The position numbers and the translations under genes are program-made. A stretch of 47,660 nt of DNA from Alicyclobacillus shizuokensis NBRC 103103 (GTDB lineage Bacteria; Bacillota; Bacilli; Alicyclobacillales; Alicyclobacillaceae): contig NZ_BCQV01000015.1 of NCBI RefSeq assembly GCF_001552255.1, positions 1 through 47,660 of the forward strand. Reading direction: 5' to 3'. Below the pieces are notes generated by a model that worked only from the letters and a program-made list of their open reading frames with translations, did not search any database and was not told the origin of the DNA. Shown one piece after another: positions 1 through 47,660 of the stretch. Position 1 is the first letter of the stretch. The number at the start of each line of letters is the position of its first letter.

Positions 1-410
1 TATATGTGCGTCATATGTGCGTCACCTCGATATTGATTTGCACTATCGGGCGCAGTCACACGGAATTTTTCAATTCGGAAAATATACGAATGGGCACGTG
101 GAAACGTGAATTGGGGATATGTCTCCTTGAGCCCATTGGACGAAGCACAAAGCCCTTTGTTCGCTGTGCATAAGACAGGAAAAGTGGACATGGATATGTC
201 TGCTGGGTAAAGTGCATGTTGGTCGCCAATGAAACCTCTTCATTTTAATCGACGCCCACGATTGAAGCTCAACTGCGGGAGAGAGCCCGCCGACAAACGG
301 CAATATTGCCGATAGGGGTCCCAGCTTGCTCACTACAAGAACGACGCGCAGGAGAATATCTCCCGCGCGCCGACGTGACAGGTTGTGCGCAATCGAGCCA
401 GCACACAGGA
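1..410. other. Region downstream of the gyrA operon without a convincing gene
   Basis: No ORF here has a believable ribosome binding site or recognisable product, and no rRNA or tRNA is visible, although in Bacillus subtilis an rRNA operon follows gyrA. Two small structures can be seen: an 11-bp tandem duplication at 2-23 (unit atatgtgcgtc) and a perfect 14-bp palindrome, cggcaatattgccg, at 298-311. A short GC hairpin at 275-290 has no T-run on either strand, so it is not a convincing terminator. Confidence 0.5.
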
Positions 411-521
411 TCAATCCCGCCGCAGCACCGCGTTGAACACCAAGAATGCGAGGCCGACCAGCACGAAAAAGCCGATGAACATGGCTCCTTGCTCGACGGC
501 AAGGCGTTCCCATCCCGTCAT
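411..521 (-). CDS. Small single-pass membrane peptide (36 aa), unknown
   Basis: A 36-codon ORF begins with ATG 25 bases downstream of the gyrA stop. The sequence AAAGGGGCG lies about 10 bases before the start and is a good Shine-Dalgarno. The peptide has a short polar N-terminus (MTGWERLAVEQG), one hydrophobic segment of about 20 residues (AMFIGFFVLVGLAFLVFNAV) and a basic C-terminal tail (LRRD), as expected for a small inner-membrane protein with its tail inside. Its position suggests co-transcription with gyrB-gyrA. I recognise no family. A chance ORF is possible, but RBS, spacing and a clean transmembrane segment together argue for a gene. Confidence 0.55.
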   Translation of the reverse strand: MTGWERLAVEQGAMFIGFFVLVGLAFLVFNAVLRRD

Positions 522-546
522 GCTTGCTTCGCCCCTTTCCTGCGGC

Positions 547-2997
<2,451 letters not shown>

Positions 2998-3027
2998 ACT
3001 GTGTCACTCCTCGCCGCTTGTCCTGCC

Positions 3028-5164
<2,137 letters not shown>

Positions 5165-5175
5165 GAAAAAAGCAC

Positions 5176-6306
5176 CTACCCCTCCATCTGTATTATACCA
5201 GAACGAACATGAAACAAACGCGAACGTCCGGTGAGTTTATTGGCCAGTTGGTAGAGACCGGTGCTCGTGACCAAGGTTTGCACCTTGTCGCTCATGGAGA
5301 GCAGAAGATGCCGCTGCCGGTTGTCGTCAAGCTCCGAGAGCACGTCATCAAGCAACAACACCGGATACTCACCCACTTCCCGCCGAATCAGCTCAATCTC
5401 GGCCAAACGCAGCGACAGGGCGATGGTCCGCTGCTGGCCTTGGCTGGCGTGGACCTGCACCGGGCGGTCGTCCAGCAGCAGTACCAAGTCGTCCCGATGC
5501 GGGCCGACGCTCGTGTAACCGAGTTGGGCGTCACCGCGCACCCGGGCTGCCAACTGCTCGTGAAAGGCGCTGGCGATAGCGCCAGCATCCAGTGACTCTG
5601 CATGTTCGCCGCCGGGGTGCACATGTCCCTGCAGCGCCGGCTGATAGCGAATCTCCAACTGCTCTCGGCCGGCGGAGATGCTGGCGTAAATTTCCCGCGC
5701 AATGTCGCGCAGGAGGCTGACGAAGCGGTGGCGGCGGAGCACCACTTCCGTGCCGTGCTCGACGAGCGGATCGTCGAAAGCAAGGATGGAATCGATATCC
5801 AAATCCGACCGCTTGAGCAGGTGATTCCGCTGCTGCAGGGTACGGTGGTACAGGCTGAGGTGATGCAGGTAACGGGCGTGAGTCTGCCCCAGCTCCATGT
5901 CGATGAAGCGGCGGCGAACGGCCGGACCACCCTTGACCAGCTGCAGGTCTTCCGGTGCAAACAGGACGACCTGGAAGCGCCCGACAAAATCGCTCATTCG
6001 CGATTGCAACACGCCGTTGACCTGCGCCTTCTTGCCGTAGCGGCCAAACTCCAGACGCAGCTTCAAGGGCCTCTGCTGGTGGGCAATGACGGCGGCCAAT
6101 TCGGTGCGCTCCGCGCCGTGGCGGATGAGGTCCGCGTCGCGGCTGGTACGGTGCGATTTACCGACGGCGAGAAGGTAGATGGCCTCGAGAACGTTGGTCT
6201 TGCCCTGCCCGTTTTCGCCCACCAGCACATTGATGCCCGCAGCAAACTCCAGTTGCTGCTGGGTGTAGTTGCGAAAGTCGGAGAGAGTCAGTTGCTCAAT
6301 CACCAT
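5176..6306 (-). CDS. recF: DNA replication and repair protein RecF
   Basis: SMC-like ATPase that helps load RecA at single-strand gaps. About 376 aa from the chosen ATG (MVIEQLTLSDFRNY). Walker A is GENGQGKT near residues 31-38, the signature region is QGQQRT, and Walker B is VLLLDDVLSELD near the C-terminus. The start overlaps the yaaA stop by 11 bp and has GAGGAA about 10 bases upstream. A start six codons further upstream is open but has no RBS. Normal length for the family (about 370 aa). Confidence 0.95.
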   Translation of the reverse strand: MVIEQLTLSDFRNYTQQQLEFAAGINVLVGENGQGKTNVLEAIYLLAVGKSHRTSRDADLIRHGAERTELAAVIAHQQRPLKLRLEFGRYGKKAQVNGVLQSRMSDFVGRFQVVLFAPEDLQLVKGGPAVRRRFIDMELGQTHARYLHHLSLYHRTLQQRNHLLKRSDLDIDSILAFDDPLVEHGTEVVLRRHRFVSLLRDIAREIYASISAGREQLEIRYQPALQGHVHPGGEHAESLDAGAIASAFHEQLAARVRGDAQLGYTSVGPHRDDLVLLLDDRPVQVHASQGQQRTIALSLRLAEIELIRREVGEYPVLLLDDVLSELDDNRQRHLLLSMSDKVQTLVTSTGLYQLANKLTGRSRLFHVRSGIIQMEG

Positions 6307-6523
6307 GATGTGCCGATTCCTCAATCACGTACACCTGGCCGGCCACCTGCACCCGGTCGCCGGGACGCAGTTTGCGGCCCCGCCGCTGCTCGCGCTCCCC
6401 GTTGACGAGCACCGGGACTTCCTGCAGGAAAACCTTCGCCTGGCCGCCGGTGGCGATGGCCTGGACGCGCTTGAGCAGTTGGCTCAGGGTGATGTAGTCC
6501 GTTTCGAGGCGGACGCGGGACAT
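6296..6523 (-). CDS. yaaA: S4-domain RNA-binding protein YaaA
   Basis: A 75-aa protein of the YaaA/RlbA family found between dnaN and recF in Bacilli. It contains a small S4-like RNA-binding fold: an N-terminal strand (ITLSQLLKRVQAIATGGQAK) and the LRPGDRVQV turn characteristic of S4 domains. The ATG is chosen because GAGGTG lies 6 bases upstream; a GTG nine bases further upstream overlaps the dnaN stop and is less likely. Probably assists ribosome assembly, inferred from the domain only. Confidence 0.88.
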   Translation of the reverse strand: MSRVRLETDYITLSQLLKRVQAIATGGQAKVFLQEVPVLVNGEREQRRGRKLRPGDRVQVAGQVYVIEESAHHGD

Positions 6524-6528
6524 TTCTC

Positions 6529-7650
6529 TCACCTCGTCAGCATGGGCGAAATCAGCTGCAGACCATCATTCTGCCCCTGCCTGCGAATCACAAACGGCTG
6601 TTGGGCACCGTTGAACTGCACCTGTACCTCCGGGGTCTCGCAGACCCGGAGGGCGTCAAGGACATAGCGGGCGTTGAAAGCGATGGTGAGGTCCTCCCCC
6701 TGTTTGGCCACAATCGGGAGGCTCTCTGAGACGTTGCCGACCTCGGGCGAACTGGATGCGATGGTCAAGGCGTCGTCGCTGACGCTGAGGCGCACCATGT
6801 GGTTTTCGCGAACCGGCGCAATCAGGGCGGCACGATCCACCGCGTTCATCAAGAGCTCCGCATCGACGACCACCTGCGTGCGGTGATCGCTGGGAATAAT
6901 GCGGCTGGTGTCAGGATACGCACCATCGATAAGCCGTGTGTAAAACAGAGTGGTGGCCTGCGCGAACAGGCAATGGCTACTCGTGAACTGGATGGTGACG
7001 GGCAGTTGCTCGTCGGGCAAGATTTTCAGCAACTCAAGCAAGGACTTGCCCGGAAGGACGGCATCCCATTCCGTCGCCTGGGCTGTCGCGTGCTTCACGC
7101 TGCGCGTGGCCAGGCGCAAGCCGTCGGTGGCGGTGAAGGTGAGGGTGTCGGCAACAGACTGGACGTGGATGCCCGTCAGCGTCGGCCTTACCTCCGTGTT
7201 GGCCGTGGCAAAGACGGTGGATTTGATGAGAGTGGCCAACAGATCGCTTGCAACCGTCAAAGAGGCAGCCCCCAGGAAGGCCGGCAGGCGAGGAAATTCG
7301 GCCGCGTCAATGCCATGCAGGTGAAACTCGACCTGATCCGAGCGAATGGCTGTCAAATAGTTGTGAGTGGTCTCGATGGTCACCGGACGTGCCGGTAATT
7401 TGCGAACCGCATCGAGAAAGTAGCGGGCCGGCAGCACAATGGCGCCTGGCTCGTCGATGTGAATTTCTGTCTCTTCGTTGGTCCAGTTCTGAATCCCCAG
7501 TTCCAGATCATAAGCTGTAGCGGTGAGTCGTTCGGCGGAAGCTTCCAAGAGAATCCCGGTCAAGACTTGCCGCGGGGAGCGGACCGCGACCGCCTTGGAT
7601 ACCGTGCTGAGCATGCGCAGAAGGTCCTGCTGCGAAATGGTGAGTTTCAT
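6529..7650 (-). CDS. dnaN: DNA polymerase III beta subunit (sliding clamp)
   Basis: Processivity clamp of the replicative polymerase, 373 aa from the ATG at 7650 (MKLTISQQDLL). The three repeated clamp folds and the C-terminal QNDGLQLISPMLTR, close to the conserved family terminus, are visible. AGAAGGAG lies 12 bases upstream of this ATG; an in-frame TTG four codons earlier sits directly on the RBS and is rejected. It follows dnaA after a 272-bp gap that holds part of oriC, the same arrangement as in B. subtilis. Confidence 0.96.
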   Translation of the reverse strand: MKLTISQQDLLRMLSTVSKAVAVRSPRQVLTGILLEASAERLTATAYDLELGIQNWTNEETEIHIDEPGAIVLPARYFLDAVRKLPARPVTIETTHNYLTAIRSDQVEFHLHGIDAAEFPRLPAFLGAASLTVASDLLATLIKSTVFATANTEVRPTLTGIHVQSVADTLTFTATDGLRLATRSVKHATAQATEWDAVLPGKSLLELLKILPDEQLPVTIQFTSSHCLFAQATTLFYTRLIDGAYPDTSRIIPSDHRTQVVVDAELLMNAVDRAALIAPVRENHMVRLSVSDDALTIASSSPEVGNVSESLPIVAKQGEDLTIAFNARYVLDALRVCETPEVQVQFNGAQQPFVIRRQGQNDGLQLISPMLTR

Positions 7651-7732
7651 CCGGTGCCCCAACTCCTTCTCTGTCCTGTTCCTCGCGTTTCCTGACGCGG
7701 CGTGACGCTACAGTAGATGATGTAGAGTGGAT

Positions 7733-7873
7733 CAAGTAACTAGTAGTACTCGTAGTAGACCCGGTGAATATGTGGATAAGTGCGTATCATGCTTCTTCTG
7801 GCAAGAAAAATGCCTGTGTATAACATGTGGACAAATGACTGCGAAAAGGGAGGTTTTGTCCACATGTGGAAAG
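7733..7873. other. oriC: oriC, dnaA-dnaN part: DnaA boxes and DnaA-trio-like unwinding element
   Basis: Read along the dnaA direction (minus strand), there are DnaA-box-like 9-mers at 7865-7873 and 7856-7864 (TTGTCCACA on plus), 7826-7834 (TTGTCCACA on minus), 7815-7823 (TTATACACA on minus) and a perfect TTATCCACA at 7771-7779. These are followed by a short GC stretch (about 7761-7764) and a run of trinucleotides at 7741-7758. On the plus strand the run is tagtagtactcgtagtag, i.e. 3'-GAT-GAT-...-GAT-GAT-5' reading away from the box. This box, GC spacer and trio order matches the basal unwinding system described for B. subtilis, so the strand-opening site is inferred here. Confidence 0.8.
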
Positions 7874-7922
7874 CCGCCCGTGCAGAGACCATCGACGGAT
7901 TCGCCGGATTCGCTGGCGAGCG

Positions 7923-9302
7923 TCAGCACAGGGTGCGAATGGCCTCCGCCAACCGATTGACGGTGGTCTGGAGACTGGGATCATGCTGAAGACTTTGGCT
8001 GATCCGGTCGCAGGCGTGCAGTACCGTGGTGTGGTCGCGGCCGCCGAACTCCTCGCCGATGCGCGGTAGCGACAGTTCCGTCAGCTCGCGCGCCAAATAC
8101 ATGGCCAGCTGGCGCGGCAGCACAACATTCTTGGTGCGCCGCTTGGCCTTCAGCTCATCGACCTTGAGGCCAAAGTGATCACCAACCACCTTTTGGATCT
8201 GCGCGACAGTGATGGTGCGCTGCTTGTCCGGACGTATCATATCCTTGAGTGCTTGTTCTGCCAATTCGACGGTGATGTCCTGATTGACCAGCGACGAGTA
8301 CGCGATGACTCGAATCAGCGCGCCTTCCAGCTCGCGGATGTTGGAGTCGAACTGGGTGGCGATGTAGTAGTACACGTCGCTCGAGATATGCAGGCCGTCG
8401 GCTTTCGCTTTGCGCTGCAGGATGGCGACGCGGGTCTCCAGGTCAGGTGTCTGGATGTCGGTCAACAGGCCCCACTCAAAACGCGAGCGCAACCGGTCTT
8501 CCAGGGTCTGAATCTCCTTAGGCGGCCGGTCGCTGGAGATGACAATCTGTTTGCCGTTTTCGTGCAGGGTGTTGAACGTGTGGAAAAATTCTTCTTGTAT
8601 TCCTTCTTTTTTTGCGAGGAATTGAATATCGTCAATCAACAGGACGTCGATGGAGCGATAATGGTTGCGAAAGTCCCGGGTTGTGTTGTCGCGAATGGCG
8701 TGGATGAAGTCGTTGGTGAACCGCTCTGAGGTGATGTACAGCACCTTGGCCTGCGGGTGGTTCTGCTGCACGAAATGGCCAATGGCGTGCATCAGGTGGG
8801 TCTTTCCGAGACCTACGCCGCCGTAGATGAAGAGCGGATTGTAAGCGTTTGCGGGCGCTTCAGCGACGGCCAGGCAGGCGGCGTGTGCAAACCGGTTGCT
8901 GGCTCCGATGACAAACGTCTCAAAGGTGTAGCGGGGATTGAGACGAGTGGGCTCGGAGTTGGAAAACGTGGCTTCTTCTTCCTCTGCAGGTGGGATGGTT
9001 TGTCTCTGGCGAGCTTCCATGGTTGGCAGGTCCGGATTGGTGGTGAAGCGCAACATGAAGTCCTGGCCGGTGGCGGCCAGCAGCAGGTCGTGAATCTGAG
9101 TGGTGTAACGTTGCTCCAGCCAGCTGCGGGAAATTTCGGTTGGGCAGAGCACAGTGATAAGGTTCTTTTCCTCGTTGTAATCGATGATCTGCGTCTCGCC
9201 GAACCACGTGTCATAGCTGGGGCCGCTCATGGTGGACTGCATGTGCTCCAGAACGTGCTCCCAGGCGCGATTGAAAAAGTGGGCATCGTACTCGGAACTC
9301 AT
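7923..9302 (-). CDS. dnaA: Chromosomal replication initiator DnaA
   Basis: AAA+ initiator that binds DnaA boxes and melts oriC. 459 aa (B. subtilis 446). Domain I lies at about residues 1-85, a short linker follows, then domain III with Walker [11 protein letters not shown] near 160 and Walker B LLIDDIQF. Domain IV contains the DnaA signature [15 protein letters not shown] near the C-terminus. The ATG has GGGGAGG 12 bases upstream. It is flanked on both sides by DnaA-box clusters, which allows autoregulation. A weak -35/-10 pair (TTCACC/CATACT on minus) lies about 40-70 bases upstream, not firmly supported. Confidence 0.98.
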
Positions 9303-9427
9303 CGACGCGAGAAACCTCCCCTTGCGGATTCACCAAATAAGTATGCCGGTGGGAAAGAGAAAAGGTGAAGCATGCGGTTGTGGATTTCGGTGACCACTTG
9401 TCAACAGGTTGGATAGTGTGAACAAAC

Positions 9428-9688
9428 TTATCCACAGGGTGTGAATAAGTTTGTGGATAAAGTTCAGTTATGCACAAGTCCGCTACGTGTGGCACCGCAG
9501 ATTATAACAGAGCCTGTCGAGAAAAGGCAATCGTTGTCGAGAACTTATCCATAAGGTACACAGTGTGCAAGGAGTCCTCTGCACAGGGTGTGGGCATGTG
9601 GATAAGGTGTGGACAGGTTGTGGAGGAGAGAGAAAAGGCGAAAGGCAGAGGAGGGAGATGTGGACAATTCTGTGGATAAGGTGGATAA
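9428..9688. other. oriC: oriC, upstream part: DnaA-box cluster
   Basis: About ten DnaA boxes or one-mismatch variants occur in 260 bp. TTATCCACA matches (either strand) lie at 9428-9436, 9452-9460, 9597-9605 and 9671-9679. Variants lie at 9440-9448 (tgtgaataa), 9468-9476 (ttatgcaca), 9545-9553 (ttatccata), 9608-9616 (tgtggacag), 9659-9667 (tgtggacaa) and 9680-9688 (ggtggataa). This corresponds to the incA/incB part of the bipartite Bacillus origin. No coding sequence lies in 9303-9751. Confidence 0.88.
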
Positions 9689-9751
9689 AACGGGAGGCCT
9701 GCGACAGGGGGGATTGCGAGCCCGCCGGGCGGGGCGGACCTAGACCTCGGA

Positions 9752-10429
9752 TTAGGACCACAGGCGCAGAAGGAGAGGGGTGAGGAGAGCGCCAAGGAGA
9801 GCCGCGAGGATCATGGCGAGGGTGGAGGCGGTGCCCGCTTCCAGCCCGTAAGCGAACGCCCGGTTGGTGCCAATGCCGTGTGCGCCCATCCCCATCAGGA
9901 TACCCTGGCCGATGGGGGAGCGAATGCGCAGGAGGCGAATCAGCCACGGGCCGACGGTGGCCCCGAGGATGCCGGTCCAGAGGACGAACACGGCGGTCAG
10001 AACCGGATTGCCGCCGATGGCGTTGGATATCTGCATGGCAATCGGAGTCGTGACAGATCTGGGCGTCAGACTGAGGGCCACCGTGCGCCCGAGGTGGACC
10101 GCTTGGGCGAGTCCAAAAGAGGAGCAGATTGCACTTACGCTGCCGACGGCGAGCGCGCACGCGATGGGTGCAGCGCAGCGCAGGAGCATCCGTCGGTGGC
10201 GATACAGCGGGATCGCGAAAGCGACGGTCGCGGGCTGAAGAAAGGCGGTCAACCAGTGGGCGCCCGCGATGTAACGGGTATAGGGCACCCCCGTCGTCAC
10301 CAGGATGAGGATGAGTGCGGCTGGGCAGGTCAACATCGGCGACAGCACGGTCAGCGGCCAGCGCATATAGAGCCGTCGGCATAGGAAATACAGGGTAACG
10401 GTCAGTGTGAGATAAAGGATGGCGGTCAT
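9752..10429 (-). CDS. lrgB: LrgB/CidB family membrane protein
   Basis: A 225-aa polytopic membrane protein of the LrgB/CidB family, partner of the holin-like LrgA/CidA proteins implicated in murein hydrolase control and in pyruvate or glycolate export. Family hallmarks are the SLTPRSVTTPIA segment and the MGAHGIGTNRAF motif near the C-terminus, with about eight hydrophobic segments. Its ATG overlaps the lrgA stop (ATGA), so the two are translationally coupled. It lies on the lagging strand beside oriC. LrgB versus CidB cannot be decided from sequence alone. Confidence 0.9.
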   Translation of the reverse strand: MTAILYLTLTVTLYFLCRRLYMRWPLTVLSPMLTCPAALILILVTTGVPYTRYIAGAHWLTAFLQPATVAFAIPLYRHRRMLLRCAAPIACALAVGSVSAICSSFGLAQAVHLGRTVALSLTPRSVTTPIAMQISNAIGGNPVLTAVFVLWTGILGATVGPWLIRLLRIRSPIGQGILMGMGAHGIGTNRAFAYGLEAGTASTLAMILAALLGALLTPLLLRLWS

Positions 10430-10953
10430 GGCTGCCTTCCTTCCTTTTCGCGCGGAGTCTGCGACGCGGTCCGCGTGGGCGGGGTGGACCGTTGCGGTAC
10501 CACGGAGCGCGCCGCATCCAGGGTCGATCCGGTGGTAGACGCGGCAGCGGGCCATCCGGCCGGGTGGGGGATGTGCTCGGCGATGAGGCCGGAGAGGCCC
10601 ATCACGAATAGCGTGCCGACGGCCATGACCGCCAACAAGCGCCAGCCATCCACCCAGACCAAGTGCCGGTACTGAATGACGCCGACAGCCGATGGAACGA
10701 AGAACAACAAGAGCTGGGCGAGCAGCCAATTGGCCCCCTGCTCGAACCAGGCCAGGCGGACCACGTGTAGCGACAGCAACAGAAACAACAGCAGGCAGCC
10801 GACCATGCTGCCGGGCAGAGGAATATGCACAGACGCGACAAGCAGGTTGGAGACTCCGTCGATGGCCCACAGTGCGGCCACCTGCAAACCTATCCGGCCG
10901 CGGGCCAGGTGATGTTGGAGGAGGCGCGCAAGGTGATTGCTGCGGCCCGGCAT
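10426..10953 (-). CDS. lrgA: LrgA/CidA family holin-like protein, 5' end apparently altered
   Basis: The core GLQVAALWAIDGVSNLLV...PLPGSMVGCLLLFLLL...FFVPSAVGVIQY is a clear LrgA/CidA protein with four membrane segments and a Pro/Ser/Thr-rich C-terminal tail. Family homology starts near the codon at 10893. The nearest in-frame ATG, at 10953, lies inside the antisense of the lysR remnant and adds about 20 unrelated residues with no clear RBS. The native start codon therefore seems to be lost in a deletion that also removed the 5' part of lysR. Expression is uncertain; the coding body itself is intact. Confidence 0.65.
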   Translation of the reverse strand: MPGRSNHLARLLQHHLARGRIGLQVAALWAIDGVSNLLVASVHIPLPGSMVGCLLLFLLLSLHVVRLAWFEQGANWLLAQLLLFFVPSAVGVIQYRHLVWVDGWRLLAVMAVGTLFVMGLSGLIAEHIPHPAGWPAAASTTGSTLDAARSVVPQRSTPPTRTASQTPREKEGRQP

Positions 10954-11619
10954 GCCTTGGAGTCGGCGCGGCGGGCCGGACGCGGCGAGATTGGCCGGTT
11001 GTCGGTGGGATTCGTCGGTTCGGCGACGTACGACATCCTGCCGGCGGTCCTGCGTGAATACAGCGCGCGGCACCCGGGTGTGGCGGTATCCCTATTCGAG
11101 TTGTCCACCCCCGACCAGGAACAGGCTCTAACACGCGGGGGGATTGACGTGGGGTTGGTGCGGCCGCCGCTTGGCTCCCGAGGGCTGGCGGTGGAGATAG
11201 TGCAGGAGTCCGATTGCGTGCTGGCGGTGCCCCGCCAGCATGCCTTGGCCCAGGCACCGCTCATCCGGCTGTCTGACCTAAAAGACGTCGCTTTGGTGGC
11301 CTTGGCCCGCAGCACCTGGGAAGGGTTGTACGACGCCGTGATTGGGCTGTGCCGCGACGCCGGCTTCAGCCCGGTCATCCGGCAGGAGGCCAAGGAGTTT
11401 CAGACGGTGATTGGTCTGGTGGCCGGGGGTCTCGGTGTGGCTTTTGTGCCCCGATCCGCCCACAACCTGCACGCGCGCGAGGTAATTTATCGGGAATTGT
11501 CCGGGCCCGCGCCGAGAGCGGCGATGGGGCTGGCGTGGCGGCAGGGAGACGAGTCGCCGAGTGTGCGCGCGTTTATCGAGGTGGCGCGGGCGGTGGGACG
11601 GACGGATGCCTTTGGTTGA
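10891..11619 (+). pseudogene. LysR-family regulator (CidR-like) lacking its HTH domain
   Basis: The readable protein starts in the linker helix (AAGQVMLEEARKVIAAARHALESARRA) and continues through a complete LysR effector-binding domain (GEIGRLSVGFVGSATYDILPAVL ... AVGRTDAFG). The N-terminal winged helix-turn-helix, about the first 55-60 residues, is missing. In its place the reading frame runs into the reverse complement of lrgA. A divergent LysR gene next to lrgAB/cidAB is the normal arrangement (CidR), so this is most simply a 5'-deleted regulator. It cannot bind DNA in the usual way. The stop overlaps the -35 box of the rpmH promoter. Confidence 0.8.
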
Positions 11620-11645
11620 CAAAAGGAAAAGCAAATCGGTATAAT
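11616..11645 (+). promoter_or_regulatory. Strong sigma-A promoter for rpmH
   Basis: A perfect TTGACA at 11616-11621 and a perfect TATAAT at 11640-11645 are separated by 18 bp. The -10 lies about 38 bases before the rpmH start. This is the best consensus promoter in the window. Confidence 0.92.
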
Positions 11646-11682
11646 TTTGCGCAGTGTGTCTTTGCCAAAGGGGGTGGCTTGG

Positions 11683-11817
11683 GTGAAGCCGACCTACAAT
11701 CCCAATGTGCGCAAGCGCAAAAAGGTGCACGGGTTCCGCAAGCGGATGAGCACAAAAAACGGCCGCAAGGTGCTGGCGGCTCGGCGTCGCAAGGGAAGAA
11801 AGGTTTTGTCCGCATGA
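11683..11817 (+). CDS. rpmH: Ribosomal protein bL34
   Basis: A 44-aa, highly basic protein (starting [14 protein letters not shown], ending [11 protein letters not shown]) that matches bL34 of the large subunit across its whole length. The GTG start has AAAGGGGGTGG 5-6 bases upstream. It is driven by the strong promoter at 11616-11645 and followed immediately by a terminator, so most transcripts should end before rnpA. It is the first intact plus-strand gene rightward of oriC, the standard rpmH-rnpA order. Confidence 0.97.
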
Positions 11818-11839
11818 GGCCACCTCGGTGGCCTTTTTT
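11817..11839 (+). terminator. Intrinsic terminator after rpmH
   Basis: The stem aggccac/gtggcct closes a ctcg loop, followed by six T (11834-11839). It begins at the last base of the rpmH stop codon. It probably attenuates read-through into rnpA. Confidence 0.9.
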
Positions 11840-11912
11840 GTTGACGAGATGAATTTCGGGCGGATGGTGCGGCAGAAAGGAGCGCCGGCGGCCCAAGCGA
11901 GGCGGATGTGGC

Positions 11913-12251
11913 GTGGATGCGGTGCATCGGTTAAAACAAAATCGCGACTTTCGCCGTGTGTTCAACCGTGGTCGTTCTGCCGCGGCGCGCCGCCTGGTGG
12001 TATACTGGTGTCCAAACCGGCTGGGCACGTTCCGGGTGGGTTTTTCGGTGAGCAAGAAGGTCGGCAAGGCGGTTGAGCGCAACCGGCTCAAGCGCCTCTT
12101 GCGCGAGTGTTTTCAGCGCCGTCAAGAGGAGTTGGCGGGGCGCGGCGTGGACTTTGTGGTGGTGTGCCGTCCTGCGGCTGCTGGCGCCAAGTTCCAAGAG
12201 CTGGACGAAGAGTTGACGAAGTTGCTCCGCAAGGGCAAGTTCATGGTATGA
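11913..12251 (+). CDS. rnpA: Ribonuclease P protein component
   Basis: The protein cofactor of RNase P, which matures tRNA 5' ends; 112 aa (B. subtilis 116). The N-terminal HRLKQNRDFRRVFNRG, the central FSVSKKVGKAVERNRLKRLLRE (the RNR motif) and the C-terminal strand are all present. GTG start with GAGGCGG 7 bases upstream. It belongs to the rpmH-rnpA-yidD-yidC-jag cluster. Confidence 0.96.
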   Translation: MDAVHRLKQNRDFRRVFNRGRSAAARRLVVYWCPNRLGTFRVGFSVSKKVGKAVERNRLKRLLRECFQRRQEELAGRGVDFVVVCRPAAAGAKFQELDEELTKLLRKGKFMV

Positions 12252-12282
12252 TGAGGCTGAGTAGGCTGGGGGTTGCCAACCT

Positions 12283-12501
12283 GTGAAAACGTTGTTGGTT
12301 GCGCTGATTCGAGGTTACCAAGCCGTGATTTCCCCGTTGTTGCCGGCGCGCTGCCGTTTTTATCCAACGTGTTCCGAGTACTGCGCAGAATCAATAGCCC
12401 GATTTGGAGTGGTCCGAGGTGGCTGGTTGTGTGCCATTCGCCTGGCCAAGTGTGGACCGTGGCATCCTGGCGGGATAGATCCAGTTCCGACACGGAAATA
12501 G
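12283..12501 (+). CDS. yidD: Membrane protein insertion efficiency factor YidD
   Basis: A 72-aa amphipathic membrane-associated protein with the conserved core [10 protein letters not shown] and the [19 protein letters not shown] region of the DUF37/YidD family. It assists YidC-dependent membrane insertion in Escherichia coli. GTG start; a GGGGG stretch lies upstream at a long spacing. It ends 12 bp before the yidC start. Confidence 0.94.
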
Positions 12502-12513
12502 GAGGACGTGTGG

Positions 12514-13443
12514 TTGGCTCAAACGTCGCATTCGCATCGTAAATGGCTGTGGTTGACAAGCGGATTGCTCGTGCTGCTGGTCTCTGGCTGCGGCATGTAC
12601 CCGAGCGCTCCGGGCAAGTGGCCGCAGGGGGCGTGGGGGGACATCCTGCAATTCGTCTCCCACCTTCTGGATGTCTTTGCCCAGTTTTTTGGCGGCGACT
12701 ACGGTCTGGCGCTGCTGGTTCTCACGGTATTGGTGCGGCTCTTGATTATGCCGTTTTTCCTCAAGCAGCTTCGTTATTCCAAGGCGATGCAGCAGATGCA
12801 GCCGGAAATGGCAAAGATTCGGGACAAGTATCGGAATGACCCGCAGAAAATGCAGCAGGAGATGCAAAAGCTGTGGCAGCAGGCGGGGGTCAATCCGATG
12901 GCCGGGTGTTTGCCGATGGTCCTGCAACTGCCCGTGCTCTACGCACTGTTTGGGGCGATTGAAGGCAATGTGAACATGAGCCACAGCACGTTCCTCGGTA
13001 TTTTTCAACTGGGGCAGCCGGACCACTACTTTATTCTGCCATTTGTCGCGGCGGTCACGACGTTTTTGTCGTCGCGGGTGATGATGATTGGGCAGGACAC
13101 GCAGCAGAAGTGGATGCTGTTTGTGATGCCGGTGTTCATCTTCCTGATGGCCACTCGTTTTGCTTCCGGTCTGGCGCTATACTGGGTGTACACGAACCTG
13201 TTTACGGCGGCGCAGGCGTATTTTGTGCGGGTGAGGCCGCAGGCAAAGTCCCAGCCCGCGGCGGCGACGGCCGGCGGCTCGGGAGCGTTGGCGACAGAGA
13301 CGAAGCAGCCCAAGGCCAAGCAGGCGAAAAAGAAGGCCGGGGATGCGGAGGCGCCGAATCCAAGCGGATTGACAACCGAGAAGAAACCGCAGACGCAGAA
13401 GAAGTCCGCAAAGTCGGGGAAGACCGGCAAAAACCGGAGATAG
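12514..13443 (+). CDS. yidC: Membrane protein insertase YidC (SpoIIIJ type)
   Basis: 309 aa. The N-terminal lipoprotein signal peptide has a hydrophobic stretch ending LLVSGC, so Cys is the likely lipidation site. Five transmembrane segments follow, with the hydrophilic-groove Arg in LVLTVLVRLLIMPF, the cytoplasmic hairpin MQQMQPEMAKIRDKYRND, and a long basic Lys/Ala-rich tail expected to contact ribosomes. The start is taken as TTG 12514, because GGAGGA at 12501-12506 is 7 bases away; the upstream GTG (12508) is only one base from it. jag follows, as in Bacillus spoIIIJ-jag. Confidence 0.95.
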   Translation: MAQTSHSHRKWLWLTSGLLVLLVSGCGMYPSAPGKWPQGAWGDILQFVSHLLDVFAQFFGGDYGLALLVLTVLVRLLIMPFFLKQLRYSKAMQQMQPEMAKIRDKYRNDPQKMQQEMQKLWQQAGVNPMAGCLPMVLQLPVLYALFGAIEGNVNMSHSTFLGIFQLGQPDHYFILPFVAAVTTFLSSRVMMIGQDTQQKWMLFVMPVFIFLMATRFASGLALYWVYTNLFTAAQAYFVRVRPQAKSQPAAATAGGSGALATETKQPKAKQAKKKAGDAEAPNPSGLTTEKKPQTQKKSAKSGKTGKNRR

Positions 13444-13477
13444 GATGGATATATTTTTGTGAGGGGATTTCCAGACG

Positions 13478-14206
13478 ATGAAGCGGGTTATTGCGACGGG
13501 GCGGACGGTGGAGGACGCCATTGCCTCCGCGTTGGTGCGGTTGGGCGCCACCCGTGAACAGGCGCGGGTGAAGGTTCTCGCAGAGCCGGTAAGGGGTTTG
13601 TTTGGTTGGTTTGGCGCCCGCGATGCCGAAGTGGAGGTGACGGTGGCCTCGCCGCCGGAAGAAGAGGCGGTGGAGTTTCTCTCCGAAGTTCTGGAGAAGA
13701 TGGGCGTATCGGGCAGCGCGCGCGTGCAGCGCGGCTGGGACCGGAAGCCCGGAGGCCATGGGGATTGGCGTGATCGGCCGGGGCGGGACGAGGTCATCGA
13801 GTTGGAGCTGGTCTGCGCAGAGAGGGACCTGCCCGTGGTGATTGGACGCCACGGCAGCACGTTGGACGCGCTGCAGGCCCTGGTCGACGCGGTTGTGAAC
13901 CAGCGCAGCGAACGGCGGGTGAGGTTTGTCCTAGATGCGGGCGGCTACCGGCGTCGGCGTCAGGAACAGCTCTTGCAGGCGGCGGACAGGGCCGCGGCCA
14001 AGGCGCTGCGGACACGCCAGCCGGTGTCTTTGTGGCCGATGCCGGCGCCCGAGCGAAAGCTGGTGCACACGCGTCTGCAGCGGCGGGGCGACGTACGCAC
14101 GGTCAGTGAAGGGGAGGATCCGCACCGGAAAGTGGTGGTCATTCCGCTCAAACCGCCGACGCGAGTGTGGCCGGCAGCGGATTCGACATCGGCGACCAAA
14201 GAGTGA
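13478..14206 (+). CDS. jag: RNA-binding protein Jag/KhpB
   Basis: 242 aa with the Jag-N domain at about residues 1-50 (ATGRTVEDAIASALVRLGAT, then GLFGWFG), a KH domain whose GxxG loop reads GRHG (residues about 125-128), and a C-terminal R3H domain (RKLVHTRLQ). In Gram-positives KhpB works with KhpA in RNA binding and cell-elongation control. It follows yidC by 34 bp. A terminator lies 60 bp downstream. Confidence 0.93.
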   Translation: MKRVIATGRTVEDAIASALVRLGATREQARVKVLAEPVRGLFGWFGARDAEVEVTVASPPEEEAVEFLSEVLEKMGVSGSARVQRGWDRKPGGHGDWRDRPGRDEVIELELVCAERDLPVVIGRHGSTLDALQALVDAVVNQRSERRVRFVLDAGGYRRRRQEQLLQAADRAAAKALRTRQPVSLWPMPAPERKLVHTRLQRRGDVRTVSEGEDPHRKVVVIPLKPPTRVWPAADSTSATKE

Positions 14207-14245
14207 TGCGAGAGTGACGCGGCCGCAGGGGATGAGCGGCCGGCG

Positions 14246-14254
14246 TGTGGATAA
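14246..14254 (-). promoter_or_regulatory. Isolated perfect DnaA box
   Basis: TTATCCACA on the minus strand, in the 120-bp jag-mnmE gap, about 4.6 kb from the main oriC cluster. It could titrate DnaA or regulate mnmE; a chance match is possible. Confidence 0.5.
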
Positions 14255-14266
14255 ATGGAAAGGCGG

Positions 14267-14293
14267 CCCTTCTCGTGCTGGGAGAAGGGTTTT
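14267..14293 (+). terminator. Intrinsic terminator after jag
   Basis: The stem cccttctc/gagaaggg (14267-14274 with 14282-14289), 7-base loop, is followed by TTTTGTT. It separates the rpmH-jag cluster from mnmE. Confidence 0.8.
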
Positions 14294-14326
14294 GTTCGTA
14301 GATGGGTGACGAAGGGGGGCGTGGTT

Positions 14327-15700
14327 GTGGAGACGGACACGATTGCCGCAATTGCCACCGCTCCCGGCGAGGCGGCGGTTGGCATCGTGCGCGTGAGCGG
14401 GCCGGATACGCGGAGCATTGCCGATGGTGTGGTGCGGACGCCCAGTGGGCGCAAGGTTTTGTGGCGGGAGAAGGCCCTGATCTACGGGCGGGTGGTGCAC
14501 CCGAAATCGGGGGAGACGGTGGACGAGGCCATCATCTTGTGGATGCCGGGACCGAAGAGTTACACGGCGGAAGACGTGTTGGAACTTCAGGTGCATGGTG
14601 GGATGCGCCTGGTGCAGAGTGTGCTGGGGTGCGTCCTCGACGCCGGAGCGCGCCTGGCCGAGCCTGGCGAGTTTACGCGCCGCGCGTTCGTGAACGGGCG
14701 GATTGACCTGTCGCAGGCGGAGGCAGTCATGGATCTCATCCGATCGAAGACGGAGCGCGCCTCCAGATCCGCTTTGCAGCAGGTGCGCGGCCGGTTGGGC
14801 GACAAAGTGCGCGACCTGCGGCAGCGGCTGCTGCGGCTGCAGGCGCAGGTGGAAGTGACGATTGATTACCCGGAGCACGACGTGGAGGATGTGGCGGCCC
14901 AACAGGTGTGGGAGACCGGGCAGCAGGTTCTGGCCGAGCTGGACGAGCTGTTGGCCGCATCCCGCTTGGGCCGGGTGCTGCGCGACGGGCTGTCGACTGC
15001 GATTGTGGGCCGGCCAAACGTCGGCAAATCGTCGTTGATGAACGCGCTCCTGCAACGGGAAAGAGCCATCGTCACGGACATTCCGGGCACCACGCGGGAC
15101 GTGTTGGAGGACTACGTGAACGTGCGCGGGATCCCGTTTCGCCTCCTGGATACGGCCGGCATCCGCGAAACCGGGGACGTGGTGGAGCGCATCGGCGTGG
15201 AAAGGTCGCGGCAAAGCCTTAAGGAAGCCGAGTTGGTGCTGTTGGTGCTGGACGCCTCGGAGCCGTTGACGGAGGCGGACAGGCAGCTGCTGGCGGAGAC
15301 GGACGGACTGCGCCGCATCGTGGTCTTGAACAAGGCCGACCTGCCACTGCGCGTGCAGCCTGAAGAGGTGGCTCAGGCGGTGGCCGGCGACCGTATGGTC
15401 AAGGTGTCGGCGCGTGAGTTGCAGGGGATGGCGGAGCTGGCGGACGCGATGGCGGAAGCGGCCGGTTGGGGCAGCGCCGAGGACTTGACCTACATGACCA
15501 ACGAACGCCAGTCGCGGCTTTTGCAATCTGCCCGGGAGGAGCTGCAGGCGGCGGTGGACGCGGCACGCATGGGGGCGACGCTGGATATTGTGGCGGTGCA
15601 GCTGCAGGCGGCCTACGCACAGCTCGGGTTGGTGATTGGCGAAGAGGTCGGCGAGGAACTGCTGGACGAAATCTTCTCCCAGTTTTGCCTCGGCAAGTGA
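14327..15700 (+). CDS. mnmE: tRNA modification GTPase MnmE
   Basis: With MnmG it installs carboxymethylaminomethyl groups on wobble uridines. 457 aa from GTG 14327 (METDTIAAIATAPGE), which matches the family N-terminus. AAGGGGGG is 7 bases upstream; the open frame extends further but has no better start. An N-terminal formyl-THF-binding-like domain is followed by the G domain: G1 GRPNVGKSS, G3 DTAG, G4 NKAD. The terminal FCLGK contains the conserved Cys. Confidence 0.97.
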   Translation: METDTIAAIATAPGEAAVGIVRVSGPDTRSIADGVVRTPSGRKVLWREKALIYGRVVHPKSGETVDEAIILWMPGPKSYTAEDVLELQVHGGMRLVQSVLGCVLDAGARLAEPGEFTRRAFVNGRIDLSQAEAVMDLIRSKTERASRSALQQVRGRLGDKVRDLRQRLLRLQAQVEVTIDYPEHDVEDVAAQQVWETGQQVLAELDELLAASRLGRVLRDGLSTAIVGRPNVGKSSLMNALLQRERAIVTDIPGTTRDVLEDYVNVRGIPFRLLDTAGIRETGDVVERIGVERSRQSLKEAELVLLVLDASEPLTEADRQLLAETDGLRRIVVLNKADLPLRVQPEEVAQAVAGDRMVKVSARELQGMAELADAMAEAAGWGSAEDLTYMTNERQSRLLQSAREELQAAVDAARMGATLDIVAVQLQAAYAQLGLVIGEEVGEELLDEIFSQFCLGK

Positions 15701-15723
15701 GGCCCAGTGGAAGGGGTGATTGA

Positions 15724-17613
15724 ATGCGCTATTTCGCGGGTGAATACGAGGTGATTGTTGTCGGCGCCGGGCATGCCGGGTGCGAGGCGGCGTTGGCGGC
15801 GGCGCGGATGGGGTGCCGGACGCTGCTGTTGACCATCAACCTGGACACGATTGCGTACATGCCGTGCAATCCGTCCATCGGCGGCCCGGCTAAGGGCATC
15901 GTGGTGCGCGAAATCGACGCCTTGGGCGGGGAGATGGCGCGCAACATCGACCACACTTACATCCAGATGCGGATGCTCAACACCGGCAAAGGGCCGGCGG
16001 TGCAGGCGCTGCGGGCGCAAGCGGACAAGCGCCTGTATGGAGCGTTGATGAAACAAAAGCTGGAGAATCAAGCGAACCTTGACATGAAGCAGGGAATGGT
16101 CGAAGAACTGCTGACCAAAGGGGACCGGGTGTATGCGGTGGTGACCAAAACCGGCGCCGAGTACCGCGCCAAGGCGGTGGTGCTGACCACCGGCACTTAC
16201 CTGCGGGGACGGGTGTTCATCGGCGAGGTCTCGTATGACAGCGGCCCGTATGGGCAGATGCCGGCGGTCAAGCTCACCGACAGCCTGCTGGACATTGGAT
16301 TTGAGCTGGTCCGTTTCAAGACCGGCACGCCGCCGCGCATCAATCGCAATTCCATCCGTTTCGACGCCTTGGAGGAGCAGCCTGGGGACGAACATCCGGG
16401 TCACTTCTCCTTCGACGTGGATGTCCCGGAGCGACCCCAAGTGTCGTGTTGGTTGACGTACACCAACGAGAACTCCCATTCCATCATCCTTGAGAATCTG
16501 GACCGGGCGCCGATGTATTCTGGGGAAATCAAAGGCACAGGCCCGCGCTACTGCCCGTCGATTGAGGACAAGGTGGTGCGTTTTCGCGACCGTCCGAGCC
16601 ACCAGATATTCCTCGAGCCGGAGGGGCCGGAGACTGCGGAGTGGTATGTACAGGGCCTGTCCACCAGTCTGCCGGAGGATGTGCAGCTGCAGGTGCTGCG
16701 CACGATTCCGGGCCTGGAGCAGGTGGAGATGCTGCGGCCCGGCTACGCGATTGAATACGATGTCATCGTCCCGACCCAACTGTGGCCGACCCTGGAATCC
16801 AAGTTGGTGGAGGGATTGTTCACCGCCGGCCAACTGAACGGCACGTCGGGCTACGAGGAGGCAGCCGGACAGGGAATTGTGGCGGGCATCAACGCGGCCC
16901 GCAAAGCGCAGGGCGAGGCGCCGATTGTGCTGGCGAGATCCGACGCGTACATCGGCGTGATGATTGACGACCTGGTGACCAAGGGTACCAAGGAACCGTA
17001 TCGGCTGCTCACCTCGCGCGCCGAATACCGGCTGCTGCTGCGCCACGACAATGCCGACCTGCGCCTGATGGAAATTGGGCGGCGGGCTGGGCTCTTGGCG
17101 CCGGAGAAGTATGAGCGAATGATGGAGAAGAAGCAGGCGGTGGCGGCGGAGTTGGAGCGTTTGGCGAACACGCGGGTGCGGCCGGAGGTGGCCAACCCCG
17201 TTCTGGCCGCGGCCGGATCGCGACCGATTGCGGAAGCGGTGAGCCTGGAGCAGTTGCTGCGCCGTCCGGAGGTGGAATATGCCCACATTGAGCAGATGGA
17301 GGGTGAGGCGCAGGCGCAGCGGCTGTCGCAAGAGGTGCGGGAACAGGTCGAAATCCAGGTCAAATACAGCGGGTACATTCAAAAGCAACTGCAGGACATT
17401 GAGCGTCAGAAGCGGCTGGAAGAAAAGGAGATTCCGTCCTCACTGGATTACGAGGCAGTGCGCGGGTTGTCGTCAGAGGGCCGGGAGAAGTTGACGAAGG
17501 TACGGCCAATGACGGTCGGGCAGGCGGCGCGGATTCCCGGTGTGACGCCGGCCGACATTTCTATCCTGCTGGTGCATCTGCAGCAGGCGCGGGGCAAGGC
17601 TGTCAATGGCTGA
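15724..17613 (+). CDS. mnmG: tRNA uridine modification enzyme MnmG (GidA)
   Basis: FAD- and NADH-dependent partner of MnmE; 629 aa, normal length. The N-terminal dinucleotide-binding motif is [19 protein letters not shown]. The conserved [12 protein letters not shown] segment, the TGTPPRI region, a second signature, [17 protein letters not shown], and the alpha-helical C-terminal MnmE-binding domain are all present. The ATG lies 23 bp after mnmE, and the end overlaps rsmG by 8 bp. Confidence 0.97.
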
Positions 17614-18316
17614 CGCGCGGATGCGCTTGGAGGCGCAGTGGTCACAGGCGCAGCGGGCGGCGTTTGCCCGCTATTTTGAGCTGCTGGCGGAGTGGAACCA
17701 AAGGATGAACCTGACGGCGGTGACGGAAGAGTCGGAGGTGTACGTCAAACACTTCTGGGACAGCCTTGTCGTGTTGGACGTGCCGGAATTTTCGGAGGCG
17801 CTCACGGGCGCGGGGAACATCGCCGACGTGGGTACCGGAGCGGGTTTCCCGGGGCTGCCGCTGGCGATTTGCCGGCCAGAGGCGCGGGTGGTTTTGATGG
17901 ACGCGCTGCAGAAGCGGACGAAATTCTTGCAGGCGGTGGTGAACGAGCTGGGGTTGTCCAATGTCGAGGTGGTGCACGGGCGGGCTGAGGACTTGGCGCG
18001 TGCGCGTGCGTGGCGTCAGCGCTTTGACGTGGTGGTGTCGCGTGCGGTGGCTCGGTTGAACGTGCTATTGGAACTGACGGCGCCCCTGGCCCGCCCGGGT
18101 GGCCTGGTGGTGGCGTACAAAGGGCCGCAGGTGGACGAGGAGCTGGCCGATGGGCGGCGAGCGGCAGGAAAACTAGCGGCGAAGGTGGAGCGTGTGGTAC
18201 GCGCCGAGCTGCCGGAAGGAGCAGGGGAACGGGCGCTGGTGCTGGTGCGCGTGTTGGGCCAGGTGGCGTCCTCCTATCCGCGCAAGGCGGGCACGCCTCA
18301 ACGCAGGCCGCTGTAA
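17606..18316 (+). CDS. rsmG: 16S rRNA (guanine527-N7)-methyltransferase RsmG (GidB)
   Basis: SAM-dependent methyltransferase of 236 aa. Motif I is [17 protein letters not shown] near residues 72-88, followed by [16 protein letters not shown]. The SRAVA segment is typical of RsmG. The start overlaps the mnmG stop by 8 bp, so translation is probably coupled. Loss of this enzyme in other bacteria gives low-level streptomycin resistance. Confidence 0.96.
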
Positions 18317-18450
18317 GGCATCTCACTGCAGGGTCGCGAATTAGCTGTCGGATGCTGGCGCCTGGCGGCAACCTTTGTCGAGGGGCAGGAATTTGGCTGC
18401 GGCCGTGGAAATGGTGGTAAAGACAGTGGTGTGGGGCGACTCTGCAGCTG

Positions 18451-18466
18451 CGGCGGGGAACCGCCG
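18451..18466. other. GC hairpin with GGAA tetraloop upstream of noc
   Basis: cggcgg-ggaa-ccgccg forms a perfect 6-bp stem capped by a GNRA-type loop, just before the noc ribosome binding site. There is no T-run, so it is not a terminator. A role in noc mRNA stability or translation is possible but unproven. Confidence 0.45.
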
Positions 18467-18487
18467 TGACGGATAGAGGGGTTGCGC

Positions 18488-19345
18488 ATGAGGGAAACAT
18501 GGGGAAGATGGTTAGGCACAAAGGATGAATCAACCAACACTGCGGTGGTGCAGATAGGTGTCGATGAGATTGTCTCCAATCCGTTCCAGCCGCGCACTAT
18601 GTTTGATGAGGAGAGCATCTCCGAGCTGGCCCGCACCATCCAAACCCACGGGTTGATTCAGCCGCTGGTGGTGCGGCGGCACAACGGCCGCTACGAGTTG
18701 ATCGCCGGCGAACGGCGGTTGCGGGCCGCGCGGATGTTGGGTTGGACGACTGTCCCGGCCATCGTCAAAGAGATGAACGACGCCCAGACCGCGTCGGCGG
18801 CGTTGATTGAGAACCTGCAGCGGGAAGGGTTGACTCCGATTGAGGAGGCCGTCGCCTACCAACAGCTGCTTGAGCTGCATGGATTGACGCAGGAGAGTTT
18901 GGCGCAACGGCTGGGCAAGGGCCAGTCCACCATCGCCAACAAGCTGCGCCTGCTTCACCTGCCGGAGGTGGTGCAGGAGGCGCTGCGGCGGCGCCAGATC
19001 ACCGAGCGGCACGCGCGGGCGTTGCTGGCCCTGCCTTCGGAGGAGTGGCAGGTCAAGCTGTTTGAGGAGTGCGTGGAACGGGGTTGGAACGTCAAACAGA
19101 TGGAGGAGCGGGTGCGGCAGACGCTGGCCCGTCTTGAGCACACTCCGGTGCGGCGCCCGCGGCGGCGCGGTCTGTCGAAGGATGTGCGGTTGGCGGTCAA
19201 CACCATTCGCCAGTCCCTGAGCATGATCGAGAAGTCGGGGCTGTCGGTGGTATGCGAGGAGCAGGACGACACGGACTTCTATCAGTTCATCATCAAGGTG
19301 CCGAAGGGAACATCGGCAAACAAGCCGTCCTCGTCCGACGAATAG
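18488..19345 (+). CDS. noc: Nucleoid occlusion protein Noc (ParB paralogue)
   Basis: A 285-aa ParB-family CTP-switch protein that binds scattered Noc sites and keeps the division septum off the nucleoid. The N-terminal amphipathic membrane-targeting stretch (RETWGRWLG) is typical of Noc. The CTPase motif region is GLIQPLVVRR ... ELIAGERRLRAAR, followed by ENLQREGLTPIEEA and the HTH with LGKGQSTIANKLRLL, where Noc and ParB differ. The ATG has AGAGGGG 6 bases upstream; an upstream TTG is not supported. It lies between rsmG and parA as in B. subtilis. Confidence 0.94.
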   Translation: MRETWGRWLGTKDESTNTAVVQIGVDEIVSNPFQPRTMFDEESISELARTIQTHGLIQPLVVRRHNGRYELIAGERRLRAARMLGWTTVPAIVKEMNDAQTASAALIENLQREGLTPIEEAVAYQQLLELHGLTQESLAQRLGKGQSTIANKLRLLHLPEVVQEALRRRQITERHARALLALPSEEWQVKLFEECVERGWNVKQMEERVRQTLARLEHTPVRRPRRRGLSKDVRLAVNTIRQSLSMIEKSGLSVVCEEQDDTDFYQFIIKVPKGTSANKPSSSDE

Positions 19346-19388
19346 GTTTACCGTGGCTGGATGGATGCACGGGGATTCCAGGATACGT

Positions 19389-19420
19389 GCGGGCAAGGGT
19401 GACCAGCCTGCTTTTTTTTT
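19389..19420 (+). terminator. Intrinsic terminator after noc
   Basis: The stem gcgggc/gcctgc (one G-U pair) at 19389-19394 with 19406-19411 is followed by nine T (19412-19420). It ends the mnmEG-rsmG-noc transcript before parAB. Confidence 0.8.
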
Positions 19421-19475
19421 GTTTCTTCCGGAGCTGTGGCGGGCAGGTTTACGTCCCCCATTTTTCTGTGGGAGC

Positions 19476-19497
19476 TGCACCTAGAAAGATAGGTGCA
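19476..19497. promoter_or_regulatory. Perfect inverted repeat upstream of parA
   Basis: tgcaccta-gaaaga-taggtgca, 8-bp arms with a 6-base spacer, lies about 100 bp before the parA start. No T-run follows, so an operator or RNA hairpin is more likely than a terminator. No known regulator is assigned. Confidence 0.55.
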
Positions 19498-19597
19498 ACG
19501 AGAGATTGCTAGATTCGGCGATCAAGCAGGTAGGATTTGAAGTAGAATGAATGGTAGCAGCGATGTCGTCGGGAATCGCGAATGAGGAGGGCGCTTT

Positions 19598-20365
19598 GTG
19601 GCCAGCGGGCGGATCATTGCAGTTGCGAATCAAAAAGGCGGGGTCGGCAAAACGACGACCGCGGTGAATCTAACGGCTTGCATGGCTGATTTGGGGAAGC
19701 GGGTGTTGTTGGTCGACATTGATCCACAGGGCAATTCGACCTCCGGCATCGGTGTGAATAAAGCGGACGTTCATTATTGTGTGTATGATGTCATCATCAA
19801 CGATGTGCCCGTGGAGCGGGCCATCTTGCGCAGCGACGTGCCGAATCTGTCTGTGCTGCCGGCCACCATTCAGTTGGCGGGCGCCGAAATCGAATTGGTG
19901 CCCACCATATCCCGGGAGGTGCGGCTGCGGCGGGCAGTGCAGCCGTTGCGTAAAGAGTACGACTACATCATCATTGATTGTCCGCCGTCGCTGGGGCTGT
20001 TGACCGTCAATGCGCTGACGGCGGCGGACTCGGTGCTCATCCCCATCCAGTGCGAGTATTACGCGCTGGAGGGACTGAGTCAGCTGTTGAACACCATTCG
20101 GCTCGTGCAGAAACACCTGAACACGTCACTGGAAGTGGAAGGGGTGTTGCTCACCATGCTTGATGCACGCACCAATCTGGGGATCCAGGTGATTGAGGAC
20201 GTCAAAAAGTACTTTCGCGACAAGGTTTATCATACGGTCATCCCGCGCAACGTCCGTTTGAGCGAAGCTCCGAGCCACGGCCGTCCCATCATTCACTACG
20301 ACGCCAAGTCCCGTGGGGCGGAGACGTACATGGACCTGGCCAGGGAAGTGATTGGCCTTGACTAA
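19598..20365 (+). CDS. parA: Chromosome partition ATPase ParA (Soj)
   Basis: Deviant-Walker ParA ATPase, 255 aa. The KGGVGKTTTAVNL Walker A' motif (signature Lys) is near residues 13-25, Walker A is followed by VDIDPQGN, and Walker B is YIIIDCPP. In Bacilli it drives origin segregation with ParB and also controls DnaA. GTG start with GAGGAGG 7 bases upstream. It overlaps parB by 14 bp. Confidence 0.97.
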   Translation: MASGRIIAVANQKGGVGKTTTAVNLTACMADLGKRVLLVDIDPQGNSTSGIGVNKADVHYCVYDVIINDVPVERAILRSDVPNLSVLPATIQLAGAEIELVPTISREVRLRRAVQPLRKEYDYIIIDCPPSLGLLTVNALTAADSVLIPIQCEYYALEGLSQLLNTIRLVQKHLNTSLEVEGVLLTMLDARTNLGIQVIEDVKKYFRDKVYHTVIPRNVRLSEAPSHGRPIIHYDAKSRGAETYMDLAREVIGLD

Positions 20366-21215
20366 GCAGCAGAAGGGTTTGGGGAAGGGATTGGGGGCGC
20401 TGCTCCCGGAGCTGAACATCTCGGAGCAGGACCAGGTGTCAACGGTCGCGATTCGAGACCTGAGGCCAAACCCATACCAGCCGCGCAGGGTGTTCGACGA
20501 GGATAAACTGGGTGAGTTGGCCCAGTCCATTCGCGAGCACGGGATCATTCAGCCGTTGATTGTCCGCCGCAGCCGCATCCGCGGCTACGATATTGTGGCT
20601 GGGGAGCGGCGGTTCCGGGCCGCCCAGATGGCCGGGCTGACGGACGTGCCGGCGGTGGTGCGTGAGTTTACCGATGTGCAGCTGATGGAGATAGCGGTCA
20701 TTGAGAACCTGCAGCGGGAGGATCTGAACGCGATTGAGATCTCGGAGGCGTACGCCAACCTGATTGAGAAGTGTCATCTGACGCAGGAACAGTTGGCCAA
20801 ACGGGTCGGTCAGAGCCGTTCCCACGTCGCCAACATGCTGCGCCTGTTGCAGCTTCCCGAGGAGGTGCGAGAGTTGGTTTCACGTGGAACATTGTCCATG
20901 GGACACGCCCGGGCGCTGTTGGCTGTACCCGATTCGAATCGGCAGGTGGAACTGGCTCGCCGGGTGGCCGCGGAGGATCTGAGCGTGCGGACTTTGGAAA
21001 CGCTCGTGTACCGTCCCACTGTTTCACGTGAAACAAGAAATAAAAAGCCGCTGCCAAGCCATTATAAGCGGTACGAAGAACAGTTCCGCGTTCGGCTGGG
21101 TACCTCTGTGCGCATACGGCCGGGCAAGAAGCGGGGGAAAATCGAGATCGACTACTTCTCGGACGAAGACCTCGAACGAATTCTCAGCCTGGTCGGAGCG
21201 GAAGGTGAATCCTGA
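20352..21215 (+). CDS. parB: Chromosome partition protein ParB (Spo0J)
   Basis: CTP-dependent clamp that loads at parS. 287 aa: N-terminal KGLGKGLGALLPE (ParA-activating peptide), CTP-binding region with HGIIQPLIVRR and VAGERRFRAAQ, HTH with VGQSRSHVANMLRLLQLP, and a C-terminal dimerisation domain. The start is TTG within the parA end; TTG 20352 is used, but TTG 20358 is equally near AGGGAAG. Two parS-like sites lie inside the gene, as in B. subtilis spo0J. Confidence 0.96.
   Translation: MALTKQQKGLGKGLGALLPELNISEQDQVSTVAIRDLRPNPYQPRRVFDEDKLGELAQSIREHGIIQPLIVRRSRIRGYDIVAGERRFRAAQMAGLTDVPAVVREFTDVQLMEIAVIENLQREDLNAIEISEAYANLIEKCHLTQEQLAKRVGQSRSHVANMLRLLQLPEEVRELVSRGTLSMGHARALLAVPDSNRQVELARRVAAEDLSVRTLETLVYRPTVSRETRNKKPLPSHYKRYEEQFRVRLGTSVRIRPGKKRGKIEIDYFSDEDLERILSLVGAEGES
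20876..20891. promoter_or_regulatory. parS: parS-like site 1 inside parB
   Basis: ggtttcacgtggaaca, whose reverse complement is TGTTCCACGTGAAACC. It has a single mismatch to the B. subtilis parS consensus TGTTNCACGTGAAACA. Confidence 0.8.
21020..21035. promoter_or_regulatory. parS: parS site 2 inside parB
   Basis: TGTTTCACGTGAAACA, a perfect 16-bp palindrome and exact parS consensus. It is the expected ParB loading site about 12 kb from oriC. Confidence 0.95.
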
Positions 21216-21368
21216 AGCGAGACGGCGACGGTCCATGCGGGCGCGGCAACGGTTGCCCATCTTCGTTCCCCGTCTTGTTTTCATCTGACCACATAGGTTT
21301 TCTAGCGACTTTCAAATCGATCGTTGTATACTGTAGATTCATCCGGTGGGAGAGAGGAGAAGACGGGT

Positions 21369-21869
21369 TTGTTGAACGGGCTCACATTGACAGAAGCCGA
21401 GCTCTATGCAGGTGCGGTCGGCGTGCTGGCGATTGCGGCCATCATTGTCTCCATCGTCGCGTTAGTCCGCCTGTCCGGTCTGCGGCGAAGGTTTCAAAAG
21501 TGGAAGTCGATTCACTCCAGCGCAGACCTGGACGCCGTCTATGAACAGACCCTCGAGGCGGTAAAACGTATGCGGCAGGAGGTGGACCGCCTATCGGAGG
21601 AAAACCGGGCTCTGCGGCAGGCTTTGGCCAGCAAGCTGTCGACCGCGCGGCTGGTTCGTTTCAACGCCTTTGCGGATGTAGGAAGCAATTTGAGTTTTTC
21701 GCTGGCGTTGCTCGACGATGACCGCAACGGGGTCGTGCTGTCGTCCATCTATGGACGCGACGAGTCTCGGGTTTATGCCAAGCCGGTGCAGTCGGGGACT
21801 TCCACGTATCCGCTCACTGAGGAGGAGCAAATGGCCATAGAAGGCCGTGAGTTGAGCGTGCACCGTTAA
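21369..21869 (+). CDS. DUF4446 family membrane protein
   Basis: About 166 aa. A single N-terminal membrane helix (VGVLAIAAIIVSIVALVRL) is followed by a predicted coiled coil (VKRMRQEVDRLSEENRALRQAL) and a C-terminal domain (VRFNAFADVGSNLSFSLALLDDDRNGVVLSSIYGR) characteristic of DUF4446 proteins found next to parB/yyaC in Bacilli and Clostridia. The start is TTG 21369, with AGAGGAG about 9 bases upstream; TTG 21372 is an alternative. The function is unknown. Confidence 0.85.
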   Translation: MLNGLTLTEAELYAGAVGVLAIAAIIVSIVALVRLSGLRRRFQKWKSIHSSADLDAVYEQTLEAVKRMRQEVDRLSEENRALRQALASKLSTARLVRFNAFADVGSNLSFSLALLDDDRNGVVLSSIYGRDESRVYAKPVQSGTSTYPLTEEEQMAIEGRELSVHR

Positions 21870-21911
21870 ATGCGTCGGGCCCGCCGCAGGACAGCCGGCG
21901 GGCGCTTGAAC

Positions 21912-22547
21912 TCATTGCACCATGTTCGTCTCGCTGTAGGTGTGTCGCATCCAGATGGTGATCTGGCGCCTTGACGCCAAGCGAGCGAGACTTCTCCGCA
22001 CAGCTTCAACGACCACATCGCACATCCGCATGACAATCCCCAACCGCGTGTTCTGCAGAACAAAATACTCCATAAAACCGGAGACGTTGACCACCCCTGT
22101 GAGGGTGTAGGCACCGAATTCGGGCAGCGTCTTTTTCACGCCTGCGCCTGGCCGGAGCGGACCGCGCTCCAGGATGATGTGGCCCACATGCTCGAACTTA
22201 CCCAGGCACGCGTCGATGGCGATGATCAACGGATCGTTCAGATGGTGGCGGTGAATTCGGTTCAACACATCGCTCAGGTTGACGGCATGGACCGGCTCGT
22301 CCAGCGTGCCGTAGATGGTCACATTCGGCATGTTGACACACGCCTGCAACTGTGAACCCACAATCGGCCCGAACGCATCCCCTGTGGAGCGGTCTGTGCC
22401 CACGCAGACGAGGACAATGGGGCGATCCTCTGCGGTGGCGAACACCTTGTCCAATACGCAGCAGAGTCGCTCCGCTGCCTGCTCATCGTCGTACGCCACC
22501 CGAAACAACTGGCCAAAGCCAGGATCGGGATTCGAGTTGTGGTCCAC
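21912..22547 (-). CDS. yyaC: Spore protease-like protein YyaC (DUF1256)
   Basis: A 211-aa protein of the YyaC family, related to the GPR spore protease and HybD-type peptidases. Visible motifs are LVCVGTDRSTGDAFGPIVG near residue 45-65 and IAIDACLG, in which the conserved acidic residues sit. The GTG start has GAGGGGG 7 bases upstream. In B. subtilis yyaC is a sporulation gene. A sequence resembling a sigma-F/G promoter (GTATA, 17 bases, GTATACT) lies about 30-60 bases upstream on the minus strand. It supports an endospore-forming host. Confidence 0.9.
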   Translation of the reverse strand: MDHNSNPDPGFGQLFRVAYDDEQAAERLCCVLDKVFATAEDRPIVLVCVGTDRSTGDAFGPIVGSQLQACVNMPNVTIYGTLDEPVHAVNLSDVLNRIHRHHLNDPLIIAIDACLGKFEHVGHIILERGPLRPGAGVKKTLPEFGAYTLTGVVNVSGFMEYFVLQNTRLGIVMRMCDVVVEAVRRSLARLASRRQITIWMRHTYSETNMVQ

Positions 22548-22692
22548 ATCAAATCCCCCTCGGCTGGAATAATCCCAGTATACGTCGACGTAATCTCAAC
22601 TATACCTAGCAAGGCATGGACCTCACCGCCTAGCCTGGCGAGGGTAGTCAATCACGATTCTCCACAGCCGACGAAGGGGATGCAGAAGACAC

Positions 22693-23283
22693 GTGGTGGA
22701 TCTCGTCTTGTTCCTGGAAATTGCGTGGTGCAGCGTCTTTTTCGGTTGCCGCGGGCGCACGCGGGTGTTTTTGTGTGCCGGCGGGATGGTGGTGGCCGGG
22801 TACGTGGCGGCACAAGTCGACGACTGGTTGGCTGGGGTTCTGGTGCCGCCCAACAGTCGTGTCTTTGCCTGGATGGTTCAGCAGGTGGCGGCGCCGCCCA
22901 ACTCCATGGCCGTGCTGTCCGCGTTTCTGCCGGCCCGCGCGGTGGCCGTGTACAATCCGCCGGGGCAATGGCTGGCAATCTCGCTGTTGCGTGAGTTGCT
23001 ATCGACAGCCATCACCCTGGCTGTGTTTCTGATGTTTGTCATCATATCCTACCTACTGGACGTGTACCGGCGTGTCCCGGACACCAAGGGTCGGTTTCAT
23101 GGTTGGTCGCTGGCGACCTTGTTGATTGGCGCCGGGTGCGGTATGTATTGCGCGTTTCTCAGCGCCGTGACGCTGGCCGACTTGAGCTTCCTGAGGCCCT
23201 TCTCGTTTCTCGCCGCGCATGCCTCCGGATCGCTTGGTGTGCATACGGCGGCCGCTGTCTGTGAAGTGCTGCGTCGCGACTGA
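22693..23283 (+). CDS. Predicted multi-pass membrane protein, CvpA-like
   Basis: 196 aa with about four hydrophobic segments (residues about 1-20, 25-45, 95-120 and 135-165). The layout, a short N-terminal helix followed by FFGCRGRTRVFLCAGGMVVAGYVAAQVDDWL and a late ISYLLDVYRR, resembles the CvpA family, but similarity is weak and I do not assign a function. GTG start after GAAGGGGAT. It is divergent from yyaC and precedes mscS, so it replaces the yyaD/yyaE genes of B. subtilis in this position. Confidence 0.6.
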   Translation: MVDLVLFLEIAWCSVFFGCRGRTRVFLCAGGMVVAGYVAAQVDDWLAGVLVPPNSRVFAWMVQQVAAPPNSMAVLSAFLPARAVAVYNPPGQWLAISLLRELLSTAITLAVFLMFVIISYLLDVYRRVPDTKGRFHGWSLATLLIGAGCGMYCAFLSAVTLADLSFLRPFSFLAAHASGSLGVHTAAAVCEVLRRD

Positions 23284-23296
23284 ATGTATCGGGATG

Positions 23297-23305
23297 TGCT
23301 ATAGT
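23297..23305 (+). promoter_or_regulatory. Extended -10 promoter for mscS
   Basis: TGC-TATAGT (extended -10 motif TGn plus hexamer) lies 65 bases upstream of the mscS start. No good -35 is visible. Confidence 0.45.
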
Positions 23306-23369
23306 AGACAGGGAATCTGTACAGGAAATCTGTCGGTGTGAGAACGGCCGGAATTTGGAGGTTGGACTG

Positions 23370-24278
23370 GTGGCAGGCGAGTCCTCGGCCTTGGAAACCC
23401 GAGTCAGTGCGTATCTTCAGCAGCATGGTGGGGAATTCTTCAAGCCGCCTCTGAACATCGTCACCCACATCATCGAGGTCGTCATCCTGTTCTTCGTGAT
23501 GAAGCTGGCTAACCGCATCCTCTCGCGAGTGCTGAACCGGGTGCTCGATTCTCGTGCGGTACGAATGGACGAGCGTCGGAAGGGCACGATGCACTCGTTG
23601 ATGCAGAACATCCTCCGCTACACTCTGTATTTCGTCTGGATATTGTGCGCCCTCGAGACGTTCAATTTTCATGTTGGAGCCCTGTTGGCGGGGGCCGGCA
23701 TCGCGGGCCTGGCCGTCGGATTTGGCGCGCAGAGCCTGATCAAGGACATCCTGACGGGCTTTTTCATCCTGTTTGAGGATCAGTACGCGGTGGGGGATTA
23801 TGTGACCATCAATGGGATCACCGGAGAGGTGGTCCAGATGGGTCTGCGGCTGACGCAGGTCCGGGTGTGGACGGGAGAACTGGAAATCATCCCGAACGGT
23901 CTCATCCAGCAGGTGACGAATCACTCGCGTCACAACAGCATCGCCGTTGTGGACATCGGGATTTCCCGCATGGCGGACGTCGACCGCGCACTGGCCGTGT
24001 TGGAGGATGTGATGCGGCGGGTGGCGGATGAAAGCCAGGATGTGGTGGGCCCGGTGCAGGTTGCTGGGGTGCAGAGCCTTGACGCGCAACAGATCCTCCT
24101 CCGTGCCACGGCCGAATGTGCGCCGTACACCCACTTTGGCGTGCAGAGATTGGCCCTGCAGAGGGCGGCGCAGGCTCTTGCTGAGGCTGGAATTGACATG
24201 CCCGCTCAGAGATCCGTGATCACACTGCAAGGCGACGAGCAGCGTCAGGGTGTGCTCGGGAGGGAAGGATACCCATGA
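23370..24278 (+). CDS. mscS: Small-conductance mechanosensitive channel (MscS family)
   Basis: 302 aa. It has three N-terminal membrane helices; the last one, pore-lining, shows the Gly/Ala-rich GALLAGAGIAGLAVGFGAQSLIKD pattern of MscS TM3. The beta domain with the FEDQYAVGDYV motif follows. It releases solutes upon hypo-osmotic shock. The start is GTG 23370, because GGAGG is 8 bases upstream; a TTG five codons earlier overlaps the RBS. The end overlaps the DUF951 gene (ATGA). It is closest to the YkuT-type short MscS proteins. Confidence 0.93.
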   Translation: MAGESSALETRVSAYLQQHGGEFFKPPLNIVTHIIEVVILFFVMKLANRILSRVLNRVLDSRAVRMDERRKGTMHSLMQNILRYTLYFVWILCALETFNFHVGALLAGAGIAGLAVGFGAQSLIKDILTGFFILFEDQYAVGDYVTINGITGEVVQMGLRLTQVRVWTGELEIIPNGLIQQVTNHSRHNSIAVVDIGISRMADVDRALAVLEDVMRRVADESQDVVGPVQVAGVQSLDAQQILLRATAECAPYTHFGVQRLALQRAAQALAEAGIDMPAQRSVITLQGDEQRQGVLGREGYP

Positions 24279-24478
24279 GCGCAGAGTACGGGTTGGAGGA
24301 CATTGTGCAACTGAAAAAGCCGCACGCGTGCGGTGAGAACCGCTGGCGCATCATTCGCATGGGCATGGACATTCGCGTAAAGTGTGAGAAGTGCGGGCAC
24401 AGCGTGTTGATTCCCAGGGCGCGGTTTGACCGCGTGTTCCGCCGCGTGCTGGCGGCCAAAGACGAGCAGGCAGAATAA
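24275..24478 (+). CDS. yyzM: DUF951 family protein (YyzM)
   Basis: A 67-aa protein with the family core QLKKPHACGENRWRIIRMGMDIRVKCEKCGHSV. The Cys pair CxxC plus upstream His/Cys suggests zinc binding. It is translationally coupled to mscS (ATGA) and lies near ychF, as in Bacillus (yyzM). The function is unknown. Confidence 0.9.
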   Translation: MSAEYGLEDIVQLKKPHACGENRWRIIRMGMDIRVKCEKCGHSVLIPRARFDRVFRRVLAAKDEQAE

Positions 24479-24502
24479 AAGGAGCCCTTGCTCCCGGGCT
24501 CC
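24470..24502 (-). terminator. Intrinsic terminator on the minus strand
   Basis: The stem ggagccc/gggctcc (24481-24487 with 24496-24502) is followed on the minus strand by TTTTATT. On the plus strand no T-run follows, so it fits termination of a minus-strand transcript, i.e. the small ORF at 24577-24687. Confidence 0.7.
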
Positions 24503-24576
24503 ACATGACATGAGACCAGTAAACCGAATGACAGAACTGCGCGCCACCCTGGGGCGCTTCGCGTTCGCCCGCAGGT

Positions 24577-24687
24577 TCAGGCGCAAGCCGTGAATTCGCG
24601 CTTCGAGGTCGGCTGACGCATTTCTGCGGCCAATCCTCGTACAACCAATCGGCGGCCTTTCAATCTGCGCATGAGCCGCTTCAACAT
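24577..24687 (-). CDS. Small basic peptide (36 aa), unknown
   Basis: A 36-codon minus-strand ORF sits in the gap between DUF951 and ychF. It starts ATG with a near-perfect AGGAGGTG 5 bases upstream. The peptide is strongly basic in its N-terminal half (MLKRLMRRLKGRRLVVRGLA) and ends KREFTACA with one Cys. An intrinsic terminator oriented the same way lies 75 bp downstream. RBS, short ORF and terminator on one strand make a credible small gene. I do not recognise the family; a longer overlapping frame lacks an RBS. Confidence 0.6.
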   Translation of the reverse strand: MLKRLMRRLKGRRLVVRGLAAEMRQPTSKREFTACA

Positions 24688-24855
24688 ACCGACACCTCCT
24701 CATGCACGAACGTCTAGTCTCCATCATAGCCAAAATCAATGCCGCTGGCTATCGGCATCAACAGGTTTGACGAGCGGTCTCATGGGACTGAATCCGTCCA
24801 TCTCCGATCCGCTTGCACGTTCGCACCATAGCAACGGGATTTATACTCGGCGTTA

Positions 24856-24884
24856 TTGTGTCCCATGGCTGCATTTCCTATAAT
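24856..24884 (+). promoter_or_regulatory. Sigma-A promoter for ychF
   Basis: TTGTGT (24856-24861), a 17-bp spacer and a perfect TATAAT (24879-24884), 33 bases upstream of the ychF ATG. It rules out the longer upstream frame as the true ychF start. Confidence 0.85.
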
Positions 24885-24917
24885 GAGCCAAGCGGACTGA
24901 TGGAAAGAGGTGTGGAG

Positions 24918-26018
24918 ATGCCACTTCGCGCGGGGATTGTAGGTCTGCCGAACGTAGGCAAATCAACGCTGTTCAACGCGATTACCAATGCGGGCGCGGA
25001 TGCGGCCAACTACCCGTTTTGCACCATCGATCCGAACGTCGGCGTGGTCGAAGTGCCGGATTCCCGGCTGCAGCGGCTGGCGGACGTGGTTCATCCACGC
25101 CGGATTGTGCCCACGACGTTCGAGTTTGTGGATATCGCCGGACTTGTGGCCGGGGCCAGCCGCGGGGAAGGCTTGGGAAACAAGTTTCTCGGCCACATCC
25201 GCGAGGTGGATGCGATTGTGCACGTGGTGCGCTGTTTCGAAAACGGGGAGATCACGCACGTCAGCGGCAAGGTGGACCCGGCGCGGGACATGGACGTGAT
25301 CAACCTGGAACTGATTCTGGCCGACCTGGAGACAGTCAACCGGCGCCTGGAGCGGGCGCGCAAGAACCAAAAGAGCGGCGACAAGCGGTATGTGCTGGAG
25401 GCGGCGGCCCTGGAGCGGCTGGGGCAGCACCTGGAGGCCGGCCAGCCTGCCCGGACTTGCTCTTTTTCCGAAGAAGAGGCGCCGCTCTTGCGAGACCTGC
25501 ATCTGCTGACTGAAAAGCCGGTCCTGTACGTGGCCAACCTGAGTGAGGACGAGTTGGCGGACGCTGACATCCACCCCCACGTGCGGACGGTTCAGGAGCG
25601 GGCGGCGGCGGAAGGAGCCCAGGTGGTTCCCGTGTGCGCTCAGTTGGAGGCCGAAATCGCCGAGCTGGAGGGGGAGGACCGACGCGCCTTCCTGGCCGAC
25701 CTGGGGCTTGCGGAAGCGGGCTTGGATCGGCTCATCCGCGCGTCCTATCACCTGTTGGGGTTGATCACATATTTTACGGCTGGGGAGCCGGAGGTGCGCG
25801 CCTGGACCATCCGACAGGGTACGCGGGCGCCGCAGGCGGCCGGCGTGATTCACTCCGACTTTGAAAAAGGGTTCATTCGTGCGGAGGTCGTCGCCTATGC
25901 GGACCTGGTGCAGGCCGGCTCCTTCGCGGCGGCGCGCGACGCGGGAAAGGTGCGCCTGGAAGGCAAGGATTATGTCGTGCAGGACGGAGACGTAATGCAT
26001 TTTCGCTTCAACGTCTGA
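24918..26018 (+). CDS. ychF: Redox-regulated ATPase YchF (OLA1 family)
   Basis: 366 aa, an Obg-related P-loop protein that prefers ATP. G1 is GLPNVGKST near residues 9-17, G3 region DIAGLVAGASRGEGLGNKFL, the NLSE motif replaces the usual NKxD (giving ATP preference), and the C-terminal TGS domain contains YFTAGEPEVRAWTIRQGT and ends DGDVMHFRFNV. ATG with GAGGTG/GGAG upstream. Associated with ribosomes and stress responses in other bacteria. Confidence 0.97.
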   Translation: MPLRAGIVGLPNVGKSTLFNAITNAGADAANYPFCTIDPNVGVVEVPDSRLQRLADVVHPRRIVPTTFEFVDIAGLVAGASRGEGLGNKFLGHIREVDAIVHVVRCFENGEITHVSGKVDPARDMDVINLELILADLETVNRRLERARKNQKSGDKRYVLEAAALERLGQHLEAGQPARTCSFSEEEAPLLRDLHLLTEKPVLYVANLSEDELADADIHPHVRTVQERAAAEGAQVVPVCAQLEAEIAELEGEDRRAFLADLGLAEAGLDRLIRASYHLLGLITYFTAGEPEVRAWTIRQGTRAPQAAGVIHSDFEKGFIRAEVVAYADLVQAGSFAAARDAGKVRLEGKDYVVQDGDVMHFRFNV

Positions 26019-26070
26019 TGGTGCCTTCTGGTTGAAGATGTAAACTTGTGGGGTCTGAATGGGTTTTATA

Positions 26071-26099
26071 TTGTGTTCCAAGCGCGGCCGTAGTAGAAT
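26071..26099 (+). promoter_or_regulatory. Sigma-A promoter for rpsF-ssb-rpsR
   Basis: TTGTGT (26071-26076), a 17-bp spacer and TAGAAT (26094-26099), followed by an 86-base leader to rpsF. Confidence 0.7.
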
Positions 26100-26126
26100 A
26101 AACCCTTGGCACGTCCACATGAATGA

Positions 26127-26162
26127 CGGCCTATCCTTGCTCTGCACGCGGATGCAGGGCCG
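26127..26162 (+). promoter_or_regulatory. Structured leader of rpsF, possible S6:S18 binding site
   Basis: Two stems stack: cggcc/ggccg (26127-26131 with 26158-26162) and ctgca/tgcag (26142-26146 with 26153-26157), with a one-sided 10-base bulge between them and a 6-base loop. rpsF leaders in many bacteria carry a hairpin bound by the S6:S18 complex. The one-sided bulge is reminiscent, but I do not see the full known consensus. Confidence 0.4.
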
Positions 26163-26185
26163 ATGTCCAGAAGGAGGTGACTCGC

Positions 26186-26473
26186 ATGCGCCAGTATGAG
26201 ACCATGTACGTGCTGACCCCCGACCTTGAGCCGGAGCGGACGTCGGAGCTGGTATCCAAATACCAGGCCCTTGTCAGCGAACGCGGCGGCCAGATTGACG
26301 AACTGCAGGAAATCGGCAAGCGCCGCCTGGCGTACGAGATCAAGAAGTACCGCGAGGGTTACTACGTGCTCATGCGCTACACAGCGGACACGGATGTCTC
26401 CAAGGAGCTGGAGCGCGTGCTGAGAATCGAGGACGCTGTGCTTCGATACCTCACCGTGCGCTTGGGCGAATAG
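26186..26473 (+). CDS. rpsF: Ribosomal protein bS6
   Basis: A 95-aa small-subunit protein (MRQYETMYVLTPDL ... RYLTVRLGE) that pairs with bS18 on the platform. ATG with aaggaggtga 5 bases upstream; the frame stays open upstream but that part is leader. First gene of the rpsF-ssb-rpsR operon. Confidence 0.97.
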   Translation: MRQYETMYVLTPDLEPERTSELVSKYQALVSERGGQIDELQEIGKRRLAYEIKKYREGYYVLMRYTADTDVSKELERVLRIEDAVLRYLTVRLGE

Positions 26474-26493
26474 ATCCAAGTGGAGGGGTAGGT

Positions 26494-26961
26494 ATGCTGA
26501 ATCGGGTGATTCTGATTGGTCGGCTGACGGCGGATCCCGAACTGCGCTACACCAACAACGGCACCGCAGTGGCTTCCTTCACACTGGCTGTGGACAGGAT
26601 GCGCAACAACCAGAACGGGGAGCGCGAGACGGATTTCATCAACATCGTCGTGTGGCAGAAGCAGGCAGAGATCTGCGCGCAGTACCTGCACAAGGGCAGG
26701 TTGGCGGCGGTGGATGGCCGTCTGCAGATCCGCAGCTACGAGAACCGGGAAGGGCAGCGTGTGCGCGTGGCCGAAGTGGTGGCGGAGAGCGTGCGCTTTT
26801 TGGATCGCGGAGCGGATACGGCGGGTGCGCCCAGCCGGCCGGCGGCCGCAGCGACCATGGGGAATCGTCCAGCAGCTCAGCGTACACCCAGCTTTGACGA
26901 CGATCCGTTTGCCGATGACAGTCAGATGATAGACATCTCGGATGATGACCTGCCGTTTTAA
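26494..26961 (+). CDS. ssb: Single-stranded DNA-binding protein
   Basis: 155 aa. The N-terminal OB fold (MLNRVILIGRLTADPELRYT, residues 1-105) and a disordered linker end with the acidic tip DISDDDLPF, the peptide that recruits replication and repair partners. Situated between rpsF and rpsR, the standard Bacilli order, 20 bp after rpsF. Confidence 0.97.
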   Translation: MLNRVILIGRLTADPELRYTNNGTAVASFTLAVDRMRNNQNGERETDFINIVVWQKQAEICAQYLHKGRLAAVDGRLQIRSYENREGQRVRVAEVVAESVRFLDRGADTAGAPSRPAAAATMGNRPAAQRTPSFDDDPFADDSQMIDISDDDLPF

Positions 26962-27022
26962 GGCGGAAATCTGACCAGCCGACCCGAAGCCGGGCCGTGG
27001 TCGCGGACGGGGGTGAAGACGA

Positions 27023-27253
27023 ATGCCGCGTAGAGGTCGTGGTGGCAAGCGGCGCAAGGTGTGTCAGTTTTGTGTGGACAAAATTGACCAGGCGGACTAT
27101 AAGGATATCGCGCGTCTACAGAAGTTCTTGACGGAGCGCGGAAAGATCCTGCCGCGGCGGATAACCGGCAACTGTGCACGCCATCAGCGCCAGGTGACGG
27201 TCGTGATTAAGCGGGCGCGCCAGGTGGCGTTGCTGCCGTATACAACCGAATGA
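27023..27253 (+). CDS. rpsR: Ribosomal protein bS18
   Basis: A 76-aa basic protein ([19 protein letters not shown] ... [20 protein letters not shown]). The CQFC Cys pair plus the downstream NCARHQ motif form a typical zinc-binding C+ variant. The ATG follows GGGGGTGAAGACGA. A strong terminator lies 40 bp downstream, ending the operon. Confidence 0.97.
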
Positions 27254-27292
27254 AACCAGCTGCCGGCGAAACGAAGCGGCAGACAACGATAC

Positions 27293-27320
27293 AAGGGGAA
27301 CGTAGACCGTTCCCCTTTTT
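27293..27320 (+). terminator. Intrinsic terminator after rpsR
   Basis: A 10-bp perfect stem, aaggggaacg/cgttcccctt, with loop tagac, runs directly into five T. Confidence 0.93.
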
Positions 27321-27435
27321 CTATGCCAACCGCCGTCGGAATCGCGGCGCTTGTCTGGCAGGATTTCCTCCGCATCGGGTGGAAGTAAAACACAGACTGC
27401 AGCCGTTAAGGTACAGAGCCGGAAGGAGGGTGCGC

Positions 27436-27741
27436 GTGGCGAGAATGGAACCCCATATGCACATCGCCCGTCGAATTCGCTCCATCGAATCCGCGAAGAT
27501 AGAGGTGCTACGTCGCGTCACCGATTTATTCGAAGGACTTCAGACAGGGGACGAGCGCACGTTCTCCCAGGCGCTGGCCGGCCTGGTTGGCACGGCGTAT
27601 CTGATTGGCCAGCAGGTAGGCATCCCTCCGGATAAAATGGATCAAGAGGTCGTCCGCCAACTCCCGCGCACCGCGACGGGCAGCACGTCCGAATTGGCGG
27701 AGCTAGACGTGGTGCGCCGCCACTTTGACGTGAAGAGGTGA
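27436..27741 (+). CDS. MazG-like family protein
   Basis: About 101 aa. The helical core RRIRSIESAKIEVLRRVTDLFEGLQTGDERTFSQALAGLVGTAYLIGQQVGI resembles the short MazG-like (PF12643) proteins encoded upstream of yybS in Bacilli. Start GTG 27436, with aaggagg 6 bases upstream; the open frame upstream crosses the rpsR terminator and is not coding. It may be an NTP pyrophosphohydrolase-like all-alpha protein. The catalytic EExxE motif is not obvious, so activity is uncertain. Confidence 0.7.
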   Translation: MARMEPHMHIARRIRSIESAKIEVLRRVTDLFEGLQTGDERTFSQALAGLVGTAYLIGQQVGIPPDKMDQEVVRQLPRTATGSTSELAELDVVRRHFDVKR

Positions 27742-27745
27742 GGGC

Positions 27746-28651
27746 ATGAACCGGCGCGACAGCACGACCCGCGAGTACGTCTGGGCGGGAGTCTGGTTTG
27801 TCGGGTTGGTTGCCCTGAGCCTCACCCGAGTGGGTGCCGCTTGGAGCGGGTGGCTGTTCCCTATCCCGATAACGATGGTGTACTGCCTCGCTTCGCCTGG
27901 ACCGGCCGTCGTGGTGGCGGTTTTGGCAGGGCTGGCTTTGCTGGTATCCGGTTTGCGAGGGTTGGCGGTTCTGTTTGTCGCTTGGATGATCTCACTGGCA
28001 TGCATCCTGGGGGAGGCTCTGGGCCGGCGGGACAATGTCTACAAGGCTTGGGTCAACGCGACGCTGAGCACGCTCATGCTGGAACTCGCCATTCTGGCAT
28101 CGCTCGGCGGGCGCTCCGCGGACCTATTCGAGTCGCTGCGCGAACTGTGGATGCGCTGGCTGGGGAGTGGCCATGGGGCCGGCATTCCTGGCGCGGGCGG
28201 CGGTGCGCTCGTCGATACGGCCATCGCCTGGTTGCAGGTGATGCTGCCTGGGGTCCTCGTGGTGCTGGCCTTTTTGTTGGTGGTCGTCTATTGGGGTTGC
28301 ACGCGTTACCTGCTCAGGCGGCAGCGGCCGGCGGGCGGGGCGTTTGCCGGCTGGCGGCTGCCGCGCTCGGTCGTCACCGTCTACCTGTTGGCGTTGGCCT
28401 GCGTGCTGCTTCGTGTCTTTTCATCCCTGCCACTGATGGGGCAGTTCGCGCGCAACGTGGTGTTCTTGGCCGGCTTTTTCATCGGCGTGCAGGGGTTGGT
28501 CTGCCTGTCCCGGGGAATGGCGGGCAGCCGCCTGCGGGCGCTCTGGCTGAGTCTGCTGGTGCTGTTGGCCTCCGTACGGTTGGTATCGGACTTCTACGTG
28601 CTGGTGGGCATCCTCGACGTCCTGAGATCGCCGCGCAGCCCCAAGGTGTAA
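27746..28651 (+). CDS. yybS: DUF2232 membrane protein (YybS-like)
   Basis: 301 aa with about eight hydrophobic segments. It belongs to the DUF2232/YybS family, which is fused or adjacent to gdpP-rplI in Bacilli. ATG start 4 bp after the MazG-like gene. The next gene is rplI, after only 68 bp; the c-di-AMP phosphodiesterase gdpP that normally lies between them is missing. Confidence 0.85.
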   Translation: MNRRDSTTREYVWAGVWFVGLVALSLTRVGAAWSGWLFPIPITMVYCLASPGPAVVVAVLAGLALLVSGLRGLAVLFVAWMISLACILGEALGRRDNVYKAWVNATLSTLMLELAILASLGGRSADLFESLRELWMRWLGSGHGAGIPGAGGGALVDTAIAWLQVMLPGVLVVLAFLLVVVYWGCTRYLLRRQRPAGGAFAGWRLPRSVVTVYLLALACVLLRVFSSLPLMGQFARNVVFLAGFFIGVQGLVCLSRGMAGSRLRALWLSLLVLLASVRLVSDFYVLVGILDVLRSPRSPKV

Positions 28652-28719
28652 CCTCTGCCATCGTGTTTTGCGGCTGTGGACGGTAGAATGGAAGGTGGAT
28701 GTGAAGGGGGTTTGCTGTT

Positions 28720-29166
28720 GTGAAGGTGATATTGCTGCAGGACGTGAAAGCTCAGGGGAAAAAGGGTCAAGTGATTGAAGTCTCGCCGGGCTATGCACGG
28801 AATTTCCTGTTTCCGAAGAAGCTCGCGGTCGAGGCGACAGAGGCTGAATTGCAGGCGTTGGCGGCGCGCAAGCAGGCGGAGGAGAAACGACTGGCCCAGG
28901 AATTGGAGGCGGCGAAGCGGCTGCAGGCGGATTTGAATGAGCGGAAGGTGGTCGTGCGGACACAGGCGGGAGAAGGCGGGCGCCTGTTTGGGGCGGTGAC
29001 ATCGAAGCACATTGCGGAGGCGTTGGCGTCCATGGGATACAAGGTCGACAAGCGAAAGATTCACCTCCCGGAGCCGATTAAGCACCTGGGTGCGCAGCGG
29101 GTTGAGGTGAAACTGCATCCGGAAGTCGCGGCCACTGTCGTGGTCCACGTCGAGGCCGAGGCGTAA
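28720..29166 (+). CDS. rplI: Ribosomal protein bL9
   Basis: 148 aa: N-terminal domain [29 protein letters not shown], a long connecting helix ([24 protein letters not shown]) and a C-terminal domain ([17 protein letters not shown]). GTG start with AAGGGGG about 9 bases upstream. Followed by the replicative helicase, as in Bacillus. Confidence 0.97.
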
Positions 29167-29190
29167 GCCGCGCGTGTGAGGGGAACGATC

Positions 29191-30576
29191 ATGCCGGATG
29201 TAGGAGCATCTGTATCTGTACAGAGTGGCAGGTCGGAGGACGGTCTGCTGCGTCTGCCGCCGCAGCACATTGAGGCCGAGCAGGCCGTGCTCGGCGCCAT
29301 GTTGATCTCCGCCGACGCGGTGGCGGAAGCGGCCGAGTGGCTGCAAGCGGACGACTTTTACCGGCGCTCTCATCAGTTGATCTTCGAGGCCATGCAACAA
29401 CTGTATGAACAAGGGCAGCCGGTGGACGTGGTGACTACCACAGCCGCCCTGCAGGCGCAGGAAGGCCGACTGGAAAGCGTGGGCGGCGTCGAGTACCTGG
29501 CCGAGTTGGCCGGCGCCATGCCGACCGTGTTGCACGTCGGCCACTATGCTAACATCGTGCGTGAGAAGGCGCTGCTGCGGCGCATCATCGCGGCCGCGCA
29601 GGAGATCGCCGAAGCCAGCTACCGGGCCGAGGAGGATGCCGGCAGCGTCTTGGCGGACGCCGAGCGGCGCATCCTCGAGTTGTCGCAGGACCGGCGCGTG
29701 CGCGACTTCACCCACATCAGCGACGTCCTTGAGGCGACGTTTGAGCGCATTGAACAGTTGTACGCCAGCGAAGGCAAGCTCACTGGCGTGCCCACCGGGT
29801 ACAGCGAGCTGGACCGGATGACGAGCGGATTGCAAAAGTCGGATCTGATTATCGTGGCGGCCCGCCCCTCGGTCGGAAAGACCGCCTTTGCGCTCAACGT
29901 GTCCCAGAATGTGGCGGTGCGGGCAGGGTTGCCGGTGGCGATTTTCAGCCTTGAAATGTCCAAGGAGCAGCTGGTGCAGCGGATGTTGTGCGCAGAGGCG
30001 TACATCGACGGTCACAAGCTGCGCAACGGTACGCTGGAGGACGACGATTGGCCGAAACTGTCGATGGGCGTCAGCGCGCTGGCGGGATCGCCCATTTACA
30101 TCGACGACACGCCGGGCATCACCGTGCCGGAGATGCGCAGCAAATTGCGGCGGCTGAAGTCGCAGGTTGGGCTGGGACTAGTGACCGTGGACTATCTGCA
30201 GCTGATTCGCGGCCGGCGCACGAACAGCGACAACCGGCAGCAGGAGATCTCCGAGATCTCCCGTTCGCTCAAGCAGCTGGCGCGGGAGCTGGAGGTGCCG
30301 GTAATGGCGCTCGCCCAGCTGAGCCGATCCGTTGAGCAGCGGCAGGACAAGCGGCCGATGCTCTCGGACATCCGGGAATCGGGAAGCATCGAGCAAGACG
30401 CCGACATCGTCGCCTTTCTCTACCGGGACGATTATTATGATCCGGAGTCCGAGCGGAAAAACATCGTCGAGGTGCTGATAGCCAAGCAGCGCAATGGCCC
30501 CACAGGCAAGGTCGAACTGGTGTTTCTGAAAAACTATAATAAATTTGTCAACCTGGAGAAAGTACACACGGACTGA
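29191..30576 (+). CDS. dnaB: Replicative DNA helicase (DnaB; DnaC in B. subtilis)
   Basis: Hexameric fork helicase, 461 aa. The N-terminal helical domain (PPQHIEAEQAVLGAMLI) is at residues about 20-120. The RecA-like domain has Walker A ARPSVGKTAFALN, Walker B LVTVDYLQLIRG and the motif LSRSVEQRQDKRP. Start ATG 29191, with GAGGGG 7 bases upstream; an in-frame GTG five codons earlier is rejected. Its stop overlaps the next ATG by one base. Confidence 0.96.
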   Translation: MPDVGASVSVQSGRSEDGLLRLPPQHIEAEQAVLGAMLISADAVAEAAEWLQADDFYRRSHQLIFEAMQQLYEQGQPVDVVTTTAALQAQEGRLESVGGVEYLAELAGAMPTVLHVGHYANIVREKALLRRIIAAAQEIAEASYRAEEDAGSVLADAERRILELSQDRRVRDFTHISDVLEATFERIEQLYASEGKLTGVPTGYSELDRMTSGLQKSDLIIVAARPSVGKTAFALNVSQNVAVRAGLPVAIFSLEMSKEQLVQRMLCAEAYIDGHKLRNGTLEDDDWPKLSMGVSALAGSPIYIDDTPGITVPEMRSKLRRLKSQVGLGLVTVDYLQLIRGRRTNSDNRQQEISEISRSLKQLARELEVPVMALAQLSRSVEQRQDKRPMLSDIRESGSIEQDADIVAFLYRDDYYDPESERKNIVEVLIAKQRNGPTGKVELVFLKNYNKFVNLEKVHTD

Positions 30577-31028
30577 TGGACGAATCATTGCCTTTGTTGA
30601 CCCGCAGGGAGCGCCAGGAGCAGCTGCGGCGCAAACGGCGGCGCCAACGCCGGCGCAGACGCCGCCGACGCTGGCGGGTTCGTTGGCTGCGAGCGCTGCG
30701 GACCACCCGCTTCTGGACGAACGCGCTGTTTGTCTGCCTGGTGCTCTTGACGCTGACGTTCTGGGCGCGGTTTGCGTACGTGTACCACGTACCGCCGGAG
30801 CTCAGGACGGGGCCGCTCAGCCGCGTCACGGCCTACGTGACGCTCAAACCGTGGTGGTTTGGGCCGCCCACCTTCGATTTGGACGATTATCTGAAGGAGC
30901 CCAATGCGGTCGACACCGTTTCCAACACGCAGCTCTTGCTTTCCAATCTGGGCCCGTTTCGGGCCATTGTCGAGCATCCCGACCTGGTGTGGGCGTGGTA
31001 CACGGACGGATCGAACGGGCCCGTGTGA
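30576..31028 (+). CDS. Arg-rich single-pass membrane protein, unknown
   Basis: 150 aa; the ATG uses the last base of the helicase stop codon. Residues about 10-37 are extremely basic (RRKRRRQRRRRRRRRW), followed by one membrane helix (FWTNALFVCLVLLTLTFWARFAYVY, about 46-70) and an outside domain of about 80 residues rich in aromatic and polar residues. The basic stretch predicts a cytoplasmic N-terminus and could bind nucleic acid or acidic lipids. I recognise no family. It occupies the place of purA in B. subtilis. Confidence 0.65.
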   Translation: MDESLPLLTRRERQEQLRRKRRRQRRRRRRRRWRVRWLRALRTTRFWTNALFVCLVLLTLTFWARFAYVYHVPPELRTGPLSRVTAYVTLKPWWFGPPTFDLDDYLKEPNAVDTVSNTQLLLSNLGPFRAIVEHPDLVWAWYTDGSNGPV

Positions 31029-31044
31029 GCGGTGGGCTGCGGCG

Positions 31045-31416
31045 TCAGGTTTGGCCGCCGCACTGCTTGATCACCTGGACGACGGCTTCCACTTTCTCCT
31101 CTGGGCAGACGACGGTCAACAAGAAGTTGCGCTCCCCGGTGACGCTCGGACCTTCCGCGGTGTCGGCCATGCCGCTCGCCGAAGGATCAGCCGAGAGCAG
31201 AATACCGGCGTCGCGGGAGGCGTTGGCCTGCAGGGTGAGGGACGCCAGGCTCTCTATCTTGCCGGCGATGGGGACGGGGCGTTCCCCAGACGGGAAGCCG
31301 CCGCTGTGCAATCGGGCGATTTGAGTGGTTTCGACGCCCAGCTTGTGAATGGCTGCGGCTGCGCGTTGTGCGTCGCTTTCGCTGAAAAAGGAAGCCAGGA
31401 CCGTACGTTCCTGCAT
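31045..31416 (-). CDS. Small protein, possibly general stress (YflT/GSP17M-like) fold, unknown
   Basis: 123 aa from ATG 31416, which has GGAGGTG 5 bases upstream. Two repeats of a beta-alpha pattern are apparent: [23 protein letters not shown] near the N-terminus and [24 protein letters not shown] at the C-terminus, a ferredoxin-like arrangement seen in heat-induced/general stress proteins. The assignment is tentative. It is convergent with the Arg-rich gene (17 bp apart) and divergent from walR. Confidence 0.55.
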
Positions 31417-31520
31417 GTTGTCACCTCCGCTGCCTAGTCTCCGCCGGCGGCTCGGCAATCATGCCTCGCGGCGGTGCGGAGCCGGAGCGAGTCGATGTTT
31501 GGGAAAGGAGGCTCATCCGC

Positions 31521-32201
31521 GTGGCGCTCGTCCTGGTCGTGGAAGACGAAGAGCCGATTGCGAACATCCTCAAGTTCTCACTGGAACGCGAGGGCCATGA
31601 GGTGATGGTCAGCTACGATGGTGTGGACGCCGTGGAGAAGGCGAGGCTTCACAACCCGGACCTGATGTTGCTGGACCTGATGCTGCCGGAGAAGGACGGC
31701 TTTGAGGTCTGCAAGGAGGTGCGCCAGTTCAGCATGGTGCCCATCATCATGCTCACGGCACGGGACTCGGAGCTGGACAAGGTGGTGGGCCTGGAAATCG
31801 GGGCTGACGACTACGTGACCAAGCCGTTCAGCACGCGGGAACTCTTGGCGCGCGTGAAGGCGAACCTGCGCCGACACTGGCACCAGGGTGCGCAGGCGGG
31901 GGAACAGCTGTCGCTGGGCGACGTCCTCATCGATTTGGAGCAGTACCAGGTGCGCCGCGGGGAAGAGCTGATTCCGTTGACACACCGCGAGTTTGAGCTG
32001 TTGGCTGTGCTGGCCGCCCGGCCGGGCGTGGTCTTCACGCGCGACCAGTTGCTCTCCGAGGTGTGGGGATCCGACTACGCGGGGGACGAGCGCACGGTGG
32101 ACGTGACAGTGCGCCGGCTGCGCGAGAAACTGGAGCAGGACCCAAGCCACCCCGAGTACGTGTTGACCCGTCGGGGCGTCGGCTATTACGCGCGGAGGTA
32201 A
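31521..32201 (+). CDS. walR: Response regulator WalR (YycF)
   Basis: OmpR-type regulator of the essential WalRK cell-wall system; 226 aa. Receiver domain with acidic pair Glu8-Asp9, phospho-acceptor Asp52 ([12 protein letters not shown]), Lys in VTKPF. The C-terminal winged helix contains [13 protein letters not shown] and [16 protein letters not shown], and ends YYARR. GTG start with AAAGGAGG 9 bases upstream; the longer frame lacks an RBS. First gene of walR-walK-yycH-yycI-walJ. Confidence 0.96.
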
Positions 32202-32205
32202 GTGC

Positions 32206-33966
32206 ATGTGGCGGAGCATACGCCTGAAATTCGTCGTCATCTATTTGCTCCTAATGCTGTTCACCCTGCAGCTGATAGGCGCCTACTTTGTGCGCACCTT
32301 GAACGCCTCCCTGGTGCGCGACGAGGTGCGCGGCGTGCAGAAGCAGGTGTCTCTGCTCGCCGCCATCGTCAAGCCTGAACTGACTTCGGGCGGGGACAGG
32401 TCCGGGGACAAGCCGGGTGATGCCTCTTTACTGTCTGTCTTTCCCCAGCCGCAGGGCGGTGCCATTTACCTCCTCAACAGCAAGGGCGTGGTCGAAGACA
32501 CATCCGCCGGCAGCGCGCTCATCGGCCAGAAGCGAATCGACTCGGTGGCCACCCAGGCGCTGGTCGGGCACCAATCGGTTTCCGCCGTCCGCTACGATCC
32601 GTCCGCGGACCAACACCTGCTGGCGGTGGCGATGCCGCTGTTTCAAGGCGACCGCTTCATCGGCATTCTCGAAGATGTCGTATCCATCCAAACCACGTAC
32701 TCCACGATGCGTCAGGTGACCACCATCTTCTACACCGGGAGCGCACTGGTGTTGGCCTTTACGGCGCTGCTCGGGATTGGTCTGTCGCGCACGATTTCAC
32801 GCCCGATTTTGGATGTGACCCGGCAGGCGGCGCGCATGGCCCAGGGGGATTTCAGCCGCCGCGTGCAGGTGGTGAGCGACGACGAGCTCGGCCAGTTGGG
32901 CCACGCGGTCAACGATCTGGCGGACAAGCTGCAGACGGCCCTGTCGGAAAACCTGCGCGAGCGGGAGCGGTTGCGCGCCATCATCACCTATATGGGCGAC
33001 GGTGTGCTCACCTTTGACCGGGATCTGCGTCCGGTTTACGCCAACGAGGCGGCGTTGCGCTGCTTGCCGCGGGGGGCGGACGATTTCGCCCGTGCCGGCA
33101 GGCTGCTGGGTGTGCGCAGGGAGTCGCTGACACCCACGCAAGAGGAGTGGAACTGGGTGCGGGAACTGGACGGGGCGCTGCTGCACGTGCACCTGACGGC
33201 AATCCAGCGGGAAGCGGACACGGATGGGTACGTGGCGGTCATCCGCGACGTGACGGAACAGGAGCGACTGTATCAAAAGCAACGGGAGTTCGTGGCGAAT
33301 GTGTCGCACGAGTTGCGGACGCCGCTGACGACCATCAAGTCGTACCTGGAGGCGCTGGGGGAGAGCGGGGACCTGGATGAGCAGACCCGCCACACCTTCC
33401 TTGACGTGTGCAGGCAGGAGGCGGACCGGATGGTGCGCATCACGCAGGACCTGCTGCAGCTCTCTGGACTGGAGACGCAGGGCATCCGCTACGTGGAGGG
33501 CTGGGTGGACGCGCAGGAGTGGCTGACCGCCGCGTGTCAGCGGTTGGAGATGCAGGCGAAACGGCAAGGGGTGGCGCTGGACCTGCGACCGGTGCCCAAG
33601 CTGCAGTTTCGTGGCGACAGGGACCTGCTCGACCGAGTGCTCGACAACATCATCGGCAATGCGCTCAAGTACACGGCCGCCGGTGGCCAGGTGCGCGTGC
33701 GTGCGGAGCGTGAGGAGGATAAGCTGCGCGTGTGCGTGGAAGACACCGGGATTGGCATCCCCGAAAGTGATCTGCCGCACGTGTTCGAGCGCTTCTACCG
33801 GGTGGACAAGGCGAGGTCCCGGCGCAGCGGCGGCACCGGCCTCGGTCTCACGCTGGCGCGGGAGATCATCGATTTGCACGGAGGCCGCATCGGCATCGAG
33901 AGCCAGCTGGGCCGGGGGACGAAGGTGTGGTTGCTGCTGCCGCTTACAGAGGGGGAACCGGCATGA
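32206..33966 (+). CDS. walK: Sensor histidine kinase WalK (YycG)
   Basis: 586 aa (B. subtilis 611). TM1 is at about 9-28, an extracellular Cache-like domain at about 30-170, TM2 at about 172-194, HAMP about 195-248 and PAS about 255-350. HisKA carries phospho-acceptor His368 (FVANVSHELRTPL), and the HATPase has N (NIIGNALKYTA), G1 (DTGIGIP) and G2 (GGTGLGLTLA) boxes. Starts 4 bp after walR with GGAGG in between. Its end overlaps yycH (ATGA). Confidence 0.96.
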   Translation: MWRSIRLKFVVIYLLLMLFTLQLIGAYFVRTLNASLVRDEVRGVQKQVSLLAAIVKPELTSGGDRSGDKPGDASLLSVFPQPQGGAIYLLNSKGVVEDTSAGSALIGQKRIDSVATQALVGHQSVSAVRYDPSADQHLLAVAMPLFQGDRFIGILEDVVSIQTTYSTMRQVTTIFYTGSALVLAFTALLGIGLSRTISRPILDVTRQAARMAQGDFSRRVQVVSDDELGQLGHAVNDLADKLQTALSENLRERERLRAIITYMGDGVLTFDRDLRPVYANEAALRCLPRGADDFARAGRLLGVRRESLTPTQEEWNWVRELDGALLHVHLTAIQREADTDGYVAVIRDVTEQERLYQKQREFVANVSHELRTPLTTIKSYLEALGESGDLDEQTRHTFLDVCRQEADRMVRITQDLLQLSGLETQGIRYVEGWVDAQEWLTAACQRLEMQAKRQGVALDLRPVPKLQFRGDRDLLDRVLDNIIGNALKYTAAGGQVRVRAEREEDKLRVCVEDTGIGIPESDLPHVFERFYRVDKARSRRSGGTGLGLTLAREIIDLHGGRIGIESQLGRGTKVWLLLPLTEGEPA

Positions 33967-35255
33967 CGGCGAAACGTTTGCAAACGCTGGTGCTGAGCGT
34001 ACTGGTGCTGATCAGCCTGGTTCTCAGCTATTTGCTGTGGCGCGGGGCCTGGTTGAGCAGCCCGGAGCCTGGATTGACAGCGCCGGCGGTGCGGAACCTG
34101 TCTCCGTACCCGCAGGCGGACCAGGTAACGGGTCCGGTGGAGGTCGACGTCCAGCGCTTGAAGCCAGCAGGGGCCGCTTTGATTCCCATAGGATCGGCCG
34201 TGTATCGGCAGTGGGTGGATGTGTTGCATTCGTTGAAGGTCGAGCGCCTACGCCGCGAGTCGGCGCCGCCCGCGCATGCGACGGTGAACATCGTGTTCCA
34301 CTTTGGCCTGGAACTGAGGCGCTCGGACATCTCCCGCTGGCTGCCGGCCCTACGTCTGTCGCCGCTGGCTGTGTCCGGGGACACGATGGAATTGTACCAA
34401 GCGGCGGCGGGTGGGCCGGTCCTGCTGATGGTAACGGGCGCATCGGACGGGTATACGGCGGAGACGGATGTGGACCGGAAGCGGTTTGCGCAGCTGGTGG
34501 CCGGCTCGGTGCAGCGCTACCCGGCCGTCGTCTGGCAGGACGGGCAAGGCAACACGTCCTACCTGCCAGCGCAGGGCATGGAGATGGAACGTCTGTCTGC
34601 CAGCGTGGACAAGCCGCCGCTCCTGCCGTTGGTGCATTCCTTCTTTGTGAACCCGGGAGCTCTGACGCGCATCCAGGAGAGCCGGCGCAAGGTCATATGG
34701 ACCGACGGGACGCGGGCCGTGCAGTGGGATCCAGAGGCCAACGTGCTGACCTTTGACGATCCGAACACCTCCGCGTCAACCACGGAGCGCACGGAACTGC
34801 AGGCGATAACTTCGTACATCCGCAGCCACGGTGGCGCCGCGAGCGGGGGTGTAATGTTCAACGGCGACGACAACGCGCTGCCGGGGATACACACCTACCA
34901 GCTGAGGCCCCAATTTGCCGGCTATGTGGTGTTCGGCAACCAGTGGACACAGGAGGTAGAGGTGAACAGCGGCCATGTGGTGCATTACCAGCGGCCGCTG
35001 GGCAACCTGACGGCTGGCGCGGAGAGGCAAAGGGTGACGGTCATGGGGGCGAGCGAGCTGCGCCAGGTGCTGCGCGACGTGGTGCCGAAGGCGCGGGTGA
35101 GTGCGTATACGGCGCACCTGGGTTACTGGGTTGTGCCGGACGGGGACGGCCATATGGAGCTGGAACCGGCCTTTGCGGTGCTGCGCGACGGGGTATCCGT
35201 GGGCGTCATCGACGCGGTCTCGGGTCAGGTGCTGGAGGGGATGAAGCGGCCATGA
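33963..35255 (+). CDS. yycH: WalK regulator YycH (WalH)
   Basis: 430 aa from ATG 33963, which overlaps the walK stop. One N-terminal membrane helix (LQTLVLSVLVLISLVLSYLLWRG) and a large extracytoplasmic domain. YycH forms a complex with YycI and WalK in the membrane and modulates the kinase. Sequence conservation is low; identification rests on topology, length and position. It overlaps yycI (ATGA). Confidence 0.88.
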   Translation: MTAKRLQTLVLSVLVLISLVLSYLLWRGAWLSSPEPGLTAPAVRNLSPYPQADQVTGPVEVDVQRLKPAGAALIPIGSAVYRQWVDVLHSLKVERLRRESAPPAHATVNIVFHFGLELRRSDISRWLPALRLSPLAVSGDTMELYQAAAGGPVLLMVTGASDGYTAETDVDRKRFAQLVAGSVQRYPAVVWQDGQGNTSYLPAQGMEMERLSASVDKPPLLPLVHSFFVNPGALTRIQESRRKVIWTDGTRAVQWDPEANVLTFDDPNTSASTTERTELQAITSYIRSHGGAASGGVMFNGDDNALPGIHTYQLRPQFAGYVVFGNQWTQEVEVNSGHVVHYQRPLGNLTAGAERQRVTVMGASELRQVLRDVVPKARVSAYTAHLGYWVVPDGDGHMELEPAFAVLRDGVSVGVIDAVSGQVLEGMKRP

Positions 35256-36076
35256 ACTGGGAGACGGCGAAGACCTGGCTGATTGGCATGTTTCTCATTC
35301 TGGACGTGCTGCTCGGCTGGCAGTACGCCAGCGCACGAGCGGAGATGCGCGGGTACAGCGAATCATACAGCGACTTGTTGGCGAACACGCGCACGCTGCT
35401 GGCCCAGCACAATTTCAGTCTGGCAGCTTCCGTGCCGACCAAGCATGCGGATATGGCGTCGTTTTCGGCGCGGTTGGCTGGGGCGAGTCTCACCCAAGCG
35501 GCGAAGACGGCCTTTGCCGGCAAGCCAGCGGGAGAGCGTGGAAGGGGGCGAGTGGCGGGGCCGGACGGATCGGTGAAAGGGCTGGGGCAGGGGACCTGGA
35601 CGGTGGCATACAGACGGCCGGTGCCGTTTGACGGCAGGCATCCGGAGCAGCTTCTGGAGCGCGTGGTGAACGGAAGCGCATACGGACTGGACAGGGGCGC
35701 CGGGGAGGCGGACGTGTTGGTGTTCGACCAGCTGTATGGGGGAAAGTACCCGATTTTCGACGCGAGCGTGCTAGTCGATACGACGAAACAGGGAATGACC
35801 GGCTACCAGCAGACGCTGCTGACCAGGATTCGCGCGACGAGCAGCCCGAAGCCGATTATCTCGGCGTTAGATGCGCTGAACAGCTTGGCCAATGCGGTGG
35901 ACAAATCCAGCCAGGAAAAGGATAATACGATTGTCGGAATCGATCTCGGGTACCTGGGGAGTCCCTCCGGTTCCGCGGCGGGGGGCGGAAAACGATACTG
36001 GTTCCCGGTGTGGCGGATTGTCACGGACGCGGGGGTCTATTATGTCAATGCATTTACGGGAGAGCTAAACCTGTGA
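35252..36076 (+). CDS. yycI: WalK regulator YycI (WalI)
   Basis: 274 aa from the ATG overlapping the yycH stop. N-terminal anchor MNWETAKTWLIGMFLILDVLLGWQY, then an extracellular domain that ends in the YycI-type motif KRYWFPVWRIVTDAGVYYVNAFTGEL. The open frame continues upstream into yycH but is not coding there. Partner of YycH. Confidence 0.88.
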   Translation: MNWETAKTWLIGMFLILDVLLGWQYASARAEMRGYSESYSDLLANTRTLLAQHNFSLAASVPTKHADMASFSARLAGASLTQAAKTAFAGKPAGERGRGRVAGPDGSVKGLGQGTWTVAYRRPVPFDGRHPEQLLERVVNGSAYGLDRGAGEADVLVFDQLYGGKYPIFDASVLVDTTKQGMTGYQQTLLTRIRATSSPKPIISALDALNSLANAVDKSSQEKDNTIVGIDLGYLGSPSGSAAGGGKRYWFPVWRIVTDAGVYYVNAFTGELNL

Positions 36077-36112
36077 CGAGGTCTGGGAGCGGCCGCAAAA
36101 GGGGGATACATA

Positions 36113-36991
36113 GTGCTCGAATTTACGGTGCTAGCGAGCGGCAGCTCTGGCAACGCGATATACATACGAACGAACCGGGTGCAGGTGCTGCTGGATGCGG
36201 GCATCAGCGGCAGGCAGCTGCAGCAGCGAATGCAGGCGGTGGCCGGCGCTGAGTGGGCGGGTTTGGACGCGGTGTTGCTGACGCATGAGCATGTTGATCA
36301 TGTGCGGGGACTGCGGCAGGTACTGCGGGCGTGCACGGCGCCTGTGTACGCGACGGAAGGCACGTGGCACCAGGTGGCAGCATTGGGGCCAACAGCAGTG
36401 GAGACGGCCGCCGCGGAGGAGAGTGGGCGTGTGCGCAGGGTGCGTGCGGGTGAGGGGTTTTCCATCGAGGACCTGCGCGTGACCCCGTTTGCGGTGTCGC
36501 ACGACGCCGAGGAGCCGGTGGCGTACCGGTTTGACACCGATGGGGCGAGTCTGGCGGTGGTGACCGACTTGGGGTACATGAGCGACAGTATCAAGTCGGT
36601 CATTCAAGGCTGTGACGCTTACGTGCTGGAGGCCAACCACGATGTAGAGATGCTGCGCGCGGGGCGCTACCCGTGGAGTGTGAAACGGCGCATCCTCGGC
36701 GACAAAGGCCACCTCTCCAATGACGACGCGGCGTTCGCGCTGTTGGACGTGCTGGAGGACAGGCGGACGGATGTGTACCTGGCCCACCTGAGCGAGGAGA
36801 ACAATCTGCCGGAATTGGCGGAGCTGACGGTGTCGAGCGCGCTCGGGGAGATGGGTGTGGATTGCCGGGAGCGGGTTCGCCTGCACCGGACCAGCCGCCG
36901 AGAGGCGACACGGTTGCACCGTCTGGGCTGCGGGGACATGGAATATGACGGAAAGGACCATAATAAGGAGAGTGAACATGCCGGGACCTGA
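36113..36991 (+). CDS. walJ: Metallo-beta-lactamase-fold hydrolase WalJ (YycJ)
   Basis: 292 aa; the usual length is about 264. It begins with LEFTVLASGSSGNAIYI. The metal-binding motif THEHVDHVRGL (HxHxDH) lies near residues 57-67, with further ligands at SHDAEEP, TDLGY and AHLSEENN. Homologues are exonuclease-like and affect coordination of cell division with replication. GTG start after AAAGGGGG. The C-terminal extension (about 30 residues, polar) is unusual and may not be folded. Confidence 0.92.
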   Translation: MLEFTVLASGSSGNAIYIRTNRVQVLLDAGISGRQLQQRMQAVAGAEWAGLDAVLLTHEHVDHVRGLRQVLRACTAPVYATEGTWHQVAALGPTAVETAAAEESGRVRRVRAGEGFSIEDLRVTPFAVSHDAEEPVAYRFDTDGASLAVVTDLGYMSDSIKSVIQGCDAYVLEANHDVEMLRAGRYPWSVKRRILGDKGHLSNDDAAFALLDVLEDRRTDVYLAHLSEENNLPELAELTVSSALGEMGVDCRERVRLHRTSRREATRLHRLGCGDMEYDGKDHNKESEHAGT

Positions 36992-37076
36992 ACGGATGGG
37001 ACATCATCCGACGCTTGAGTGAACGGTCCACGGTCGTCGGTAGTGCGGGCAGATGGAGGAAAGGCAGGCGACGGAG

Positions 37077-38357
37077 ATGGGCTTTTACAAGGACAGCGGA
37101 GATTTCCACATGGGTCGGGCGGACAGGTCCGCAGGGGCGTGGCGCTGGGTGGCCGCCATCGTGGTATCGGCGCTGGTGGGATCCGTTGCCACGCTGGCCG
37201 CGTATCCTGCGTTGCGGGGTGAGGAAGCGGTGACCACCACCGCGGATGCGGCGACTGCGACGAGAAGTCCGGCCCCTTCCCTGCCTGCGTCGGTGAACGT
37301 GTCGGTCAACGACGGCATCGTGCAGGCGGTCAAGCGAGCGAAGCCGGCGGTGGTGGGCGTGGTCAACTACAAAGAGGTGGAAGACTTTTTCAGTCAGCAG
37401 TCGAAGCTGAAAGCGAACGACGTGGGCACAGGTCTGTTGTTCCATAAGGACAGCAAATACGGCTACATCGTGACCAACAACCATGTGGTCGACGGGGGCG
37501 CGAAGGTGGAGGTCGTGTTTTCCAAGGGCAAGCATGTCACCGCCCAGGTGGTTGGGACAGACGAGTTCACGGACCTGGCGGTGCTGCGGTTGCCGGAGAA
37601 GTATGTGCGGGGTATCCAGCCCGCACAGTTCGCGAATTCGGACAAGATTGAGGTCGGTGAGCCGGCGATTGCCATCGGATCGCCCATGGGGCTGGACTTT
37701 GCCGATTCGGTGACGGCCGGGATTGTCAGCGCGAAGCGGCGCATCATGCCGGTGCAGACGCCGGACGGTGAGCAGGTGCTGGATTACCAGGCGGTGATTC
37801 AGACGGACGCGGCCATCAACCCGGGCAACAGCGGTGGGCCGCTGCTGAACATTAACGGTCAGGTGATTGGCATCAACAGCAGCAAGGTCGTGGATCCGAC
37901 GGTCGAAGGCATGGGCTTTGCGATCCCGTCCAACGAAGTGAGGGCGATTGCGTCGGAGATCCTCGCGACCGGCCACGCTGACCACCCGGCGCTCGGCATT
38001 GCGGGCTACTCGCTGCGGGCGGTGCCGGAACAGTGGTGGCCGGACGTGCCGGTGGATTACGGGATTTTGGTGCAGGAGGTGCAGTCCTCCTCGGCCAAGC
38101 GGTCGGGGCTGAAGCCGGGCGATGTCATCGTGGCCATCAACGGCAGGACGGTGCAGACGATGCCGGACCTGCGGACATACCTGTTCCAGGCGAAACCAGG
38201 GCAGGTGGTGACCTTGACGGTGTATCGCGGGCATAAGAAGCTGGAGTTCAAGGTGACGCTCGGGAAGATGGAGACCCCGAACACGACCGCGGGCGCTCAG
38301 GGTTCCGGAAGTGGTGCGGACAATCCGTTCTCGGTGCCGAGCGAGTGTTTCAACTGA
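37077..38357 (+). CDS. htrA: Membrane-anchored serine protease HtrA/DegP family (YyxA-like)
   Basis: About 426 aa. Signal anchor WVAAIVVSALVGSVATLAAYPAL, Ser/Thr/Pro-rich linker, trypsin-like domain with catalytic His (TNNHVVDGG), Asp (TDLAVLRL) and Ser (GNSGGPLL), then one PDZ domain (DYGILVQEVQSSSAKRSGLKPGDVIVAINGR). It degrades misfolded exported proteins. ATG 37077 is chosen because GGAGGAAAGG lies upstream; ATG 37053 contains that RBS itself and has none of its own, but cannot be excluded. Confidence 0.93.
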   Translation: MGFYKDSGDFHMGRADRSAGAWRWVAAIVVSALVGSVATLAAYPALRGEEAVTTTADAATATRSPAPSLPASVNVSVNDGIVQAVKRAKPAVVGVVNYKEVEDFFSQQSKLKANDVGTGLLFHKDSKYGYIVTNNHVVDGGAKVEVVFSKGKHVTAQVVGTDEFTDLAVLRLPEKYVRGIQPAQFANSDKIEVGEPAIAIGSPMGLDFADSVTAGIVSAKRRIMPVQTPDGEQVLDYQAVIQTDAAINPGNSGGPLLNINGQVIGINSSKVVDPTVEGMGFAIPSNEVRAIASEILATGHADHPALGIAGYSLRAVPEQWWPDVPVDYGILVQEVQSSSAKRSGLKPGDVIVAINGRTVQTMPDLRTYLFQAKPGQVVTLTVYRGHKKLEFKVTLGKMETPNTTAGAQGSGSGADNPFSVPSECFN

Positions 38358-38372
38358 GGGAGCGCGGAGCCC

Positions 38373-38852
38373 GTGCAGGTTGTGGTGGTTGCGGTGGGTA
38401 AGTTGAAGGAACGGTATCTGCGGGAGGCGCAGGCGGAGTACGCCAAGCGCCTTTCTGGTTATGTGCAGCTGCGGATTGAGGAAGTGGCGGATGAGCCGGC
38501 CCCTGAGGGTTCGGGGGAGGGCGAGCGGCTGCGTGTCCTGCGCGTGGAAGGAGAGCGGATGGTACGGCGGCTGCGCGACCGGGACGCGGTGGTGGCGTTG
38601 GACAGGCAGGGCGAGGCGTTGTCATCGGAGGCGTGGAGCCGTGCCTACCAGCGCCTGGCCGGAGGCGGGTACGGGAGGATAGTGTTTCTGATTGGCGGGT
38701 CGCATGGCTTGGATGCGTCCCTGCTGCAGCGCGCCCAGCTGTGTTGGAGTTTTGGTCCGCTGACCTTGCCGCATCCATTGGCACGCATTGTACTGTTGGA
38801 GCAACTCTATCGGGGCATTCGCATTGCGCGCGGGGAGCCCTATCATAAGTAG
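38373..38852 (+). CDS. rlmH: 23S rRNA pseudouridine1915 N3-methyltransferase RlmH
   Basis: 159 aa SPOUT-family methyltransferase. Core segments: VVAVGKLKERYLREAQAEYAKRL at the N-terminus, VVALDRQGEALSSEAWS, FLIGGSHGLD (SAM knot) and the conserved end RIARGEPYHK. GTG start 15 bp after htrA. It closes the wal-htrA-rlmH block. Confidence 0.97.
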   Translation: MQVVVVAVGKLKERYLREAQAEYAKRLSGYVQLRIEEVADEPAPEGSGEGERLRVLRVEGERMVRRLRDRDAVVALDRQGEALSSEAWSRAYQRLAGGGYGRIVFLIGGSHGLDASLLQRAQLCWSFGPLTLPHPLARIVLLEQLYRGIRIARGEPYHK

Positions 38853-39054
38853 ATTTCGGAGACGGGGAAACTCAGTAAGCTGGCGGGTTTGACCAGTGGC
38901 CTCCACGTCCTTGCTGCTTGGCCACCGGATGTACGCACGACACCGACCTGGGCGCGGCTGTGTTGGCTGTCCCAGGTTGGGTTATGGTTTGAAGGCTTCG
39001 AGTAGAATGAAGGGTCGCACTCGCTGGTTTATTCCGTGTCCCGACGAGTGTCAA

Positions 39055-39170
39055 GAGTTAAAGTTTAAGACTTACACTCTAAACTGTAGAGTTTAACGTT
39101 TGAACTGTAAAGTTTAAAGTTTAACCTAGTAGGATTCTGAGATTTAAAGTTTGAATTCTAACTTTCAAAG
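39055..39170. repeat. AT-rich iteron array, probable centromere (parC-like)
   Basis: A 115-bp stretch far richer in A+T than its surroundings holds copies of AGTTTAA or one-base variants at 39062-39068, 39079-39085 (minus strand), 39090-39096, 39098-39104 (variant), 39111-39117, 39118-39124 (directly abutting) and 39148-39154 (variant), plus a tttcaaag element near 39163-39170. The pair around 39080-39095 forms the inverted repeat taaact-gtag-agttta. Position directly upstream of a parM-type promoter suggests binding sites of the ParR-like protein. Confidence 0.75.
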
Positions 39171-39184
39171 CTTTTATTTGTACG

Positions 39185-39213
39185 TTGGCGTGTGGACGAG
39201 AATCTCCTATACT
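39185..39213 (+). promoter_or_regulatory. Promoter of the parM-parR operon
   Basis: TTGGCG (39185-39190), a 17-bp spacer and TATACT (39208-39213), just downstream of the iteron array, so a protein bound to the array could repress it. Confidence 0.7.
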
Positions 39214-39251
39214 GTGAAAGTAAGAACAGTGGGTTGGAGAGGGGAGCGCAC

Positions 39252-40460
39252 TTGGCCAAATCGGAAGCAGTGAGTACGACGATTGCATTGTCCGTGGACA
39301 ATGGCAGCAGCCACATCAAAGGCATCTACGACACACTCGAGAACGCCTTCATCTTCCCGAATGTGGTCTCTCAGCCCGTTGGGGAGCGGTTTCTCCTCAC
39401 CGAACAGGGGAACCCGCTGGACTTTCTCGACGTTCGCATCACGTCTCCCGCCATCACCAGTGAGCAGTACCGTCACGTCTACGTGGGCAACTTGGCCATC
39501 GGGGACGAAGGGGTCGTCCACGAGATTGTCGGGGACAAGGCGGCCCAGAAGAAGGCGCAGCGGCCGGAGACGATGGTCACGCTGCTGACGGGGGCGGCCT
39601 ACGCGGTCGCCCACAAGCACGAGGCGGACATTCGCGCCGGAGTGAAGCGCATCAAGGCGCACGTGTATCTCGGTACCGGTCTGCCGATCAGCGAGATCGC
39701 CAAGTTCCGGGCCGAGTTTGCCGCCAAGATCACCAGCGGGGTGCACTCCGTCACGTTCGTGACGACGCCGGTCTACAAGGGTGTGACCGTGGAATTGGAA
39801 TTCTCGCTCCCCGTCGACATCGGGATCGACGACGTCTCCGGCGTCTACGACATCGAAGCGACGTCAAACTCGCCGCTGTCGCACAAGGGGTTTGGCATCG
39901 CCGACGTGGGCGGCGTGGATATGGATATCGCTTTCTTCCGCCCCGGCCTGGAATTGGACCAGAGACACTCTGTGGGGACCAAAATCCACCTGAACGACGC
40001 GCTGGAAAGCATCCGCAACGAAGTGAACGCCGAAGGAGAAGAGCTCATCGCGAGCACAGCGGAACTGACCGACATGCTGGTGCATAAGGAATACGAGATC
40101 TACGCCGAAGGCAAAGTCGTGTTCGACATGACCAACCTGGTGAACCGGCACATGCGCATCCTGGCGGAAAAGGTGCTCAAGTCGGCGCGCAACGCGTGGA
40201 AGCACGTGCGCTACGCCAACGAGTTCTGGTTCATCGGTGGCGGGGCCATCGTGCTCCAGCCATGGATAGAAAAGTTGAACGCGGAACTGGGCCTACCGAT
40301 TCGCTTCGACGCGGCGGAATACAGTCAGTTCCGCAACGCGCGCGGCACCTTTCTTCTGCTCTCGCACGCCCTGGAAACCCTGCCGCAGGCCGCGGCCGCC
40401 GCAGAGCCGGAGGTAGAGCCAGTGGCCGCTGAGACCAAGGACGGGAAGGATGCGGATTGA
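39252..40460 (+). CDS. ParM/StbA/Alp-family actin-like ATPase
   Basis: 402 aa from TTG 39252, which has GAGAGGGGAG 5 bases upstream. Actin-fold motifs: phosphate-1 SVDNGSSHIKG (about 14-24), phosphate-2 ADVGGVDMD (about 217-225) and adenosine motif WFIGGGAIVL (about 326-335). The late FRNARGTFLL matches the NARG motif of the ParM/Alp family. The last 30 residues are acidic and Ala/Glu-rich. Such proteins form filaments that push plasmid copies apart. The stop overlaps the next start. Which Alp subgroup it belongs to cannot be told from sequence alone. Confidence 0.88.
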   Translation: MAKSEAVSTTIALSVDNGSSHIKGIYDTLENAFIFPNVVSQPVGERFLLTEQGNPLDFLDVRITSPAITSEQYRHVYVGNLAIGDEGVVHEIVGDKAAQKKAQRPETMVTLLTGAAYAVAHKHEADIRAGVKRIKAHVYLGTGLPISEIAKFRAEFAAKITSGVHSVTFVTTPVYKGVTVELEFSLPVDIGIDDVSGVYDIEATSNSPLSHKGFGIADVGGVDMDIAFFRPGLELDQRHSVGTKIHLNDALESIRNEVNAEGEELIASTAELTDMLVHKEYEIYAEGKVVFDMTNLVNRHMRILAEKVLKSARNAWKHVRYANEFWFIGGGAIVLQPWIEKLNAELGLPIRFDAAEYSQFRNARGTFLLLSHALETLPQAAAAAEPEVEPVAAETKDGKDAD

Positions 40461-41044
40461 AAAAGCGCCGCTCCACCGTCTACGTGCGTCCTGGCAAGGA
40501 CATCACGCTCTATGTCCCGGCCGAAACGCCACCCGAGGTCATTGACTACCTGAACCGGCTCAAGGATGAGGGCAACTTCAGCCAGGGTGTCGTCGACATC
40601 ATCACGGAATACGTGACCACTCACCTGGGGCGCCAGCAGCTGAACGCCGCGGCGCCCAGCCCGCAGGCGCCGTCGGCCCAGGCTCATTCGTACCCGGCGA
40701 CCGCCGCTCCGGCGGTGAACGCAAACGCCGCGGCCACGGCTGACAACGACGAGACGGCCACCAACGACGTCGGCGAATCCGAGTCCGGCGCGCCGCATTC
40801 TGCCACAGCCGAAACAGCCAGGACTGCCGCATCTGCGGATGAGGATGGCCGGGGTGAGCCGGCCGCCTCCGCCGCCCGGCTGGACGCGCCTGGATCTGCT
40901 GCGGAGTCTGCGCCCCCCACTTCAGCTTCAGCTGGGCCGGCGACGGAAGCCCCGGCATCACCGGCCCCGGAACGAAAAAAGCTGAGCCTGGCGCAGATTT
41001 TCCGCCAGGCCCAGCGCAACGCCGGCCGATTGACCGACGGGTAG
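40457..41044 (+). CDS. ParR-like centromere-binding adaptor
   Basis: 195 aa; the TTG start overlaps the parM-like stop. The N-terminal 60 residues (DITLYVPAETPPEVIDYLNRLK ... FSQGVVDIITEYVTTHL) look like a ribbon-helix-helix unit: a strand followed by two helices. Residues about 65-165 are a low-complexity Ala/Glu/Pro linker. The last 25 residues form a basic amphipathic stretch (RKKLSLAQIFRQAQRNAGRL). ParR proteins bind parC with an RHH domain and the filament end with a C-terminal helix; the same division is inferred here. Confidence 0.75.
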   Translation: MKKRRSTVYVRPGKDITLYVPAETPPEVIDYLNRLKDEGNFSQGVVDIITEYVTTHLGRQQLNAAAPSPQAPSAQAHSYPATAAPAVNANAAATADNDETATNDVGESESGAPHSATAETARTAASADEDGRGEPAASAARLDAPGSAAESAPPTSASAGPATEAPASPAPERKKLSLAQIFRQAQRNAGRLTDG

Positions 41045-41087
41045 AGTCGCATTGGCTTCGCGTTGCGGCCGTAGCTCTGCCCGCGGC

Positions 41088-41945
41088 TCAATGTCGTTCG
41101 GCCAGGTAATGGAGTTCCTCCGCAATCGCCTGTTTCTCGTCCGCGGACAGGATGCGGCTGGCCATCGGGAACAGGTGGCTGTCCTCCTTGCCCAGGTGAT
41201 TGAGCAGCGCCAGGGACAGCTCCTCGACCTTGCTCTCCAGCAGGGACTGCAGGTGGGCATCGGGCTCTTGCTGCAACGCGTTCAGCAGATTCTCCGCTTC
41301 CCCGTGCAGACGGCGAATGTGCGCGTGTTCTTCCATCAGCCCCGCCACCGGCCCCACGTCGGCCCCTCCTACATGGCTGGCCACGCGCGGGAACACGACC
41401 TCCTCCTCGGCGGGGAAGTGGCGGCAGAGTTCCCCCGCGACGGCCTGCAGGGCGCGGCGAATGTCTGCCACTGACGGTTTTTCGCCCAGTCCAAGCAGGA
41501 CTTTGCATAGGCTGATGTGGTCCTCCACCAGAGACCGCAGCTCCGGGGCAATCTGCTGGATCCATTCCGGATGCTGATAGGCGTTGTCTTGCTCCAATTC
41601 ACGGTCAAATACCCGTCCACGGTCAGCTACCCGCGCGCTGGTGTCGGCGTCTGCGCCGGCTTCGGGGGAGAGCACCAGCAAGACGACGCTGGTCGTCAAC
41701 GCCTCGACGGCGTGTTCCACGCCGGCGCCCACCGTGAGCAGGCACGGGGCTACCAAGGTCCGTTCTTCCTCTTCCATCGTGAAACGGATTTCGCCGGACA
41801 CGACAATGACCGTCAACGCGAAGGGTGTCCGGTGTTGAATCAGTTCTTCTCCCGGCCGCAACGACAGTTGGACAAACTTCGCCTGTCCGTGCTGCAGCAG
41901 GCTCTCTACCTGCTTGTCCCGGAAGGCAAGGGATACCCTTTGCAT
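41088..41945 (-). CDS. Cupin-hemerythrin (HHE) two-domain protein
   Basis: 285 aa from ATG 41945 with AGGAGG 8 bases upstream. Residues about 1-100 form a cupin-like barrel (SLRPGEELIQHRTPFALTVIVVSGEIRF). Residues about 125-285 are a hemerythrin-like helical bundle with candidate di-iron ligands VEDHISL, LCRHFPAEEEVVFP, MEEHAHIRRLH and LLNHLGKEDSHLFPMA. Possible roles are O2/NO sensing or iron-centre protection. Last gene of a doxX-usp-usp-hemerythrin series. The combination of both domains is noteworthy. Confidence 0.8.
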   Translation of the reverse strand: MQRVSLAFRDKQVESLLQHGQAKFVQLSLRPGEELIQHRTPFALTVIVVSGEIRFTMEEEERTLVAPCLLTVGAGVEHAVEALTTSVVLLVLSPEAGADADTSARVADRGRVFDRELEQDNAYQHPEWIQQIAPELRSLVEDHISLCKVLLGLGEKPSVADIRRALQAVAGELCRHFPAEEEVVFPRVASHVGGADVGPVAGLMEEHAHIRRLHGEAENLLNALQQEPDAHLQSLLESKVEELSLALLNHLGKEDSHLFPMASRILSADEKQAIAEELHYLAERH

Positions 41946-42019
41946 CTGGCGAACCTCCTCGTGCTGTCGATCGTCTCCTTTGGTGTCCGCGTCCCATCCA
42001 GGCGAGGGCTTGACCCCTC

Positions 42020-42439
42020 TCAGCGAACCACCAGCACCGGCCGCGCGGCGCGGTTCAACACGCCGTGGCTGACGCTGCCCAGAATCACGCGGTCGATGGC
42101 GGATCGTCCATGGGAACCCATGACGATGAGGTCCGCGTGTTCCTGCTCCGCCAGGCTGCAGATGACCTGGACCGGATGCCCGGTGAGCGTGCGGAACGTG
42201 GCCCGCTCCTCCAGCCCGTCCAGGACTTTGCGCGTGCGCTCCCAAAGCTTCTGCGCCTCCTGGTCCAGGATTTCAAACACGCTGGGCGGCACCGGCCCCC
42301 CGCCCGCGAAGGCGGCCGGATGGACGGCGTAGACGACGATCAACCGCGCCTCCGGGTAATGCTTCAGCAGGTCTGCGGCCGACGCGGCCGCTTTCTCTGA
42401 CGGCTTCGATCCGTCCACTGCAAGAATTACCGTGTTCAT
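42020..42439 (-). CDS. Universal stress protein (UspA family)
   Basis: 139 aa from ATG 42439; GGGAGGA lies 7 bases upstream. Rossmann-like alpha/beta fold: strand NTVILAVDGSKPSEKA, and the ATP-binding motif GSHGRSAIDRVILGSVS (G-2x-G-9x-G-S) near residues 108-124. It should bind ATP. It lies 86 bp downstream of a second usp gene, and the hemerythrin gene follows after 74 bp. Confidence 0.92.
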   Translation of the reverse strand: MNTVILAVDGSKPSEKAAASAADLLKHYPEARLIVVYAVHPAAFAGGGPVPPSVFEILDQEAQKLWERTRKVLDGLEERATFRTLTGHPVQVICSLAEQEHADLIVMGSHGRSAIDRVILGSVSHGVLNRAARPVLVVR

Positions 42440-42525
42440 CGTGGATTCCTCCCGTATGCTGCAGTCTGTCTTTGCAACGCCGGCGCCCCACAGGCTCCGG
42501 ACTGGGCCCGCGCATGCCCTGCACC

Positions 42526-42951
42526 CTAGCGGACCAAGAGCACGTCGACGTCCAGGTGCTGGAGCACCGCCCGCGCCACTCTCCCGACGGGCACCCGTTC
42601 CGCCAGCGCCCGACCGTGCCGACCGAGGATGACCAGATCCACCGCTTCCTCGCGCGCTGCCTTCACAATGACTTGGCTCGGTACCCCCATTTCGTGACGA
42701 AACCGAACCCGTCCCGGCCAATGGGAGAAGTGTTGATGCACCAGCCTTTGCAGCGCTTCGACGATTTCTCGCTCCGGCTCCGACAGGTGCAGCGTGCTGC
42801 CCAGGTTGGAGCGCTGGTAAAACGACGCGTGTCCCTGGCTCACATGCAGGATGATGAGTTCCGTATCTGGTGACGTCCGCAACATGTTCTCCACGGTGCG
42901 AACAGCCTGGGCACTCAAATCTCTGCCGGAAACGGCCCACATGACCCGCAT
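42526..42951 (-). CDS. Universal stress protein-like, divergent ATP site
   Basis: 141 aa; ATG with AGAGGTG upstream. The fold matches UspA (MRVMWAVSGRDLSAQAV ... LVILGRHGRALAERVPVGRVARAVLQHLDVDVLLVR). The nucleotide motif reads GRHGRALAERVPVGR, so Arg follows the last Gly where ATP-binding members have Ser or Thr. It may not bind ATP, or may bind it differently. Only moderately similar to the neighbouring usp, so not a recent duplication. Confidence 0.87.
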   Translation of the reverse strand: MRVMWAVSGRDLSAQAVRTVENMLRTSPDTELIILHVSQGHASFYQRSNLGSTLHLSEPEREIVEALQRLVHQHFSHWPGRVRFRHEMGVPSQVIVKAAREEAVDLVILGRHGRALAERVPVGRVARAVLQHLDVDVLLVR

Positions 42952-42986
42952 ATTTTCACCTCTCCGCTGACCCGCTTGGCGCGATG

Positions 42987-43008
42987 GGGCGGCCGAATCG
43001 GGCCGCCC
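42987..43008. other. GC hairpin between doxX and usp
   Basis: gggcggcc-gaatcg-ggccgccc, an 8-bp perfect stem in the doxX-usp gap. No T-run on the minus strand, so it may stabilise or process the transcript, or terminate weakly. Confidence 0.45.
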
Positions 43009-43032
43009 TTGTCCTCCTAAAACCCCCGTACC

Positions 43033-43590
43033 TCAGGCTGTCTTGCCCTTCTGCCGCGGTTTCGCGCCCCAACGGCCGCTGCCATGACGGGTCCATTGGG
43101 CTGCTACTCGCCGCAGGTACGGGATCAGCCAGTGGTCCAGCCCCACCGCCGCCGCGTTAAACCCGGCCACCAGGAGCAGCACCTGCCAGACCAGCATGTT
43201 GGGGTTGGTGCTGGTGGTGCCTGCCAGCAGGTAGGCCAGGTTCATCACCGCGCCGAAGAAGGCCGCGGTGGTGGTCAAGCAGCCGAGGACGAGACCAATG
43301 CCCACCAAGAGTTCGCCGTAGCTGACCAGATAGCTGAAAGCGGTCGCGTGCGGGAGCGCGAAACCGCGCAGGAACGAGGCGTACCAGCCCTGCACCGCTG
43401 GATGCTCACCCTGGCTGAGTTTGACCGCGTTGCCCAGGAAACCGGAGATGGCTGTTCCCGCTTTCGCCCCTGTCCATGCGGGCGATCCGATTTTCTCCAT
43501 GGCCGCGCGTATCCACTCGACACCAATCCACACCCGCAACACCGTCAGCAGCCAACGAGCGTACACATGATTGCGAAGCCAAGTGACCAT
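43033..43590 (-). CDS. DoxX family membrane protein
   Basis: 185 aa from ATG 43590, with GAGGAGG 9 bases upstream. Four membrane helices; the pattern WLLTVLRVWIGVEWIRAAMEKIGSPAW, SYLVSYGELLVGIGLVLG and MNLAYLLAG is typical of DoxX/DoxD-like proteins, some of which serve thiosulfate:quinone oxidoreductase or redox homeostasis. The exact substrate is unknown. First gene of the minus-strand stress series. Confidence 0.85.
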   Translation of the reverse strand: MVTWLRNHVYARWLLTVLRVWIGVEWIRAAMEKIGSPAWTGAKAGTAISGFLGNAVKLSQGEHPAVQGWYASFLRGFALPHATAFSYLVSYGELLVGIGLVLGCLTTTAAFFGAVMNLAYLLAGTTSTNPNMLVWQVLLLVAGFNAAAVGLDHWLIPYLRRVAAQWTRHGSGRWGAKPRQKGKTA

Positions 43591-43944
43591 CACTGTTCGC
43601 CTCCTCGGGGAAGGTTGTTGATGCGGGGCCTCTTGCGCACCCTCATCATGCCGCAGACGGGGCCGGCGGCACAGACTCGAGCAGACCAAATGCGAGCGCC
43701 CGACAAGACTAGTCCAGCAGGGGCTCCGGCCCGGTTCGGACGTGCCTTGGGGCGTGTCCGGGCCTTGGCGTACAGTATAGGCAACGTCTCCAGGACGCCT
43801 GGTCAGCTGTTCTATTATAGGCTTGCGCTGTTATAATCTAAGGAAGACTCCATAGCCTCAGCCGCCGCAGAGAGGGATGGCTGCCGGCCTTGCTCCGGCG
43901 GCTCCGCGCGGCCCGGCAAGGGTGCAGAGAGCGGGAGGTTAACC
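43591..43944. promoter_or_regulatory. Divergent promoter region between doxX and hesB-like gene
   Basis: 350 bp without a gene. On the plus strand an extended -10, TGT-TATAAT, sits at 43829-43837. On the minus strand TATAAT sits at 43819-43814 with a weak -35 (TTAGAT). The two start signals face away within 25 bp, so the genes may be co-regulated. Confidence 0.6.
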
Positions 43945-44244
43945 ATGATGAAACTGATGGTCACACCGGAAGCGGCGCAGTGGTTCCGGCGCGAGTTCGG
44001 TCTGCAGGACGGGGATGCGGTGCGCATATTTGTGCGGTACGGGGGCGGATCGGTCGTGGACCCGGGCTTTGCCCTGGGCGTGTGCGTGGAAACGCCGAAA
44101 TCGGTCGCCGCGATGGTGGAGCAGGAGGGCACACGCTACTTTGTGCGCAGCGGGGACGCCGCCTTTCTGGAAGGGCGCGAGGTGCGCGTGGTGTACAACG
44201 AACAGGACGACGAGGTTGAGTTCATCGTTAACCCGGTGTCCTGA
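43945..44244 (+). CDS. HesB-like domain protein without iron-sulfur cysteines
   Basis: 99 aa, ATG with GGGAGGTTAACC. The fold (MVTPEAAQWFRREFGLQDGDAVRIFVRYGGG ... VVYNEQDDEVEFIVNPVS) matches the YneR/HesB-like group in Bacilli. A-type iron-sulfur carriers need three Cys; only one (GVCVE) is present, at a different place. It therefore probably does not carry a cluster in the canonical way. Function unknown. Confidence 0.8.
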   Translation: MMKLMVTPEAAQWFRREFGLQDGDAVRIFVRYGGGSVVDPGFALGVCVETPKSVAAMVEQEGTRYFVRSGDAAFLEGREVRVVYNEQDDEVEFIVNPVS

Positions 44245-44251
44245 CATGGAA

Positions 44252-44277
44252 TGAGGGCGGTCGAATCGCCGCCCTCA
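44252..44277. terminator. Bidirectional hairpin between convergent genes
   Basis: tgagggcgg/ccgccctca, a 9-bp perfect stem with an 8-base loop, overlaps the response-regulator stop codon. T-runs are poor on both sides (cttgt on plus), so termination strength is uncertain. Confidence 0.55.
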
Positions 44278-44985
44278 CTTGTCCGCCTGGTCCAGCACAT
44301 ACCCTTCGCGCACCGCGTAGGCGGCCGCCTGCACGCGGTTGGCCAGATGCAGCTTCTCCAGGATGCTGCGAATGTGATTGCGAACCGTGTTTTCACTGAT
44401 GTACAGCGCTTGTGCGATGTCCCGGTTGCTGGCGCCGGTGCTCAGATGCCGCAGCACGTCCATCTCCCGCTCGGTCAACCGGTCCACGCCGTTGGGTCCG
44501 CCTGCGGCGCGCTCGTTGCTGCGGGCATCGGCCGTCGTGCTCGGCGTGGACATCTCGGCGATGATGCGCATCGCCAGGTTGGCGGGCACCACCGGCTCCC
44601 CACGGCTGACGCGCTGGAGCGCATCCATCAGCGTGGCCGGACTGGCGGTCTTCAGGACGTATCCGTCGGCGCCCGCCTTGATGGCGTCGAACAGCATCGA
44701 CTCGGCCTCGCTGACGGTCAAGATGAGGATGCGGACGCCCGGCCACAGGGCTTTGATCTTTCGCGTCGCCTCCAGCCCGTCGCACACCGGCATGTTGATG
44801 TCCATCAGCACCACGTCGGGGGCGTCCTCCTGCACCCGTTCGATGGCCTGCTGTCCGTTCTCCGCTTCCACGACCGCCGCCACGCCCTCCATGTGGCTGA
44901 CGATTGACTGCACGCCTTTGCGAAACAGGGCGTGGTCGTCCACCAGCAGCACCCGCAATCCGGGGCTTTTCTCTTGGTCCGCCAC
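44275..44985 (-). CDS. NarL/LuxR-family response regulator
   Basis: About 236 aa. Receiver domain (LRVLLVDDHALFRKG; phospho-acceptor Asp in VVLMDINMP; Lys in YVLKTAS), a polar linker, then a LuxR-type HTH (LTEREMDVLRHLSTGASNRDIAQALYISENTVRNHIRSILEKLHL). Start GTG 44985, with GGGAGGAG 9 bases upstream; ATG 44994 overlaps that RBS and ATG 45057 has GAGG nearby, so the start is not certain. It is divergent from a histidine kinase of a type that does not usually pair with NarL regulators. Confidence 0.9.
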   Translation of the reverse strand: MADQEKSPGLRVLLVDDHALFRKGVQSIVSHMEGVAAVVEAENGQQAIERVQEDAPDVVLMDINMPVCDGLEATRKIKALWPGVRILILTVSEAESMLFDAIKAGADGYVLKTASPATLMDALQRVSRGEPVVPANLAMRIIAEMSTPSTTADARSNERAAGGPNGVDRLTEREMDVLRHLSTGASNRDIAQALYISENTVRNHIRSILEKLHLANRVQAAAYAVREGYVLDQADK

Positions 44986-45120
44986 TTTGTTCATCTCCTC
45001 CCGGCCTGCCGCCGCCCGGGTGACACCGGGGCGGAGCGCCGCCGCTTCTTGCACCATCGTACCTCACGCAGAACCTGCCGCGCAGGCAGGAAACAGCCAT
45101 TTTTCATGGTAACGTGCAAC

Positions 45121-45136
45121 TAGTCCGACCGGACTA
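45121..45136. promoter_or_regulatory. Perfect inverted repeat, possible operator
   Basis: tagtccg-ac-cggacta (7-bp arms) lies in the divergent gap between the response regulator and the PAS kinase, 40 bp before a TATAAT (45176-45181). It would suit a dimeric regulator such as the NarL-type protein next door; this is inference. Confidence 0.55.
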
Positions 45137-45175
45137 TGGCGGCGGATTTTCACAGATTTTCCGTCTCCCATACGG

Positions 45176-45181
45176 TATAAT
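45176..45181 (+). promoter_or_regulatory. -10 box for the PAS kinase gene
   Basis: A perfect TATAAT 58 bases before the kinase start; no convincing -35 at 17 bp. Confidence 0.5.
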
Positions 45182-45238
45182 CAAGCCGGACGGAGGCAGA
45201 GGGCCTGCCGCACCGGCTGACAGGGGGGCGAGGGAGAC

Positions 45239-46318
45239 GTGCTGCAAGACGCTCTCAACAATCTCCAAAGCGCGTTGGACGCGCTGCTCACCATCAACCG
45301 CGCACTGGACGAGACGCTGATTGTCGCCATCACAGACAAACAGGGGCGCATCACGTTCGCGAACAAGAAGTTTTGTGATATTTCCAAGTATACTACAGAC
45401 GAACTGATTGGACAGACGCACCGCATCATCAACTCGGGATATCATCCGAAGGAATTTTTCCGGCAGATGTGGCGCACCATCGGGCGCGGCCAGATCTGGC
45501 GCGGGGACATCCGCAACCAGGCCAAGGACGGATCATACTACTGGGTGGACACCACAATTGTCCCCGTGCTGGACGAGCGCGGGAAACCGTATCAATACGT
45601 GTCGTTTCGCGTGGACATCACGGAGCGCAAGCGGGCGGAGGAGCACCTGCGGCGCTTGGACAGGATGGACGCGGTGGGGCAGTTGGCCTCCAGCATCGCC
45701 CATGAGATTCGCAACCCGCTGGTGGCCATCAAGATGGCGGTGCAGGGGCTGCAATTGGACACGGAGCCGGCCCAGGCGGACGTGCTCAACATGGTAGTGG
45801 CGGAACTGGACCGGATTGACAAGATTGTGGACCAGTTCATGTACCTATCGCGCACGCCGGAAACGCATTTTCAGGTCCTCGACATCCGGCCGGTTATTGA
45901 CCTGGCTGTCAGGCTGATGAGCCTGCCCGCGCGCAAGCAGGGCGTCAGCATCGACTGGTCAAGTTCCCATCCGGTCGGTCTGGTGCGGGCCGACGCCCAT
46001 CAACTGCAGCAGGTGTTCATCAATCTGCTGAAGAACGCCATCGAGGCGATGCCTGGCGGCGGCAAGATTGTCGTGCAGCTGCTCGCCCAGGAGGGGCAGG
46101 TGTGTGTGCGCATCCAGGACCAGGGCTGCGGCATCCCGCCGCAGGCGCTGGCCCGCATCGGGGAGCCGTTTTTGACCACGAAACCCAACGGCACCGGGCT
46201 TGGCCTGACCGTCTCGCACAAGATCATTCAGGAGCACGGGGGCTCCCTCCATTTCGACAGCCAGCCGGGTCAGGGCACGACGGTCGACATTCGCCTGCCG
46301 CTGGTTCAGCCGGCGTAG
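45239..46318 (+). CDS. Soluble PAS-domain sensor histidine kinase
   Basis: 359 aa without membrane helices; GTG start after GGGGGGCGAGGGAG. A short N-terminal coiled segment, then a PAS domain at about 25-130 that resembles that of the aerotaxis sensor Aer (ELIGQTHRIINSGYHPKEFF, QMWRTIGRGQIWRGDIRN, DGSYYWVDTTIVP). HisKA with His155 (SSIAHEIRNPLVAIK). HATPase with N box (INLLKNAIEAMP), QDQGCGIP and GTGLGLTVSHKI. Architecture fits cytoplasmic redox sensors and sporulation kinases. Partner unknown. Confidence 0.92.
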   Translation: MLQDALNNLQSALDALLTINRALDETLIVAITDKQGRITFANKKFCDISKYTTDELIGQTHRIINSGYHPKEFFRQMWRTIGRGQIWRGDIRNQAKDGSYYWVDTTIVPVLDERGKPYQYVSFRVDITERKRAEEHLRRLDRMDAVGQLASSIAHEIRNPLVAIKMAVQGLQLDTEPAQADVLNMVVAELDRIDKIVDQFMYLSRTPETHFQVLDIRPVIDLAVRLMSLPARKQGVSIDWSSSHPVGLVRADAHQLQQVFINLLKNAIEAMPGGGKIVVQLLAQEGQVCVRIQDQGCGIPPQALARIGEPFLTTKPNGTGLGLTVSHKIIQEHGGSLHFDSQPGQGTTVDIRLPLVQPA

Positions 46319-46896
46319 CGGCCCGTCAGCGGACGCTGCGGCTCCCGACGCCCGGACGGCCGCGTGCATCCCCTGGCTTCGGTCTGGAGCGGGGCTGTGA
46401 GCACCGCCTCCCCTGCCCACAAATCGGCGGCGGAAGACTGGCGCCGGAACTGGTGTTTGGTCAGCAGCCGCAGACTTCTCCGGTTATCCCACAGGACATG
46501 CACAACCGCGCGGCGATAGCCGTTTGCCGCAGCGGATTGCATAAGTTCACTCAACAGCAAACTGCCGATGCCACGGCCCTGTTCGGCGTCCGCCACGAGC
46601 GCGGCCAGTTCCACCGTCTGCGCGTCGACGGCCTGATAGGAGCCGATGCCGACCATGCGCCCGTCCTGCAGGCACACGAGCGTCAGCGAGGCGTGGCTGG
46701 GCAGCGGCAGGAGGCTGTCGATCAGCCGCTCGTCCGGTGCACGGACGCATCGGAAAAAGCGCAGGTACAGGCTCTCCGGCGATTCGCGCTGCAGCAGTTC
46801 CCAGAGGCGCCGTCGCTCGGCGGGAGTGCGGCGGGCGGGGCGAATCTCCACCAGGCGTCCGTCGGCCAGTGTGTAGCGGCGAACGGGTGCGGACAT
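46306..46896 (-). CDS. GNAT-family N-acetyltransferase
   Basis: 196 aa; ATG with AGGAGGTG 6 bases upstream, inside the end of the CoA-transferase gene. SPESLYLRFF in the first third is characteristic of GNAT domains of protein lysine acetyltransferases (Pat type). The acetyl-CoA loop is ADAEQGRGIGSLLLSEL (about 107-123). The C-terminus is basic and overlaps the kinase gene end-to-end by 13 bp. Possible substrates are metabolic enzymes, such as its operon neighbour; inferred only from context. Confidence 0.88.
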   Translation of the reverse strand: MSAPVRRYTLADGRLVEIRPARRTPAERRRLWELLQRESPESLYLRFFRCVRAPDERLIDSLLPLPSHASLTLVCLQDGRMVGIGSYQAVDAQTVELAALVADAEQGRGIGSLLLSELMQSAAANGYRRAVVHVLWDNRRSLRLLTKHQFRRQSSAADLWAGEAVLTAPLQTEARGCTRPSGRREPQRPLTGRYAG

Positions 46897-46899
46897 GGC

Positions 46900-47660
46900 T
46901 CACACCTCCTGCGGCGTCGGGGCCAGCATGGTGCCGGCGCTGCGGTAGCGGACGTGCCAGGACAGCGCCTGTTCAATCAGGTGCGGTGTCTGGCCGCCGC
47001 GCCGGCACGCGGCCGCGAAGTAATCGGCCAGCGCGTCTCTGTAAGCCGGATGGGCGCAGCGCTCTATCAATACCTGGGCCCGCTCGCGGGGCGCCAATCC
47101 GCGCAGGTCCGCCAGCCCCTGTTCAGTCACGACAATGTCCACATCGTGCTCGGTGTGGTCCACATGGGCGACCATCGGCACGATGGACGAGACCCGTCCC
47201 CCCTTGGCCGTGGACTTGGTCAGGAACACAGACAGCAGGGCGTTGCGCGCGAAGTCGCCGGAGCCGCCGATGCCGTTGACAATCTCGGTGCCGCCGACAT
47301 GGGTTGAGTTCACGTTGCCGTAGATGTCCACCTCCAGGGCCGTGTTCATGGCAATCACGCCCAGGCGGCGGATGACCTCCGGGTGGTTGGAGATCTCCTG
47401 CGGACGCAAGATCAGATGCCGGCGGTAGTCGGGCAGGTTGTTCATCACCGTCTTGGCGCGCTCTGGCGTCAGGGTGATGGAGCAGCTGGAGGCGAAGCGC
47501 AGCTTGCCGGCGTCAAACAGGTCAAACGCGCCGTCCTGCAGGACTTCCGAGTACATCTCCAGGTCCTCCAGCGGGAACGCCGCGAGACCGGACAACACCG
47601 CGTTGGCCACCGCGCCGACGCCCGATTGCAGGGGATACAGCGTCTTCGGCAGGCGCCCCC
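46900..47660 (-). CDS. Acetyl-CoA hydrolase/succinyl-CoA:acetate CoA-transferase family (partial)
   Basis: The C-terminal part, about 253 codons; the gene continues beyond the right edge, where the frame still reads RLPKTLYPLQSGVGAVANAV. Family motifs: PLQSGVGAVANAVLSGL, NTALEVDIYGNVNSTHV (the Glu here is the likely CoA-thioester-forming residue), EIVNGIGGSGDFARNA and VVTEQGLADLRGLAPRERA. It transfers CoA between acetate and succinate or hydrolyses acetyl-CoA. Three bp separate it from the GNAT gene, so they form an operon. Confidence 0.93.
   Translation of the reverse strand, partial: GRLPKTLYPLQSGVGAVANAVLSGLAAFPLEDLEMYSEVLQDGAFDLFDAGKLRFASSCSITLTPERAKTVMNNLPDYRRHLILRPQEISNHPEVIRRLGVIAMNTALEVDIYGNVNSTHVGGTEIVNGIGGSGDFARNALLSVFLTKSTAKGGRVSSIVPMVAHVDHTEHDVDIVVTEQGLADLRGLAPRERAQVLIERCAHPAYRDALADYFAAACRRGGQTPHLIEQALSWHVRYRSAGTMLAPTPQEV

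Follow-up and report, generated by a model that had tools for sequence, protein, structure and literature searches.

An actin-type partition cassette in the origin region

The window, by which we mean the whole analysed stretch of 47,660 nucleotides of contig NZ_BCQV01000015.1 of Alicyclobacillus shizuokensis NBRC 103103, carries at positions 39051–41044 a repeat array, a promoter, a gene for a ParM/Alp-type ATPase and an overlapping parR-like gene in sequence, as had been proposed in a sequence-only reading of this DNA. The parC-like array (39051–39173, strandless, delimited as an HMM segment) comprises about 15 unspaced 7-bp heptads with the consensus AAASTTT in two phased blocks. A sigma-A-type promoter, TTGGCG-17-TATACT (39185–39213, forward strand), begins 12 bp past the array end and is followed by the parM-like gene for an actin ATPase of 402 amino acids with a TTG start (39252–40460, forward strand) and by the parR-like gene for an adaptor of 195 amino acids (40457–41044, forward strand), whose N-terminal domain is RHH-like by reading. 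The upstream neighbour rlmH (38373–38852, forward strand, named from its protein sequence and given as context only) ends with its stop codon at 38852, and the cassette lies directly after it in the window as described before. The dnaA gene (7923–9302, reverse strand, likewise named from its protein sequence) marks the origin region, and the distance to it, put at about 30 kb by the earlier reading, measures 29.9 kb. The parA-parB pair (19598–21215, forward strand), which has parS-like sites at positions 20876 and 21020, represents the ordinary chromosomal ParABS system; the end of parB at 21215 lies about 18 kb before the array, again in agreement with the reading. Rfam models gave nothing at the gathering threshold within 38800–41300.

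The cassette-bearing contig encodes gyrA, gyrB, recF, dnaN, dnaA, parA, parB and wal genes (names assigned from the proteins), its origin gene order is the same as in four other genomes, and the contig looks chromosomal. A misassembly at 38.9 kb, raised earlier as a possible objection, is very unlikely because Alicyclobacillus kakegawensis (L031) shares the neighbours on either side (htrA-rlmH, parM-parR, usp and a doxX-like gene) and because parM lies 1.9–3.2 kb downstream of rlmH in three further assemblies (L032–L034). The sequence-only reading had not included the build of the array from heptads, the existence of a sister family with units of 8 bp or a tectivirus-like contig sharing the array; all three were found here and are described below.

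A phased heptad array precedes parM

The array had been described as one of iterons. It is indeed an array, but its units are contiguous 7-bp heptads: ten in-phase units at 39053–39122 are followed by a phase break and five more units at 39139–39173. The longest in-phase run spans six units when at most one mismatch per unit to RAANBTT is allowed; 5000 mononucleotide shuffles of the stretch reached at most four. It is the sole run of at least four on the forward strand of the window. The array thus contains an uninterrupted series of at least four 7-bp repeats.

When the upstream stretches were pooled over 34 loci, their autocorrelation peaked at 7, 14, 21, 28 and 35 bp (z 14–24), and an array HMM, trained and tested on the same 34 upstream stretches, has the palindromic consensus AAASTTT and detects an array before parM in all 34 of them. 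When the 47.7-kb window and 33 flanks of 10–13 kb each were scanned with this HMM, arrays appeared solely upstream of parM, with the exception of one 22-bit site in L053, and 430 kb of mononucleotide-shuffled flanks returned no match above 15 bits. The largest array blocks measure 65–143 bp, corresponding to about 9–20 units. Across the loci the base sequence varies and the 7-bp period is kept, which is the behaviour one would expect of protein-binding sites set in a row. A simple heptamer microsatellite was rejected as an explanation, as the repeats of the cassette are imperfect and invariably precede parM. More than one heptad block precedes parM in L034, and in L121 (G004:C1:3844276-3847393) heptad blocks extend over about 3 kb upstream of the gene. 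AAAGTTT-like heptamer tandem repeats, some of them very long, were also seen in the IMG/VR viral contigs L068, L075, L085 and L090. Two promoter-like sites were found in the region compared to 0.4 expected, and many relatives show an AATCT-(TATA-like) stretch before parM when inspected by eye.

The ATPase belongs to the ParM/Alp family

The listed open reading frame of parM began with GTG at 39192. We place the start at TTG 39252, which matches a start position conserved in relatives; a Shine-Dalgarno-like AGGGGAG was noticed by eye at 39240–39246. A profile search of the protein, suggested by the sequence-only reading, matched ParM/Alp domains: the Pfam families Alp7A_like_C, MreB-like_C and ALP_N all scored above their cut-offs (PF22128 with 40.4 bits at a cut-off of 22; PF17989 with 27.9 at 26.3), and phrog_691, annotated as 'partition protein', matched at 1.4e-24. 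The ParM equivalog NF010498 scored 19.6, far under its cut-off of 417. All three nucleotide motifs that had been claimed for the ATPase were found and are invariant among 24 aligned members, namely D16-N17-G18, D218-G220-G221 and G329-G330-G331, which we take to be the phosphate-1, phosphate-2 and adenosine motifs, respectively.

A sequence search of the PDB at E ≤ 1 yielded Dh-cParM1 (8x1i, E 2.8e-4) as the single match to the window's ParM, and the profile of the 24-member family matched no PDB chain at E ≤ 0.01; hence, the family is distant by sequence from the solved ParMs. The AlphaFold2 model of the protein is weak (pLDDT 62). Comparison of this weak model by Foldseek gave a TM of about 0.37 with BtParM (E 9.8e-11), and ParM/Alp chains topped a further fold comparison of the same weak model, led by BtParM (Z 15.2, rmsd 7.8, 301 residues aligned), Alp7A (Z 12.1, rmsd 7.7, 264 aligned) and 8x1i (Z 11.6, rmsd 8.2, 264 aligned). 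The CorM filament structure 9rmi was among the matches (Z 10.0, rmsd 7.7, 262 aligned), and sugar kinases ranked behind the ParM/Alp chains at a Z of about 9. By these profile and model comparisons the protein qualifies as a ParM/Alp-type actin ATPase with a predicted actin-like fold. The parM gene of the Gordonibacillus locus L061 contains an apparent frameshift, either real or an assembly error.

An overlapping gene encodes a ParR-like adaptor

The adaptor gene adjoins parM in the same direction, and in the window it overlaps the parM stop codon by the 4 bp TTGA. Such a 4-bp NTGA overlap is shared by 33 of 34 loci and missing only in L061 with its apparently frameshifted parM. In the adaptor, a conserved N-terminal part of about 55 residues is joined by a variable linker to a C-terminal helix that is conserved as well. 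The previous claim of an overlapping ParR-like RHH protein stands for the gene; HMM searches and a Foldseek search of the ParR model gave no match. The putative RHH fold rests on two helices predicted at residues 26–37 and 41–64 and a beta-helix-helix pattern recognized by reading, so that we describe the N-terminal domain as RHH-like in this sense. In the A. ferrooxydans locus L062 the C-terminus of ParR diverges, and the end of parR shows an apparent frameshift, which is real or an assembly error.

The cassette is conserved but patchily distributed

A scan with one genome per species recovered 33 loci of close relatives in Alicyclobacillus, Paenibacillus and Gordonibacillus, whose ParM proteins are 74–98% identical to that of the window. 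The cassette occurs in 9 of 61 genomes (own genome included), with the sister family in 5 others, and in 24 of 104 genomes of the Paenibacillus V4I3 group; this patchy distribution means that related species live without it. Many genomes of the V4I3 group contain a second ParM of about 27% identity (e.g. G075:C1:1948991-1950022), which mostly lies far from dnaA where measured.

In the Paenibacillaceae loci the identity to the window at fourfold sites is 24–51% at a ParM protein identity of 74–85%, and the DnaA identity in the same comparison is 56–60%. The difference between 74–98% amino-acid identity and 24–51% fourfold-site identity is indicative of purifying selection. A recent transfer between the families was rejected because we judged a fourfold-site identity of 24–51% to be near saturation, a judgement made without a computed expected value. 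Fourfold-site identity to the window is higher for P. flagellatus (51%) than for A. herbarius (45%), the Alicyclobacillus rows of the tree have no resolved base, and an older transfer involving P. flagellatus may have taken place. Among 72,556 plasmid records only 26 match the window's ParM, all under 60% identity, and no ParM match was found among 50,697 phage records.

The position after rlmH, whose conservation the sequence-only reading had proposed to check, is not a general feature: rlmH is nearby in 4 of the 33 relatives' loci, directly adjacent in one of these four, and only some Alicyclobacillus have it close to the cassette. Staphylococci have an integration site at the 3′ end of rlmH, which is why an SCC-like insertion was considered; as a general account it was rejected, since 29 of the 33 loci lack rlmH within the flank examined. 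The flanking genes of the 33 loci fall into 14 unlinked contexts, of which, by our own tally, 10 have a measured dnaA distance. In 22 of the 33 loci (e.g. L034, 8738–9202, and L053, 7669–8127) parR is followed, immediately or at a short distance, by the gene of a small winged-helix protein (HTH_36), which had no match in the window's own genome. Since homologues of 53–70% identity exist in genomes without a window-type ParM (G009, G011, G028), this third gene is optional.

A sister family uses 8-bp units

Five genomes (G009, G013, G023, G035 and G036; loci L010–L014) encode a sister ParM family that is 44–46% identical to the window's ParM. Its cassettes likewise contain a ParR-like gene, 35–40% identical in the matched part, and an upstream array of short units. 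These arrays showed an 8-bp period in the five loci seen, with pooled lags of 8, 16 and 24 at z 8.6–10.1; lags 4 and 12 were raised too, and lag 12 was best in L013. More distant ParMs of 24–31% identity are found on the 26 plasmid records, and 16 distant ParM loci in the same identity range (L015–L030) showed no heptads above 15 bits.

The cassette lies close to dnaA

We searched for dnaA in 38 distinct cassette-bearing genomes, counting entries with identical coordinates once. In 26 of these it lies on the parM contig, in all cases at 30–145 kb from the cassette; the other 12 have dnaA on another contig and thus fall outside the distance count. Since the requirement for a single contig favours short distances, the seven genomes with contigs of at least 4.9 Mb form a fairer subset. 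All seven have the cassette within 104 kb of dnaA, at 76 (G004), 36 (G066), 104 (G071), 68 (G075), 65 (G098), 86 (G110, contig taken as circular) and 72 kb (G125). The chance of a random site being equally close is 0.014–0.042 per genome, to be read with the relatedness of the seven genomes in mind. As a control, the distant ParMs of 11 genomes lie 168–1414 kb from dnaA, ten of them at 401 kb or more (168 kb in G093, 401 kb in G011, and 490, 766, 873, 933, 935, 1151, 1258, 1315 and 1414 kb; the contigs of G110, G118 and G166 were taken as circular); the case of G093 illustrates that such nearness also arises outside the window's family. For the sister family, distances of 36 kb (G013), 60 kb (G009) and 548 kb (G036) were measured.

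In 24 of the 26 genomes the cassette points away from dnaA and is found on one and the same side of it, the side being taken from gene order for four genomes and from dnaA orientation for the rest. Inherited synteny may hence account for some of the proximity. The two exceptions are A. mengziensis (G066) and G004, whose cassette is located on the gyrA side, i.e. the opposite replichore, and points towards dnaA, which amounts at best to one switching event in one genus. The chief rival to selection for proximity is inherited synteny with local turnover, which may well apply to Paenibacillus.

The array is nearly unique in each genome and recurs on tectivirus-like contigs

A four-heptad pattern with at most two mismatches was searched in 28 genomes, 19 with and 9 without the cassette. 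Sites of this pattern are present at the cassette in 19 of 19 cassette-bearing genomes, with a single site in G001, G004 and G015, and isolated sites elsewhere were found in five of them (G001, G004, G069, G070 and G075). The nine genomes without the cassette contained a CCTTAAA-like run (G168), two overlapping sites (G163), two isolated sites (G124) and none in the other six. The heptad array is therefore nearly unique in each genome scanned. A reversed-pattern control gave 0–4 matches per strand and is weak, since the array read backwards resembles itself.

In 2 of the 19 cassette-bearing genomes heptads are also present on a tectivirus-like contig. One is contig C66 of the window's own genome (G000:C66; L064, 1–11264), the other contig C36 of A. 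kakegawensis (G002:C36; L096, 1–16197); each has 6–7 heptads (57 and 73 bits, respectively), located after a gene stop codon about 260 bp from one contig end. The packaging-type ATPase of C66 (phrog_2666, 1e-22) has 25% identity to a protein from a Lysinibacillus phage of 13.8 kb; the contig further encodes a family B DNA polymerase (PF03175, 6e-7) and a protein of 406 amino acids that matches no family and may be a capsid protein. Relatives of all three proteins are encoded on C36. From this gene content we infer that both contigs are tectivirus-like, and they are presumably extrachromosomal. Neither contains a convincing parM or parR (best tblastn E values 0.03 and 0.75), and no integrase-like open reading frame was noticed by eye. 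Related elements in G009 (capsid-like protein 40% identical) and G031 (25%) are devoid of heptads; the host of the G009 element carries a sister ParM, and the element itself has no TTAAGT octads. A search of IMG/VR with the capsid-like protein returned no relative.

A possible second segregation system for the origin

The sequence-only reading had offered a captured plasmid module, a second segregation motor for oriC and a filament recruited for another task as explanations. Of these, the second segregation motor is the best fit, since different genera retain the nearness to the origin despite differing neighbours. Capture of a plasmid module as a recent event is weakened by the finding of no plasmid copy above 60% identity and by the fourfold-site identity of 24–51% to the Paenibacillaceae copies. 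We give an even chance to the view that this chromosomal ParMRC-type cassette works on the origin region as a second system beside ParABS, driven by an actin. By analogy to characterized partition systems, ParR dimers would probably coat the heptad array, each dimer occupying one 7-bp unit, and would capture the ends of ParM filaments with their C-terminal helices. Growth or shrinkage of these filaments could then move, separate or anchor sister origins, perhaps in certain cells, for instance large or sporulating ones. Since the array is nearly the sole one in the genome and lies near oriC, the force of such a filament would act on the origin region. A wider version, to which we hold only tentatively, is that Alicyclobacillus and the Paenibacillus group segregate or anchor the origin by an actin system with a single heptad centromere, and that tectivirus-like elements copy this centromere to ride the host machine.

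The same contigs could be taken to mean that the cassette serves or controls extrachromosomal elements, either by partitioning heptad carriers or with the chromosomal array as an incompatibility decoy. That C66 and C36 carry heptads without a convincing parM or parR and without a noticed integrase-like gene speaks for such a role; yet only 2 of 19 cassette-bearing genomes scanned have such a contig, the related elements in G009 and G031 lack heptads and that of G009 also lacks octads, the extrachromosomal state of C66 and C36 is itself presumed, and the lasting origin proximity would be left unexplained. We consider this role unlikely. Somewhat less probable still, in our view, is a filament recruited as a cytoskeleton for another task, with the array as a mere self-repression operator. 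Cyanobacterial CorM/CorR is a filament recruited in this way, and the CorM structure is among the fold matches of the window's ParM. The array also adjoins the parM promoter as an operator might, but with blocks of 65–143 bp it is, in our judgement, longer than a usual operator, it ends before the -35 box in the window and 74–244 bp before parM in relatives, and in the virus-like contigs it sits after a gene stop codon.

A decaying remnant of an integrated plasmid without present function could account for the patchy distribution and for the distant ParMs on plasmid records. It is very improbable given that amino-acid identity stays at 74–98% where fourfold-site identity drops to as low as 24%, that the heptad period is kept in 34 of 34 loci and that no plasmid copy above 60% identity was found. 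The proposed second, actin-driven origin system is directly testable, as named isolates offer a conserved actin cassette near the origin that has a single centromere-like array. The heptad array provides a defined binding substrate and the sister family with its 8-bp units a natural comparison of adaptor and repeat. The virus-like contigs hint that a host centromere may be exploited by parasites.

Comparison with known partition systems

Chromosomal ParMR is already known as a kind: the chromosome-encoded Dh-cParM1 of Desulfitobacterium (PDB 8x1i) and Cb-cParM were published in 2025, and the main text of that report describes chromosomal ParMs as strongly conserved within a genus with an unknown role in the cell (PMC12270681). 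The window resembles these systems in combining a protein of the ParM-type filament family with a ParR on the chromosome, but sequence identity of its ParM to Dh-cParM1 is low. Cb-cparC is described as three palindromic repeats, and the main text mentions neither Paenibacillus, Alicyclobacillus, rlmH nor heptads, its one occurrence of 'oriC' being in a reference title (PMC12270681). With Alp7A, BtParM and the ParMs of Firmicute plasmids the window's ParM shares the Alp7A_like_C domain and the closest fold scores; these are plasmid-borne, however, and the plasmid ParMs found are just 24–31% identical to it. A plasmid parM described in A. acidoterrestris is, judging from the main text, not of the window's family (PMC9713406). 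Searches of open-licence main texts in PMC yielded no report of this ParM family, its heptads, its origin proximity or a virus-like carrier.

In the ParMRC system a ParR helix assembled on parC presents its C-terminal tails to ParM, as outlined in the text of PMC5016525. In repeat layout the array resembles the centromere of the pSM19035 omega/ParB system, in which, according to the main text of PMC9499535, 7–10 repeats of 7 bp follow one another, a single RHH dimer binds to each, and four or more contiguous repeats are needed. The window's array shares the contiguous 7-bp units. Unlike the window with its actin ATPase and palindromic AAASTTT, omega uses a ParA ATPase and non-palindromic WATCACW, and ParR and omega are likened here by repeat layout, not by sequence relation. 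Hence, the heptad array may work like an omega-type centromere but is not a member of that family.
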